This document shows, one piece after another, positions 1-64,000 of a stretch of DNA of 64,000 nucleotides (within the stretch, counting starts at the first letter, position 1; every line of letters starts with the position of its first letter). Source of the DNA: Hydrogenophilales bacterium 12-61-10 (GTDB lineage: Bacteria > Pseudomonadota > Gammaproteobacteria > Burkholderiales > Thiobacillaceae); contig NCCT01000020.1 of assembly GCA_002279795.1 (NCBI GenBank), forward strand, positions 49,308 to 113,307, written 5' to 3'. The translations under genes were made by a program, and so were the position numbers. The notes under the pieces are model-generated. The model was not told where the DNA came from, ran no database searches, and was given only the letters and a program-made list of their open reading frames with translations.

Positions 1-253
1 GCGCCCCACCACCCACAGCAATCCCTTTTACGTGGCTGAGGGCGTTGTCCATTACTGCGTCACCAACATGCCGGGGGCGGTCGCCCACACCTCGACCCAG
101 GCGCTCACCCACGCCACCCTGCCCTACGTGCTGGCGCTCGCAGAGCACGGCATGGCCGCGCTGGAAGTCGATGCCGGGCTGAAGCAGGGGATGCAGGTGC
201 ATGCCGGCCGCATCACGCACGCCGGACTGGCGCAGGATCTCGCGTCGAACTAG
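1..253 (+). CDS. ald: Alanine dehydrogenase, C-terminal end (5' truncated by window)
   Basis: The reading frame is open from base 2 and ends at 253, giving about 83 residues. The sequence [11 protein letters not shown] followed by an [14 protein letters not shown] stretch is the conserved C-terminal part of NAD-dependent alanine dehydrogenases, close to the nucleotide-binding domain exit helix. The enzyme interconverts L-alanine with pyruvate and ammonia in the cytoplasm. Only the tail is visible, so catalytic residues cannot be checked. The gene converges on gpmA, with one base between the stop codons and no terminator seen. Confidence 0.85.
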
Positions 254-254
254 C

Positions 255-974
255 TCAAGGGCGGGCGCTGTCGCCTTCCATCCATTCGTGCCCCAGCACG
301 CTGCCCGCTGCATCGAAGCGGTAGACCAGCGGCACCCCGGACGGGATCTCCACCTGTTCCATCGCATCGGCGCTCAAACCATCCAGATGCATGACCAGGC
401 CGCGCAGGGTGTTGCCGTGGCTGACCACCAGCAAACGGCGTCCCGCGCGCAGACGTGGCAGCAACACCTCGTGCCAGTACGGCAGGGTGCGCTGCTGGCA
501 GTCGCGCAGGCTTTCACTGGCCGGTAACTGCTGCGCGGGCAGCGCCGCGTAGAGCGGATCGAAGCGCGGATGGCGCGGGTCGTCAGGCGCCAGCGCAGGC
601 GGCGGCGCGTCATAGCCGCGCCACCAGCGGCGCGAAGCCGTCTCGCCCCATTTCGCAAAAATGGAGCGTTTGTTCATCCCCTGCAAGGCGCCGTAATGGC
701 GCTCGTTCAGCCGCCAGGATGCAAAAAACGGCACGGCGGGGGTGCCCATCGCAGCGAGCAGCGCATCGGCCGTCTGGCGCGTGCGCTGCAGCAGCGAGCC
801 ATGCACCTCGTCGAAGACAAACCCGGCCTGTGCCAGCTGCCGGCCTGCTGCGGCCGCCTCGGCCAGGCCCACTTCGGTCAGCGGGATGTCCGTCCAGCCG
901 GTGAAGCGGTCGGTCAGATTCCACTCGCTGTGGCCGTGGCGCAACAACACGACCGAATGGCTCTGCGCGCTCAT
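255..974 (-). CDS. gpmA: 2,3-bisphosphoglycerate-dependent phosphoglycerate mutase
   Basis: A 239-residue protein of the histidine phosphatase superfamily, interconverting 3- and 2-phosphoglycerate in glycolysis. The LLRHGHSEWN motif puts the phosphorylated histidine at residue 13, and FTGWTD, NERHYGALQG and a second histidine in VVSHGNTLRG (about residue 186) follow as in GpmA. The usual RHGES reads RHGHS here, a small deviation next to the catalytic histidine. IPSGVPLVY near the end matches the GpmA C-terminal signature. The start codon overlaps the stop of the upstream phosphatase gene by four bases, so the two are probably co-transcribed. Confidence 0.92.
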   Translation of the reverse strand: MSAQSHSVVLLRHGHSEWNLTDRFTGWTDIPLTEVGLAEAAAAGRQLAQAGFVFDEVHGSLLQRTRQTADALLAAMGTPAVPFFASWRLNERHYGALQGMNKRSIFAKWGETASRRWWRGYDAPPPALAPDDPRHPRFDPLYAALPAQQLPASESLRDCQQRTLPYWHEVLLPRLRAGRRLLVVSHGNTLRGLVMHLDGLSADAMEQVEIPSGVPLVYRFDAAGSVLGHEWMEGDSARP

Positions 975-1624
975 TCCGGCGACTCCAGCAACACCCCGCT
1001 CAAGTGGTGACGGTCGCCCCAGGCGTCCAGATGCCAGTCCTGGCTGTCGAAATGGAACCAGTTGAGCGCACAGTTGGGAATCTCGAAATCGCGCGGCGTA
1101 TGCAACGGCCGGCCGGTGGCACGGCGATACACCACGTCCAGCACACCGCTGTGGCTCACCACGGCGAGGGTTTGCCCGCTGTGATGCCGCAACAGCCAGT
1201 CGATCGCCTCGGTCACCCGGGCGGCGAAGCGGCGCAGCGATTCGCCGGTTTCGAAGTCGTAATCCAGATCACGCGCCGCATAGTGCGCATGCGCCGCCGG
1301 ATGCAGCACGGCCGCCTGCGCGGCAGTCAGGCCCTGAAACAGGCCGAAATGCCGTTCGCGCAGCTGCGGCAGCAGCCTGACCGACTGGTCCTCGCGCTGT
1401 GCCAATGCCTGCGCGGTTTCCTGCGCGCGTGCCAGGTCGCTGCTGTAGATCGCGTCGAATCGCTGGTGCGCCGCATTGAACGCCATCGCCAGCGCCTGCG
1501 CCCGGCCGGTCTCGTTCAACGGGATATCGGTATGGCCCTGGATGCGCTTCTGCACATTCCAGCTGGTTTCACCGTGGCGAATGAAGCAAATGCGGGTCAT
1601 GACCGGTCTGGAAACCTGTTTCAT
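971..1624 (-). CDS. Histidine phosphatase family protein (GpmB/CobC-like)
   Basis: A 217-residue protein with an RICFIRHGETSWN motif (catalytic His17 counted from the first ATG), a conserved LRERHFGLFQG block containing the acid/base glutamate, and VVSHSGVLD supplying the second active-site histidine. This places it in the phosphoglycerate mutase-like phosphatases. Such proteins act on phospho-sugars, on alpha-ribazole phosphate or as broad phosphatases, and the sequence alone does not decide. An ATG at 1600 is an alternative start that would place the RHG motif nearer the N-terminus, as is usual. It overlaps gpmA by four bases. It is transcribed divergently from ccoN across about 220 bases. 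Confidence 0.85.
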   Translation of the reverse strand: MKQVSRPVMTRICFIRHGETSWNVQKRIQGHTDIPLNETGRAQALAMAFNAAHQRFDAIYSSDLARAQETAQALAQREDQSVRLLPQLRERHFGLFQGLTAAQAAVLHPAAHAHYAARDLDYDFETGESLRRFAARVTEAIDWLLRHHSGQTLAVVSHSGVLDVVYRRATGRPLHTPRDFEIPNCALNWFHFDSQDWHLDAWGDRHHLSGVLLESPE

Positions 1625-1747
1625 AAGCCTTGCGCAGGAACTGAACGATATGCAGTCTAAGCCCGATGCTCGCCGGAAAACAGGTGCTGCAGCCTCGTTG
1701 CGGACCCATTAAAACCCGCAACACGGTGCGCTACTGGCTGCGACAAC

Positions 1748-1775
1748 TTGACACACTTTTATAAACAGATATATT
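1748..1775 (+). promoter_or_regulatory. Predicted sigma-70 promoter of the cco cluster
   Basis: A consensus -35 box TTGACA (1748-1753) is followed after 16 bases by TATATT (1770-1775), one mismatch from the -10 consensus. It lies about 70 bases upstream of the ccoN start codon in a clearly AT-rich stretch. No canonical FNR box (TTGAT-N4-ATCAA) was found beside it, which is unexpected for a cbb3 oxidase. Confidence 0.6.
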
Positions 1776-1780
1776 TATCT
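1767..1780. promoter_or_regulatory. Palindromic operator candidate over the ccoN -10 box
   Basis: AGATATATTTATCT has perfect 5-base arms (AGATA/TATCT) around a 4-base centre and covers the -10 hexamer of the predicted ccoN promoter. A nearly identical palindrome lies in the hemN promoter at 29719-29732: 12 of 14 positions match when the hemN strand is read as AGATATAAATATCT. Its position suggests repression. The regulator is unknown. Confidence 0.5.
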
Positions 1781-1845
1781 TCATATGTGAATGAACTCAA
1801 CTCATTTGCATGTACCAATCGAGTAATCAATCACGGGAGACGTGT

Positions 1846-3282
1846 ATGGAAGCGACAACCTACAACTACAAGGTCGTCCGCCAGTTCGCCATCATGACGG
1901 TGGTGTGGGGGATAGTTGGAATGCTGGTCGGGGTCATCCTGGCATCCTTGCTGATCTGGCCGGAATTGACCTACGGAATCGAATGGCTGTCGTATGGCCG
2001 CCTGCGTCCACTGCATACCAATGCGGTGATTTTTGCTTTTGGCGGATCGGGACTGTTTGCGGCGTCGTATTACTCCGTGCAGCGCACCTGCCAGGCGCGG
2101 CTGTGGGGCGGCAGTCTGGCCTCCTTCACCTTCTGGGGCTGGATGTCGGTCATCGTGCTGGCCGCCATCACGTTGCCGATGGGCTACACCAGCACCAAGG
2201 AATACGCCGAACTGGAATGGCCGATCGACATTCTGATCACGCTGGTGTGGGTAGCGTATGCGCTGGTGTTTTTCGGCACCATCGCCAAGCGCAAGACCAA
2301 GCACATTTATGTATCCAACTGGTTTTTCGGCGTCTATATCCTGACCATCGCAATCCTGCACATCGTCAACAATGCGGAACTGCCGATCGCCTTCTTCGGC
2401 GGCTCCTGGCTCAAGTCCTACTCCGCTTACGCCGGTGTGCAGGACGCCATGGTGCAGTGGTGGTATGGCCATAACGCGGTGGGCTTTTTCCTCACCACCG
2501 CCTTCCTCGGCATGATGTACTACTTCATTCCGAAGCAGGCCGGCCGCCCGATCTACTCCTATCGGCTTTCAGTTGTCCACTTCTGGTCGCTCAACTTCAT
2601 CTACATGTGGGCAGGTCCCCACCACCTGCAGTACACCGCGCTGCCCGACTGGGCGCAAAGCCTGGGCATGGTGTTTTCCCTGATGCTGCTGGCGCCGAGC
2701 TGGGGCGGCATGATGAACGGCATCATGACGCTGTCCGGCGCATGGCACAAACTGCGCACCGACCCGATCCTCAAGTTCCTCGTCACCGCGCTGTCGTTCT
2801 ACGGCATGTCGACCTTCGAAGGTCCGATGATGGCGATCAAGACGGTGAACGCATTGAGCCACTACACCGAATGGACGGTCGGCCACGTGCACTCCGGCGC
2901 GCTCGGCTGGGTGGCGATGATCACGATTGGATCCATGTACTACCTGATCCCGCGCCTGTTCGGCCGCGAGTCGATGTTCAGCACCAAACTCATCGAATGG
3001 CACTTCTGGCTCTCCACCATCGGCGTGGTGCTGTATATCGCCTCGATGTGGATAGCCGGGGTGGCGCAGGGGCTGATGTGGCGCGCATCGAACGCCGACG
3101 GCACGCTGACCTACAGCTTCGCCCAGGTGCTCAACACGATCTATCCGTTCTACGGCATTCGCCTGCTCGGCGGCACGCTGTTCCTCAGCGGCATGCTGAT
3201 GATGGCCTGGAACGTCTGGCAAACCACCCGGCAGGGTCGCGCGGTGAATGACGCCGCCATCCCGCAAGCCGTTCACGCCTAA
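1846..3282 (+). CDS. ccoN: Cytochrome c oxidase cbb3-type, subunit I
   Basis: Catalytic subunit of the cbb3 oxygen reductase in the inner membrane, with low-spin haem b, high-spin haem b3 and CuB. The ATG at 1846 gives 478 residues and has GGGAGA just upstream. An ATG at 1810 in frame would add 12 residues not typical of CcoN. Visible metal ligands are His57 (RPLHTN), His209 in the WWYGHNAV segment, His259-His260 (GPHHLQY) and His347/His349 (VGHVHSG). The chain contains about a dozen hydrophobic segments, and length fits the family. It heads the ccoNOQP operon. Confidence 0.97.
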
Positions 3283-3293
3283 GGAGACCGAAC

Positions 3294-3899
3294 ATGATTT
3301 CACACGAAACAATTGAAAAGAACCTCGGCCTGCTGATCGTGCTGACCATTCTGGTGGTCAGTGTGGGCGGTCTGGTGCAGATCGTCCCGCTGTTCTTCCA
3401 GACCTCGACCACCACCCCGGTGGCGGGGCTCAAGCCCTACACCGCGCTGCAGCTGTCGGGACGCGACATCTACATCCGCGAGGGCTGCGTCGGCTGCCAC
3501 TCGCAGATGGTGCGTCCGTTCCGCGCCGAAACCGAGCGCTACGGCCACTACTCGGTGGCGGGCGAATACGTCTACGACCGCCCCTTCCTGTGGGGCTCCA
3601 AGCGCACCGGGCCCGACCTGCATCGCGTCGGCGGCCGCTATTCCGACGCCTGGCACGTGGCGCACCTGACCAATCCGCGCGATGTGGTGCCGGAGTCCAA
3701 CATGCCCGCCTACCCCTGGCTCGATCGTCCGCTGAAGGACGCTTCGATCCAGGCCAAGATGCGCACGCTGAATTTCGCCGGCCACGGCTACACCGAGCAG
3801 GAAATCAACGAGGCGACTGCAGCACTGGAAGGCAAGACCGAGCTCGACGCACTCATCGCCTACCTGCAGAACCTGGGCGTCCACGCCCCGAAAAGTTGA
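3294..3899 (+). CDS. ccoO: Cytochrome c oxidase cbb3-type, subunit II (monohaem)
   Basis: A 201-residue membrane-anchored c-type cytochrome of the cbb3 complex. One N-terminal transmembrane helix (about residues 10-32) is followed by a periplasmic domain with a single haem-binding motif, Cys65-Val-Gly-Cys68-His69, in the family signature [13 protein letters not shown]. Methionine-containing [12 protein letters not shown] downstream provides the usual axial ligand region. It starts 11 bases after ccoN, with AAGGAGA upstream of the ATG. It carries electrons from CcoP to the catalytic subunit. Confidence 0.97.
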
Positions 3900-3909
3900 G
3901 GACCGGCAC

Positions 3910-4062
3910 ATGGATAGCGGAACCCTGAGCGGCATCGCCACCGTAATCTGCCTTGCAACCTTCATCGGCATCGTCTGGTGGGCGTACAGCAAGGACAACA
4001 AGCAGCGGTTTGAAGAAGACGGCAAGCTGCCCTTCGCCGACGACGACTTACCTGCCCAATAA
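3910..4062 (+). CDS. ccoQ: cbb3 oxidase small subunit CcoQ
   Basis: A 50-residue reading frame between ccoO and ccoP. It reads MDSGTLSGIATVICLATF and then GIVWWAYSKDNKQRFEEDGK, ending ADDDLPAQ. One transmembrane helix (about residues 8-26) is followed by a charged cytoplasmic tail, the standard CcoQ layout. TTGAGGA precedes the ATG. CcoQ stabilises the assembled oxidase. Position and sequence together make the call secure. Confidence 0.93.
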   Translation: MDSGTLSGIATVICLATFIGIVWWAYSKDNKQRFEEDGKLPFADDDLPAQ

Positions 4063-4073
4063 GGAGACAAGCA

Positions 4074-4994
4074 ATGAGCGACTTTACCAGCGGCTTCTGG
4101 CCGCTCTACATCAGCGTGATCACGGCGGTGAGCATCATCGGAACCTGGCTTTTTCTGCGCTCGCACACCACCCGCAAGCTCGCCCCAGGCGAAAAAGCCC
4201 AGCTGATTGAACACACCTGGGATGGCGACCTTCAGGACTTCGACAACCCGCTGCCGCGCTGGTGGCTGGGCCTGTTCTACGGCACCATGGTCTTCGCGGT
4301 CGCCTACCTGATCCTGTGGCCGGGAATGGGCAATTTTGCGGGTGTGCTGGGCTGGACTTCCCAGGGTGAATACGAAGCCGAGGTAAAAGCGGCCGAAGCC
4401 AAATTCCAGCCGTTGTATGCCGGGTTCATGAAGCAGGACATCGCCACCGTCGCCGCCAGTCCCGAGGCGCGCGCCATCGGCAAAAACCTGTTCCTGACCT
4501 ATTGCTCGCAGTGCCACGGCTCGGACGCGGCTGGCGCCAAGGGCTTCCCCAACCTGACCGATAACGACTGGCTCTACGGCGGCGATCCCGACACCATCAA
4601 GGCCACCCTGACCAACGGCCGCGGCGGCGTGATGCCGGCACTGGGCGCCGCCATCGGCCCGGAAAAAACCCGCGATGTCGCGAACTACGTGATGTCGCTG
4701 TCGGGCCGCAAGCACGATGCCGCGCGCGCCGCTTCCGGAAAAACGGTGTTCGCCGAAAACTGCGCCGCCTGCCACATGCCTGCCGGCACCGGCATGCAGG
4801 CGCTGGGCGCGCCCAACCTGACCGACAAGATCTGGCTGTATGGCGGCAGCGAGGCCACGATCATCGAGACCATTACCAAGGGCCGCAACGGCGTCATGCC
4901 CGCCATGGCGCAAACCCTGGGCACCACGTCCAACAAGGACGCCAAGCTGCATTTGCTGGCGGCCTATGTGTACGGGTTGTCGCAGCAGAAGTGA
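4074..4994 (+). CDS. ccoP: Cytochrome c oxidase cbb3-type, subunit III (dihaem)
   Basis: A 306-residue dihaem cytochrome that receives electrons from soluble cytochrome c for the cbb3 oxidase. Two N-terminal transmembrane segments (about residues 7-29 and 63-85) precede two cytochrome c domains with motifs Cys144-Ser-Gln-Cys147-His148 and Cys230-Ala-Ala-Cys233-His234. GVMPALGA and GVMPAMAQ supply the methionine ligands. The N-terminal CcoP-specific region containing DNPLPRWW is present. AAGGAGA lies before the ATG, 11 bases after ccoQ. Confidence 0.97.
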   Translation: MSDFTSGFWPLYISVITAVSIIGTWLFLRSHTTRKLAPGEKAQLIEHTWDGDLQDFDNPLPRWWLGLFYGTMVFAVAYLILWPGMGNFAGVLGWTSQGEYEAEVKAAEAKFQPLYAGFMKQDIATVAASPEARAIGKNLFLTYCSQCHGSDAAGAKGFPNLTDNDWLYGGDPDTIKATLTNGRGGVMPALGAAIGPEKTRDVANYVMSLSGRKHDAARAASGKTVFAENCAACHMPAGTGMQALGAPNLTDKIWLYGGSEATIIETITKGRNGVMPAMAQTLGTTSNKDAKLHLLAAYVYGLSQQK

Positions 4995-5023
4995 GCGGTG
5001 AACGGTAAGCAGTGAGCGATACT

Positions 5024-5080
5024 CGCCGGGTGCGCCCGGCGGGCCGCTTGAGCACATTGGCTTCAGTGCGCTCAAGCGGC
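5024..5080. other. Two hairpins between ccoP and ccoG
   Basis: CGCCGGG (5024-5030) pairs with CCCGGCG a few bases on, and GCCGCTTGAGC (5043-5053) pairs perfectly with GCTCAAGCGGC (5070-5080) over a 16-base loop. No T-run follows, so this is not a classical intrinsic terminator. It could be an mRNA-stabilising or segmental-decay element between the oxidase and assembly genes. The short stretch before it (4994-5020) carries an imperfect repeat GTGAGCGGT...GTGAGCGAT. Confidence 0.5.
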
Positions 5081-5089
5081 TCAGATTAG

Positions 5090-6487
5090 ATGGATGAATG
5101 CATGACTCAGGACAAGCAGCCCGCAGCAGCCGACGCGCCGATCGAACAGCAGCTTTACGCGATCCGGCAAACCATCCAGACCCGCGCGGTGCATGGCGTG
5201 TTCGCCAACTGGCGCGTTGCGCTGGTGCTGATCACGCAACTGGTCTATTACGGCCTGCCGTGGCTGCAGTGGGACAACCGTCAGGCGGTGCTGTTCGATC
5301 TGGCCGCGCGCAAGTTCTATATCTTCGGTCTGGTGTTCTGGCCGCAGGATTTCGTCTATCTCACCGGCCTGTTGATCCTGGCGGCGCTGTCGCTGTTCCT
5401 GTTCACCGCGGTGGCCGGGCGGCTTTGGTGCGGCTACGCCTGCCCGCAAACCGTCTACACCGAAATTTTCATGTGGGTGGAAGGCTGGCTGGAAGGCGAC
5501 CACGTCGCGCGCAAAAAGCTCGACAAATCGCCCTGGAACGCCACCAAGCTCAGGAAGCGCGGCCTCAAGCACCTCGTCTGGTTCGCCATCGCGCTGTGGA
5601 CCGGTTTCACCTTCGTCGGCTACTTCACGCCAATCAAGGAATTGGCGGTTGAATTCGTCAGCTTCGGCCTGGGGCCGTGGGAAAGCTTCTGGATTTTCTT
5701 CTACGCCTTCGCCACCTGGGGCAACGCCGGCTTCATGCGCGAGCAGGTGTGCAAATACATGTGCCCCTACGCACGCTTCCAGAGCGTGATGTTCGACTCC
5801 GACACGCTGACCGTGACCTACGATGCCTCGATCGGCGAACCGCGCGGCCCGCGCAGCAAGAAAACCGACTACAAGGCCGCCGGCCTTGGCTCCTGCGTCG
5901 ACTGCAATGTCTGCGTGCAGGTCTGCCCTACCGGCATCGACATCCGCAACGGCCTGCAATACGAATGCATCGGCTGCGCCGCCTGCATCGACGGCTGCGA
6001 CCAGATCATGGACAAGATGGGCTACCCGGTGGTGAAGGGCAAATACCCCGACAGCGGCATCCTCAAGCACATCCTGCGGCCGCGCACCCTCATCTACAGC
6101 GTGCTGCTGACGCTGATCGCCGGCGCCTTCGTCTACAGCCTCGCCACCCGCGTACCCCTGCGCGTCGACGTGGTACGCGACCGTGTCGCGCTGTCGAAGG
6201 AAACCGATGACGGCATGATCGAAAACGTCTACCGCCTGCAGCTCATCAACAAGGACGACCAGCCGCACCGTTACACCCTCCAGGCGTCGGGCATCAACGG
6301 TCTGCAGCTGGTGACCGCCAGTCGTGAAGTCAGCGCCGCACCGTTGCAGACCATCGACATCCCGGTCAGCCTGATTGCCGATCCGGTTGACCTCCAGGGC
6401 CGCTCGATCGCGGTGACATTCAGCATCCGTTCCACCGACGACCCGGGCATCCACACCGATGTCGACACCAAGTTCTTCAACCGCTGA
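5090..6487 (+). CDS. ccoG: Cytochrome c oxidase accessory protein CcoG (FixG/RdxA)
   Basis: A 465-residue membrane ferredoxin of the FixG family, a cupric reductase involved in delivering copper to cbb3 oxidase. Several transmembrane segments surround WCGYACPQTVYTE and CKYMCPYARF motifs. Two 4Fe-4S clusters are indicated by Cys269-x2-Cys272-x2-Cys275-x3-Cys279 and Cys293-x2-Cys296-x2-Cys299-x3-Cys303. The C-terminal Ig-like FixG domain (about residues 350-465) is present. An ATG at 5102 is a possible alternative start, and the ribosome site is weak for both. It lies downstream of ccoP, separated by the hairpins. Confidence 0.95.
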   Translation: MDECMTQDKQPAAADAPIEQQLYAIRQTIQTRAVHGVFANWRVALVLITQLVYYGLPWLQWDNRQAVLFDLAARKFYIFGLVFWPQDFVYLTGLLILAALSLFLFTAVAGRLWCGYACPQTVYTEIFMWVEGWLEGDHVARKKLDKSPWNATKLRKRGLKHLVWFAIALWTGFTFVGYFTPIKELAVEFVSFGLGPWESFWIFFYAFATWGNAGFMREQVCKYMCPYARFQSVMFDSDTLTVTYDASIGEPRGPRSKKTDYKAAGLGSCVDCNVCVQVCPTGIDIRNGLQYECIGCAACIDGCDQIMDKMGYPVVKGKYPDSGILKHILRPRTLIYSVLLTLIAGAFVYSLATRVPLRVDVVRDRVALSKETDDGMIENVYRLQLINKDDQPHRYTLQASGINGLQLVTASREVSAAPLQTIDIPVSLIADPVDLQGRSIAVTFSIRSTDDPGIHTDVDTKFFNR

Positions 6488-6508
6488 TCGCCCACGAGGA
6501 CTAAGCCT

Positions 6509-7033
6509 GTGACACACGCCGCCCTGCAACCCAAACCCTGGTACCGCGAATTCTGGCCGTGGTTCCTGATGAGCCTGCCCGCCACTGCCGTCATCGCTGG
6601 CGTGGCAACGGTCGTCATCGCCATCCAGAGTGCCGACGGCATGGTGGTCGGCGATTACTACAAGGCCGGCCTCGCCATCAACAAGACGCTGGCGCGCGAC
6701 GACGCAGCCCATGCGATGGGGCTCACCGCCACCCTCAAAAGTGAAAACGGCATGTTGCTGCTGAACCTGGGTGGACACCTGCCCCGCTATCCCGACCAGT
6801 TGAGCCTGACCCTGGCGCACCCCACCCGCTCCGGCATGGACCAGACCCTGACGCTGCTCCACGCCGGCGGCAGCCAGTATCGCGTCGCCCTGCCCGTCAT
6901 GCCGGCTGGCAAGTGGCAACTCCATCTGGCCGATGGCACCGCCACCTGGCGGCTGTCCGGCATTGTTCACACGCCGCTGGACGCGCCCGTCACCCTGTCC
7001 GCATCCACCGTACGCCCCCCACAAGGAGACTGA
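6509..7033 (+). CDS. fixH: FixH family protein
   Basis: A 174-residue protein starting with GTG at 6509 after a GAGGA ribosome site. A single transmembrane helix (about residues 17-39) follows a WYREFWPWFL segment typical of FixH. The periplasmic part contains SADGMVVGDYYKAGLAINK, the conserved region of the family. FixH is required for assembly of cbb3 oxidase and usually works with the copper ATPase FixI. No fixI/ccoI gene follows here. Confidence 0.88.
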   Translation: MTHAALQPKPWYREFWPWFLMSLPATAVIAGVATVVIAIQSADGMVVGDYYKAGLAINKTLARDDAAHAMGLTATLKSENGMLLLNLGGHLPRYPDQLSLTLAHPTRSGMDQTLTLLHAGGSQYRVALPVMPAGKWQLHLADGTATWRLSGIVHTPLDAPVTLSASTVRPPQGD

Positions 7034-7034
7034 C

Positions 7035-7169
7035 ATGAACGCTGCACTCGACCTTTTGTTCACCAGCGGAATTGGCCTGTTGAGCCTGTTCACCATCGTA
7101 TTCATCATCGGCATGGGCTTCTTCATGGTGAAGCTGGTCAAGCGCAAGATGAACGAACCCGAAGAATGA
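7035..7169 (+). CDS. Small membrane protein, DUF3149-like
   Basis: A 44-residue protein starting at the ATG at 7035, preceded by AAGGAGA and directly behind the fixH stop. One transmembrane helix (LLSLFTIVFIIGMGFFMVKL) ends in a basic tail, KRKMNEPEE. This pattern fits the DUF3149 family of very small single-pass proteins. It sits where ccoS is found in other genomes but lacks the CcoS sequence pattern. Its tight coupling to fixH suggests a role connected with the oxidase, which is inference. Confidence 0.75.
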   Translation: MNAALDLLFTSGIGLLSLFTIVFIIGMGFFMVKLVKRKMNEPEE

Positions 7170-7247
7170 GCCGGCCGGCCCGTTCCGCCCTTGCAACGAT
7201 GCCCGGCGTAAATGCATCCGGACACACCCCATGAGGAGGAAGCACCC

Positions 7248-7547
7248 ATGATGCAGCGCCTGATCCACGTCCTGTGGCCGTCCTTCCTGGTTGCCGGGAT
7301 AGCCGACATCCTCTTCACCACCCTGTTCGACCCGCTGGAAATCCTCTATCGCGGCGAACCGCTGATTGAGCAACGGCTGGCCGCCTACACCATCGGCTTT
7401 TTCGTGTTCTGGCTGCTCGGCATCGCCTCCAGCGCCATGACCTGCTATTTCCAGCGTGGCGCCGACGAAATCAACCGCTGCCCGCTCAAACCGGCGAACC
7501 GGCCCGAGGGCTGCCCCAAGCGGGAGTGTGACGGGGGATGCGACTGA
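7248..7547 (+). CDS. Uncharacterised membrane protein next to cco cluster
   Basis: A 99-residue protein beginning MMQRLIHVLWPSFLVAG. The ATG at 7248 follows a strong GAGGAGGA site; an upstream in-frame ATG at 7212 has none. Two hydrophobic segments (about residues 5-24 and 45-66) suggest two transmembrane helices. The C-terminus is cysteine-rich, with cysteines in FQRGADEINRCPLK, GCPKREC and GGCD, and could bind a metal. No function is known. Strand and position suggest it belongs to the oxidase transcription unit. Confidence 0.7.
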   Translation: MMQRLIHVLWPSFLVAGIADILFTTLFDPLEILYRGEPLIEQRLAAYTIGFFVFWLLGIASSAMTCYFQRGADEINRCPLKPANRPEGCPKRECDGGCD

Positions 7548-7555
7548 AGCCGCTT

Positions 7556-8551
7556 TCAAGGCGTGACGATCACACTGCCCCGCTTGTGTCCGCTGTCGAC
7601 ATGGCGATGCGCGTCCCGGATACGCCCCAGCGGGTAGACCGCATCGATGTGTGGTGTAAACCTTCCGTCCGCCGTGGCCTGCATGAGTAACTGCATATCC
7701 GAGATGCGCTCACGCGCGGGGCCGGCGATGATGCGCTGACGGCTGGTGACCGCCACCCACGGGGCCCGCAGGACATCCTGCAGGCCGCCTGCGAGCGCCA
7801 AGAACCGGCCTTCCGGCGGCAACCATGGGCGCACACGTGCCCAATCGAGCGTGCCTGTGGCGTCGAGAACTACATCAAAGATCTCTTCCGGATTAGGCCA
7901 GTTGTGTCGCGCAGGGTCGATCAGACGTGTAGCCCCCAGTGGCGCAACCCACCCCGCATTGCGCCCACTGCACACGGCCGTGACGTGTGCGCCGAGGAGC
8001 GAAGCCCATTGCACCGCAGCCGAACCGACTGCGCCCGACGCGCCCACGATCAGGATGCGCTCACTCTCACGCAGATCGGCACGGCGCAGAAAATCCATGG
8101 CAGCGGTTCCGCCGAACAGTGCGGCCACTGCGGTTTCATGGGACAGGCTCGCTGGCTTGGCCAGCACTCGCCCCACAGGATTGAGGCAGCAGACCCCGGC
8201 ATGGCAGCCCATGCGCATACCCGTCATGCCCACCACTTCGTCGCCGGGCTGGAATCCGGTCACACCCACTCCAACCGCGTCGATCACACCCAAGAAATCA
8301 CCCCCCAGAACAGGCTGCCGTGGGCGACGCCAGCCCAACGCCAGTCTTCCAGCCAGGCTGAAACCAGATGGCATATCCAACGAACGAATGCGCCGGTCGG
8401 CCGCACTCACCGAAGCCGCATGGATACGGACACGAACCTGCCCGCTCCGGGGCTGAGGGACCGGCAACCTCCCGACCACAAGCGTTTCCGGCGGGCCGTA
8501 GGCCGTACACACTGCTGCCGGCATGGTTTCAACTGGATGCGTAAGTACCAT
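7556..8551 (-). CDS. Medium-chain dehydrogenase/reductase, quinone-oxidoreductase-like
   Basis: About 331 residues of the MDR superfamily. It shows an N-terminal GroES-like fold (AVCTAYGPPETL, GGDFLGVIDAVG) and a Rossmann domain with the motif ILIVGASGAVGSAAVQWA at mid-protein, indicating NAD(P)H binding. Catalytic-zinc cysteine/histidine ligands are not evident, so a zinc-free quinone or enoyl reductase is more likely than an alcohol dehydrogenase. Possible starts are at 8566, 8551 (GGGG upstream) and 8524. The first two overlap the end of the sensor kinase gene, so it is probably the last gene of that operon. Confidence 0.8.
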   Translation of the reverse strand: MVLTHPVETMPAAVCTAYGPPETLVVGRLPVPQPRSGQVRVRIHAASVSAADRRIRSLDMPSGFSLAGRLALGWRRPRQPVLGGDFLGVIDAVGVGVTGFQPGDEVVGMTGMRMGCHAGVCCLNPVGRVLAKPASLSHETAVAALFGGTAAMDFLRRADLRESERILIVGASGAVGSAAVQWASLLGAHVTAVCSGRNAGWVAPLGATRLIDPARHNWPNPEEIFDVVLDATGTLDWARVRPWLPPEGRFLALAGGLQDVLRAPWVAVTSRQRIIAGPARERISDMQLLMQATADGRFTPHIDAVYPLGRIRDAHRHVDSGHKRGSVIVTP

Positions 8552-9962
8552 CTGGCCCCGGTACACTGATCCTTACGCACAGCCCCCTGCCATCGATCCC
8601 ATCTTCCACATGGATGCGTGCATTGTGCTGGCGTATTGCCGCCGCCACGATGGCCAGCCCCAGTCCGGACCCCGACGCACTGCTCTGGCTGCCTCGCCAG
8701 AACCGGTCAAACATGCGCCCACGCTCTTCACGGGGAATGCCCGGGCCGTCATCACACACCGATGCGACAAAAGCCAGTGAGGGTTCGACATCCATCCGCA
8801 CGATCACCTGCCCGCCGGGCCGGCCATAGCGAATGGCGTTACCAATCAGATTGCTCAGTGCAGTTTCCAGCGTGTGGTGCGCACACCCGACCGGCACTTG
8901 ATCCGGACCACGATAGGCAAGCTGGATGGATTTTTCCCGGGCTTCCAGTGCATGGGCCGCCAGAACGTCGCGCACTACATCGGCCACATCCGCAGGCTCG
9001 CCTTTATCCGCCTTGGCTTCAAAACGGGCCAGCGTCAGTAACTGGCCAACCAATCGGTTGGCCCGACCAAGACCGGCCTGCAATCCGCGCTCGGCCTCCA
9101 ACCGCGCTTCTGGCGTTTTCGCATGCAGAACATCATCGACCTGCGCGCTGATCACCGCCAGCGGCGTGCGCAGCTCATGTGCCGCATCAGCAAGAAAATC
9201 CCGCTCGCGTCGCAGCAGCTCCCTGAGTCTTTCCAGCGTGGAATTGATTTCATCAACTACGGGCTGAAGTTCCGGGACGAGCTCTTCCATCTCGACCGGT
9301 TCCAAATCATCGGGAGGGCGCGCCGCAAGTTCGCACGACAGCTGGCGTAAAGGTTTCAACCCGCATTTAACGACCCACAAGACCGGCAACAGCAGGAGCG
9401 GAAATCCAGCAAGCAAAGGGGTGAGTAAACTGGCTGGGCCCAACATCACGCTGTCGAAATCGGCCTGCCGTCCGCGTTTCGTTTGCATCACCTCGATTCG
9501 ATAGTCATGCCCCCGCGCCCAGGCGGCATAGACGCGATAGGACTCGCCCCCGATTTCCGCATCGTGAAAACCTGTTGCCATGAACGGGCCTGTTGGCACG
9601 CGCAGCACATTCGGGCTACCGGCTATCCAGGTTCCGTCTTTCCGCCATACATTGAACACAGCAACATCCTCGGTGTGCGCGCCATTGTCGGCGTGCGCAC
9701 CATCGTCGGCGAATTCGGCAAGGACGAGGTTCGCGCCCGCAATGGATGCCCGCATATCTTCCGGGCTGCGACTCGATTCCACGATCTTCCCAAGCCCCCT
9801 GGAAAATATCGTCAGCTGGTGATCGAAACCGCCCGACTCGGGCCAGTGCATCAGCGCCATGCCGATGCCGTAGATCGCCGCCCAGACCAGTACGCTGGCC
9901 ACCAGCAAGGTGACCCCCAGGATTTTGGTCATTGAGGGCGGAGAAAATGAAGCTTTCTTCAT
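8529..9962 (-). CDS. Sensor histidine kinase, two-component system (QseC/PmrB type)
   Basis: A 477-residue membrane kinase. Transmembrane helices lie at about residues 14-35 and 175-197 and enclose a periplasmic domain. A HAMP-like linker is followed by the dimerisation domain with phospho-acceptor His262 in AAHELRTPLAV. The ATP-binding domain has an N box (SNLIGNAIRYG), a DDGPGIP G1 box and GSGLGLAIV. The stimulus is not predictable from sequence. Its start overlaps the response regulator stop by four bases, so they form a pair. Confidence 0.93.
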   Translation of the reverse strand: MKKASFSPPSMTKILGVTLLVASVLVWAAIYGIGMALMHWPESGGFDHQLTIFSRGLGKIVESSRSPEDMRASIAGANLVLAEFADDGAHADNGAHTEDVAVFNVWRKDGTWIAGSPNVLRVPTGPFMATGFHDAEIGGESYRVYAAWARGHDYRIEVMQTKRGRQADFDSVMLGPASLLTPLLAGFPLLLLPVLWVVKCGLKPLRQLSCELAARPPDDLEPVEMEELVPELQPVVDEINSTLERLRELLRRERDFLADAAHELRTPLAVISAQVDDVLHAKTPEARLEAERGLQAGLGRANRLVGQLLTLARFEAKADKGEPADVADVVRDVLAAHALEAREKSIQLAYRGPDQVPVGCAHHTLETALSNLIGNAIRYGRPGGQVIVRMDVEPSLAFVASVCDDGPGIPREERGRMFDRFWRGSQSSASGSGLGLAIVAAAIRQHNARIHVEDGIDGRGLCVRISVPGPDGTYASS

Positions 9963-10621
9963 TCGAACAGGCTGTAGCCTACGCCCCGCACCGTATGGAT
10001 GACGCTTGTGCCAAGTTTGCGGCGCAAGTTGTGGATATGCCAGTCGAGCGTGCTGAACTCCAGTGGCTCGCCGAAAGGTTGCAGGGCGCGCGCCATGCGA
10101 TGTTTAGGCACCACCTCACCTGCGTTACGTGCCAGTTCCTCGACGATCTGGAACTCGCGGGGCGACAGCGCCACAGCACTACCATCAAAGCGGACTTCCC
10201 GTTTGCCGACATCGATATAAAGTTTCCCGACCTCCCAGGCCGACGATGCCTGTCCCGTGGCGCGGCGCGTGACGGCGCGAATGCGCGAGGCCAGCTCTTC
10301 CGGCGCAACTGGCTTGACGACGTAATCGTCCGCCCCGGCATCAAGGCCATCCACTCGGGACGAAACGGCATCGCGCGCGGTCAGCACGATGACAGGCAAC
10401 ATCAATTGGTTGCGGCGCCAACGCCGAAGCAGGTCTAGCCCTTGACCATCGGGAAGACCAAGGTCGAGCACTGCGCAGGCGAACAGCGCAGTCTCACCGG
10501 AAGCCTGCGCATGCGCATCCCTCACACTTCGCACCCAGGTGCATGCAAACCCGTAGCCGCCCAAGGCTCGTTGCAGTGCGCCGCCTAAATCCAGATCGTC
10601 TTCAATGAGCAGCAGATGCAT
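9959..10621 (-). CDS. Response regulator, OmpR/PhoB family
   Basis: A 220-residue regulator. The receiver domain has the acidic pocket (IEDDLDLG), phospho-acceptor Asp53 in VLDLGLPDGQG, and the lysine of YVVKPVAP. The C-terminal winged helix (about residues 125-220) ends STLDWHIHNLRRKLG...HTVRGVGY, characteristic of OmpR-type DNA-binding domains. It is the partner of the adjacent kinase. It starts six bases after the alpha/beta hydrolase gene, so the whole run may be one transcript. Confidence 0.95.
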   Translation of the reverse strand: MHLLLIEDDLDLGGALQRALGGYGFACTWVRSVRDAHAQASGETALFACAVLDLGLPDGQGLDLLRRWRRNQLMLPVIVLTARDAVSSRVDGLDAGADDYVVKPVAPEELASRIRAVTRRATGQASSAWEVGKLYIDVGKREVRFDGSAVALSPREFQIVEELARNAGEVVPKHRMARALQPFGEPLEFSTLDWHIHNLRRKLGTSVIHTVRGVGYSLFE

Positions 10622-10627
10622 GTTGCT

Positions 10628-11350
10628 TCACTCGACCGGCACAGCGGGAGGGGGCATTTGGGCGAAGCGGCTCTCGCGCAAGGCCTCTCGTATCGCCTGA
10701 ATGACAGCCTCGGGCTTTTCCAGCGGAATGGCGTGGCCGCTGTCGACCCAAATCTGCTTCGCCCCCGGGTGCAGTCGAACGATGTCCTTGCGCTTCTCGT
10801 TCGCATCGATAGTCAGTGCCGATTTCTCTTGCATCGGTTCCAGCTTGCTCAACACGAAAACCGGTTTGCCTTCCAGCGGCGGCAAACTCAGCACCGCTAC
10901 TCCGGTCGCGTCCATGGCGTTCAATTCTGTTTCCGCAGTTTCCGATAGCAACAAACCGAAGCCCACACGTGCCCAGGCTGGCCAATTTTCACGCGCACCC
11001 GCCCCCTTGAACTGCTCGGGATGCGTCGAATCCACAAGCACCAGCGCCGCCACTTCGTCCGGGTGACGTCGGGCGAAGAGCTGCATGTACAAACCGCCAA
11101 GCGAATGCCCGACCAGCACATAAGGCGGGGTCAAGTTGCGGCTTTTCAGCAGCGCACGCAACTCATCGACGACGTGGTCGCCATCGCGCGGCGTAACGGC
11201 GCGTTCGCTTTCCCCATAACCTGGACGGTTGTAGGCGAAAACCATCGTTTCCTTCGCGACCTCTGGAAAGACCTTGGCCCACCAATCCATCGTTCCGCCG
11301 AGACCGCTCTCAAGCGACGCGCCGTTCCCCGATGCGGTCAGTGCGGGCAT
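10628..11350 (-). CDS. Alpha/beta hydrolase, out of frame with its own signal peptide
   Basis: A 240-residue hydrolase. The nucleophile elbow is VGHSLGG with Ser83, the acid is probably the aspartate in LVLVDSTHPEQ, and the base is the histidine in VDSGHAIPLEKP. The frame begins at an ATG at 11350 without a good ribosome site, and the first residues look incomplete: the oxyanion strand before SLESGLGGTMDWW is missing. A lipoprotein signal peptide lies immediately upstream in a different frame (11310-11420). The intact gene was therefore probably a lipoprotein hydrolase. Whether a shortened cytoplasmic enzyme is still made is unclear. Confidence 0.65.
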   Translation of the reverse strand: MPALTASGNGASLESGLGGTMDWWAKVFPEVAKETMVFAYNRPGYGESERAVTPRDGDHVVDELRALLKSRNLTPPYVLVGHSLGGLYMQLFARRHPDEVAALVLVDSTHPEQFKGAGARENWPAWARVGFGLLLSETAETELNAMDATGVAVLSLPPLEGKPVFVLSKLEPMQEKSALTIDANEKRKDIVRLHPGAKQIWVDSGHAIPLEKPEAVIQAIREALRESRFAQMPPPAVPVE

Positions 11351-11420
11351 CGAGGATGCTGGCGCAGCCCGATATCAAAAGCACACCCATCAAAAACAGG
11401 TTTTTCAAAATTGTATTCAT
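11310..11420 (-). pseudogene. Detached lipoprotein signal peptide of the hydrolase
   Basis: The ATG at 11420 opens a 36-codon frame reading MNTILKNLFLMGVLLISGC, with a lipobox (L15-I-S-G-C19), then ASILDARTDRIGERRVA and a TGA at 11310-11312. In related secreted hydrolases a TDRIG-like segment leads directly into the ESGLGGTMDWW region, which here is in the other frame. A small deletion or indel around 11310-11345 would explain both pieces. An assembly error remains possible. Confidence 0.55.
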
Positions 11421-11444
11421 CCGTTTTGCTACCCATCCATCCAG

Positions 11445-11705
11445 TCAGCACAAACCCTCTTTGCATCGAACTCCGATCAAGCGCTCGCGCTCGCGGAGAT
11501 ACTCTTCGTACGTTGCGTGATCGGCCTCACAGCTGGTTTCATTCATTCCATCGTTGCACTGCTTCCGAACCAACCCTTCGTAGACCCCACGTTTAACGCC
11601 GTCAGACGTACATCCCGACAAGACGAACACCAGCCCAGCGAGTGTTACCCGCAGCAGTACGAACCTCGGTTCATCCCTCCTGGCGAATCGAATGATTCCT
11701 GGCAA
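11445..11705 (-). CDS. Small putative lipoprotein, start uncertain
   Basis: An 86-codon frame that opens with TTG at 11705, touching the stop of the upstream gene. It contains a signal sequence, LRVTLAGLVFVLSGC, with a lipobox, then a short cysteine- and charge-rich domain ending in GVRCKEGLC. The best ribosome site, AGGAGG, is followed at four bases by an ATG that is out of frame and stops after nine codons. One extra base there would produce MNRGFVLLRVTLAG, an ordinary lipoprotein start. The gene is therefore either translated from TTG or slightly broken. No family was recognised. Confidence 0.5.
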   Translation of the reverse strand: MPGIIRFARRDEPRFVLLRVTLAGLVFVLSGCTSDGVKRGVYEGLVRKQCNDGMNETSCEADHATYEEYLRERERLIGVRCKEGLC

Positions 11706-12443
11706 TTACTTCTTCCTTGCGCTTACACATTTACCCAGCCGGTCGCGCGCGGCCAGGCCATCGTGCCACTCGACACTGGCAACCGATTTTCCATCCATTT
11801 CCAGATCAAAACTGGCTTCATTTTCCATACCAGCCAAAGCCGCCTCTATCGTCGGAACGGCAAACGCAATGGCGCCAAATGCCTCACCCGGGAGCTTGTA
11901 GTTGAATGCCTGCACGGTTTGCGGTGCATCATTGGACTGCTTGAGCGTGACTCTTACTTTCTGCATTTTTGCCGGTGTGGGTATATCCGCCCCCCAAAAA
12001 GTCATAAGTGCGCCTGCGTACTCTTTGCCCGGTCCTGACAGCCGGACCATGCCGCCACCCTTTGCATAAAAGGCAGCGCAGTATTCCCCAGGCGCGGCAC
12101 CGGGGGCATCCTGAAAATATTCCCATCCACCATTGAGGTAGCGTTCATACGCCGCCTTGAATTTTGGGTCACTTTTTGCCCGTTTCTCGATCACCTCGGA
12201 TGGCTCGTGAGCCACGGCGGTGGACACCGAGACCGCCTGGCTGAGTAAGCTTTGCATCGGGTCAAAAGCGGCTGCATTTGAGCCGCTTTTACTCCCGCTG
12301 CTCTGATCTGATTGCCGATGTTGCGCCTGCTCCGTGCATTTTTTTGGCAAATCCGAGCAGGCCAAAACTGAGCAGGAAAACATCATGAGCATCAAACCCG
12401 AAGCGCCTAGCAAGATAAAACGTGTCGAATCAGTTTGCGGCAT
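11706..12443 (-). CDS. Secreted protein of unknown function
   Basis: A 245-residue protein with an AGGAGG site before the ATG at 12443. The N-terminal hydrophobic segment (LLGASGLMLMMFSCSVLAC) is a signal peptide. SVLAC could serve as a lipobox, making it a lipoprotein. A serine/glycine-rich low-complexity linker (about residues 40-60) leads to a domain with YERYLNGGWEYFQDAPGA and GEYCAAFYAKGGGMVRLSGP. No family was recognised. It lies directly upstream of the small lipoprotein gene and downstream of the CPBP protease on the same strand. Confidence 0.7.
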   Translation of the reverse strand: MPQTDSTRFILLGASGLMLMMFSCSVLACSDLPKKCTEQAQHRQSDQSSGSKSGSNAAAFDPMQSLLSQAVSVSTAVAHEPSEVIEKRAKSDPKFKAAYERYLNGGWEYFQDAPGAAPGEYCAAFYAKGGGMVRLSGPGKEYAGALMTFWGADIPTPAKMQKVRVTLKQSNDAPQTVQAFNYKLPGEAFGAIAFAVPTIEAALAGMENEASFDLEMDGKSVASVEWHDGLAARDRLGKCVSARKK

Positions 12444-12490
12444 GATTGCCTCCTGAAAAGTCCTACAGAATATGCAGAACTTCTGTTACA

Positions 12491-13240
12491 TCAACGTAAA
12501 CCTGAGGGATACGCCGCCTTTGGTGTGTCCTTCGCAAGTGCAGTATTGGCCGCTGCCATGACGAAAGCCGAGAAGATCACAACGTCTTGCAGAAAGTGAA
12601 TGAACCAGGCCCAGAATATTCCGTTCGTCTCCACCACTGACTTGGCAAGCAGCCACCCCAATAAACCCGCCATTAGTGCACCACCGATACCGTTGGGCAT
12701 GCCACGAAGATGCGAAACTCCGAAAACAGCAGCCGAAATGAGCAGTATGTGATCGGCATCAACTGAGCCAACCAGCGGCACAATAACGCCAAGTCGGAAA
12801 ACCACTTCTTCGCTGAATGAGTTGGTAAGTGCGAACAGAAAAACCCACGGCAGGTAAGGTACGAGTTGCTTTGGATTGCCGACAGATTTACGTAATTGCA
12901 AATAGACAAAGATGGATGTGGCTAGTGTGATGAAAATCGACAGACTAGCTCCGAGGCTACGCCATGACTCTCCCTCCGAAATACCCAACCACGAAACTCC
13001 TTTGGCAGGAGCGGCGATATTGCCCGGAGCAAGGTAGGCCGAGAGGATCGTTTCGTTCAAGCAATAGGTGACGAGTAGAGCAAGCATGGCTACTCCCAAC
13101 AATAGAGCCTGATATTTTGATTGGGTGTTGACGTATTCCAGTCCACTCACAGAAAACGGCGCCCTTTGCGCGAACCGACCGAGGCTCAGGATGACTGTCG
13201 TTGCACCAATAACGACTACCAGTGCGATCACGACTTCCAC
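12491..13240 (-). CDS. CPBP family intramembrane glutamic endopeptidase
   Basis: A 249-residue protein with about seven hydrophobic segments, starting with GTG at 13240 after GGAG. It has the CPBP (CAAX/bacteriocin-processing) motifs: Glu144-Glu145-x3-Arg149 in SFSEEVVFR, His177 in FGVSHLRG, and a final His215 (FIHFLQD). In the family these form the membrane-embedded active site. Bacterial members act in bacteriocin immunity, protein secretion or unknown processing. Whether the neighbouring lipoproteins are substrates is speculation. Confidence 0.82.
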   Translation of the reverse strand: MEVVIALVVVIGATTVILSLGRFAQRAPFSVSGLEYVNTQSKYQALLLGVAMLALLVTYCLNETILSAYLAPGNIAAPAKGVSWLGISEGESWRSLGASLSIFITLATSIFVYLQLRKSVGNPKQLVPYLPWVFLFALTNSFSEEVVFRLGVIVPLVGSVDADHILLISAAVFGVSHLRGMPNGIGGALMAGLLGWLLAKSVVETNGIFWAWFIHFLQDVVIFSAFVMAAANTALAKDTPKAAYPSGLR

Positions 13241-13333
13241 TCGATTGCTTCTCCTAAACAGCCGACGAGACTGTAGAAGAAGTTCCCGGAAAAATGGACG
13301 GGGTAGAAATGGACATACATCATTGTGCAGCCT

Positions 13334-13756
13334 TTATCGCGAAGCGTCCGGTGATGGGTTGGGCCATTTCCAGGCAAACCAGACAATGAGCGCCATACAG
13401 ACGACCTCAACAGTTGCGAAGAAAATGTAGTGCAGCATGGTCGACCCACCGGCTATGACCTACGCAATGGTCACCACGCCTGCGATGATATTCGTCCAAC
13501 GATTCGCTCTGTATTTCAGTACCCGGGCCAACAGAACCATGGCAATCGGTATCTCTGTCACCATGGCGGCTCCCAGCAAGAACCCTTGCGTGATTTGAAT
13601 TTCTTCCGCGTACCTGGTCATGAGAACCTTCAAGAACCCGGGGTTCATGAAAGTGAAAATATCCGCGAAAAGCATGTTCAACATCACGAACACTCACATC
13701 GTGGAAAGCATGGTTTCCATGCTCCACTTCCCGTCACGCTTTTCGTCAGGATTCAC
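13334..13756 (-). pseudogene. DUF6326-like membrane protein with two in-frame stop codons
   Basis: From GTG at 13756 one frame runs 141 codons to TAA at 13334-13336 and reads as a conserved membrane protein. It includes METMLSTM, stop, VFVMLNMLFADIFTFMNPGF, then a helix ending in ANRWTNIIAGVVTIA, stop, and VIAGGSTMLHYIFFATVEVV. The breaks are TGA at codon 21 (13694-13696) and TAG at codon 99 (13460-13462). No indel is needed: the frame is continuous. The family resemblance (DUF6326, about 140 residues, four helices) is from memory. Two nonsense mutations in an otherwise intact frame indicate recent inactivation. Confidence 0.7.
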
Positions 13757-13771
13757 GTTGCCGTTTCCCGC

Positions 13772-14950
13772 TCAGTTTCCGGGCACATGCAGCAGCCCCT
13801 CGCACGCCCCCTTGGCGGACATGCCCATATTGCTATCTACACTGATGCGCACATCGGCGACGCGAAATGCGCCCTGCCGATCAGGCGTGGTGACAAACTG
13901 CACATCGCAACTCCAGTAAATACCATGCGTCACATACGTACCGCCCTTGTAGTCGTACACCGCACGCGTGTCATAGTCCTTGCCATAAGACAGGAAGCGC
14001 ACATTGCCTGTTGTGGTAAGGCTCGGGCGCCCTACGATTGACGCGACCTCTTCCTCCAGCTTGCCTTGCCAGACCATCAACATCTGGGATTCTGTACGAT
14101 TCAGTTTGCGCCCGTTGCGCAGCTTGGCGGCCACCTTGTCAAAATCGAATTTGATTTCCGCTGCCTGAATTTTCGGCTCGTAGGCTTGCTTGGTCTTTTT
14201 TGTTAATTCAGCAAGTTGCGTTTTCGCCTCTGCAATTTTTGCCATCGCAGCAGCTTTTTCTTCCGGCGTGGCTTTCTTTGCCCATTTTCCACTGGGGTCG
14301 GGACGTTTGCTTCCCGCCCAGAGTACGGACCACGCCAATTCCAGATACTGCGGTGCCGACCCATTTATCAAGGTCATATCTTCTGTAAGGCCTATTTTTC
14401 GTAATTCCGTATTGAACGCTGTGCTATCCAAGGTCTTGCCGGATGCGCGTACCGCCGCATTTACAGCTGCATTGACTTCGTCTCGATTACAGGCCAGCTT
14501 GTGCGCCTTGAGCAAAACAGGGCTGCTTGCCATTTGCCATGCACCAGCAGGTGTGGATTCAATTTTTAAATCGCTGCGCCGCAGGATCGTGCCGCCTTCA
14601 CCCAAACGCATTTTCACCGGGTCTGTCCAGGCTGGTTGTTTAGGGATGCCCTTACCGAAATCAACTTTCGAGGCGCATTCGAACTGCAAGCGCATTTCAG
14701 CCCATTCTGGTTGCTGCGCGTTTTCGTAGATCACCGTTACATCGAGCTGCTTGATCTCGATAGGCCCCATCAACATACTGAGCGGAGTGCGATCATCCAC
14801 CAGCGTATTGGCAAAAAATGCCTGCCGGTTTCCGGGTTCGCCTTGCATGTGAAAGAAAACGTCGACAAGGTAATCAGCGTGCGTGAGACCCGGCCATAAA
14901 AAAGCCAGCGACACATAACTTGTCCACTTTGCCACAGTCAAATTTCTCAA
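13772..14950 (-). CDS. Large secreted protein of unknown function
   Basis: A 392-residue protein starting with TTG at 14950, seven bases after AAGGA. A signal peptide (SYVSLAFLWPGLTHA) is followed by a folded region, then a lysine/alanine-rich helical segment (about residues 225-290, KKATPEEKAAAMAKIAEAK and TKKTKQAYEPK) likely to form a coiled coil. A C-terminal domain contains paired cysteines (WSCDVQF, KGACEGLLH). No family was recognised. It is the longest gene of the accessory run and ends 16 bases before the broken DUF6326-like gene. Confidence 0.7.
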   Translation of the reverse strand: MRNLTVAKWTSYVSLAFLWPGLTHADYLVDVFFHMQGEPGNRQAFFANTLVDDRTPLSMLMGPIEIKQLDVTVIYENAQQPEWAEMRLQFECASKVDFGKGIPKQPAWTDPVKMRLGEGGTILRRSDLKIESTPAGAWQMASSPVLLKAHKLACNRDEVNAAVNAAVRASGKTLDSTAFNTELRKIGLTEDMTLINGSAPQYLELAWSVLWAGSKRPDPSGKWAKKATPEEKAAAMAKIAEAKTQLAELTKKTKQAYEPKIQAAEIKFDFDKVAAKLRNGRKLNRTESQMLMVWQGKLEEEVASIVGRPSLTTTGNVRFLSYGKDYDTRAVYDYKGGTYVTHGIYWSCDVQFVTTPDRQGAFRVADVRISVDSNMGMSAKGACEGLLHVPGN

Positions 14951-15030
14951 GCAGATTTCCTTAAAATGATTGCAACGGTAAACAAAAGCTGATTATCAGA
15001 GGAGGCCTGGTACCACCGTCGGTTCATCTA

Positions 15031-15378
15031 CTAGCATTTCCTCGCTGCTTTCAAAAGTGCATTGCAAGGTGCACGTCCAGCATTTTTCGATTTGGCAGCT
15101 TTCCCAAGCTCACTGCAAATTGCGTCGGTCACAACACTCCCAGTACCAAATGAAAACGAGCCTTCCACATAACAACTGAATTTTTTTCCTGCCTGGGTTT
15201 TTACGGTATACGACGTTTGCAAGCCTTCATCGACCCGGTCTGAAATTGTGAAAGTCCTTCTTTCCATGCCAAGCGCCAATTCTGTTTTCCGCACGAGGTG
15301 ATCGTCCTTCACCACCGCAGAAGCACAGCCACTCAGCACACCCACCAAGGCGAGAAACGATAGGTTTTGAATATTCAT
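15031..15378 (-). CDS. Small lipoprotein of unknown function
   Basis: A 115-residue protein with TGGAG seven bases before the ATG. The signal sequence FLALVGVLSGC has a clear lipobox, so the mature protein starts at Cys18 and is probably lipid-anchored. The rest is polar, with cysteines in KFSCYVEG, AICSELG, APCNALL and the C-terminal KC, which may pair in the periplasm. No family was recognised. The flanking intergenic stretches are AT-rich, and a 15412-15433 hairpin lies upstream. Confidence 0.7.
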   Translation of the reverse strand: MNIQNLSFLALVGVLSGCASAVVKDDHLVRKTELALGMERRTFTISDRVDEGLQTSYTVKTQAGKKFSCYVEGSFSFGTGSVVTDAICSELGKAAKSKNAGRAPCNALLKAARKC

Positions 15379-15411
15379 TTGAGACTCCAGGGTAGGAAAT
15401 TAAAACAGGAT

Positions 15412-15433
15412 ATGAAGGAGCCTATTCCTTCAT
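15412..15433. terminator. Weak hairpin between two accessory genes
   Basis: ATGAAGGA (15412-15419) pairs perfectly with TCCTTCAT (15426-15433) around a 6-base loop. Read on the minus strand it is followed after several bases by TTTTAATTT. It lies about 100 bases beyond the stop of the 15530-16000 gene and could terminate it. The pairing is short and the T-run is displaced. Confidence 0.35.
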
Positions 15434-15529
15434 CATTACTATGACGCCACTTTAGCTAATACAGATCCGACATGAGGCTGCAGTTCCAATCTATCGTGAG
15501 CCGCATAGGGAGGACAGCCCGTCGCCGAC

Positions 15530-16000
15530 TCAAAACGCCTCCTTTTGTGTTTGCTGCCGAGCCATCCTCGCTTTTCCACTATGCAGTTCAACCAATTTCA
15601 GCAATGCTTCATTCATGCGCGGCGGAAAACCCGAATCAAGCGATTTGTGAATTTCAAATAAAAATTTCGGGCTTTTCTCTTCTACTTCCGTGTTCCCATT
15701 AAATTGAGTGGTGCATGGCTTATCGCACATCAGGGTATAAGAGAGGTACGCAGCGGTATGCGTGTAGCTGATGGTTTTGATCTGCTTGATTGGAATGGAT
15801 CTTTGAATTGTTTCACCGCCCATTGCATAGGGTAGTGTCAGGCGACTGATCAGTTCATCGCCCTCGATGGAATGCTTCAGTCGTCCCTCAAGATTGAAGC
15901 CAGACTGCTTGATGATCCAGGCTTCGGTTTCCTCTTGGGTCTGAGCCATAGCCGAGGCCGAAAACATTGCGAGCAATAAAATCCAAATCAAATTCATCAT
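15530..16000 (-). CDS. Secreted protein of unknown function
   Basis: A 156-residue protein with tandem ATG codons at its start and GGGA upstream. A signal peptide (MMNLIWILLLAMFSASAMAQ) is predicted to be cleaved after AMA. The mature part is a compact domain with ETIQRSIPIKQIKTISYTH and two cysteines in LMCDKPCTTQF, suggesting a periplasmic fold with a disulphide. No family was recognised. Same strand as its accessory neighbours, with intergenic gaps of 60-150 bases. Confidence 0.7.
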   Translation of the reverse strand: MMNLIWILLLAMFSASAMAQTQEETEAWIIKQSGFNLEGRLKHSIEGDELISRLTLPYAMGGETIQRSIPIKQIKTISYTHTAAYLSYTLMCDKPCTTQFNGNTEVEEKSPKFLFEIHKSLDSGFPPRMNEALLKLVELHSGKARMARQQTQKEAF

Positions 16001-16061
16001 GATTTTTTCCCGGCTCAGAATGCCACGACTTCAAAAATAAATTTAAGTTGCCAATGCGTTT

Positions 16062-16472
16062 TCAATTGGCATTGAGTGCCGCTTCGAAATCCTCAACGAC
16101 AGAGGGTTCCCACTTGCTGCTCTTGGGTATGCCAAACCCCATAGGCTCTTTACTGACCAGCTCAAGTCTGTACCGGGCGGCGGTTGGCGTGGTCGGTGAA
16201 ATGAAGAAAGCAACAACCTTTCCAGTGTGTGCCGCGCCTACGCGCGATCTAATGGTGCCGGACGGTTTGTGGCTGTAAACAATTGCCATGTCAGTCGACA
16301 TGGCTTTGGTTGCTGCTTTCCAGACCTGGTCATATGTCACTCTTCCTTTCGTCTGGAACCTGACGCCACCGGGGTCACCAGGCTGGAGTTCATGTTCGCT
16401 AACCGTCATGACACTGCATGCACTTAATATCAAACCAGCCGCCGCAAACAGCACTGTTTTTATAGCCTTCAT
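16062..16472 (-). CDS. Small lipoprotein of unknown function
   Basis: From the ATG at 16472 the protein is 136 residues and opens with MKAIKTVLFAAAGLILSAC, a good lipoprotein signal with lipobox LSAC. An in-frame ATG at 16493 would add seven residues. The mature part contains GRVTYDQVWKAATKAMSTD and later VAFFISPTTPTAARYRLEL, which resembles short periplasmic beta/alpha lipoproteins that measure or bind envelope components. No confident family. The upstream lipoprotein gene ends 32 bases earlier on the same strand. Confidence 0.7.
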   Translation of the reverse strand: MKAIKTVLFAAAGLILSACSVMTVSEHELQPGDPGGVRFQTKGRVTYDQVWKAATKAMSTDMAIVYSHKPSGTIRSRVGAAHTGKVVAFFISPTTPTAARYRLELVSKEPMGFGIPKSSKWEPSVVEDFEAALNAN

Positions 16473-16504
16473 GTTTTCTGCTTTCAGTTCCATGCCAATT
16501 CAAG

Positions 16505-16948
16505 CTATTTTCTGGAGCCGGTTGGTTTAGGCGCCGCTCCTCTGCATTTAAAGTAGATAACGCGACCTGCAAAACCAGCACAGCTCGTTTCAATTCCGGC
16601 CACGACAGTATGAGCGTTGGCACCTGAAAGCTCTTCGATAATGGAATACCTGTCTTCACCGCCGCAGGCTTCGGCGATGTTTGCATACGCTTCTTGTTTA
16701 CGACCCGAAACCTGCTGAGAAAGGCCATGAGCGCAATACCGCTGCTCACCGGTCGCGCCCACCATAGCCTGCGGAACCCCAATCCCACCCTTGTTCTCAT
16801 ATTTTGAGTAGATATGGGGTTTTTGCACGCTTCCAGCACAGCCTGAGAGCATGCCGATCGCTACAATGCTTGCAAAGAAATGTCGCTTCGAGATCAACTC
16901 GCTTGGAAATCGAAATGTCCGTACCGAACCCCTGCTTGTCGAACTCAT
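16505..16948 (-). CDS. Lipoprotein of unknown function
   Basis: The ATG at 16948 has GGAG six bases upstream and gives 147 residues; TTG at 16960 is a weaker alternative. A long, arginine-rich n-region (SRGSVRTFRFPSELISKRH) precedes the hydrophobic segment FFASIVAIGMLSGC with a lipobox. Cysteines in EQRYCAHG, AEACGGE, TSCAGF and YFKCRGA probably form disulphides. No family was recognised. Its similar architecture to its neighbour suggests the two form a transcription unit. Confidence 0.68.
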   Translation of the reverse strand: MSSTSRGSVRTFRFPSELISKRHFFASIVAIGMLSGCAGSVQKPHIYSKYENKGGIGVPQAMVGATGEQRYCAHGLSQQVSGRKQEAYANIAEACGGEDRYSIIEELSGANAHTVVAGIETSCAGFAGRVIYFKCRGAAPKPTGSRK

Positions 16949-17014
16949 GTTTGTCTCCAATTGACTGCGAATTTCGTAATTTTCTTTGAGTCAAATTCAG
17001 GCATCTCAACCAAG

Positions 17015-17785
17015 TTACAGTGCAACGCGTTTGCGATTTACCATCGCCCTCACCAGACCCAAGCCAACCAGCAGCATCGCCCAGGTGTCCGCCTCGGGGA
17101 TAGCTGCAACGTCACCAGTGCTGACTGCCCATGCATGAAAAGTAGCGCCCTGCAGATTGCTGCTCTGCGAGCCGTCGCCAAAATAGAAATCCCACGCTTC
17201 TCCTGCACGGGGTTCGTATGCCGTGGCAGTCCAGTAAAGATCGCTGCGCATGTTGGAAAAAGGCCCCTCATTGGTGAGCCCCCAGCCTGCTTGTGGCCCA
17301 TCGCAAAAACCTATTGAGGTTGCAGGTGCGCACAAATCTTTATTGCCAAGCGTGTTAAAAAACAGATGCGCCATTTCATTGGCGGTGCTACCCGCAAAAA
17401 CGCTTCCTGGCGCACTAATGTTGTGGCCATTGTCGGTACTGCCGTTGAGGCTGCCGCTGTAATTGAAGCTCAAGCCATTGATGGGGCCGACAACGGGCAA
17501 GCGCCAGTTGTCGTAGACGTTAACTCCGTCAGTGAAGACGAGGTTGGCCGCCCAGGCATTGGCCTCTGCCCAGTTCATCGAACCGTCTGCCCCGCTGGTA
17601 ATGTGCCCCGAGGTCTTCGCGTAGTTGGCGTCGGCCAGCCACGTGATATCAAGCACGGTATCGTAATAAGCTTCGAAGCTGCCAGCGCTGCCGTTGAGAT
17701 CGCGGCCTTGCAGGGCGGCATGGGCCGTGCCCGTAACCAGGCAGGCAAAGAGGCTTGTAATAATCAGGGGGGTTTGAGTATTCAT
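17015..17785 (-). CDS. DUF1566-like exported protein with PEP-CTERM-like tail
   Basis: A 256-residue protein. The signal peptide ends at about residue 23 (TGTAHA). The central part has DITWLADANYAKTSG, WAEANAWAANL and DNWRLPVVGP, typical of Lcl/DUF1566 domains, which in many betaproteobacteria are fused to PEP-CTERM tails. The C-terminus, IPEADTWAMLLVGLGLVRAM then NRKR, matches a PEP-CTERM sorting signal (motif, hydrophobic helix, basic tail) except that Pro-Glu-Pro is Pro-Glu-Ala. PEP-CTERM proteins are processed by exosortase at the inner membrane. No exosortase gene is in the window. Confidence 0.75.
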   Translation of the reverse strand: MNTQTPLIITSLFACLVTGTAHAALQGRDLNGSAGSFEAYYDTVLDITWLADANYAKTSGHITSGADGSMNWAEANAWAANLVFTDGVNVYDNWRLPVVGPINGLSFNYSGSLNGSTDNGHNISAPGSVFAGSTANEMAHLFFNTLGNKDLCAPATSIGFCDGPQAGWGLTNEGPFSNMRSDLYWTATAYEPRAGEAWDFYFGDGSQSSNLQGATFHAWAVSTGDVAAIPEADTWAMLLVGLGLVRAMVNRKRVAL

Positions 17786-18108
17786 GATTTTCTTTGTTGG
17801 ATGGATAAATTAGCGATTTCCTGAGTAACCTGGCATTCGGCCGCGTTGCGTAACGCCACCCTGAAACGCTCAAATCGCGCGCTCAATGCCGACCACTCTA
17901 GTCCAGGGTTTCTTTGGGTATCCTTTGCTTCCCTCTGAAGGCCGACTCTGGCTGAGTCGTGCGCCCAACCAACTCTCCGGCCATCAGATTGGGAATCCAG
18001 CACAACCAGGCGATGCTGAAATATCGTTCAGCGCAATTCCTGCGTTACAGGTCGCATGGTATTGAACACGGGTGCGGGAAAACAGCTGTCACTTCTGACA
18101 GCCACTGA
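17786..18108. other. Intergenic stretch between PEP-CTERM-like gene and LuxR gene
   Basis: About 320 bases with no convincing gene. A 73-codon minus-strand frame (17782-18003) has no ribosome site or recognisable sequence. The only structure seen is the terminator hairpin at 18085-18102 behind the LuxR-type gene. The promoter of the 17015-17785 gene should lie within it. Confidence 0.5.
18085..18102 (-). terminator. Rho-independent terminator of the LuxR-type gene
   Basis: Read on the minus strand, GCTGTCA and TGACAGC form a perfect 7-base stem around a GAAG tetraloop, followed directly by TGTTTTCC. It begins seven bases beyond the stop codon of the LuxR-type gene. Confidence 0.7.
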
Positions 18109-18846
18109 TCAAAACGGTCGGTGCTGAATCAGCCCATTGAGTACCGCCCTGACTACGGCATGTTGCCGGTTGCAGGCATCGAGTTTGATGGTGGCGTTAT
18201 TGAGATGGAAGTTGACTGTGCGCTCGGACAGGTTAAGCAATTGGGCAATTTCCCATGAGGTTTTTCCGTCAGCAGCCCAGCGCAAGCATTCTTGTTCACG
18301 TGCGGTCAATGTACTTTCCTCACCCTTCCCTCCAAGGCTGAAGACCCGACACACTGCTTCGTGAACGTAGCTGGCCATCAACTGGGCATAGGGCAATGCC
18401 CTTTGCGTAATTCCATGCGCGGCGACCAAACGCTGATCCAGCGCCAGACTCAACACGCCCAGCTCGCCATGCGGGGTATGCACCGGCACGCTGATGCCGA
18501 ATTTGAGCCCGAATTCGGTTGCCTCGTTCATGACACGTGCGCTTTCGGCAGATTTCGACAATCCCATGACATGCCACTCGATCGGCACGACATGCTTTTT
18601 GCAATAGTCGAGCACAGGGTCATGCAGGTTGAAATCGCTTTCAAAATAGTGGTTGATCCACGCTTCCGGGTAGCCGTTGATCACGATCAGACGCGCCTCG
18701 GATACGCGGGTCGGAATTCTCAGCGCGTAAACAAAGGCATCAAATCCCAACTGTTGGCTTTGAAGCCGGCAAAGCCTGGTTATCTCATCAACGCTGTTAG
18801 CGGTGAGAAAACCTTGTAGTGCATTGTGAAAATCTTGTATGTCCAT
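18109..18846 (-). CDS. LuxR family regulator with autoinducer-binding domain (LuxR solo)
   Basis: A 245-residue regulator. The N-terminal domain carries the autoinducer-binding pattern with Trp63, Tyr67, Asp76-Pro77 and Trp91 (GYPEAWINHYF, DFNLHDPVLD, IEWHVMGL), as in acyl-homoserine-lactone receptors. The C-terminal helix-turn-helix (about residues 180-245) contains LTAREQECLRWAADGKTSWE and LNLSERTVNFHLNNA. No luxI-type synthase gene is present within this window, so it may be a solo receptor for exogenous or plant-like signals. It has its own terminator, and the upstream 370 bases hold no gene. Confidence 0.9.
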   Translation of the reverse strand: MDIQDFHNALQGFLTANSVDEITRLCRLQSQQLGFDAFVYALRIPTRVSEARLIVINGYPEAWINHYFESDFNLHDPVLDYCKKHVVPIEWHVMGLSKSAESARVMNEATEFGLKFGISVPVHTPHGELGVLSLALDQRLVAAHGITQRALPYAQLMASYVHEAVCRVFSLGGKGEESTLTAREQECLRWAADGKTSWEIAQLLNLSERTVNFHLNNATIKLDACNRQHAVVRAVLNGLIQHRPF

Positions 18847-19216
18847 CTGGATGTGTTCAAACCAGTCCTGGCAAGGCGATAAACAGCGGTATGCTTAGTG
18901 CGAACCGCCCACTGCGTCTGACGCTAACGGTTTGGCATTCGCAATGTTTAAGTGAGAAACAATCAGTAGTAACCGGTTAAATAACATGGCGCCTCCGAAT
19001 CAAGGTGCTCAATAGACTGACACTCTAAATTAGGGACTTTTGGGGAATGCTTGGCAATCCGCCAAGTGCTACTTCATGCCAGACGCGACTAGCGGGGTTG
19101 GCCACTTGCGGAAACCCGCAGATGACGGTGGATCAAACACATACCGTTCAGTTTCAATGACTGTAGGCTAAGCCAGATTGAACGCAATATCACGCTGGCT
19201 GTCCGTCAAGACAGTT
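18847..19216. other. Intergenic stretch upstream of the LuxR-type gene
   Basis: About 370 bases without a credible gene on either strand. A perfect hairpin, CTTGGC-AATCC-GCCAAG (19050-19066), lies in the middle. CTGTC-N6-GACAG (19199-19214) sits directly beyond the pyrR stop; it loosely resembles half of a lux box but also could be a weak terminator of pyrR. The promoter of the LuxR-type gene should be here, but no clear -35/-10 pair was found. Confidence 0.45.
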
Positions 19217-19774
19217 TCAGATCGGCTGCAGTAGTTCGATCCGGAAGTTCGCCTCGTAAGGCGGCACATTGCATTCGATGATGTCGGACGGCGCCACATC
19301 GAGCCGCACCCCGACGATGTCGGTGCGCACCGGCAATTTGGCCGCACCGCGGTCGACCAGCACCACGGTGCGAATTTCTGCAGGCTGCTTGCAGGCCAGG
19401 TATTCCACCGCGCGCAGCATGGAATGGCCGCGATACATCACGTCGTCCACCACCAGCACCGTGCGGCCCTCGAGGTTGAGCGTGGCGTGGGTCGGGTTTT
19501 CGGTCAACCGGGTTTCCGGGTACAGCAGGGTCAGGTCATCCGCATAGCGTTTGATCTGCAGATCCAGCCGCACGCAGTCGGTCAGCCCATACGCCTTTGC
19601 CAAATGCGCATGCAACCGGTCCGCCAGCGGCGCGCCACGCCGCAGAATGCCGACGATCACAACCTCGGTGCGGCCGGTCAGCAGGCCGGCCGCCTGCCGG
19701 GCCATGTCGGCAACGATATCCTCGAGCTGCACAGCGGTATAAAGACAGGTACGCCTGCCCTGTGGTGTATTCAT
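19217..19774 (-). CDS. pyrR: Bifunctional pyrimidine regulator / uracil phosphoribosyltransferase PyrR
   Basis: A 185-residue phosphoribosyltransferase-fold protein. The PRPP-binding loop is VLVVDDVMYRGHSML (about residues 107-120), and GILRRGAPLADRL is the PyrR-type substrate loop. The enzyme makes UMP from uracil, and in many bacteria PyrR binds UMP and regulates pyrimidine genes by mRNA attenuation. Here it stands alone, with no pyrB or pyrC beside it. A terminator-like hairpin sits in its leader (19795-19825), which may be a target of such control. Confidence 0.92.
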   Translation of the reverse strand: MNTPQGRRTCLYTAVQLEDIVADMARQAAGLLTGRTEVVIVGILRRGAPLADRLHAHLAKAYGLTDCVRLDLQIKRYADDLTLLYPETRLTENPTHATLNLEGRTVLVVDDVMYRGHSMLRAVEYLACKQPAEIRTVVLVDRGAAKLPVRTDIVGVRLDVAPSDIIECNVPPYEANFRIELLQPI

Positions 19775-19794
19775 GCGATCCCCTTGCAGCCAGG

Positions 19795-19825
19795 AAAACC
19801 GCCCTCCACTGCTTTGCGAGGGCGG
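19795..19825 (-). promoter_or_regulatory. Terminator-like hairpin in the pyrR leader (attenuator candidate)
   Basis: On the minus strand CCGCCCTC (19818-19825) pairs perfectly with GAGGGCGG (19799-19806) over an 11-base loop and is followed at once by TTTTCC, an intrinsic-terminator shape. It lies about 20 bases before the pyrR start codon, so on the pyrR transcript it would be read before the gene. This geometry suggests transcriptional attenuation rather than simple termination. Confidence 0.5.
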
Positions 19826-19969
19826 GGTCGAACAACAAAAGCCATGCTCGTTAAAGTTTAGTTCGGGTTCACGCGAAAGTTCGCTTCAGAAATCGACAAA
19901 ATGAACGATATAGCTGGTCAACGATGAATCCGTCGTTCCTGCCACTCAAAGGTTTTTACAGAGACACCC

Positions 19970-22273
19970 TTGCACGCAACCGTGACGCCGATTCCTCCCG
20001 CCCCATCCAGTATCCAGACGCTGGGAGACGAGCTTTTCCTGCGCAACCAGCAGATTTCCCTGTTCAAGGAAGTCGTCACCGCCGTCCGTGAGCGGCTCGA
20101 CCTTGAAAGCATTTTCCAGTTGGTCGCCACCTTTGCCCAGCACTTGATCCAGGCCGAAACGGTGCTCATTCCCGTGCTGGATGAAGACAGCACGCACTAC
20201 ACGTATCGCGCGGGCCAGGGGCTGAACGCTGACGAGATCGTGGGCGAAAGCCTGGAGATCAGTCTGGGCATCTGCGGCTGGGTCTGGAAAAATCGCCGCC
20301 CCTGGTGGCGCGGCGTGCTCGACGAACTCGACGAAACCGAACGCAACCAGTGGGAAAAGGAAGTCGGCAACGTCATTCTGGTTCCGATGGTCGGCCGCAG
20401 CAATTTTCTCGGCGGCATTGCCGGGATCAACAAAATCGGCGGCGGCGACTTCGACCAGCACGACCTCGACCTGCTGACCCTGCTGGCCAGCCAGATTGCA
20501 ACCGCAATCGACAACACCAACCTGATCGGGCAGCTGGAAGAAGCCAACCAGAACCTGTTCAGCGAAAAGGAAAAAGCCCAGGTCACCCTCTCCTCGATTG
20601 GCGATGCGGTGATCACGACCGACATCGAAGGCCGGATCGACTACCTGAACCCGGTTGCAGAACGCCTGTTCGAGACCTCGCTGGATCAGGCAAGGCTCAG
20701 TCACCTGTCCGGCCTGGGCACCCTGCTGATGGAAGAAAGCCGGCAGCCCGCAAAAGGCCTGGTGGAATACTGTCTGAGCGAAGGCCGCTTGCCCAGCCAG
20801 TACAACACGCTGATCTTTACCCAGCAGGATGGGCGCAATATCTATATCGAACCCAGCGCGGCACCCATCCGCAGTCATGACGGCCACATCTCCGGCATCG
20901 TGTTCGTTTTCCATGACGTCAGCCAGACCCATGAACTGACCCGGCAACTGTCCCACCAATCCACGCATGACGTGTTGACCGGCCTGTTCAACCGCCACGA
21001 CCTCGAGCGCAAGGTCAGGCAGGCCATTCGCGATGCCGAATTGACCGACAAGGCGCACAGCCTGCTGTACATGGACCTCGATCAGTTCAAGGTCATCAAC
21101 GACACCTGCGGCCACATTGCCGGTGACGAATTGCTAAAGCAATACAGCGCACATCTGGCCGAGCTGGTGCGCCACGGCGATACGCTGGCCCGGGTCGGCG
21201 GCGATGAATTCGGCCTGCTGCTGGAAAACTGTTCAAACCAGCAGGCCATGCTGGTCGCCAACAAGATTCTGGAGATGACGCTGCAATTCCGCTTTTCCTG
21301 GGAGGACAAAACCTTTGGAATCGGCATCAGCATCGGGATGATCGGCATTACCCACCAGAGCAGTTCGGCCAGCGATGTCATCAGCCGGGTGGATGCCGCC
21401 TGCCATATGGCCAAGGAAGCCGGGCGCAACCGCATTTACGTGCATGACGCCAAAGACCAGGCCCTGCGCGCACGGCACGGCCAGATGGAATGGACGCCGC
21501 GCATCACCAAGGCGCTGGAGGAGCAGCGCATGGTGCTCTACTACCAGCCCATCGTTCACCACACCCGGCTTGACGACCTCAACAGCCATTACGAGATCCT
21601 GATCCGGATGCTCGACGAGTCGGGCAGGCTGGTTCCCCCGGGCGCGTTTTTGCCCGCCGCCGAACGCTACAACCTCATTGCCGCAATCGACCGCTGGGTG
21701 ATCAGTGAATATTTCAGATGGCTGGCGGAGCATCCGCAGCAACTGCAGGCACTGGAACTCGGCTCGATCAATCTCTCGGGACATTCGCTCGGCGATGAGA
21801 CCTGCCTGCGACACATTGAAACCCAGCTCAAGGCATTTGCGATTCCGCCCGAAAAAATATGCTTTGAAATCACCGAAACCGAGGCCATATCCAACCTGGC
21901 CAAGGCGCAGGGCTTCATCCGCAAGCTCAAGAACCATGGCTGCAATTTTGCGCTGGATGATTTTGGCAGCGGCTTTTCGTCGTACGCCTACCTGAAGAAT
22001 CTTCCGGTCGACTTCCTTAAAATCGATGGTATGTTCGTCAAGGACATCCATACCGACCCCGCCAACTACGCCATGGTTGAATCGATCAACCACATTGGAC
22101 ATGTCATGGGCAGGCAAACCATTGCCGAGTTTGTCGAAAATCACGCCATCCAGCAGACCCTGAGCCAGTTGGGAATCGACTACATGCAGGGCTACGGCAT
22201 TGCCAAACCCAGCCCCCTCAGCGACCTGGAAAAGCCGATCGAACTGAAAACCGGGATCAAGCCGGCGCGTTAG
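19970..22273 (+). CDS. GAF-PAS-GGDEF-EAL cyclic-di-GMP protein
   Basis: A 767-residue cytoplasmic signalling protein that starts with TTG at 19970. The upstream frame closes at a TGA and holds no ATG. Domain order is GAF (about residues 30-190), PAS (about 200-320), GGDEF (about 335-500) and EAL (about 520-760). The diguanylate cyclase site is intact (G410-G-D-E-F414, preceded by MDLDQFKVIND). The phosphodiesterase motif reads E542-I-L instead of EAL. DDFGSG (663-668) and LKIDGMFVKD are conserved, so the metal ligands are mostly present. No transmembrane segment, so a cytosolic signal is likely. Confidence 0.92.
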   Translation: MHATVTPIPPAPSSIQTLGDELFLRNQQISLFKEVVTAVRERLDLESIFQLVATFAQHLIQAETVLIPVLDEDSTHYTYRAGQGLNADEIVGESLEISLGICGWVWKNRRPWWRGVLDELDETERNQWEKEVGNVILVPMVGRSNFLGGIAGINKIGGGDFDQHDLDLLTLLASQIATAIDNTNLIGQLEEANQNLFSEKEKAQVTLSSIGDAVITTDIEGRIDYLNPVAERLFETSLDQARLSHLSGLGTLLMEESRQPAKGLVEYCLSEGRLPSQYNTLIFTQQDGRNIYIEPSAAPIRSHDGHISGIVFVFHDVSQTHELTRQLSHQSTHDVLTGLFNRHDLERKVRQAIRDAELTDKAHSLLYMDLDQFKVINDTCGHIAGDELLKQYSAHLAELVRHGDTLARVGGDEFGLLLENCSNQQAMLVANKILEMTLQFRFSWEDKTFGIGISIGMIGITHQSSSASDVISRVDAACHMAKEAGRNRIYVHDAKDQALRARHGQMEWTPRITKALEEQRMVLYYQPIVHHTRLDDLNSHYEILIRMLDESGRLVPPGAFLPAAERYNLIAAIDRWVISEYFRWLAEHPQQLQALELGSINLSGHSLGDETCLRHIETQLKAFAIPPEKICFEITETEAISNLAKAQGFIRKLKNHGCNFALDDFGSGFSSYAYLKNLPVDFLKIDGMFVKDIHTDPANYAMVESINHIGHVMGRQTIAEFVENHAIQQTLSQLGIDYMQGYGIAKPSPLSDLEKPIELKTGIKPAR

Positions 22274-22373
22274 AAACAACGCTGCAGGGGCGGCTCAGGC
22301 AGACTGCCCAGCGTTTTGCTCCGGCGTGTTGAAGGTGAACGTGCTTGCCTGGATAAAGCCGGCGTTCAGCCCC

Positions 22374-25022
22374 TCACTGCCCGCCCTGGCCTGACCGCGC
22401 ACGCAGCTTCAACTGTTCCAGCAAGTCATCCCGCAAGCCAAGAAGTTCATCCAGCCGCGCCAGCGCTTCGGGGCTGCGGCCTTGCGCCTGCAGTTCGCAG
22501 AGCGCTATCCCCAGCGCATGCATCCGTCGGTGCACGACTTCAATGGCTTGAAACGCGGGCTGCGCGCCACGGCCGGCCCTGTGTTCGCCATCCAGCCAGC
22601 GGTCAAAGCGGCCGGGGCGATCCAGCTGCGGCATGGCATCACGTTCACCCCGGAGAAAAGCCTCGATCGACGCAATCCAGCCGCGGTATTCCATGCCGGC
22701 ATAGAGGATGGGCAGGTCGTTGCGGCTCAAAGATGGCAGGTCATTCCAGCGGGGGTCCGGACGCCAGGCAGCCACCCAGCCAGGCACGGCATCCGCCGGC
22801 ATGGGGTGAGCGATGCAGCCCCCCTGCGCCAGCTCGCAGCCTAGCTGCAGCAGCCTGTCGCAATGCTCGGGCGTTTCCACCCCTTCGGCGATGAGCTGGC
22901 GGCGAAAGGCGATGGCGAGGCCAATCACGCCTTCCAGAATGGCCATGTCTTCCGGGTCGTCGAGCATGTCGCGCACAAAACTCTGGTCAATCTTGAGCTG
23001 GGCGACCGGCAGCCGCTTCAGGTAAGTCAGCGAGGAATACCCGGTGCCAAAGTCATCCAGGGCGAACAAGACCGCCATCTCGCGGCAGGCCTCGATGACG
23101 TGGGAAACCCATGACAAGTCTTCCAGCGCACTGGTTTCCAGAATTTCAAGCCCAACGTTCGATGGCTTGACCTGCGGGTGAGCCGCCAGCCGGGTGCGCA
23201 GATCTTCGACAAAATCCGCTTGTTGCAATTGACGGGCGCCGACATTGATGCTGACCGGAATCTCCAGTCCGCCAGACTGCCAGTGCGCCATCTGGTCCAG
23301 CGCGCTGGAAATCACCCATTCGCCCAGCTCGACCGCCAGCGGATGATCTTCGATCACCGGCAGAAACACGCCAGGCAGCAAGAGGCCGCGTTCCGGCTGT
23401 TGCCAGCGGATCAGCGCCTCGACGCCGATGACCGTTCCGGTGCGCATGTTCACCTTGGGCTGGTAGTACAGCACAAATTCGCGCGCGGCCAGGGCGTGAC
23501 GTATGCGCTCCAGGCTTTCGTGATGGCCGCGCACGCTGCGGTCCTGCTCGGCATCAAATACGTGGTAGCGGTTCTTGCCGGCCAGCTTGGCCTGATACAT
23601 GGCCTGATCTGCCTGACGGAGCAGTTGGTCCGCGTCCATGTCACCCTGCTGCGGAAAAAAAGTCACGCCGATGCTGGCCGAGACCTGGAGTTCGAGGTCG
23701 CCTGCCCTGACGGGTTGGGACGCGGCAGCAAGCAGGCGGGAGAGCGTCTGCACGCTGGCCTCGCTGTCTGCCAGCTCGAGCAGCACGGCGACAAACTCAT
23801 CCCCGCCCAGACGGGCAAGCGTGTCGCCTTCGCGCAGCACCTGCTTCATCCGGTTTGCAACCGTCATCAGCAACTGGTCGCCAACCTCATGACCGTAGCG
23901 GTCATTGACGACCTTGAAGCCGTCGAGGTCGAGATAGGCCACCGCCATGTTCATTTCATGCCGCTGGGTCAGGATCATGGCCTGATGCATGCGATCGGCC
24001 AGCAACACGCGGTTGGGTAGCGTGGTCAACGCGTCGTAATGGGCAATCCGTTCGAGTTGAAGCGCGTGCTCCTTGAGCTCGGTGATGTCGGAAAACAGAC
24101 TGACATATTGCAGGACCTTGCCGCGGTCATCGCGCACGGCGCTGCTGACTTGCAACTCGGCATACACCTCGCCGTTCTTGCGCTGGTTCCAGATTTCACC
24201 GGCCCAGTGGCCGTGCTCGACCAGATCGCGCCACATGGCGGCATGGAATGCCGCATCATGGCGGCCGGAACTGAGCATGACCGGCTTGTGGCCAACGACT
24301 TCGTCACGGCGGTAACCGGTGATGCGGGTAAAGGCGGCATTGACGTCGATGATCACGCCATCGGTGGAGGTAATCATGATGCCTTCGTGGGCATGGGTGA
24401 AAACGCTGGCGGCGAGGCGGAGCTTTTCTTCAGCCTGCTTGTATTCGGTGACATCGCTGATGGCGACACGGCCGACTGGCACGCCTGCCTCATCCCGGGT
24501 ATAGGTGGCTTCGATGCGGGCCCAGAATGGCGTGCCGTCCTGTTTCACCATCCGCAGCTCGCACGCTTGTGCTGCTGCTGTTTCAAACAGCAGTTTACGG
24601 TGAAGATAATAAACATCCTGATCTTCCTGCAGGATGAACCGGGTCACCGGCTGCTTGATCAGCGCGCTGCTGGTATATCCCAGCAGCTGGGCGGCGGTGA
24701 GGTTGGTGTCGAGGATCAGCCCCGCGTCAGAGAGGGTGCAATAGCCGACCGGCGCCAGGTTGTAGAGATCAAAATAACGCGCCTTGACGGCCTCGATTTC
24801 GGCCTGGACCCGGCGCAATTCCTCGTTCTGAATCGTGAGCTCGATCTGATGCACCTGCAACTCGTGGAGCATCTGCCGGATTGCGTCGGATGACAGGCCC
24901 TCGAGGTTGATCGACGGCAAAACAGGCTTTTCCCCCGCGAGCGCTTCGGCCTGCTGGCGCAGCGGCGACGCCGGATTTTCCACAGGGCGATCGGATTCGG
25001 GACGCTCATTCTTGTCTTGCAC
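22374..25022 (-). CDS. PAS-PAS-GGDEF-EAL cyclic-di-GMP protein with C-terminal helical domain
   Basis: An 882-residue cytoplasmic protein. A helical N-terminus (LHELQVHQIELTIQNEELRR) leads to two PAS domains (about residues 85-200 and 210-330), an intact GGDEF at 406-410, and an intact EAL motif at 535-537 with DDFGTGYSS downstream. The last 120 residues are helical (WIASIEAFLRGE, RFDRWLDGEHRAGRGA, IEVVHRRMHALG) and resemble a CZB zinc-sensing domain with some metal ligands lost. It converges with the gene at 19970. The upstream CheB-CheR fusion gene ends 30 bases before it, so the two may be co-transcribed. Confidence 0.92.
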   Translation of the reverse strand: MQDKNERPESDRPVENPASPLRQQAEALAGEKPVLPSINLEGLSSDAIRQMLHELQVHQIELTIQNEELRRVQAEIEAVKARYFDLYNLAPVGYCTLSDAGLILDTNLTAAQLLGYTSSALIKQPVTRFILQEDQDVYYLHRKLLFETAAAQACELRMVKQDGTPFWARIEATYTRDEAGVPVGRVAISDVTEYKQAEEKLRLAASVFTHAHEGIMITSTDGVIIDVNAAFTRITGYRRDEVVGHKPVMLSSGRHDAAFHAAMWRDLVEHGHWAGEIWNQRKNGEVYAELQVSSAVRDDRGKVLQYVSLFSDITELKEHALQLERIAHYDALTTLPNRVLLADRMHQAMILTQRHEMNMAVAYLDLDGFKVVNDRYGHEVGDQLLMTVANRMKQVLREGDTLARLGGDEFVAVLLELADSEASVQTLSRLLAAASQPVRAGDLELQVSASIGVTFFPQQGDMDADQLLRQADQAMYQAKLAGKNRYHVFDAEQDRSVRGHHESLERIRHALAAREFVLYYQPKVNMRTGTVIGVEALIRWQQPERGLLLPGVFLPVIEDHPLAVELGEWVISSALDQMAHWQSGGLEIPVSINVGARQLQQADFVEDLRTRLAAHPQVKPSNVGLEILETSALEDLSWVSHVIEACREMAVLFALDDFGTGYSSLTYLKRLPVAQLKIDQSFVRDMLDDPEDMAILEGVIGLAIAFRRQLIAEGVETPEHCDRLLQLGCELAQGGCIAHPMPADAVPGWVAAWRPDPRWNDLPSLSRNDLPILYAGMEYRGWIASIEAFLRGERDAMPQLDRPGRFDRWLDGEHRAGRGAQPAFQAIEVVHRRMHALGIALCELQAQGRSPEALARLDELLGLRDDLLEQLKLRARSGQGGQ

Positions 25023-25052
25023 GATGCAGCCCTCCCTTCATCCTGATGCTGC

Positions 25053-28000
25053 TCAGGGTTTCGAACCGACCGCACGCTCCGTCGTCGCGATGGCGTAGAC
25101 CGTTCCCGCCGTATTCACCAGCGCAGTCGCTGTCAGCCATGCCTCGACGATGACCCCGCTCTTGGTGATGCGTTTCACCCGGTACGGTTGCAGCGATTCA
25201 ACGTGGCTCAACTGCTGCGTTTTGGCCAGTGCGTCTTCCCGCTCCGCGGGCGGCATCATGTCCTTGATGTTCATTGCCAGTGCTTCGGCCTCGCTCCACC
25301 CGTACATCCTTTCCGCCTCGGGGTTCCAGGCCAGGATGCGCCCGGTCAAGTCCTGAACCGTGATGGCGTCGCGCGCATCGCGCACCACAACGGCGAGGCG
25401 GCTCTGCGATTCCAGGAGCGCAGACTGCGCTTTTTTAATGTCGGTGATCTCCGTAAAGGTGATCACCGCACCCTCGATGACGTTTTCGAGCGTGCGGTAG
25501 GGGCGGATGCGCAGCAGGTAATAATTCCCGGCCTTGGTCTGAACTTCGACCTCCTTCTGGACCAGCGTGTCCAGCACGCTTTTGACGTCCTCGCCGAGGC
25601 TGTCGTACTTCACCAAATTGGATACCAGGTGGTCGACTGGCCGCCCGACGTCGCTGTGGATGAGGTTGATGATCTGGGTGGCCGCAGGGGTAAAACGCAG
25701 GATGCGCAGCTGGTGGTCCAGAAACACGGTACCGATTCCGGTGCCAGCCAGCAGATTGTTCATGTCGTTGTTGACCCGCGACAAGTCGGCCACCTTGGTT
25801 TGCAGCTCGGCGTTGACCGTCGCCAGTTCCTCATTTACCGATTGCAGCTCCTCCTTGGAAGTTTCCAGTTCCTCGTTGGTGGACTGCAGTTCTTCGTTGA
25901 CCGACTGCATTTCCTCGTTCGAGGACTTGAGTTCTTCGTTGGAGGTTTCCAGTTCCTCGTTGGCGGCCTGCAGATACGCCTCCTTGGCCTGCAATTCCTG
26001 CTTCAGCGCGGCGACGCGCGAATCGGTATCCAGATCGGTGCGCTCGCTGCCCGGGAGGTCGGAACGGGCCACTGCAACGAGGGCATGCGCAGCAGGCTGC
26101 GGCGCCAGGAAGGGGTCGAGCGGCAGTGCCTCCTCCAGGGTGACCAGGTACAGGGGCGTTGCATCGACATTTTCCTGAACCGGACGGACGCTCAGGTTAA
26201 CCAGACTGTAATGACCGTTGGTTTTGACCCGCAGACCGGCGTGGCGCACCACTTCTTTTCGCGTGGCCGCCTTGTACAAGGCGGTGGTCAATTCGCGCTG
26301 CAGCCCTTCACGCGCCATTTTCAGAATGTTGTTGACGCGAACCTCGCCCGGCGCCATCTCCAGATACATGCCGGTGCGTCCATGCAGATAGAGGATGTCG
26401 CCACGACCATTGACGAGCGCGGCGGCGGGGGCGATCTGGTTCAGCAGCGCCCGCTCGGTCAGCTCGCGCAGCGGCAGCTTGTCGACGTACGCGGCCCTGC
26501 CAGCACCCGGCACCCCCCCCTCCGCCATCGTGGCCAGGGGCGGAACAAACCGGCCCAGGGTCACACGCGGTGCGCCATGCGCCTCTTCATTACGCTGATA
26601 CAGCTTGAGCTTGCGGTCCACTACCGTGAATACATCGCCGTACTCGCTCACGCTCTCGGACGTTCCCAGAAAAAGAAAACCGCCGGGATTGAGCGCGTAG
26701 TGGAACAACGGAATGAGCTTTTTCTGCAGTTCCGCGTCGAGATAAATCAGCAGGTTGCGGCAACTGATCAGGTCAAGCCGGGAGAACGGCGGATCCTTGA
26801 TCACATCCTGTTCGGAAAAAACCAGCATGTCGCGGATGGTTTTATGAATGCGATAGGCATTGCCGTCGGACTCGGCGGTGAAAAAGCGCGCCAGCCGTTC
26901 CGGCGTGAGGTCGGCAGCGATGCTGGCCGGGTAGAGACCGGCGCGTGCGGTCGCAATCGCCCGGCTATCGATGTCCGTGGCAAAGACCTGCACCTGAAAG
27001 TTTTGCTTCAATGCTTCCTGACGTTCTGCGAGCAGGATGGCAAGCGAATAGGCTTCCTCGCCGGTGGAACAGCCCACCGACCAGGCGCGAATCGCGGCGC
27101 CCGCCGGCTTGCCGGCAAAGAGCTTGGGAATGATCTTCTCCTCGACCGCCTTGAAGGCCTCGGGGTCGCGGAAAAAGTTGGTGACGCCGATCAGGAAATC
27201 GCGAAAAAGCGCGTTCACCTCGGAGGGTGCCTGCTGCAGATATTTGACATACGCATCCAGCGTTTCAATCTGCTGCACCGCCATGCGCCGCTCGATGCGG
27301 CGATGGATGGTGCTCGGCTTGTAATGCGAAAAGTCGTGTCCGGTCTGGGCGCGCAACAGGATGAAGACCTTCTTCAGCGCATTTTCGGCCTTGGGGATCG
27401 GGATGACAGCGGGCAGGGAGCCCCTGCCAAACGCGTGGGCCGCGTAAGCCATGAGCTGGGCGGGCATCTCGGCCGGTGTCAGCACATAGTCCACCAGGCC
27501 GGTGGCGATGGCGCTGCGCGGCATGCCGTCATATTCGGCAGAAGCAGGCGCCTGGGCCATGACCATCCCCGCCTCGCCCTTGATCGCGCGCAAGCCCAGG
27601 GTACCGTCGCTGCCCGTGCCCGAGAGCACGATGCAGATGGCCCGATCGTGCTGGTCCTGGGCGAGCGAGCGAAAGAAAAAATCGATCGGCAGCCGCTGGC
27701 CGCGCGGCGAGGAAGGCTCCAGCAGCTGAAGCGTGCCGTTGAGGCAGGCCATGTCGCGGTTGGGCGGAATGATGTAGGTGCAATTTGGGCGTACCTCCAT
27801 GCCGTCCTCGACCTCGAAAACCCGCATCCGCGTGTAGCGCTGGATCAGGTCGGTGAGCATGCTCTTGTGATCCGGCGCCAAATGCTGCACCAGCACAAAG
27901 GCCATGCCCGGATCGACCTCGGCAGGCATGGCGGAAAAAAACGCTTCGAACGCTGCCAGCCCTCCGGCCGACGCACCGATGCCGACGATGGGAAAGTCGG

Positions 28001-28115
28001 CGACCGCGCGCGCATCGGCGGCCGGTTTTTTGGCTGACTTTTGGTTGTTTGCGGGCGTCCCGCTGGCCTCTGTTTTTTCTGAGGTCTTAGGTTTGTCTTG
28101 TTTCGATGCCGCCAT
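25053..28115 (-). CDS. CheB-CheR fusion with coiled coil and PAS domains
   Basis: About 1020 residues from the ATG at 28115, which has GGAG upstream. An in-frame start at 28187 would add 24. A CheB methylesterase domain (about residues 40-230) shows the catalytic serine in GIGASAGGLAAF, histidine in LVQHLAPDHKS and aspartate in GTGSDGT. A CheR methyltransferase domain (about 235-510) has the SAM motif WSVGCSTGEEAYSLA. A long NEEL-repeat coiled coil (about 700-790) joins two C-terminal PAS domains. Such hybrids often end in a kinase; this one does not. No chemoreceptor, cheA or cheW is nearby. Confidence 0.92.
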   Translation of the reverse strand: MAASKQDKPKTSEKTEASGTPANNQKSAKKPAADARAVADFPIVGIGASAGGLAAFEAFFSAMPAEVDPGMAFVLVQHLAPDHKSMLTDLIQRYTRMRVFEVEDGMEVRPNCTYIIPPNRDMACLNGTLQLLEPSSPRGQRLPIDFFFRSLAQDQHDRAICIVLSGTGSDGTLGLRAIKGEAGMVMAQAPASAEYDGMPRSAIATGLVDYVLTPAEMPAQLMAYAAHAFGRGSLPAVIPIPKAENALKKVFILLRAQTGHDFSHYKPSTIHRRIERRMAVQQIETLDAYVKYLQQAPSEVNALFRDFLIGVTNFFRDPEAFKAVEEKIIPKLFAGKPAGAAIRAWSVGCSTGEEAYSLAILLAERQEALKQNFQVQVFATDIDSRAIATARAGLYPASIAADLTPERLARFFTAESDGNAYRIHKTIRDMLVFSEQDVIKDPPFSRLDLISCRNLLIYLDAELQKKLIPLFHYALNPGGFLFLGTSESVSEYGDVFTVVDRKLKLYQRNEEAHGAPRVTLGRFVPPLATMAEGGVPGAGRAAYVDKLPLRELTERALLNQIAPAAALVNGRGDILYLHGRTGMYLEMAPGEVRVNNILKMAREGLQRELTTALYKAATRKEVVRHAGLRVKTNGHYSLVNLSVRPVQENVDATPLYLVTLEEALPLDPFLAPQPAAHALVAVARSDLPGSERTDLDTDSRVAALKQELQAKEAYLQAANEELETSNEELKSSNEEMQSVNEELQSTNEELETSKEELQSVNEELATVNAELQTKVADLSRVNNDMNNLLAGTGIGTVFLDHQLRILRFTPAATQIINLIHSDVGRPVDHLVSNLVKYDSLGEDVKSVLDTLVQKEVEVQTKAGNYYLLRIRPYRTLENVIEGAVITFTEITDIKKAQSALLESQSRLAVVVRDARDAITVQDLTGRILAWNPEAERMYGWSEAEALAMNIKDMMPPAEREDALAKTQQLSHVESLQPYRVKRITKSGVIVEAWLTATALVNTAGTVYAIATTERAVGSKP

Positions 28116-28335
28116 CACTCCGCCCGTATTATTGATTGCGCCACCGGCTCCCGTACCCTGCTTGAGCCGGGTTGCGAGCGACCGCATCGCTACAACTTAT
28201 AGACTATATGACAGATGGCGGCAGCGCGGCAGCGGCAGCTGTCCCGATTGCCACGGCGAGTCGCCGATACCTCCGCGGTTTGGTATTGCACAGCACGCAA
28301 CGGCCGGAACGGTGACAGGCCGCCACCGGCGTCAA

Positions 28336-29703
28336 TCAGGCAGTACGCGAGTAACGCGGCTGATCACGGGCGGCCTGCTTCAGATAGCGGTCGAAGCACA
28401 TGCCGATGTTGCGCAGGAACAGCCGGCCATTGGGGGTGACGCTGATTTTCTGCGCCTCGATCTGCACCAGCCCGTCGTCAGCCAGCGGGCGCAAGTCTGC
28501 CAGGGCATCGGCAAAGTAGTCGGCAAACACGATGCCCCATTCGCTGCCAAACGCGGTGAAATCGAGCTCCAGGTCGCACATCACGCGGGTGATGGCCTCG
28601 CGCTGGATCTGGTCGTCGCGGCTGAGCTTCAGGCCGCGCTCGACCGCCATGCCGGTGGCGGCGATGCGTTCCTGATAACGCTTGAGATTCTTTTCGTTCT
28701 GCATGTAGACGTCTGCGGTCTGGCTGATGCTGGACGCGCCAAACGCCAGGATGTCGCAGTCCTTGCGGGTGGTATAACCCTGAAAATTGCGCCACAGCGT
28801 CTTGTTCAGCTGCGCGCGCACCAGTTCGTCCTCGGGACGCGCAAAGTGGTCGAGGCCGATGTTGACGTAGCCTGCCGCGCCCAGCGCTTCGTTCACCGCC
28901 TGCTGCAGCCCCAGGCGCGTGGCGGAATCGGGCAGGTCGGCCTCCTTGATCAGGTTCTGGTGCTTTTTCAGCCACGGCACGTGGGCGTAGGCGAATACCG
29001 CAAGGCGGTCTGGAGCCCATTCCGTGACGCGTTCCAGGGTGCGGCTGAAACTCGCGACGGTCTGCTTCGGCAAGCCCACGATCAGGTCCAGGTTGATGCT
29101 GGAAAACCCCAGTTCGCGCGACCAGTCGAGCACCTGCCGGATCAGCGCCTCGGACTGGATGCGGTTGACCGCCTGCTGCACCGCGGGGTCCATGTCCTGC
29201 ACGCCAAACGACAGGCGGTTGAAGCCGGATTCGCGCAGTGCCACCAGATGCGCGCGCGTCAGTTCGCGCGGATCGACTTCGCAGCTGATTTCGGCATCGT
29301 CGGCCAGGGTGAAATGACTGCGCATCATCGCCATCAGGCGGCGGATGTCATCGGGGTTCAGGTAGGTGGGCGTGACGCCGCCCCAGTGCAACTGGCGCAC
29401 CAGGCGGCGGGTATCGACCCATTGCGCGGTGCGCGCCATTTCCTGATCGAGATACGCCAGGTACGGCTGGGTTTTGCTGTAGTCCTGGGTGGCCACCATG
29501 TTGCAGCCGCAGTAGTAGCAAAGCGAATCGCAAAACGGGATATGCGCATACAGCGACAAGCCGCGCTCCGGCGCCGGGACGGCGAGCGCTTCGGCCCAGT
29601 CCGCCTCGCCGAAACCCGTATGAAAGTACGGCGCGGTGGGATACGAGGTATAGCGTGGACCCGCCACGCTGTATTTCTGCAGCAACGCCAGCATGCTGTT
29701 CAT
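28336..29703 (-). CDS. hemN: Oxygen-independent coproporphyrinogen III oxidase
   Basis: A 455-residue radical-SAM enzyme converting coproporphyrinogen III to protoporphyrinogen IX without oxygen. The 4Fe-4S motif is Cys58-x3-Cys62-x2-Cys65 followed by Gly-Cys67 (HIPFCDSLCYYCGC), and the N-terminal YTSYPTAPYFH and GVQDMDPAVQQAVNRIQ blocks are HemN signatures. Full length for the family. It supplies haem under low oxygen, matching the cbb3 oxidase at the start of the window. Its promoter carries a palindrome very similar to that of ccoN. Confidence 0.95.
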   Translation of the reverse strand: MNSMLALLQKYSVAGPRYTSYPTAPYFHTGFGEADWAEALAVPAPERGLSLYAHIPFCDSLCYYCGCNMVATQDYSKTQPYLAYLDQEMARTAQWVDTRRLVRQLHWGGVTPTYLNPDDIRRLMAMMRSHFTLADDAEISCEVDPRELTRAHLVALRESGFNRLSFGVQDMDPAVQQAVNRIQSEALIRQVLDWSRELGFSSINLDLIVGLPKQTVASFSRTLERVTEWAPDRLAVFAYAHVPWLKKHQNLIKEADLPDSATRLGLQQAVNEALGAAGYVNIGLDHFARPEDELVRAQLNKTLWRNFQGYTTRKDCDILAFGASSISQTADVYMQNEKNLKRYQERIAATGMAVERGLKLSRDDQIQREAITRVMCDLELDFTAFGSEWGIVFADYFADALADLRPLADDGLVQIEAQKISVTPNGRLFLRNIGMCFDRYLKQAARDQPRYSRTA

Positions 29704-29718
29704 TTCGGCTCCATTAAA

Positions 29719-29732
29719 AGATATTTATATCT
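29719..29732. promoter_or_regulatory. Palindromic operator candidate at the hemN start region
   Basis: The core AGATATTTATATCT sits inside a longer palindrome AAAAGATAT-TT-ATATCTTTT (29716-29735) whose 9-base arms match perfectly. It lies a few bases downstream of the hemN -10 box, so a bound protein would cover the transcription start. On the hemN strand the core reads AGATATAAATATCT, matching the ccoN site in 12 of 14 positions. Confidence 0.55.
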
Positions 29733-29738
29733 TTTTAT

Positions 29739-29772
29739 TATATCGCGAGGCATAAAACCGGGACAAGCAAGC
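29739..29772 (-). promoter_or_regulatory. Predicted sigma-70 promoter of hemN
   Basis: On the minus strand TTGTCC is followed after 18 bases by a perfect TATAAT, then by the palindromic operator and the hemN ATG about 35 bases further on. The -35 box has four of six consensus bases. No FNR box was seen. Confidence 0.5.
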
Positions 29773-29853
29773 GCCACAGTCCGCGCCGGATTTTGCGGTA
29801 AAGTTCGGCGCTGGAAAGCCGTTGTCCCTCCCACACACGCGCCCGGATACCTT

Positions 29854-30666
29854 ATGTCCTATCCCCATCCCCTGCTTCATCTGCTGCGTATTTTTTGTCT
29901 CGCGCTGCTGCTGGCCGCTCCCGTTGCGCAGGCGGACGAAGCGTCCGATCTCGCAAAACGGGTGCACGAACGCCCGAATGGCAACGATATGGTCACGCTG
30001 GGGCGCATGGTGCTGACTGAAAAAGGCCATGCGCCGCGCATCCGTGAACTCGTGACTTACCGGCTCGACAAATCGAATGGCGAAACCGCCAACCTGATCC
30101 GCTTTCTCGACCCGGAAGACATTGCCGGGACCGGCCTGCTGAGCATAGACCAGGCTGATGGCAATACCGACCAGTGGCTGTATCTGCCTGCGCTCGACCG
30201 CGTACGGCGCATTTCAAGCGACCGCAAGGGCGGCCGATTCGTCGGCTCCGATCTGTATTTCGAAGACCTGCAGGAACGCAAGCCGTCCGAAGACCGCCAC
30301 CGCCTGCTCGGCAAACAAACCGAAAACGGCATTCTCTGCGACGTTCTCGAAAGCGTGCCGGTCGATGCCGACAACTCGGTCTACCGCAAGCGCATGCTCT
30401 GGGTCGATCCTGCCACCGCCATCGTCCAGCGCATCGACTATTTCGAAAAAGACCTGAAAACCCCCAGCAAGCGCTGGCTGCTGCGCGGCAAAAAGCGCAA
30501 TCAGGGTTATTGGACGCTCACCGACAGCCGGGTCATCGACCTGTCGAGCGGCCATGAAACCCGCATGGTGATCGACTCCGCGCTGTACAACCAGAAACTG
30601 CCCGCCAAACTCTTCACCTCACAAGCCCTTGCCGACGAAAGCCTCGAATCGGAATACCGCCCATGA
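29854..30666 (+). CDS. LolA-like outer-membrane lipoprotein-sorting protein
   Basis: A 270-residue periplasmic protein. The signal peptide ends at about residue 27 (VAQA before DEASDLA). The mature part has the LolA-like beta pattern: TYRLDKSNGETANLIRFLDP, LYLPALDRVRRISSDRKGGRF and GSDLYFEDLQ are characteristic of the family usually coded next to RND pumps and outer-membrane barrels. It may carry lipid or lipoprotein cargo across the periplasm, which is inference from family and context. The stop overlaps the start of the barrel gene by four bases. Confidence 0.85.
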   Translation: MSYPHPLLHLLRIFCLALLLAAPVAQADEASDLAKRVHERPNGNDMVTLGRMVLTEKGHAPRIRELVTYRLDKSNGETANLIRFLDPEDIAGTGLLSIDQADGNTDQWLYLPALDRVRRISSDRKGGRFVGSDLYFEDLQERKPSEDRHRLLGKQTENGILCDVLESVPVDADNSVYRKRMLWVDPATAIVQRIDYFEKDLKTPSKRWLLRGKKRNQGYWTLTDSRVIDLSSGHETRMVIDSALYNQKLPAKLFTSQALADESLESEYRP

Positions 30667-32117
30667 AAAACCTGCTGCTGACTTTATCGCTGTCCCTTGC
30701 CGCCCTGCCGGCGCTTACGACTCACGCACAGGCTGCCGACGACCTGCCGCCCCCCCGCGCGGCTGAAGCCGGCAGCACCGATGACCTGCCACCACCTCGC
30801 ACGTCGACGCGCAAGCCGCGCACGGCTGCCGCAGCCGAAAGCAATGCCGCTGTCGACCCGGCAGATGACCTGCCACCACCCAGCGCCAAAACCTCTCGCG
30901 CGCGCGGCTTTCAGCCAACGCTCAAATATGGTGTCGACGACTTGCTGCTGGAATTGGGCGGCCTGACCGACGCCACCGAGGCCGACAGCTATTCCACACT
31001 GCGTGCCAAGGCCTATGTGCTGTGGCAACCGAGCCGTGACTGGGAACTGCGTGCTGGCGCGCGGGTAGACGGCGCCATGCAGCGGGGTGGCGTTGCGGAC
31101 TTCACCGACCTGTCTGCCGACTACACCGACACTTACGTGCGCTACCGCAGCGGCGACACGCGGCTGACACTCGGCGCGCAAACCATCATCTGGGGTCGCG
31201 TCGACGAAATTCCGCTGGCCGACCGGGTCAGCCGCGCCGATCTCACGCGCTTTGTGCTGGACGAGTTGCCGGACCGCCGCCGTGCCGAACTGGCGGCACG
31301 CTGGGAGCAAACCCTGGGCGACTACAAGCTCGATGCGGTGTGGCTGCCGGTATTCAACGCGGCCAAGCTGCCCGACGCCGCCAGCATCTGGAGCCCGATC
31401 AATCTCACCAGCGGCGAAGTGCTCGGCATTGCCCCCAGCCCGACGGTCGCCGCGATCGTCAAAAATGCCACCATCAGCGAGGACGAACACGGCAGCGGCG
31501 GGGGCGGCGTACGCCTGACCAAAACCGGCGGCGCAATCGATTACGGCGTCACGCTGGCGCGCACCCGGCAGTCACAACCGTATTACCAGATTGGCGGCAC
31601 CCCCTTTGCCCCGACGCTCACCGCGATTCACCCGTTCAACAACTTTGCCGGCGCCGACATGGAGCTGGAAAGCAACGGCATCACCTGGCGCATGGAGCTG
31701 GGCTACACGGATGGCATTCCGGTGACGCTGCCCACAGCAGCCACCACCACCGTGCCCTCGCTCGACTGGGTCGGCGGGATCGAGTTTTTCCCGGGCGGGG
31801 CAGACACCCGGATCAATCTGCAACTGGTCGCCCAGTCGCTGCAAACCAGCCAAATGGTTCTGCAACTGACCGAGTATTACGGCGCCAACGGCGAAATCGA
31901 AACGACGTTCGGCCAGGGCCGCTGGAACGCCGGGCTGCGATTCTTTGGCGGTCTCAATGTGAAAGACCTCTACCTCAATCCCGAAATCAGCTACAGCGGC
32001 TGGGAGCCTCTCTCGGTGTATGCGGGCTACCACTACTTCAACGGCGCGGACCGCACGCTGGCAGGCTTTCAGGAAGACCACTCGATGGCTGTGATCGGGC
32101 TGCGCGGCCAGTTCTGA
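30663..32117 (+). CDS. Outer-membrane beta-barrel protein with DDLPPP repeats
   Basis: A 484-residue protein with a signal peptide (cleavage near residue 25). The mature N-terminus carries three copies of a DDLPPP motif (ADDLPPPRAA, TDDLPPPRTS, ADDLPPPSAK) separated by alanine-rich spacers, probably a flexible periplasmic segment. The remainder alternates in the manner of beta-barrels (TYVRYRSGDTRLTLGAQTI, IWGRVDEIPLADR) and ends in AVIGLRGQF with a terminal phenylalanine, the usual barrel assembly signal. It resembles DUF1302-type porin-like proteins. The cassette suggests export together with the adjacent RND pump. Confidence 0.8.
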   Translation: MKNLLLTLSLSLAALPALTTHAQAADDLPPPRAAEAGSTDDLPPPRTSTRKPRTAAAAESNAAVDPADDLPPPSAKTSRARGFQPTLKYGVDDLLLELGGLTDATEADSYSTLRAKAYVLWQPSRDWELRAGARVDGAMQRGGVADFTDLSADYTDTYVRYRSGDTRLTLGAQTIIWGRVDEIPLADRVSRADLTRFVLDELPDRRRAELAARWEQTLGDYKLDAVWLPVFNAAKLPDAASIWSPINLTSGEVLGIAPSPTVAAIVKNATISEDEHGSGGGGVRLTKTGGAIDYGVTLARTRQSQPYYQIGGTPFAPTLTAIHPFNNFAGADMELESNGITWRMELGYTDGIPVTLPTAATTTVPSLDWVGGIEFFPGGADTRINLQLVAQSLQTSQMVLQLTEYYGANGEIETTFGQGRWNAGLRFFGGLNVKDLYLNPEISYSGWEPLSVYAGYHYFNGADRTLAGFQEDHSMAVIGLRGQF

Positions 32118-32133
32118 CCCTCGCGCCGACACC

Positions 32134-34385
32134 ATGCTGAAATCCTGGCTCAATGGCAGCCGCATGCTACCGCCCTGGCTGGCGCTGGCCATCCTGCTCG
32201 GCATTCAGCTGGTATCGATTCCGTTCGTCCTCAACCTGCACTTCAATAACGCGGGCGACATTTACTCCCCGCCCGACGCGCCCATCATCCAGTTGCGCGA
32301 GCAGCTGTTCTTGAAGGCGACCAGCTCTATACGCCCGAATTCCTGGCGGCATTGCATCGCGTCGCGCAACGCATGGAAAAGCATCCTGCCGTAGACCGGG
32401 TACTGACGCTGACCACCGCCGAGCACATCGAATCCACCGACGACGGCTTTGGCGTGACCCTGCTGGTCGACCCGGACAAGCTGGACCAGCGCACCCCCGC
32501 GCAATGGAAGGCACGCGTGATGAGCGATGCGTTTGCCGCGGGCCTGATCGCCTCGCGTGACGGCCGCGCCGTCGCACTGATCGTGCGTCCCAAATTCCTC
32601 AAGGAAAGCCTGACCCGCCGCGATGTACAAATCGCTCTCGATGCGGCCATCGCCGCAGAAAAGCTGCAGCCATCGCACACGGCAACGGCAGGCACCATCG
32701 CGCAAACGGTCGAAGAACTGCGCTCGATCTGGCGCGACAGCGCGATCTTCATCCCCATCACGATCGTCATCGGCATGGCGCTGATGTGGTGGGTCGTCGG
32801 CCGCGTGCGCCCCATGCTGGTCGGCGGACTCGCAATGAGCACGGTCGTACTGGCCAGCGTAGCGGGGCTGGTGGCGGCCGGCCAGCCCTATACGCCGATT
32901 TCGGCCATGATTCCGACCCTGATGGCCGCCTATACCACGGCCACGCTGCTGCATTTTTATGCCGCCGTCCAGCGCGCGCGCATTGCGCTATTGAAGCGAC
33001 CGCAACGCATCGAGCGCGCATTGAAGGAAACCCTGGTGCCGGGCCTGTTCAACGTGCTGACCACCGGCGCGGGCATGCTCAGTCTGCTGCTGGTGGATAT
33101 TCCACCGGTGCAGGCCTTCGGCCTGTCGGGTGCGATCGGCACGGTCGTCGTATTTCTCGTAGTGTTCATCCTGGTTCCCCCCATCCTGCTCAAGTGGGAT
33201 ACGCCGCGCTGGCCACGCCGCAGCTCGGGCCTGGCGCACGCGCGGCATATCGCGGCAGCGGTGTCGGTGTTCAGTCTGCGCCATGCGAAGGCGGTGCTCG
33301 TCACCACGACGGTGGCACTGCTGGCGATGATTCCGCTGGTGATGCAGGTCAAGGTCGAGTCCAACCTGCTGGCTTTTTTTGCGCCCGACCACAGCATCAG
33401 CCGCAGCACCGAACGCGTCGAGAAAACCCTGGTCGGCGTCACCGGTCTGGAAATCGTGCTGACCGGCAGCACCCGCGACAGCCTGAAAGACCCCGCCACG
33501 CTGGCGCAGATCAAAGCCCTGCAAACCTGGCTGGAACAACAGCCCGAGATCGACCGCAGCTTTTCGCTGGTCGATGTGCTGGAGGAAATGAACCGCGCCC
33601 TGAACGGCGACGCAAGCGAAGCCGACGCGTTGCCGACCACCCGCAAGCTGGTCGAACAATTGATGCTGATTTACGACGGCAAGGACCTCTACGAGCTGGT
33701 CAATCGCGAATTCCAGCGCGGCCGCATCACGCTCAGCCTCAACGTGCATGGCGCCAATGAAATCAGCCGCGTCATCGAGCGGATCCGCACCCGCGTCGCC
33801 GAACAACCGATCAAGGGCATGACGATCGACTTTGCTGGTTTCGGCAAAATCTTCTCCGACCAGGAAGACCGCATCGTCGAGGGCCAGCTGCATAGTTTCG
33901 GTGCGGCCTTCCTGCAGATCTTCCTGCTGCTGGCGCTGCTGTTCCGCTCGTTCCGGGGCGCGATGATTTGCATGGTGCCCAACCTGGCGCCGCTGTTTTT
34001 CATTTTCGTGGTCATGGGGGTGAGCGGTATTTCGCTCGATGTTGCCACCGTGCTGATCGCCAGCATCATTCTCGGCATCACGGTGGACGACACCATTCAC
34101 CTCTACCATGGCTATCAACACCGCATTCGCCATGGCATCAGCCCGACGTTTGCCATCATCCGCAGCATGGAAAGCTCAGGGCGTGCCGTGATCGCGATTT
34201 CGATGGTGCTGATCGCCCAGTTCATCCTGCTGGGCCTGTCTGATTTCCGTCCCACAGCGCATTTCGGCATCCTTTGCGCCGTCGGCCTGTTCGCGGGTCA
34301 GATATTTGAGTTGCTGCTGATGCCTGCGCTACTCGGCATGCAACTGCGCAAGCCGAAAAAAAGCCTTACGGCACACTCAGCTTGA
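32134..34385 (+). pseudogene. RND/MMPL family transporter, broken by a one-base frameshift
   Basis: The frame from ATG 32134 codes the first transmembrane helix and GDIYSPPDAPIIQLREQLF, then leaves frame at about 32311. The downstream frame resumes at EGDQLYTPEFLAALHRVAQR and continues to 34385 through two clusters of transmembrane helices typical of RND exporters. One missing base in the TTCTTGAAG stretch explains the break; restored, the protein would be about 750 residues. GAA at 32313 is in frame with the main part. A start at ATG 32352 would give a product lacking the first helix. A homopolymer sequencing error is as likely as a real mutation. Confidence 0.8.
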
Positions 34386-34932
34386 GCGCGGCAAACTCGT
34401 CGTTGAACAACCCGATTTCGTCGCCCGACGCAAATTGCCAACCATCCAGATGACCGAAATCGGTGCTGGATTTCGGGTTGAGTTCCAGCGTGAAACGTTT
34501 GACGGTCGACAGGGTGGGGTTGCGGACCGCAAGCACCAGCGTCAGGTAACGGTCGCTCGTATTGTTGATCACGGCAACCAGGCCCTGCCCCAGCAGGGAA
34601 GCCCGAAAATCGACCACAACCGGTAAAGCCGGCTTGGCCGAAATGACAGCCTGGTAATCGCTTTCCTTGTAGGCCAACTGCGCTTTCAGCTGCTCGATTT
34701 CACGCACGCTGCTGGTCAGCAGATTGCGCGTCTCGATCAGATAGCGCTCGGCCTGCTGGCGGGCCACGACTTCCTTAGACAGCCGGCGCTTGCCTTCGTC
34801 CAGATCGACTTTGAGCATGAAGGCGTACAGCATCAGGCCACACACCAGCACAAACAACAGGGCATTGAGCACGACCGAAACAATCAGCCCGCGCCGCTTG
34901 GGTTGCTGCGCAACGTTCGTTTGACTGTCCAT
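34366..34932 (-). CDS. Membrane-anchored coiled-coil protein, DUF6776-like
   Basis: 188 residues from the ATG at 34932, which lies directly after the ppc stop. A longer frame to 35019 overlaps ppc and is unlikely. A cytoplasmic N-terminus, one transmembrane helix (LIVSVVLNALLFVLVCGLMLYAF read in two parts) and a charged coiled coil (about residues 45-95) lead to a C-terminal beta domain containing LVAVINNTSDRYLTLVLAVR. The type is common in betaproteobacteria and has no known function; the DUF6776 match is from memory. The 3' ends of this gene and the RND gene overlap by 20 bases. Confidence 0.7.
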   Translation of the reverse strand: MDSQTNVAQQPKRRGLIVSVVLNALLFVLVCGLMLYAFMLKVDLDEGKRRLSKEVVARQQAERYLIETRNLLTSSVREIEQLKAQLAYKESDYQAVISAKPALPVVVDFRASLLGQGLVAVINNTSDRYLTLVLAVRNPTLSTVKRFTLELNPKSSTDFGHLDGWQFASGDEIGLFNDEFAALKLSVP

Positions 34933-34934
34933 CG

Positions 34935-37754
34935 TCAGCCGGTGTTGCGCATCCCTGCTGCAATGGCATTGATCGTTCGTTTCAGCGGCGTGAGCCAGAT
35001 TTCCTGCTCGGACTCCCACACGCTGCCACTGCGATAACGATTCAGCATGCGAACCTGAATGTGATTGATCGGGTCGATGTAGGGACGGCGGCGCGAGATC
35101 GAAAGCGACAGGGCCGGGTTTTCTTCCAGCAGGCTTTCGATCTGCGCAACCTGCTTCACGCCCGCCACGGTGAGGCGGTACTCATCCGCAATGACGCGAT
35201 ACACCGCCATCGTGTTGGGGTGCTCGCACAGGCGCGCATATTCCTCGGCGATTTCCATGTCGGCCTTGCTGAGCGCCATCTGCACATTGGACAGCAGGCT
35301 GCGGAAAAACGGCCACTCGCGGTACATGGACTGCAGTTGCGCCAGACCATCCGGCTGGCTGGCGATAAAACCGCTCAACGCGCTACCAATACCGAACCAG
35401 GCAGGCAGGGTGTGGCGCGATTGCGCCCAGCCGAACACCCACGGGATCGCACGGATCGAGGCCAGCGAGCGGTCGACCTTCTTGCGGTGCGAAGGCCGGC
35501 TGCCGATATTCAACAAGCCGATTTCAGTGACCGGCGTGCTTTCGTAAAAATAGTCGATGAAGCCCGGCGTGCCGATCAACGCACGGTAGGCGGTTTCGCC
35601 TGCCGCCGCCATGTCGCGCATCCAGTCGAGGTAGTTTTGCGGGTAGCGCACGTCGCTATGCGCCAGCGCGCTGACGCTGGCCTTGAGCAGGCCCGTGACG
35701 CCCATGCCGATTTCGTAGTTGGCGGTTTCAGGGTTGCTGTATTTGTAATACAGCATCTCGCCCTGTTCGGTGAACTTGATTTCACCGTTCACGGTGCCGG
35801 GCGGCTGCGACAGGATGGCCTCGTGGGTCGGGCCGCCGCCGCGCCCGACCGTGCCGCCCCGGCCGTGGAACAGCCGGCATTCGACGCCGTGACGCTGGGT
35901 CAGCGTGATGATGGACAGTTGCGCCTGGTAGAGATTCCAGTTCGACGCCAGCGTGCCGCCGTCCTTGCAGGAGTCCGAATAACCAAGCATGACCTCCTGG
36001 CGGTTTTCGTTGGCAGTCACCAGTGCGCGGTACACCTTGTTCGACAACAGCTGATCGAGGATGGCTTCGCTGTGCTGCAGGTCGTCCACCGTCTCGAACA
36101 GCGGCGCCACCAAAATGCGGCAGAACCAGTCGCGACCGTTGTGGCCGCACAAGCCGACCAGGCGTGCCAGCAGCATCACTTCCATCACGTGCGAGGCACT
36201 ATGGGTCATCGAAATGACATAGGCGCCAAACAGCTCATCCCCCACTTCAGCCTGAAGCTTGGCCATGCGGCGGAACACCGCCAGCGCCTCGCGCGCTTCG
36301 TCTTCCAGCGCGGCATCGTCCACCGCGATCATGTCGATATGGCCGATCCATGCAGCCAGCCGCTGCAGACGGTCGCTTTCGGCCGCGCCCGCGTAGTCGA
36401 AATCCGGATCGATCTGCTCCAGCACAGCGGTAACCGTGCGCGTGTGCACGGTCGACTCCTGGCGGATATCCAGTTGCAACAGATGGAATCCGAAGCTTTC
36501 CACCAGCCGGATCAGCGCCTGCAAATCCTGCTGGGCGACGATGCGGTCGCCGTGGCTGACCAGCGAGTCGCGCAGCACATACAGGTCGTCGAGGAACGCG
36601 GCTGCATTTTCGTAGGCCAGATGCGAGGTGAAGCTCGGCACGTCGGCCAGGCACTGATGCACGTAGGACAAGTTGGCATCCAGCCGCGCCAGCATGATGG
36701 CCGCCATTCGGCGGTAAGGCTCACGACTGTAGATCTGCACGGCCGTGCCGCGGAATACCTGCTCGCCGAAGGCTTCCTCATATTCACCGAGACGGGCCAT
36801 CAGCGCATCGGACGGCTTGCACCAGTCGATGCTGTGCGTCAGGGTCTGGCGCAGGTCACGCACCCGGATGCGGTACTCGTCGAGCGCGGCCTCCATTTGC
36901 GTATGCACCGTCCACTCGGTGACGTCAGCCGTGACGAAAGGATTGCCGTCGCGGTCGCCGCCGATCCATGAACCAAAGCGGATGAAGCTCGGCACGTTGA
37001 CCGGCGCGACGCCCTCGGCATTGACGCCATAATGCTTGCGCACCGCCTTTTCAAAAAACAGATAGGCTTTGGGCACGGCCTCGAACAGGCTTTCGCGCAC
37101 GTAATACAGGCCGTTGCGGACTTCGTCGCGCACCTCGAGCTTGGCGCTGCGCAATTCATCGGTTCGCCACATCACCTGGATCTCGGCGGCCAGTTTCGTT
37201 TCCAGCTCACGCTGGTCGTTCACCCCCAGAACGGGACTGTACAAATGATCGCTGATCAGAAAGATCCTGCGCATGCTTTCCATCACCGCACGACGACGCG
37301 CTTCGGTTGGGTGCGCGGTAAATATCGGCGCGTAATACAGGCGGTCAAGCATGCCCTGCAGCGTCTCGGTCGACAGGCCCTGCGCCTTGAAGTCGCACAG
37401 GGTGCGGTCGAACGAACCTTCCCACAGCATCATGCCATGCGACAGCATGCGGCGGCGGTTGCGGTGGGCAAAGCTCTCTTCCGCCACGTTGACCAACTTG
37501 AAATAACTTGAAAAGGCGCGCACGACAAGTTCAACCTTGGCGGCCGGCATGGCATCGATCAGGCTCATCAACTCGGTGCGGCGCGACTGGTCTTCCTGCT
37601 GTTGCAGGTCGGCGAACCCGCGGCGCAGCGTTTCCACGGTCTCGAATACGTCCTCGCCGGCAAACTGCAGCAACACCTGACCAAGCAAGGTGCCCAGCAG
37701 TTTCACCTGCGCGCGCAGGTGGTCATCCGTGAGAAGGTTTTCAGATGCAATCAT
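34935..37754 (-). CDS. ppc: Phosphoenolpyruvate carboxylase
   Basis: A 939-residue anaplerotic enzyme forming oxaloacetate from PEP and bicarbonate. The catalytic histidine lies in IFTAHPTEARRR (about residue 140). The glycine-rich loop FHGRGGTVGRGGGPTHEAIL contains key arginines, and LQLDIRQES is also family-typical. The C-terminus ends MRNTG, with the usual NTG end of PPC. Full length for bacterial enzymes. Together with enolase and PEP synthase in this window it belongs to the PEP node. Confidence 0.97.
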   Translation of the reverse strand: MIASENLLTDDHLRAQVKLLGTLLGQVLLQFAGEDVFETVETLRRGFADLQQQEDQSRRTELMSLIDAMPAAKVELVVRAFSSYFKLVNVAEESFAHRNRRRMLSHGMMLWEGSFDRTLCDFKAQGLSTETLQGMLDRLYYAPIFTAHPTEARRRAVMESMRRIFLISDHLYSPVLGVNDQRELETKLAAEIQVMWRTDELRSAKLEVRDEVRNGLYYVRESLFEAVPKAYLFFEKAVRKHYGVNAEGVAPVNVPSFIRFGSWIGGDRDGNPFVTADVTEWTVHTQMEAALDEYRIRVRDLRQTLTHSIDWCKPSDALMARLGEYEEAFGEQVFRGTAVQIYSREPYRRMAAIMLARLDANLSYVHQCLADVPSFTSHLAYENAAAFLDDLYVLRDSLVSHGDRIVAQQDLQALIRLVESFGFHLLQLDIRQESTVHTRTVTAVLEQIDPDFDYAGAAESDRLQRLAAWIGHIDMIAVDDAALEDEAREALAVFRRMAKLQAEVGDELFGAYVISMTHSASHVMEVMLLARLVGLCGHNGRDWFCRILVAPLFETVDDLQHSEAILDQLLSNKVYRALVTANENRQEVMLGYSDSCKDGGTLASNWNLYQAQLSIITLTQRHGVECRLFHGRGGTVGRGGGPTHEAILSQPPGTVNGEIKFTEQGEMLYYKYSNPETANYEIGMGVTGLLKASVSALAHSDVRYPQNYLDWMRDMAAAGETAYRALIGTPGFIDYFYESTPVTEIGLLNIGSRPSHRKKVDRSLASIRAIPWVFGWAQSRHTLPAWFGIGSALSGFIASQPDGLAQLQSMYREWPFFRSLLSNVQMALSKADMEIAEEYARLCEHPNTMAVYRVIADEYRLTVAGVKQVAQIESLLEENPALSLSISRRRPYIDPINHIQVRMLNRYRSGSVWESEQEIWLTPLKRTINAIAAGMRNTG

Positions 37755-37824
37755 GGGTAATCAATTCAATGTAAACAAGACGGAAAAGTCGTGCGGCCGC
37801 GGATTTTCTCATAGTCGATGCGCA

Positions 37825-40800
37825 TCACCCAACCGCTTGCCGCGCGTTGCGGAACATCCGCAGCCAGGGGCTCGCGCCCACCATGCCGTCCGGCTTCCAC
37901 GACAGCTGCGCGGCACGGAACACCCGCTCCGGATGCGGCATCAGAATGCTGAAGCGGCCATCGGGCGTGGTGAAGCCGGTCAAGCCGCCGGCTGAACCGT
38001 TGGGGTTCAGCGGATAGCTTTCGGTGGCGGCGCCGTGATGGTCGACGTAGCGCACGCTGGCCAGCGCCTGCGCGGCATGCGCGGGGTCGCGGAAAACCAC
38101 GCGGCCTTCGCCATGCGACACCGCGATCGGCATGCTCGAACCCGCCATGCCGGCAAAGAACAGCGACGGCGAATCCAGCACCTCGACCTGGGCAAAGCGT
38201 GCTTCGAACTGCTCCGACAGATTGCGCTCAAAACGCGGCCACGCTTCGGCGCCGGGAATCAGCGCATGCAGCTGGCTCATCATCTGGCAGCCATTGCACA
38301 CGCCCAGCGCAAAACTGTCCGCGCGCTGGAAAAAGGCGGCGAACTGGTCGCGCGCACGCAGATTGAACAGGATCGATTTGGCCCAGCCGCCGCCGGCGCC
38401 CAGCACATCGCCATAGCTGAAGCCGCCGCACGCCGCCAGAGCGGTGAAGTCGCCCAGACTGACGCGACCCGACAGGATGTCGCTCATGTGCACGTCGACC
38501 GCCGCGAAACCTGCCGCATCGAAAGCGGCGGCCATCTCGACCTGGCCGTTGACGCCCTGCTCGCGCAACACCGCCACGCGCGGACGCGCGCCGGTGGCGA
38601 TATAAGGTGCAGCGATGTCGAGCGCAGCATCGAAGCCGAGCGAATAATGAAGCCCGGGGTCGGCCGCGTCGGCGTGCGCGGCAAACTCCTGCTCCGCGCA
38701 GGCCGGGTTGTCGCGCAGCTTCGCCATCTCGTAACTGGTGCGCGCCCAGGCGGACTGCAGATCGGTCCGCGCCTCGTCGAAAAACGCCCGGCTGCCGCGC
38801 TGAAAGCGCACCCGGTCGTCCGCATTCAGCTGCCCGATGACATGGAACTCGCCACGCAGATCGGCCGCCATGAAGGCCTGCATCACCCCCTGCGTATCGT
38901 CGCGCCGCACCTGCAACACGGCGCCGGCTTCCTCGTTGAACAGCACATTGAAAATGCGCTGCGAGACATCGTTCTCGGTGAGCAACTCGGGCTCGGGCAA
39001 ACCCTCGTCTTCGACTTCATGGCGGATCTGCTCCAGGCACAGTTCGTCCACATCCAGATCGAGACCGCAATGCCCGGCGAAAGCCATTTCGACCAGGGTG
39101 GCGAACAGGCCGCCATCGCTGCGATCGTGATAGGCCAGCAGTTTGCCGTCGGCGTTGAGCGCCTGCACGGTGTCGAAAAAAGCGCCCAGCGCCTGGGGCG
39201 TCGGCGCGTCGGGGCAGCGGTCTCCGACTTGTTTGTAAGCTTGCGCAAAACTCGATGCGCCGAGCCGGTTTTTGCCCAGGCCGAGGTCGATCAGGATCAG
39301 GTCGGTATCACCGCAATCGGTGCGCAGTTGCGGCGTCACTTGCCGGGTTGCATCAGGCGTATTGGCAAACGCCGAAATCACCAGCGAAATCGGCGAGGTC
39401 ACGGCCTTTTTCTCGCCGTCGGCGTCCCACACGGTTTTCATGCTCATCGAGTCCTTGCCAACCGGGATCGACACGCCGAGCGCCTGGCAATAATTCGAGA
39501 CCGCAGCCACGGTATCGAACAGCGCGGCATCCTCGCCCGGATGGCCGGCGGGCGCCATCCAATTGGCCGACAGTTTCACCTGGCCCAGCCCGTCAACCCG
39601 CGCAGCGGCAAGATTGGTGAGCGCCTCGACAATGGCCATGCGTCCCGAAGCGGGCGCGTCAATCAGCGCCAGCGGTGCTTTTTCACCGATGGCAAACACT
39701 TCGCCTTGCGTCGTCTGGTAACCCGCCAGCGTGATCGCACAATCCGCGACCGGGACCTGCCACGGCCCGACACACTGGTCGCGCGCGGTGAGGCCGCCGA
39801 CCGTGCGGTCGCCAATGGAAATAAGGAACATCTTCGACGCCACGCCGGGCAGCGCCAGCACGCGATAGGCGGCTTCCTTCAGCTCAATGCCGTCCAGCAC
39901 CAGCGGCGCGGGCATGGCCGGCTGGTGAGCTACGTCACGCGTCATTTTCGGTGGCTTGCCAAGGATCACGTCGAGCGAGATATCCACCGGCGCGTTCTGG
40001 AAATGGCCGTCGGTCACCAGCAGATGATTGTCCTCGACCGCTTCGCCCAACACCGCAAACGGGCAGCGCTCGCGCTCGCACATCGCCTGGAACTCGCCGA
40101 TGCGCGCCGGCGGAATGGCCAGCACATAGCGCTCCTGCGCCTCGTTGCACCAGATTTCGCGCGGCGACATGCCGGACTCTTCCGACGGCACCGCGCGCAA
40201 TTCAAAGCGCCCGCCTTTGCCGCCGCCGTGCACCAGTTCGGGCAGCGCGTTCGACAGTCCGCCGGCGCCGACGTCGTGGATCGACAGGATGGGGTTGTTG
40301 TCACCCAGCTGCCAGCAACGGTCGATGACCTCCTGCGCGCGCCGTTCCATCTCGGGGTTGCCGCGCTGCACCGAGTCGAAATCCAGATTCGCCGCGTTGC
40401 TGCCGGTGTCCATGCTGGATGCCGCGCCACCGCCCAGACCGATCAACATGCCGGGGCCGCCTAGCTGAATCAGCAGCGTGCCGGTCGGCAGCATGTGCTT
40501 GTTCACATGGTCGTCGCGAATGCTGCCGACGCCGCCCGCCAGCATGATCGGCTTGTGATAGCCGCGGCGCTGTCCGGCGACGGTTTCTTCGAAGGTGCGG
40601 AAATAGCCGGCCAGATTGGGGCGGCCGAATTCGTTATTGAATGCCGCTGCGCCGATCGGGCCTTCGAGCATGATGGCGAGCGGCGACACGATGCGCTCGG
40701 GCTTGCCGTAGGCGTCGGTCTCCCAGGCCTGGATGGCGCCGGGAATCGCCAGGTTCGACACCGAAAACCCGCACAGCCCGGCCTTCGGTTTGGATCCGGT

Positions 40801-41797
40801 TCCGGTCGCGCCCTCGTCGCGGATTTCACCGCCGCTGCCCGTCGCTGCGCCCGCAAACGGCGAAATCGCGGTCGGGTGATTGTGCGTCTCCACCTTCATC
40901 AGCACATGGGTGAGTTCGCTGCTGTAGGCGTAGCTGCCGTCGGCACGCGGGTAAAAGCGCTCGATCTGCGCGCCCTCGATGACCGAGGAGTTGTCCGAAT
41001 AGGCCACTACCGTGCCAGCGGGATGTGCAGCGTGGGTGTCGCGGATCATGCCGAACAGCGACTTCTCCTCGGCCTTGCCGTCGATGACCCAGGACGCATT
41101 GAAAATCTTGTGGCGACAGTGTTCGGAATTGGCCTGCGCGAACATCATCAGCTCGACGTCGGTGGGATTGCGTGCCAGACGGGTGAAGTTGTCGACCAGA
41201 TAATCCAGTTCGTCGTCAATCCAGTTCGTCGTCTGATAGCGCCAGGCCGAGGCCACGATTGGCGGCTTCCAGCGCAGCCCGGCCACCGGCCATCACGTCT
41301 ACCGTCGCCAATGCCCGCGGCGGTACGTGCTGAAACAAAACCTGGGCATAGTCGAGCGAGGCCAGCACGCTTTCGGTCATGCGGTCGTGCAGCAGCGGCA
41401 GCAAGGCCGTCAGCGCCTGCGCCGACAAGATCGCGCCCTGCGCGTCGCAGACACGAAACGCCACCCCGCGCTCAATCCGGCGCAAACCCGCCAACCCACT
41501 GTTTTTAAGAATGTCCGTCGCCTTGGTCGACCAGGGCGAAATCGTGCCCGGACGCGGTGTCACCAGACATTGCACCGCATCAGCCGTCGGCGAGTCCGCA
41601 GGCACGCCGTAATCCAGCGCTTGGTCAAGCAGCTTTTTCGCCGCCGCATCCAGTTCGCCGTCAAGCTCCAGAAAATGCCAGTAACGCGCACTCAGTTCGC
41701 CCAGTTCGATTCCTGCCTGCGCGGCCTCCTGGCGAATTTTATCGAGTCGAAAAGCGGAAAGCGCGGCACTGCCGGGGAGCGAAACAATAGAAGACAT
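37825..41797 (-). pseudogene. purL: Phosphoribosylformylglycinamidine synthase, frameshifted by a 16-bp tandem duplication
   Basis: The large-type PurL (about 1318 residues if intact) makes FGAM from FGAR and glutamine in purine synthesis. The N-terminal frame from 41797 ends at a TGA near 41216, after 193 residues. The rest, from [18 protein letters not shown] through [11 protein letters not shown] to the glutamine amidotransferase ([12 protein letters not shown] with its catalytic cysteine, HPERVF), is intact in another frame. The cause is visible: 16 bases are repeated in tandem at 41202-41233. Removing one copy gives the continuous [12 protein letters not shown]. It is a real mutation causing purine auxotrophy, a reversible slippage site, or an assembly error. 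Confidence 0.9.
41202..41233. repeat. Perfect 16-bp tandem duplication inside purL
   Basis: AATCCAGTTCGTCGTC occurs twice without a gap (41202-41217 and 41218-41233). The extra 16 bases shift the purL frame by one. There is no mobile-element border, so strand slippage or an assembly fault is the simplest origin. Confidence 0.95.
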
Positions 41798-41850
41798 GAG
41801 CGTCTTTGCAAATGGGCAAAGGCGCTATTTTAGCTGATCGACGCGCCCTG

Positions 41851-42066
41851 TCAGACCCGCTTGTTGGCGACCATGGCCCGCTTTTGCCAGACCTCAAGGC
41901 AATCCAGCCCGCAAAAATGGTGGACGTAATCCTGAGCGTCGCTCACTTTGACCGAGTCTGCCGGCACATCCTTCAGGCAGATCTCGCAACTGAATACCGT
42001 GCAGGTCTCTTCATCAGTGCATTGCCTCAAAAGGCCGCCCGCCGGGGTGCGATGACGTGTATCCAT
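41851..42066 (-). CDS. DUF3330-type small cysteine protein
   Basis: 71 residues from the ATG at 42066, which has a strong AAGGAGG site eight bases upstream. Cysteine pairs in FSCEICLKDVP and HHFCGLDCLEVW suggest a treble-clef-like zinc site. The pattern fits DUF3330. Its function is unknown. It stands alone between purL and galU, on the same strand, with 244 bases of mostly featureless sequence upstream. Confidence 0.78.
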   Translation of the reverse strand: MDTRHRTPAGGLLRQCTDEETCTVFSCEICLKDVPADSVKVSDAQDYVHHFCGLDCLEVWQKRAMVANKRV

Positions 42067-42310
42067 TTCAGCCTCCTTGTGGTTCGACACACACCTTATT
42101 AGTGTAGATTCTCGCCCCCGGCTTACAACCCGGAGGCGGTTCGGGTTGTCCTTAGCAGCGATTTTCTCATGCAGCGACCCGACGGAGCGGACCAACCGGC
42201 CGAAGAAGTAGCCACCTCGCTGCCGGAACCAGGCTGGGCACAGTCCTCTTTGAAAACGTCGCACCAGGTGCCGGCTGCCTGATCCATCCTGGCCAGGCAG
42301 TTCTGGCGAT

Positions 42311-43180
42311 TCAGCACATCCGTTTTTTCAGGTAGGCGCCGAATTCCTCGCTGACTTCGGGGTGCTTCAGCGCGTATTCCACCGTCGCCTGCAGGTAGCC
42401 GAGCTTGCTGCCGCAGTCATAACGCACCCCGTCAAACGCATACGCCAGCACCTGCTGCTCTTTCAGCAAGGCGGCGATGGCGTCGGTAAGTTGCAGTTCG
42501 CCGCCCGCGCCCGGCTTGAGCTCCTGGATATGATGAAAAATGCGTGGGGTCAGGATGTAGCGGCCCACCACGCCCAGATTCGACGGCGCATCTTCGGGAC
42601 GGGGTTTTTCCACAATGGCATTGACCCGTGACACGCGTTCGGCCATCGGCGTCGCATCCACGATGCCGTAGGACGCGGTTTCTTCTGGCGCCACTTGCTG
42701 CACGCCGAGGATCGAGCACTGGTAGTACCCGTATTGATCGACCATCTGCTTCATCACCGCCGGCTTGCCGTCGAGCAGGTCGTCGGCCAGGATCACCGCA
42801 AACGGCTCGTTGCCGACCACCGGTTGCGCGCACAACACGGCGTGCCCCAACCCCAGGGCTTCGGCCTGACGGATATAAATGAAGTTGACGCCTGCCGGAC
42901 GAATCGATTGCACCAGTTCCAGCACGCGCTTCTTGCCGCGTGCTTCGAGTTCGGTTTCCAGCTCATAGGCTTTGTCGAAATGGTCCTCGACGGTGCGCTT
43001 GGTGCGGCTGCTGATGAAAATGATGTCGGTGATGCCCGCGTCCATCGCTTCTTCCACGGCGTACTGGATCAGCGGCTTGTCGACGATGGGCAGCATTTCC
43101 TTCGGGCTGGCCTTGGTCGCCGGCAAAAAACGCGTGCCCAAACCCGCGACTGGAAATACGGCTTTTCTAACTGTTTGCAT
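42311..43180 (-). CDS. galU: UTP-glucose-1-phosphate uridylyltransferase
   Basis: A 289-residue enzyme making UDP-glucose for envelope and exopolysaccharide synthesis. The nucleotide-binding motif [19 protein letters not shown] at the N-terminus, ILADDLLDG, and [20 protein letters not shown] are all family signatures. AGGGAAGAG precedes the ATG. It ends with KKRMC. Its upstream neighbour ligA is on the same strand, with a gap of about 25 bases. Confidence 0.96.
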
Positions 43181-43205
43181 GTCTCTTCCCTGTTGGTTTT
43201 TGATG

Positions 43206-48081
<4,876 letters not shown>

Positions 48082-48134
48082 TCAATAGGTGTCCGCGAAG
48101 ACGCGCAGAACCCCTCTGCGCGCGCTTTCCCGAT

Positions 48135-50650
<2,516 letters not shown>

Positions 50651-50710
50651 TCATCACCCATGATGGCTCAATGACGAAGCCGTCCGGCACGCACCGGCAG
50701 GCAGGCAGGC

Positions 50711-51148
50711 TTATTGTGGGATTTCCTGCAGCGCTTCGACCGGTCGGCTGCGCACGCCGATGTCCTCGATCTCGCTGACCCGACTCACGAAATGGTTGGT
50801 TTCGCCGTAGCACTGAGTGGGAATGCCGCGATGCTCTTCGTAGTGAACGACAACCCGTTTGCCCGCCATCGCATTCAGCTGGGCCGCCACGGCCTCGTGC
50901 TTCACGGTGAAATTCCACAATACCGGCGCCACGCCTGGCACGGTCGTCATGGCCAGTTCGCCTTCCCATGTCTTGCAGATCCAGCCCTTGTGCGAAAACT
51001 TCTGCAGATAACCCGCACGCTCGCCATCGGAATACGCCCAGTTCACCACGAACGCCAGATACCCCGCAAAAAGCAGCAGCGGAACCCCGACCAGCCACAG
51101 AAACCATTTCAACCCGCTTGTGCGTGGCCTTGCCGTTGGTGCTTGCAT
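50711..51148 (-). CDS. Conserved membrane-anchored protein of unknown function
   Basis: 145 residues from the ATG at 51148; the frame runs further upstream inside ppsA but has no other good start. One N-terminal transmembrane helix (about residues 13-33, WFLWLVGVPLLLFAGYLAF) is followed by a periplasmic domain starting NWAYSDGERAGYLQKFSHKG, then ICKTWEGELAM and KRVVVHYEEHRG. This pattern recurs in many bacteria without assigned function. Same strand as ppsA, 28 bases behind its stop. Confidence 0.75.
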   Translation of the reverse strand: MQAPTARPRTSGLKWFLWLVGVPLLLFAGYLAFVVNWAYSDGERAGYLQKFSHKGWICKTWEGELAMTTVPGVAPVLWNFTVKHEAVAAQLNAMAGKRVVVHYEEHRGIPTQCYGETNHFVSRVSEIEDIGVRSRPVEALQEIPQ

Positions 51149-51176
51149 CTCGTCTCCCTGAAAGGACGACAAAATA

Positions 51177-53537
51177 TCACGCCCGCGCCAGCCGTTGCCA
51201 GGTGGCCACGACCGTATCCGGATTGAGCGAAATCGAGCCGATGCCCTGCGCCACCAGCCAATAGGCAAGGTCTGGATGATCGCTCGGCCCCTGGCCGCAG
51301 ATGCCAATGTACTTGCCGTGACGGTTGCAGGCGGCGATCGCCTCTGCCAGCAGTATTTTTACCGCCGGATTGCGCTCGTCGAAGCCTTCGGCCACCAATC
51401 CGGAATCGCGGTCGATGCCGAGCGTCAACTGGGTGAGGTCGTTGCTGCCGATGGAAAAGCCGTCGACAAGCTGCAGGAAGTCGTCCGCCAGCAGGACGTT
51501 GGACGGGATCTCGCACATCATGATCAAGCGCAGGCCGTTGTCACCGCGCTTGAGGCCGTTGGATGCCAGCAGCTCGACCACGGTCGCGCATTCCTCGACT
51601 GTGCGCACGAAGGGAATCATGACCTCGACGTTGGTCAAACCCAGGGTCTCGCGCACCTGTTTGAGCGCCCGGCATTCCAGCTCGAATGCCGGGCGGAACA
51701 AGGGTGAAACGTAGCGTGCCGCGCCGCGCAGCCCCAGCATGGGGTTTTCCTCCTTGGGTTCGTAACGCGCGCCGCCCAGCAGGTTGGCGTATTCGTTGGT
51801 CTTGAAATCGGACAAGCGCACGATCACCGGCTGCGGCCAGAACGCCGCCGCCAGCGTAGCGATGCCCTCCGCCAGCTTGTCCACGTAGAACGTCACCGGA
51901 TTGGCATAGCCTGCGACGCGCAGGTCGATTTCGTCGCGCACAACGAGAGACTGCCCGGCATAGTCCAGCAAGGCCAGCGGGTGCATGCCGATCATGCGCG
52001 CGATGATGAATTCGAGCCGCGCAAGGCCGACGCCCTGATTCGGAATCTGTGCAAATTCGAACGCGCGCTCGGGATTGCCGACGTTCATCATCAGCTTGAC
52101 GGGCAGGGGCGACAGGCTCTCGCTCGCCAGGGTTTCCACCGAAAACGCCAGCTTGCCGGCGTACACCAGACCGGTGTCACCCTCGGCGCACGATACCGTG
52201 ACGACCTCGCCATCCTTCAAAACCGTCGTCGCCGCGCCCGTTCCCACCACGGCGGGAATCCCCAACTCGCGCGCGACGATCGCCGCATGGCAGGTTCGCC
52301 CACCGCGATTGGTGACGATCGCGGCCGCACGCTTCATCACCGGCTCCCAGTCGGGGTCGGTCATATCGGTCACCAGCACGTCGCCCGCCTGAACCCGATC
52401 CATTTCCGCCGGACTGGCAACGATCCGCACTGCACCGGCGCCGATTTTCTGCCCGATGGCGCGGCCGCTGATGCGTACCGTGCCAGTGGTTTCCAGGGTG
52501 TAATGCTCACCCGCGCCATGCACCCGCGTCTTCACGGTTTCCGGCCGCGCCTGCACGATGAACAACTCGCCGGTCTCGCCATCCTTTGCCCATTCGATAT
52601 CCATCGGCCGGCCATAGTGGTTCTCGATCGTCACCGCCTGGCGCGCCAGCTGCAGCACGTCTGCATCGGTGAGGGAAAACTGCCGGCGCAGCTCGACGGG
52701 CGTGTTATCGACCACGTTGACGCCATCGCGCCACACCATGCGGATCGCCTTTTCGCCCAGCTCGCGCCGCACCACAGCAGGAAATCCCTGCGCCAGCATC
52801 GGCTTGTGAACGTAAAACTCGTCCGGATTGACCGATCCCTGAACCACGGTTTCACCCAGCCCATAGGCCGCCGTAATAAACACCACATCACGAAAGCCCG
52901 ACTCGGTATCGAGCGTGAACATCACGCCGGCACTGGCACGATCCGAGCGCACCATGCGCTGCACCCCGGCGGACAGCGCCACTTCGGCATGCGCAAAGCC
53001 ATGGTGCACGCGATAGGCGATCGCGCGGTCGTTGTATAGCGAGGCGAAGACTTTTTTGACATGGGCAAGCAAAGCCGCCTCGCCGCAGACGTGCAGGAAG
53101 GTGTCCTGCTGGCCGGCAAACGAGGCGTCGGGCAAGTCCTCGGCCGTGGCGGACGAGCGCACCGCGACCGACACGCCATCGCCCAGTGCGCGATAAGCAG
53201 CACGCAGCCCGGCTTCCAGCGCGGGCGGCAAGACAGCCTCTTCCACCCAGGTGCGAATTTCGGCGCCGGCGAGCGCCAGTGCGGTGACGTCCGTGATGTT
53301 CAACGCATCCAGCCGTGCATGGATGCGGCTGCGCAGCTGGTTGTGGTCGAGATAGTCCCAGAACGCCTGCGCCGTGGTGGCAAAGCCGCCCGGCACCTTG
53401 ACGCCCGCATTGGACAAAGTGCTGATCATCTCTCCAAGCGACGCGTTCTTGCCGCCCACCCGTGGCACATCGGCCATCGATAGCGCTTCCAGCGGAACGA
53501 TATAGTTAACCGGCGTGCCTGGTTTCGAATCCTGCAT
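51177..53537 (-). CDS. ppsA: Phosphoenolpyruvate synthase
   Basis: A 786-residue enzyme making PEP from pyruvate and ATP for gluconeogenesis. The N-terminal ATP-binding domain begins [12 protein letters not shown] and shows [19 protein letters not shown]. The phosphohistidine domain has [17 protein letters not shown] with the catalytic histidine. The PEP-binding barrel ends in [12 protein letters not shown], containing the catalytic cysteine. Length fits the family. The usual ppsR regulator gene is not adjacent. About 220 bases separate it from the divergent cyclic-di-GMP gene. Confidence 0.97.
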
Positions 53538-53761
53538 CTCATGCTCCGTTCTCTAAAATCAATAACTTCGGCGCTTGCAAAGCTCTAGTTCAAGTCTAGC
53601 CGCATTGACAGGAAGGAACGCGGCATCGGGTGGCGTCACAGCTTGATGGCCATCACTAAATTTGCAGCCTCACCCTGTTTTTTATCGAATGAGAACCGTT
53701 TAGTGCTGACCTGTTGTCTTTTCTGGCCGCCGGCACCCCGGCCCCAACCCTGACCAGCGTC

Positions 53762-55780
53762 ATGCCCGCTCATTCCAAAACCCTGTCACACCATATTCGA
53801 CCCGCCGCCTGGAGTGCCGCGCTGCTCGCGGGGTTTGTCGTGCAACTGCTGCTGATTCTGTTCGTCACGACGATCGGCCTGCAGCAACTGGGCATCACGA
53901 CGCACAACCTTGATACCGTGGTCAATGTCCACATGCGCAAGCAGAACCTCACCAAAACCATGCTGAGCGTCGCGCGGGAACGCACACTGATCATGCTGAC
54001 CCTGTCCAAGGTCGATGACCCGTTCGAGCGCGACGACCTGCTTACCCGATTCAATGAAAAAGGGGCGGAATACGTCGTTGCGCGGCAGACCTTGCAGGGC
54101 ATGCCGCTGAATGACCGTGAACACAAACTGATCGCCCGGCAGCAACAACTGATTCAGGTTGCGCAACCGATCCAGACCGAGGTCATCGACCTGATCAACG
54201 CCCAGTTCAACCGGGAGGCTGAAAGGGTCACCCTCACCCGCGCCATCCCGACCCAAAATCAGGTGCTGGCCGTCTTGTTTCAGCTCGACGCCGAAACCCA
54301 GCAGGTCGCGCTGGCTGCCAGTCGCAAGGCGTACGAGGCGCAAAGGGTGGCGCGCTTCTGGATGTATCTGCTGTGTGGCGCGGCCCTGGTGGTCGGCGTG
54401 ATCGTTGCGGCCGTGGTGCTGCGCTACACCACCCGCATCAGCCTCGAACGCGAACATCTGGCCATTCACGATGCGCTGACCAGCCTGCCCAACCGCCGCT
54501 TGCTGCTGGAACATCTGGAGCAGGCGCTGGCCCATGGCAGGCGGCACAAGACCCAGATTGGCATCTTGTTCATTGACCTGGACAACTTCAAGCGCGTCAA
54601 CGACACCCTGGGCCACGCCGTCGGCGACCAGCTGATCTGCCAGGTTGCCCAACGTCTGAGATCGGCCGTGCGCAGCAATGATCTCGTCGCACGACTGGGC
54701 GGGGACGAGTTCGTGGTGGTGATGAGCGATGTGCGGGCGGCGTCGCAAATTTTCCACGTCGTCGACAAAATCCTGGCCGTCATGGTGGTGCCCTACCAGA
54801 TTGCCGAACGTGAGCTATTCAATAGTTGCAGCATCGGCATCAGCGTCTACCCGACGGACGGCGCCAGTTCGAGCGACCTGCTGAAAAACGCGGACACCGC
54901 GATGTATTACGCCAAGAGCAGCGGCAAGAACCGCTATCACCTCTATGACGCGGCCATGAACGCCATGGCCGAAGAACGGCTGCAACTGGACACCGATTTG
55001 CACCATGCGCTGGAACGCAATGAGTTCAGCTTTTACTATCAGCCGCAGGTCAACCTCGACAGCGGGCGCACCTGCACGGTCGAGGCCCTGATCCGCTGGA
55101 ACCACCCGGAAAAAGGTTTGCTCAGCCCCGCAGCCTTTCTCGACATGCTGGAAGACACCGGCGAGATTCTCCCTGTTGGTCGCATGCTGCTGGGTGCAGC
55201 CTGCACGCAGGGGGCGCGCTGGCATGCGGCCGGATTCAACGATCTGGTGATCGCCATCAACGTGTCCAGCAAGGAGTTCTGGAACTGCGACTTGCTCTCG
55301 AACGTACAGTCCGCTCTCGCGCAATCCGGGCTGCCTCCGCAGTCCCTGCAACTGGAGCTCACCGAAGGCATCCTGATGGGGGACATGGATGCCGCCGCGC
55401 ACAAGATCCTGGAACTGAAAGCGCTGGGCGTGTCGATCGCCATCGACGATTTCGGTACAGGCTATTCGTCGCTGGCGCACCTGAAGCGGTTTCCGCTCGA
55501 CGTCCTTAAAATCGACCGATATTTCGTCAAGGATCTCCGCCACGACTCGGTCAATGAAGCGCTGGTCAACTCGATACTCGCCCTGTGCAAAGGCCTCAAT
55601 CTGGACACGGTGGCTGAAGGCGTAGAAACCCGGAGCCAGCTGGACGTGTTGCACAAAATCGGCTGCCCGGTCGTGCAGGGCTATTTAATCAGCCAGCCCG
55701 TTCCTGCCGAAAACATCTTGGCGCTGTTGCAGCGCGACTGGCGGCAGGCGCTAGGCCTGCACATCGACCCAGCGGCCTGA
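53762..55780 (+). CDS. Membrane GGDEF-EAL cyclic-di-GMP protein
   Basis: 672 residues from the ATG at 53762; a TTG at 53714 would add 16. Two transmembrane helices (about residues 17-45 and 200-222) flank a helical periplasmic sensor resembling four-helix chemoreceptor domains (about 45-198). The cytoplasmic part has a GGDEF domain with ARLGGDEFVVV, and an EAL domain with VEALIRWNHPEKG, IDDFGTGYSS and LKIDRYFVKD, so both active sites look intact. The direction of net activity cannot be predicted. No strong ribosome site was seen. Confidence 0.9.
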   Translation: MPAHSKTLSHHIRPAAWSAALLAGFVVQLLLILFVTTIGLQQLGITTHNLDTVVNVHMRKQNLTKTMLSVARERTLIMLTLSKVDDPFERDDLLTRFNEKGAEYVVARQTLQGMPLNDREHKLIARQQQLIQVAQPIQTEVIDLINAQFNREAERVTLTRAIPTQNQVLAVLFQLDAETQQVALAASRKAYEAQRVARFWMYLLCGAALVVGVIVAAVVLRYTTRISLEREHLAIHDALTSLPNRRLLLEHLEQALAHGRRHKTQIGILFIDLDNFKRVNDTLGHAVGDQLICQVAQRLRSAVRSNDLVARLGGDEFVVVMSDVRAASQIFHVVDKILAVMVVPYQIAERELFNSCSIGISVYPTDGASSSDLLKNADTAMYYAKSSGKNRYHLYDAAMNAMAEERLQLDTDLHHALERNEFSFYYQPQVNLDSGRTCTVEALIRWNHPEKGLLSPAAFLDMLEDTGEILPVGRMLLGAACTQGARWHAAGFNDLVIAINVSSKEFWNCDLLSNVQSALAQSGLPPQSLQLELTEGILMGDMDAAAHKILELKALGVSIAIDDFGTGYSSLAHLKRFPLDVLKIDRYFVKDLRHDSVNEALVNSILALCKGLNLDTVAEGVETRSQLDVLHKIGCPVVQGYLISQPVPAENILALLQRDWRQALGLHIDPAA

Positions 55781-55792
55781 CGCGAACCTGAC

Positions 55793-56596
55793 TCAGGCGG
55801 CCACGCCCCTGCCGCTGCGACGTTGCCGCACCACCTCGAACATCGCCACCGCCAGCGCCGCAGAGGCGTTCAGTGACTCGACCCGGCCCGGCATGGGGAT
55901 TTGTGCGCACAGACTTGCATTCAGGGCTACGCCAGCAGTCAGCCCGCTTCCCTCGTTGCCCACCACCAGCGCCGTCGCGCCCGCATAGTCCTGCGCAAAA
56001 AAATCGTTTGCCTCGCCCAGCGCCAGCGCGATGCTCTGGCCGGAAAAAGCGTTCAGCCACGTTGCCAGTTCCACGTCCTGCTGCATCGGCAGCACGAACT
56101 GCGCCCCCTGCCCGCCGCGCAGCGCCTTCGGTGACCAGGCATCGTGGCAGCCCCGCGACAGCACCGCCAGCGTGGCGCCCGCCGCCGCCGCCGTGCGCAG
56201 CATGGAGCCGAGGTTGCCCGGATCCTGAATGTCTTCCAGCACGACGACGAGCGGCGTGTTCGCGATTTCTGTCGGCGCGAGCCAGGCCACCTCGGCCAGC
56301 ATGCCGGTCGGCGTGGCAACCGGCGAGAGTTCGGCGAACAGCGCATCGGGCAGCACGATCGCCTTCGCCTTCGCCTGAGGACTGCGTGCCGCCAGTTGCG
56401 CAAAGCGCATCGCATCGAACGAAGCCGCCCGTGCCAGCGTATGCGGCTGGCCGCCCGCGTCCTGATACGCGACCAGCAGATGCTCGCCGTCGAGCACGCT
56501 CATCTGCGCGTCGCGCCGTGCGCGGGCTGATTCGGCGAGCTTTTTAAGGCGTTTGAAAATCGGGTTATCGCGTGAGGAAATGGCGGTTTCGTTCAT
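55793..56596 (-). CDS. RNA 2'-O-ribose methyltransferase, SpoU/TrmH family
   Basis: 267 residues from the ATG at 56596 (MNETAISSRDNPIFKRLKKL); an upstream extension overlaps the divergent gene and is unlikely. The N-terminal substrate-binding domain is followed by a SPOUT domain with VVVLEDIQDPGNLGSMLRTA, LVVGNEGSGL and IPMPGRVESLNASAALAVA, the three SpoU motifs that form the SAM-binding knot. It methylates rRNA or tRNA; the exact target is not decided by sequence. A second SPOUT gene (rlmB) is at 60.0 kb. Confidence 0.9.
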   Translation of the reverse strand: MNETAISSRDNPIFKRLKKLAESARARRDAQMSVLDGEHLLVAYQDAGGQPHTLARAASFDAMRFAQLAARSPQAKAKAIVLPDALFAELSPVATPTGMLAEVAWLAPTEIANTPLVVVLEDIQDPGNLGSMLRTAAAAGATLAVLSRGCHDAWSPKALRGGQGAQFVLPMQQDVELATWLNAFSGQSIALALGEANDFFAQDYAGATALVVGNEGSGLTAGVALNASLCAQIPMPGRVESLNASAALAVAMFEVVRQRRSGRGVAA

Positions 56597-56641
56597 CCGC
56601 CGATTATCCGCGATCCACCCCAGCCAGCGTAAACTCGTCCG

Positions 56642-57610
56642 ATGCGTATCGCTCTTATCACTCCCTACGGCCGCGAACACCGCAATGGCAACTGGCACAC
56701 TGCCGCACGCTGGGCGCGCTTCCTGCGCGAAGCCGGGCATACGGTACGGGTGCAACAGGAATGGGATGGCTACCCAGCCGGGCTGATGCTGGCGCTGCAT
56801 GCGCGACGCAGCTTCAACTCGATCAAAGCCTACGCCGAGCGGTTTCCCGATCGCCCGCTGTTGCTGGCGCTGACCGGCACGGATCTATACCGGGATATCC
56901 GCGACAACGCCGACGCCCAACAGGCGCTGAAGCTTGCGCACCGCCTCATCGTGCTGCAGGAGCGCGGCGTCGATGAGCTCGCCCCACACCTGGCTGCCAA
57001 GACACGCGTGATCTACCAGTCCTCGCCCGACAATCCCCGCAAGCCGGCTGCCAGCGACCGATTCGAGGTGCTGGTAATCGGCCACCTGCGTGAAGAAAAG
57101 GATCCCTTCCGTGCGGCATGGGCCAGCGCGCTGTTACCCGAAAGCTCGCGCATTCAGGTCACCCATTTTGGCGATGCCTTGAGTGAGGCAATGGCCGATA
57201 CCGCCCGGCTGACGCAGGGCAAACTGCCGCGCTGGCACTGGAGCGGAGCGGTGCCGCATCCAGCCGTGCTCAAGCACCTGTCCCGATCGCATCTAATGGT
57301 CATCAGTTCGCTCATGGAAGGCGGCGCTAATGTCATTTGCGAATCCCTGGCGGCCGATGTACCGGTTCTGGCGTCACGGATGTCTGGCAACCTCGGCATG
57401 CTGGGCGTGGATTACCCGGGCTATTTCCCGGTGGGCGACGACAAGCATCTGGCACGGCTGATGTGGCAAGCAGAAAGCGATCCCGCGTTTTATGCCGCCC
57501 TGCTCAGCCACGGCCGGATGCGACGCGAGTTAATGCGTCCGGAGCAGGAAGCCAGCCGATTGACACGGGTTGTTGCAGAATTTGAGCAGCAGACTGCCTC
57601 CCCGGCTTGA
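56642..57610 (+). CDS. senB: TIGR04348-type glycosyltransferase, SenB (selenosugar synthase) candidate
   Basis: A 322-residue GT-B-fold protein. It shows the pattern of the family that includes SenB: GREHRNGNWHTAARWARFL near the N-terminus, LHARRSFNSI, LTGTDLYRDI, LIVLQERGVDEL, VIGHLREEKDPFRAA and MEGGANVICESLAADVPVLA. In characterised members SenB joins selenophosphate to UDP-GlcNAc to give a selenosugar for selenoneine. No selenophosphate synthetase (senC/selD) or senA lies nearby in this window. The assignment therefore rests on family resemblance recalled from memory. It is followed by ycaO after 43 bases. Confidence 0.72.
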   Translation: MRIALITPYGREHRNGNWHTAARWARFLREAGHTVRVQQEWDGYPAGLMLALHARRSFNSIKAYAERFPDRPLLLALTGTDLYRDIRDNADAQQALKLAHRLIVLQERGVDELAPHLAAKTRVIYQSSPDNPRKPAASDRFEVLVIGHLREEKDPFRAAWASALLPESSRIQVTHFGDALSEAMADTARLTQGKLPRWHWSGAVPHPAVLKHLSRSHLMVISSLMEGGANVICESLAADVPVLASRMSGNLGMLGVDYPGYFPVGDDKHLARLMWQAESDPAFYAALLSHGRMRRELMRPEQEASRLTRVVAEFEQQTASPA

Positions 57611-57653
57611 CGCATCGCTTATGCTGTCGCCTGCTCAGAAATCAGGCTCGCCC

Positions 57654-59366
57654 ATGTCCTCCACCGAACACTTCATTCCCGGCAAGGACGCTTCACTCGA
57701 AGCGTCGATTGCCACGCTGCAATCCAGGCTTCTGGCGATCGGCTTTCATATCGAGGAACGCTCCTGGCTCAATCCGGTGGAAGGCGTGTGGTCGGTCCAT
57801 ATCCGCGACCGCGACTGTCCCCTGCTTTTCACCAACGGCAAGGGCGCAACGGAGCTGGCAGCGCGGGCGAGCGCGCTGGGTGAATACTTCGAGCGACTGT
57901 CGACCAATTACTTCTGGACGCACTTTTATCTGGGCAAGACGCTGGCTGAACGGGAATACACCCACACGCCCGATGAGCGCTGGATCCCGCTGGAAGGCGA
58001 AACCTGGCCAGACGTACTCCTCACCCCGGAGCTGCGCGCGTTCTACAACCCGGATGACAACGTGCGTGCCGACCAGCTGGTCGACCTCAATTCAGGCAAT
58101 ACGGAACGGGGCATATGTGCCATTCCCTATCAGCGTCTGAGCGATGGCAAAACGGTCTATTTTCCGGTCAACCTCATTGGCAACTTGTACGTCAGCAACG
58201 GCATGTCGGCTGGCAACACGCTGATGGAGGCGCGCACCCAGGCCCTGGCCGAAATCTTCGAACGTCACATCAAGTTCCGCATCATCGAAGAAGGCATCTG
58301 CCTGCCCGATGTGCCCGAAGCCGTGATCAACCGTTATCCACACATCGCTGCCGGCATCCGCGGCTTGCGGGAAGCCGGCTTTGGCATCGTCGTGAAAGAC
58401 GCCTCGCTCGGCGGCGAGTATCCGGTCATGAACGTGACCTTGCTGCACCCGCAAGATCAAGGCTGCTTCGCCAGCTTCGGCGCGCACCCACGCTTCGAAG
58501 TGGCACTGGAACGCGCCCTGACCGAACTGCTGCAGGGCCGCGCGCTCGATTCACTGGCTGGATTTTCCGCCCCGGGTTTTGACGAAGCCGAAATTGCCGA
58601 TCCGCAAAACCTCGAAATCCACTTTGTCGATTCCAGTGGCGTCATCAGCTGGAAGTTCCTGCGCAACACGCCGGATTACGAATTTGTCGACTGGAATTTC
58701 GGCACGACAACCGAAGAAGACTATGCGTGGTCGGTCAACGCGCTACACAAGGCGGGACATGACATTTATATCGCCGACTTCACCCATCTCGGCGTTTACG
58801 CCTGCCGCATTTTGGTACCCGGGGTTTCGGAGATTTATCCGGTTGAGGAGCTCGAGTTCGAAAACAACAGCGTTGGCAACCGGATCCGCCCCGCACTGTC
58901 ACGCCTACCCGACCTGACGGACGACGAATGTGCCGACCTGCTTGATCTGATTGATGAGCTTGAACTGGCGGATGACCGGCTGGTGACGGTTCTGATCGGT
59001 CTTGCGCCCGACCCCGAGTCGCCGTGGACCGATATTCGCGTGGGTGAAATCAAACTGCTGCTTGCGCTGGCGATCGGTGACGATGATGCCATTCTGGAAG
59101 GCTGCGCCTGGATCGCACAATATGGGCAACGTAGCGAGGCACGCCTGAAGGTCTATCGCTGTATTGCCGACCTCGTCCAACTGGCCGATCCCAGTCCGTT
59201 TGAACCGGCACTCGCGCTGTTATACGGACGGGAAACGCTGCAGCACGCTTTTTCCTTATTCAATCAGGACAAGCGGTTTTTCGGACTGAGTGCGCTAGGC
59301 AACAACTTTGAAGGCAGCGCGATCCATCAACGCTTGCTAGAGGCTTATCGAAAAGTGCGGGGGTAA
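57654..59366 (+). CDS. ycaO: YcaO protein (RimO accessory factor for ribosomal protein S12 methylthiolation)
   Basis: 570 residues from the ATG at 57654, matching E. coli YcaO from its start region (FIPGKDASLEASIA) onwards. An ATG at 57621 is an alternative. The YcaO ATP-binding core is present: TNGKGATELAARASALGEYF, SNGMSAGNTLMEARTQALAE with the Mg-binding glutamates, and FASFGAHPRFEVALERALTE. The C-terminal tetratricopeptide-like region of the E. coli protein is also represented. YcaO helps RimO modify S12. Association with the SenB-type gene upstream is by position only. Confidence 0.93.
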   Translation: MSSTEHFIPGKDASLEASIATLQSRLLAIGFHIEERSWLNPVEGVWSVHIRDRDCPLLFTNGKGATELAARASALGEYFERLSTNYFWTHFYLGKTLAEREYTHTPDERWIPLEGETWPDVLLTPELRAFYNPDDNVRADQLVDLNSGNTERGICAIPYQRLSDGKTVYFPVNLIGNLYVSNGMSAGNTLMEARTQALAEIFERHIKFRIIEEGICLPDVPEAVINRYPHIAAGIRGLREAGFGIVVKDASLGGEYPVMNVTLLHPQDQGCFASFGAHPRFEVALERALTELLQGRALDSLAGFSAPGFDEAEIADPQNLEIHFVDSSGVISWKFLRNTPDYEFVDWNFGTTTEEDYAWSVNALHKAGHDIYIADFTHLGVYACRILVPGVSEIYPVEELEFENNSVGNRIRPALSRLPDLTDDECADLLDLIDELELADDRLVTVLIGLAPDPESPWTDIRVGEIKLLLALAIGDDDAILEGCAWIAQYGQRSEARLKVYRCIADLVQLADPSPFEPALALLYGRETLQHAFSLFNQDKRFFGLSALGNNFEGSAIHQRLLEAYRKVRG

Positions 59367-59461
59367 GCGGTCAGGAGTCGAGTTCCTTGCAGGACTCGGC
59401 TCGAGTAACGGGATGCAGAACTGATACAAAATCAAATCAACGATGCCCATTCAACAGGACA

Positions 59462-59722
59462 TTACTTGTATTTTCTGGGGGCCATCGGCGATTGAACGTG
59501 CGTGTCCTTATGGCGGAAATTGATGCGACCCTTGGTCAGGTCATAAGGTGACATTTCAATGGTGACCTTGTCGCCGGTCAGAATGCGGATGCGGTGCTTG
59601 CGCATTTTGCCGGAAGCATAGGCAATGATTTCAACACCATTGTCCAACGTAACCCGAAAGCGCGTTTGCGGCAGCACCTCGTTTACAACGCCTTCAATTT
59701 CTACCAGTTCTTCTTTCGCCAT
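59462..59722 (-). CDS. infA: Translation initiation factor IF-1, long paralogue
   Basis: An 86-residue S1/OB-fold protein: [20 protein letters not shown], then [20 protein letters not shown], match IF-1. The usual IF-1 has 72 residues. This one has a basic extension, [16 protein letters not shown], a feature of second infA copies in betaproteobacteria. It is not within a ribosomal protein operon, which also fits a paralogue. Role in translation or cold adaptation is inferred from family. Confidence 0.93.
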
Positions 59723-60035
59723 AGTTGTGTTCCTTGAGTGATAAGCCGATAACGCGGCGAGCCATGCGCCAGCGCTGGGGATGCGTAAGATCGCAATGAG
59801 AACCGCAGCAACCGCGCCGAGTGGCGGATGTCAGTAAAGATCGCCAGGAAAAAGGCAAACCAAAGGCAAACCAAAAGACCCGTCCGGTCGATTAGTATGA
59901 AGGCCGCACCCGCTCTTGGCAAGAGAAGCCTGATGGCAGATAAGGGCAAAGCAAAGACAACTGCACGTTCAGGGTCTGAAACCTTGATTGGTTGCGCCCC
60001 TCCCATTTTAGATCAACCCGTCACTTCGGGCCGCT
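59723..60035. other. Intergenic stretch between infA and rlmB
   Basis: About 310 bases. Opposing open frames exist on both strands (101 codons minus, 77 codons plus), but neither has a good start or recognisable sequence. A perfect tandem 11-bp repeat, AAAGGCAAACC, occurs at 59851-59872. The infA promoter should lie here. Confidence 0.45.
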
Positions 60036-60791
60036 TCACCCGCCCTGACCGCGCTGCCTGACCGTTTCGTACAGGCACAAAGCCGCCGAAACCGAAACAT
60101 TGAGACTTTCGACCGTTCCGCCAAGCGGGATCCGTGCAACCTGATCGCAGCTTTGCTTGACCAGACGCCGGATACCCTCGCCTTCCGAACCCAGGACCCA
60201 GGCAATGCCGGTTTTAGCATCGATACCCGACAAGGTCTGGTCGCCGTCCATATCTGCGGCAATCACCCAGATGTTTTGCTCTTTAAGCTCTTCTATGGTG
60301 CGAGCAAGGTTGGTCACCATGATGTAGGGCACGGTTTCCGCTGCGCCCGAAGCCACCTTTTCGACGGTGGCATTGATACCGACTGCGTTGTCCTTCGGTG
60401 CAATGACCGCATGCACGCCAAAGGCATCGGCAGAACGCAAAATTGCCCCCAGATTGTGGGGATCCGTTACGCCGTCGAGGATCAGCAGCAACGGTGCGCC
60501 CTTGATGCTTTCCAGAATATCGTCAAGCGAATGGCTGAGTTGAACAGGCTTCACGCGTGCAACCACGCCCTGATGCTTGACCTCCTTGCCCACCAGGCGT
60601 GCCAAGCGAGCCGGCTCAACCTGGGCTAGATTGACCTGATTGGACTTGGCTTGCGCAACCAGATCCCGCGCACGCGCATCACGGCGGGTCAGGTCGAGAT
60701 AAATCTCCATCACACCGGACGGATCATGGCGCAGTCGCGCCAACACGGCATGAAACCCGTAGATCAGCTTTTCGGGCCCTTTCTCGCTCAT
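60036..60791 (-). CDS. rlmB: 23S rRNA (guanosine-2251-2'-O)-methyltransferase
   Basis: A 251-residue SPOUT enzyme. The L30e-like N-terminal domain starts KLIYGFHAVLARLR. The catalytic knot has LLILDGVTDPHNLGAILRSA, AWVLGSEGEGIRRL and IPLGGTVESLNVSVSAALCL, the three motifs of RlmB. It methylates G2251 in the peptidyl-transferase P loop. The start overlaps the rnr stop by four bases, the usual rnr-rlmB arrangement. Confidence 0.95.
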   Translation of the reverse strand: MSEKGPEKLIYGFHAVLARLRHDPSGVMEIYLDLTRRDARARDLVAQAKSNQVNLAQVEPARLARLVGKEVKHQGVVARVKPVQLSHSLDDILESIKGAPLLLILDGVTDPHNLGAILRSADAFGVHAVIAPKDNAVGINATVEKVASGAAETVPYIMVTNLARTIEELKEQNIWVIAADMDGDQTLSGIDAKTGIAWVLGSEGEGIRRLVKQSCDQVARIPLGGTVESLNVSVSAALCLYETVRQRGQGG

Positions 60792-63067
60792 TTTCTTTTT
60801 CCGCCCGACCTTGCCTTGCCTGCCTTTTTGTTTGCCGCAGGCGCGGCCTCCGATGCCACGTCCGATGCATCCACCGAATCGACCAGGCCAAAGTCGATTT
60901 TGCTGGTTTCGATGTCGGCACGCAGCACCTTGATCCGGACACGGTCACCCAGGCGATAGCGCTTGCCTGTGCGCTCGCCCAGCATCCAGTGTTTGCCCTG
61001 GTCGTAATGGAAGTAATCCTGACCCAGTTCGGAAACATGGACCAGCCCTTCGATAAAAATCTCGTCCAGCGCGACAAACATGCCGAAACTGGTGACGGCG
61101 CTGACGGTTCCGTTGTATTCATCGCCAATGCGGTCGCGCATGAAATAGGTTTTGAGCCAGGCATCGACATCGCGGGTGGCATCGTCAGCGCGGCGCTCGG
61201 TCTGCGAACAATGCACACCGATTTCAAGCAGTCCCTTGACGGGCAATTTTTCGCCTTGCAACACTGCCTTGATGCCGCGGTGGACCAGCAAGTCAGGGTA
61301 GCGGCGGATCGGCGAAGTGAAGTGGGTGTACGCCTCGTATGCGAGGCCAAAATGCCCTTTGTTATCCGGGCTATAGACTGCCTGCTTGAGTGAACGCAGC
61401 ATCACCGTTTGCAGCAAGCCGGCATCGGGACGGGGTTTGATTTTCTCAAGCAGCGCAGCGTAATCCTTGGCATGGGGCTTGTCGCCGCCGGTCAAATCGA
61501 GACCAAACTCAGCCATGAACCCGCGTAGCGCTGCAAGTTTCTCGGGGGTCGGGCCTTCGTGAACGCGGAATAGTGCGGGCTGCTTGTTGACGTGCAGGTA
61601 ATCCGATGCGCACACGTTGGCGGCCAGCATGCATTCCTCGATGATGCGATGGGCGTCATTGCGGATCACCGGCACGATGGCCTTGATCTTGCCTTCTTCG
61701 TCGAACAGCATTTGCGTTTCGGTCGAGCCGAAGTCGATTGCGCCGCGTTTGGCGCGCGCCTTCAGCAGCGTCCGGAAGAGTTTATCCAGCGCCTGCAAAT
61801 GCGGCATCAGCTCAGCCTGTTTTGCGTCCGGCTTGATCGCGCCGGAAAGCCAGTCCCACACCTGGTTGTAGGTCAGCCGTGCATGCGAATAAATCACCGC
61901 CGGGTAAAAGCGGTATTCCTTGATGTTGCCGGTGGTGCTGACTTGCATGTCACACACCATCGAAAGGCGATCGACTTCGGGATTCAGCGAACACAAACCG
62001 TTGGACAGGGCCTCGGGCAGCATGGGGATGACGCGACGCGGGAAATACACCGAATTCCCGCGCTCATACCCCTCTTTGTCCAGCGCATCGTCAGGCTTGA
62101 CGTAATGACTGACGTCGGCAATCGCAACGATCAGGCGAAAGCCGCTGCGGCCAAGCGGCTCGCAATACACGGCATCGTCAAAGTCGCGCGCAGTTTCACC
62201 ATCGATGGTCACCAGCGGCAAATGGCGGATGTCTTCACGCCCGGCCATGTCTTTCTTCAGCACCTTGTTCGGCAAACCAGTTGCCTGCTTTTCCACTTCC
62301 GGCGGAAACACATGCGGCAAATCGTGTTTGCGCAAGGCAATCTCGATTTCCATGCCCGGGCCGGTGTAGCTGCCCAAAACTTCGCTGACGCGCCCGATTG
62401 CCTCATTGTGGGCACCTGGCTGGGTGACGATTTCCACCGTCACGACCTGACCGGATTGCGCTGCACCTTCGTTGCCAGCGGGGACGAGGATGTCCTGATT
62501 GATGCGGCGGTTTTCCGCGATCAAAAACCCGATGCCGTCCTCAGAATAATAGCGGCCCACGACGAACTGGTTGACGTGCTCCAGCACCTCGACGATCTTG
62601 GCTTCACGCCGCCCGCGCCGGTCAAACCCCGCCACCCGCACCAGCACCTTGTCACCGTGCAGCACGCGGTGCATTTCTTTGGGCGACAAGAACAAGTCGT
62701 CGCTGCCATCTTCGGGCGAAACAAAACCAAAGCCATCCGGATGGCCTTCGACCCGGCCCTTGATGAGGTCCAGCTTGTCAGCCAAACAAAGCAGGCGCTT
62801 GCGGTTCAGCATCAGCTGACCATCTCGCTGCATGGCACCAAGGCGGCGCTGGAACAGTTCGCGCTCATCGTCGGTGATGTGCAATTGCTCGGCCAGCGCA
62901 TCCGCATCAACCGGGCAACCCGCCTCAGTCAACAATTGCAATATGTATTCGCGGCTGGGCAGGGGTGATTCGTAGCGTTCGATTTCACGTTCGTAGAACG
63001 GATCGGCCAGGCGGATTGCCGGAATTTTGTGTTTGGTTGCGTTGCCGCGTGATTTGTTCGTTGACAA
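60788..63067 (-). CDS. rnr: Ribonuclease R
   Basis: A 759-residue 3'-5' exoribonuclease. An N-terminal helix-turn-helix region and cold-shock domains precede the RNB catalytic domain, with HLPLVTIDGETARDFDDAVY providing the metal-binding aspartates. A C-terminal S1 domain (FGMFVALDEIFIEGLVHVSE) and a lysine-rich tail follow. The frame starts at TTG (63065-63067); no ATG or GTG is available until well inside the protein. This start overlaps the -35 box of the divergent tRNA promoter. Confidence 0.96.
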   Translation of the reverse strand: MSTNKSRGNATKHKIPAIRLADPFYEREIERYESPLPSREYILQLLTEAGCPVDADALAEQLHITDDERELFQRRLGAMQRDGQLMLNRKRLLCLADKLDLIKGRVEGHPDGFGFVSPEDGSDDLFLSPKEMHRVLHGDKVLVRVAGFDRRGRREAKIVEVLEHVNQFVVGRYYSEDGIGFLIAENRRINQDILVPAGNEGAAQSGQVVTVEIVTQPGAHNEAIGRVSEVLGSYTGPGMEIEIALRKHDLPHVFPPEVEKQATGLPNKVLKKDMAGREDIRHLPLVTIDGETARDFDDAVYCEPLGRSGFRLIVAIADVSHYVKPDDALDKEGYERGNSVYFPRRVIPMLPEALSNGLCSLNPEVDRLSMVCDMQVSTTGNIKEYRFYPAVIYSHARLTYNQVWDWLSGAIKPDAKQAELMPHLQALDKLFRTLLKARAKRGAIDFGSTETQMLFDEEGKIKAIVPVIRNDAHRIIEECMLAANVCASDYLHVNKQPALFRVHEGPTPEKLAALRGFMAEFGLDLTGGDKPHAKDYAALLEKIKPRPDAGLLQTVMLRSLKQAVYSPDNKGHFGLAYEAYTHFTSPIRRYPDLLVHRGIKAVLQGEKLPVKGLLEIGVHCSQTERRADDATRDVDAWLKTYFMRDRIGDEYNGTVSAVTSFGMFVALDEIFIEGLVHVSELGQDYFHYDQGKHWMLGERTGKRYRLGDRVRIKVLRADIETSKIDFGLVDSVDASDVASEAAPAANKKAGKARSGGKRK

Positions 63068-63089
63068 TTTATTCTCTGCTCTCTAGAAT
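63061..63089 (+). promoter_or_regulatory. Predicted promoter of tRNA-Leu
   Basis: TTGACA (63061-63066) is followed after 17 bases by TAGAAT (63084-63089). This is near-consensus for sigma-70, and the tRNA starts 13 bases later. The -35 box overlaps the start codon of the divergent rnr gene. Confidence 0.7.
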
Positions 63090-63101
63090 GCACGCCTTAT
63101 T

Positions 63102-63186
63102 GCCCAGATGGCGGAATTGGTAGACGCGCACGGTTCAGGTCCGTGTGCCGCAAGGTGTGGAGGTTCGAGTCCTCTTCTGGGCACCA
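63102..63186 (+). tRNA. tRNA-Leu (CAG anticodon)
   Basis: 85 bases including an encoded CCA end. The acceptor stem GCCCAGA/TCTGGGC pairs fully. The D arm contains GGAATTGGTAGAC. The anticodon stem CACGG/CCGTG encloses the loop TTCAGGT with anticodon CAG (63136-63138). The long variable arm TGCCGCAAGGTGT marks a class II tRNA, and the T arm has GGTTCGAGTCC. It reads CUG leucine codons. Confidence 0.97.
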
Positions 63187-63191
63187 GTTGT

Positions 63192-63226
63192 AAGCAAAAA
63201 GCCGACCTCGTGTCGGCTTTTTGCTT
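63192..63226. terminator. Bidirectional terminator between tRNA-Leu and purA
   Basis: A perfect 15-base stem, AAGCAAAAAGCCGAC (63192-63206) with GTCGGCTTTTTGCTT (63212-63226), closes a 5-base loop. The A/T-rich flanks of the stem give a T-run on each strand, so it can end both the tRNA transcript and purA. Confidence 0.88.
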
Positions 63227-63247
63227 GTGTAGGTTGTATATCCAGCA

Positions 63248-64000
63248 TTACGCCTCGTAGGGGTGGCGACGCACAATTGTCTCCACCCGATCCGGTCCGG
63301 TCGACACAACGTCAACCGGCACTTCGCACAACGCTTCCATCCGCTTGAGATAGGTTTGCGCCTTTTGCGGCAGCTTGTCGAACTCCTGCACGCCGACGGT
63401 GGTGTCGCTCCAGCCCGGCAGATCTTCGTAGATCGGCTCAACATGTGTAATCGACTCAGCGCCTACTGGCAGGATGTCGCACACCTCGCCATCAATCTTG
63501 TAGCCGACGCACACGCGAACAGTTTCCAGTCCATCCAGCACGTCGAGCTTGGTCACACACAGCCCCGACACGCCGTTGATCTGGATCGAGCGCTTCAGCG
63601 CAGCTGCATCGAACCAGCCGCAACGGCGGGCGCGGCCGGTCGTAGCACCAAACTCATGGCCTTTTTCGCCGAGATACTGGCCCACATCGTCGAACAGTTC
63701 GGTCGGAAAAGGTCCGGAGCCGACGCGCGTGGTGTAGGCCTTGGTGATGCCCAGCACGTAGTGCATGGCAGACGGGCCCACGCCCGAGCCCGTAGACGCG
63801 CCACCCGCGGTGCAGTTGGACGAAGTGACGAACGGGTAGGTGCCATGGTCGATGTCGAGCAAAGTGCCCTGTGCGCCCTCGAATAGCAGGTTGCCACCCG
63901 CCTTGTTGACCTCGTACAGGCTGCGAGGCACATCGGCGACCATCGGCTTCAGGCGGTCGGCCATGGCCATCATGCTGTCGAGCGACTGGTTGAAATCAAC
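63248..64000 (-). CDS. purA: Adenylosuccinate synthetase, C-terminal part (5' truncated by window)
   Basis: 250 residues are visible; the start lies beyond the window end. The enzyme makes adenylosuccinate from IMP, aspartate and [57 protein letters not shown] and [11 protein letters not shown] are purA signatures, and the protein ends normally at HPYEA. The GTP-binding P-loop is upstream and not visible. Confidence 0.95.

Follow-up and report, generated by a model that had tools for sequence, protein, structure and literature searches.

The promoters of two low-oxygen genes, ccoN (ccoN1) and hemN, share a conserved 14-bp dyad in the 64-kb stretch of DNA analysed here (the window). Comparison with related genomes lends good support to the proposal, made in a preliminary description of this DNA, that the dyad is a shared repressor-type operator. 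We consider it probable that its owner is an Rrf2 repressor with the operator core RGAYA-N4-TRTCY, a CtaR-type protein whose gene is flanked by ctaB-like and SCO1-like genes. When both words were re-read from the window, the sequences, coordinates and 12-of-14 agreement given for them in the preliminary description all proved correct, and the shared-word observation is confirmed.

The ccoN1 gene (1846–3282, forward strand) encodes cbb3 oxidase subunit I (TIGR00780, 760.7 bits, cut-off 583.15) and likely starts at the ATG at 1846, which is preceded by GGGAG. Its promoter consists of a −35 hexamer TTGACA (1748–1753), kept in most of 43 genus promoters, a 16-bp spacer and a conserved −10 hexamer TATATT (1770–1775), the transcription start point being inferred. 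As had been claimed, the −10 hexamer falls inside the dyad AGATA-TATT-TATCT (1767–1780), an imperfect palindrome in which 5-base arms flank the centre TATT and which is the predicted operator of ccoN1. On the reverse strand, hemN (28336–29703), coding for oxygen-independent coproporphyrinogen III oxidase (TIGR00538, 586.9 bits, cut-off 324.95), is preceded by a perfect −10 hexamer TATAAT (29737–29742) and, beyond an 18-bp spacer, a −35-like TTGTCC (29761–29766). The predicted hemN operator, AGATA-TAAA-TATCT (29719–29732, reverse strand), begins 4 bp past TATAAT and is embedded in 9-base arms (29716–29735), in agreement with its earlier placement at the expected start point.

Two further features were seen in the ccoN1 leader. 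A 12-bp hairpin (1783–1813, forward strand), predicted by single-sequence folds, can form where the mRNA is expected to begin. By a loose test, 42 of 43 genus leaders fold into a stem of 6 or more pairs here, with varying loop lengths, and RNAalifold returned no consensus structure for the genus ccoN leaders, the mean z being only −1.07. Directly 5' of the ATG, CACG-GGAGA-CGTG (1832–1844) contains the ribosome site and might form a small hairpin; the exact 13-mer is found in 36 of the 43 leaders.

Within the window alone the word is only mildly surprising, since the two exact occurrences of RGAYANNNNTRTCY, found at these two places only and against 0.28 expected, were matched in number in 6 of 100 shuffles. 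Allowing up to 3 mismatches, AGATATAWWTATCT gave 6 rows compared with 1.28 expected, a place being counted on either strand. In the whole assembly (3,023,741 bases, 160 contigs) AGATATAWWTATCT matched without mismatch at ccoN and hemN only, as anticipated for an AT-rich word, and a reversed control pattern gave 0 matches when 1 mismatch was allowed but 7 rows when 2 were. Six further genome places carry the word with 2 mismatches; three of them (L003, L004, L006) lie within reading frames and one (L008) is ambiguous, while those upstream of an ompW-like gene (L005) and a 129-aa ORF (L007) resemble promoter sites. The decisive support for a shared site is its conservation.

Close relatives of this genome's genus bear the name Thiobacillus in public records, and the word is present with at most 1 mismatch in 39 of 56 genus genomes. 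The genus search yielded 29 new loci: in 20 the site precedes the same ccoN, in 3 it is at hemN, and in the other 6 it lies elsewhere, once 5' of an Rrf2 gene. Promoters were scored over the 10 positions of RGAYA-N4-TRTCY with a threshold of at least 9, and the nulls for the hemN, ccoN and Rrf2 promoter scores were single-base shuffles. The hemN set comprised 55 promoters, drawn from the genus genomes in which hemN is full or partial (G038, with a weak match only, was excluded), and the ccoN set 43 of 44, L181 having been dropped for a truncated start. The threshold was reached by 43/43 ccoN1 promoters and by 49/55 hemN promoters, compared with 1.7% of shuffled hemN promoters, so that the site is conserved in close relatives; hemN of the Rrf2-positive genomes G014, G045, G046 and G047 is without the dyad.

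The pattern of conservation is informative. At genus hemN promoters the dyad sits just past the −10 box and reads TRTGATAAAAAGAYA-N4-TATCY, with the arms kept and the 4-bp centre free. Genus ccoN promoters read TTGACA...GATATATTTATCY, with a conserved stretch of 12 bases that is longer than the −10 hexamer, and in two of them (L178 and L180) the centre has been rebuilt (CGATATTAATATCC) with the arms retained. Kept arms around a free or rebuilt centre are the behaviour to be expected of a protein-binding dyad. Because the hemN dyad lies outside the −10 and −35 elements, its conservation is not attributable to the −10 box; that at ccoN is owed partly to the −10 box.

The genome encodes three Rrf2 proteins. 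The candidate gene (at about G000:C31:24194-24658) lies upstream of the second cbb3 gene, ccoN2, in the order COX15/CtaA, UbiA-family (ctaB-like), Rrf2, SCO1, ccoN2. Its product passes PF02082 (87.6 bits, cut-off 30) and TIGR00738 (rrf2_super; 95.2, cut-off 73.3), fails the NCBIfam equivalog cut-offs for IscR (61.4 versus 207.55) and NsrR (33.8 versus 182) and is also far under those for RirA and CymR, the superfamily cut-off alone being passed. C92, C99, C105 and H108, which form a C-x6-C-x5-C-x2-H set, are invariant in 60/60 orthologs and presumably hold an Fe-S cluster; we take this Cys3-His set to be close to the IscR ligand set of three Cys and one His.

Among the matches listed, orthologs of at least 83% identity occur in 51 of the 56 genus genomes; the one missing from G022 is explained by a contig end, and G027, G044, G049 and G054 showed no close ortholog among the matches listed. 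Across 300 genomes of the order, 38 have an ortholog at E ≤1e-30, distributed over 14 of 134 genera, and among the loci listed the gene is linked to SCO1 and ccoN in many, not all. In the f15 loci L287, L289 and L290 the gene after Rrf2 is of CRP/FNR type (assigned by Pfam in L287), and in L287 and L289 it is followed in turn by ccoN. Some genus members also possess a second, 57–60% identical Rrf2 paralogue (G028:C6:310041-310490; G023:C15:810-1253), the G023 copy adjoining a nifH-like gene.

The dyad recurs at the promoter of the Rrf2 gene itself. Scores of at least 9 were obtained for 26/31 genus Rrf2 promoters (4.7% by shuffling) and for 12/18 in a second set, rows that share ancestry and are not independent. 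The genus promoter is a nearly fixed block, CTGGATATTCGGACARGATTGTTTTATATTG, which matches at 9 of 10 positions with an imperfect right arm, and this imperfect dyad sits inside a longer conserved block. In other genera the dyad was present at 13/28 Rrf2 promoters, compared with 3.4% by shuffling, or at 12/27 when L263 is left aside. L263 (G102:C29) belongs to a genome of another family and combines a Thiobacillus-like Rrf2 promoter block with an 88% identical protein; it is probably a stray Thiobacillus contig in that assembly. Sister genera have the Rrf2 dyad just after the −10 box (L266, L274 and L279 in g3, 3/4; L267 and L281 in g2, 2/2), f15 promoters have AGGAY-N6-RTCCT further upstream in 3/4, and the Rrf2 gene is preceded by a perfect AGATATATATATCT in G033 and by AAGATAGCGCAGTCTT in G038. 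The own-promoter dyad is thus not uniform, and its recurrence supports autoregulation of the Rrf2 gene as a prediction. A separate word, GATATTCRGAC, was seen at the −35 side of the Rrf2 promoters L199, L265, L273, L282 and L283, and it recurs in families f1, f29 and f34.

Both hemN and ccoN are classic FNR targets. FNR sites were sought as the strict box TTGA-N6-TCAA in the 160 bp upstream of hemN and in up to 130 bp upstream of ccoN1. The box was found at 0/55 hemN and 0/43 ccoN1 promoters of the genus, which extends the earlier remark that neither gene has one. Outside the genus, 22 Rrf2-positive genomes were chosen from 36; their hemN promoters carry the dyad in 9/22 (11 at a score of at least 8, each after a −10 hexamer) and the FNR box in 0/22. 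The Rrf2-negative set comprised the 20 genomes listed, with 242 more negatives beyond the list, and 14 of the 20 have hemN; among these listed negatives the dyad was present in 0/14 and TTGA-N6-TCAA in 12/14. For ccoN, 76 other loci with at least 100 bp upstream (L012-L088) showed an FNR-like word (9/10) in 53 and the dyad in 1, and the close relatives L009-L011 have the ccoN dyad in 3/3, L010 also having an FNR-like word (9/10) within 300 bp.

This contrast between dyad and FNR box may reflect ancestry, because the Rrf2-positive and Rrf2-negative genomes are different clades. The same fact suits an alternative in which the dyad is the operator of another regulator (for example a CRP/FNR paralogue whose specificity has changed, or a repressor of TetR or MarR type) and the Rrf2 link is one of shared ancestry. 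That the 5-4-5 spacing of the dyad equals the spacing of the FNR box, that several Rrf2-positive groups lack the hemN dyad (f1-g3 4/4, f15 4/4, f34 2/2) and that f15 has an FNR-type gene between the Rrf2 gene and ccoN (L287) are all consistent with it. We nevertheless judge it unlikely, given that several genera repeat the dyad in front of the Rrf2 gene itself and that this gene is linked to cco genes. In addition, placement over the −10 box or start point fits repression better than activation of the FNR type. The preliminary description had named two possible owners, an Rrf2-type repressor and an FNR-like protein; the former is favoured by its linkage to the second ccoN and by the same dyad at its own promoter in several genera, and the latter is less likely because of where the site is placed.

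It is far less probable that the genome's other two Rrf2 proteins bind the word, even though both are encoded here. One is IscR-like (L196) and scores marginally below the cut-off (207.2 versus 207.55); the other is NsrR-like (L197, 132.5 versus 182) and adjoins a flavohaemoglobin-like gene. IscR motifs differ from the dyad. The outer AAGAT...ATCTT loosely resembles NsrR half-sites, a likeness to which attention had been drawn earlier, but it is not supported by the published consensus, gATGyAT-N5-ATrCATc (PMC1274295), which differs in arms and spacing and thus has another geometry; the genome, moreover, has L197 as a separate NsrR-like gene. NsrR and IscR were set aside as owners of the site on consensus and profile scores. 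Equally improbable is that there is no operator and that AT-rich promoter sequence is conserved for RNA polymerase with a chance likeness of the words, as the −10 box within the ccoN1 word and the 6/100 shuffles with two exact dyads might suggest, since the hemN dyad lies outside the −10 and −35 elements with its arms conserved around a free centre and the 12-base ccoN stretch exceeds a hexamer.

Exact AAGAT-N6-ATCTT occurs at three places in this genome, namely at hemN, 5' of the OmpW-family gene and 5' of the 129-aa ORF (a weak match to pelota), and each comes immediately after TATAAT or CATAAT as a −10-like hexamer. The ompW-like gene and a divergent gene, aat-like by eye, have one intergenic gap in common, and the site is in it; a simple gene caller extended the aat frame across the site by means of a TTG start, a call judged wrong. 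A similar word is found upstream of the aat-like gene in G027 (L108). An exact dyad precedes ccoN2 in 4/4 f35 loci examined, and ccoN2 of this genome has no good dyad upstream. The expectation that matches would gather at respiration, haem and nitric-oxide genes was checked in part: ccoN, hemN and the ompW-like gene were recovered, and no nitric-oxide gene was seen.

In nine genus genomes exact AGAYANNNNTRTCT occurs at 43 places, compared with 17 for the reversed pattern. Several of these matches were dropped from the regulon, namely those in the 5' end of tatC-like genes (L245, L253, L259), one on a nifH-like gene's ribosome site and start codon (L239) and other matches within reading frames. 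Tandem words TGTAGACAG..CTGTCTACA, 37 bp apart, lie in the interval that separates a TetR-family gene from a divergent gene for a small protein (L244:1579-1629; G000:C112:10578-10628) and are also present in other genus members; they were likewise dropped and look like a separate TetR operator. A CMAS/cfa gene (L229) and a fatty-acid desaturase gene (L090), both in G002 and both assigned by Pfam, are weak, single-genome leads, as are, named by eye, an Aer-like PAS receptor and a CZB-domain gene (G055), a DUF72-like gene (G018) and a PPDK-like region (G026). Outside the genus an excess of AGAYANNNNTRTCT was not tied to the Rrf2 gene (24 versus 19 reversed in 10 positive genomes, 65 versus 44 in 18 negative genomes). 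With no genome-wide excess linked to the regulator outside the genus, the regulon is therefore either small or served by variable arms.

These results can be assembled into a mechanism. The operator core would be RGAYA-N4-TRTCY, with RGAY-N6-RTCY as a looser form, and a bound repressor would at ccoN1 cover the −10 box and at hemN the start point; because the site overlaps these elements, the bound protein would block RNA polymerase. The repressor would most likely be an Fe-S Rrf2 protein of the same kind as CtaR of Acidithiobacillus ferrooxidans, with ccoN1, hemN, the ompW-like gene, perhaps the 129-aa ORF and its own gene as putative targets. It would repress at high oxygen (or high iron and Fe-S supply) and release at low levels, although the signal, read from the ligand set and the targets, is a guess. 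In this clade, Rrf2 repression would have taken the place of activation by FNR at hemN and ccoN1. The broader evolutionary reading, for which we see the balance as even, is that an Fe-S Rrf2 repressor of CtaR type took over from FNR the control by oxygen (or by oxygen and iron) of the cbb3 oxidase and anaerobic haem synthesis in Thiobacillus and betaproteobacteria related to it. Activation from an upstream box would have given way to repression over the −10 box and start point; the regulon would be small, consisting of ccoN1, hemN, the ompW-like gene and the repressor gene itself, and the operator arms would drift between families.

CtaR is among the known systems closest to the candidate. Quatrini et al. 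(2009) named ctaR in A. ferrooxidans and mention clustering with cbb3 genes in T. denitrificans as data not shown (PMC2754497). CtaR (AFE_3141) resembles the candidate in being encoded by an Rrf2 gene within a cta cluster for haem A/O synthesis and oxidase biogenesis (PMC2754497), and here too COX15-CtaA and UbiA-family genes precede the Rrf2 gene. It differs in that it adjoins aa3 oxidase genes with ctaT, ctaU and ctaS, and the two are likened by gene context only. That CtaR is iron-responsive is a supposition of a 2017 paper (PMC5506826). No operator or target list for CtaR was found in the portions of the literature searched, and the sections consulted of PMC3753534, PMC4263372 and PMC4344238 hold nothing on this site.

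IscR shares with the candidate the Rrf2 family and a set of three Cys and one His, its cluster ligands, but the candidate has the spacing C-x6-C-x5-C and other gene neighbours, and IscR operators differ. NsrR is likewise an Rrf2 family repressor with Cys ligands, whose operator is unlike the dyad in that both words are without ATGyAT arms (PMC1274295). MppG of Rhodobacter sphaeroides is an Rrf2-family protein tied to low-oxygen physiology but acts on photopigment genes, and is likened to the candidate by its description only (PMC4263372). Control by FNR, ANR or DNR concerns the same target genes, hemN and ccoN, but the dyad is another site and is placed over the promoter core; Rodionov et al. 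(2005) place hemN under DNR in Burkholderia (PMC1274295). The regulator family is already known and the gene is named in one species; what appears to be newly predicted is the operator, its targets and the contrast between FNR and Rrf2. A clade with a start-point operator at hemN and ccoN, alongside an uncharacterised Rrf2 gene by an oxidase cluster, would offer a concrete example in which a repressor from a different family has displaced an activator. If this is true, CtaR, encountered in the literature searched as a gene name with a guess about iron, gains a predicted operator and a list of targets, and becomes open to direct tests in sulphur oxidisers that can be cultured.
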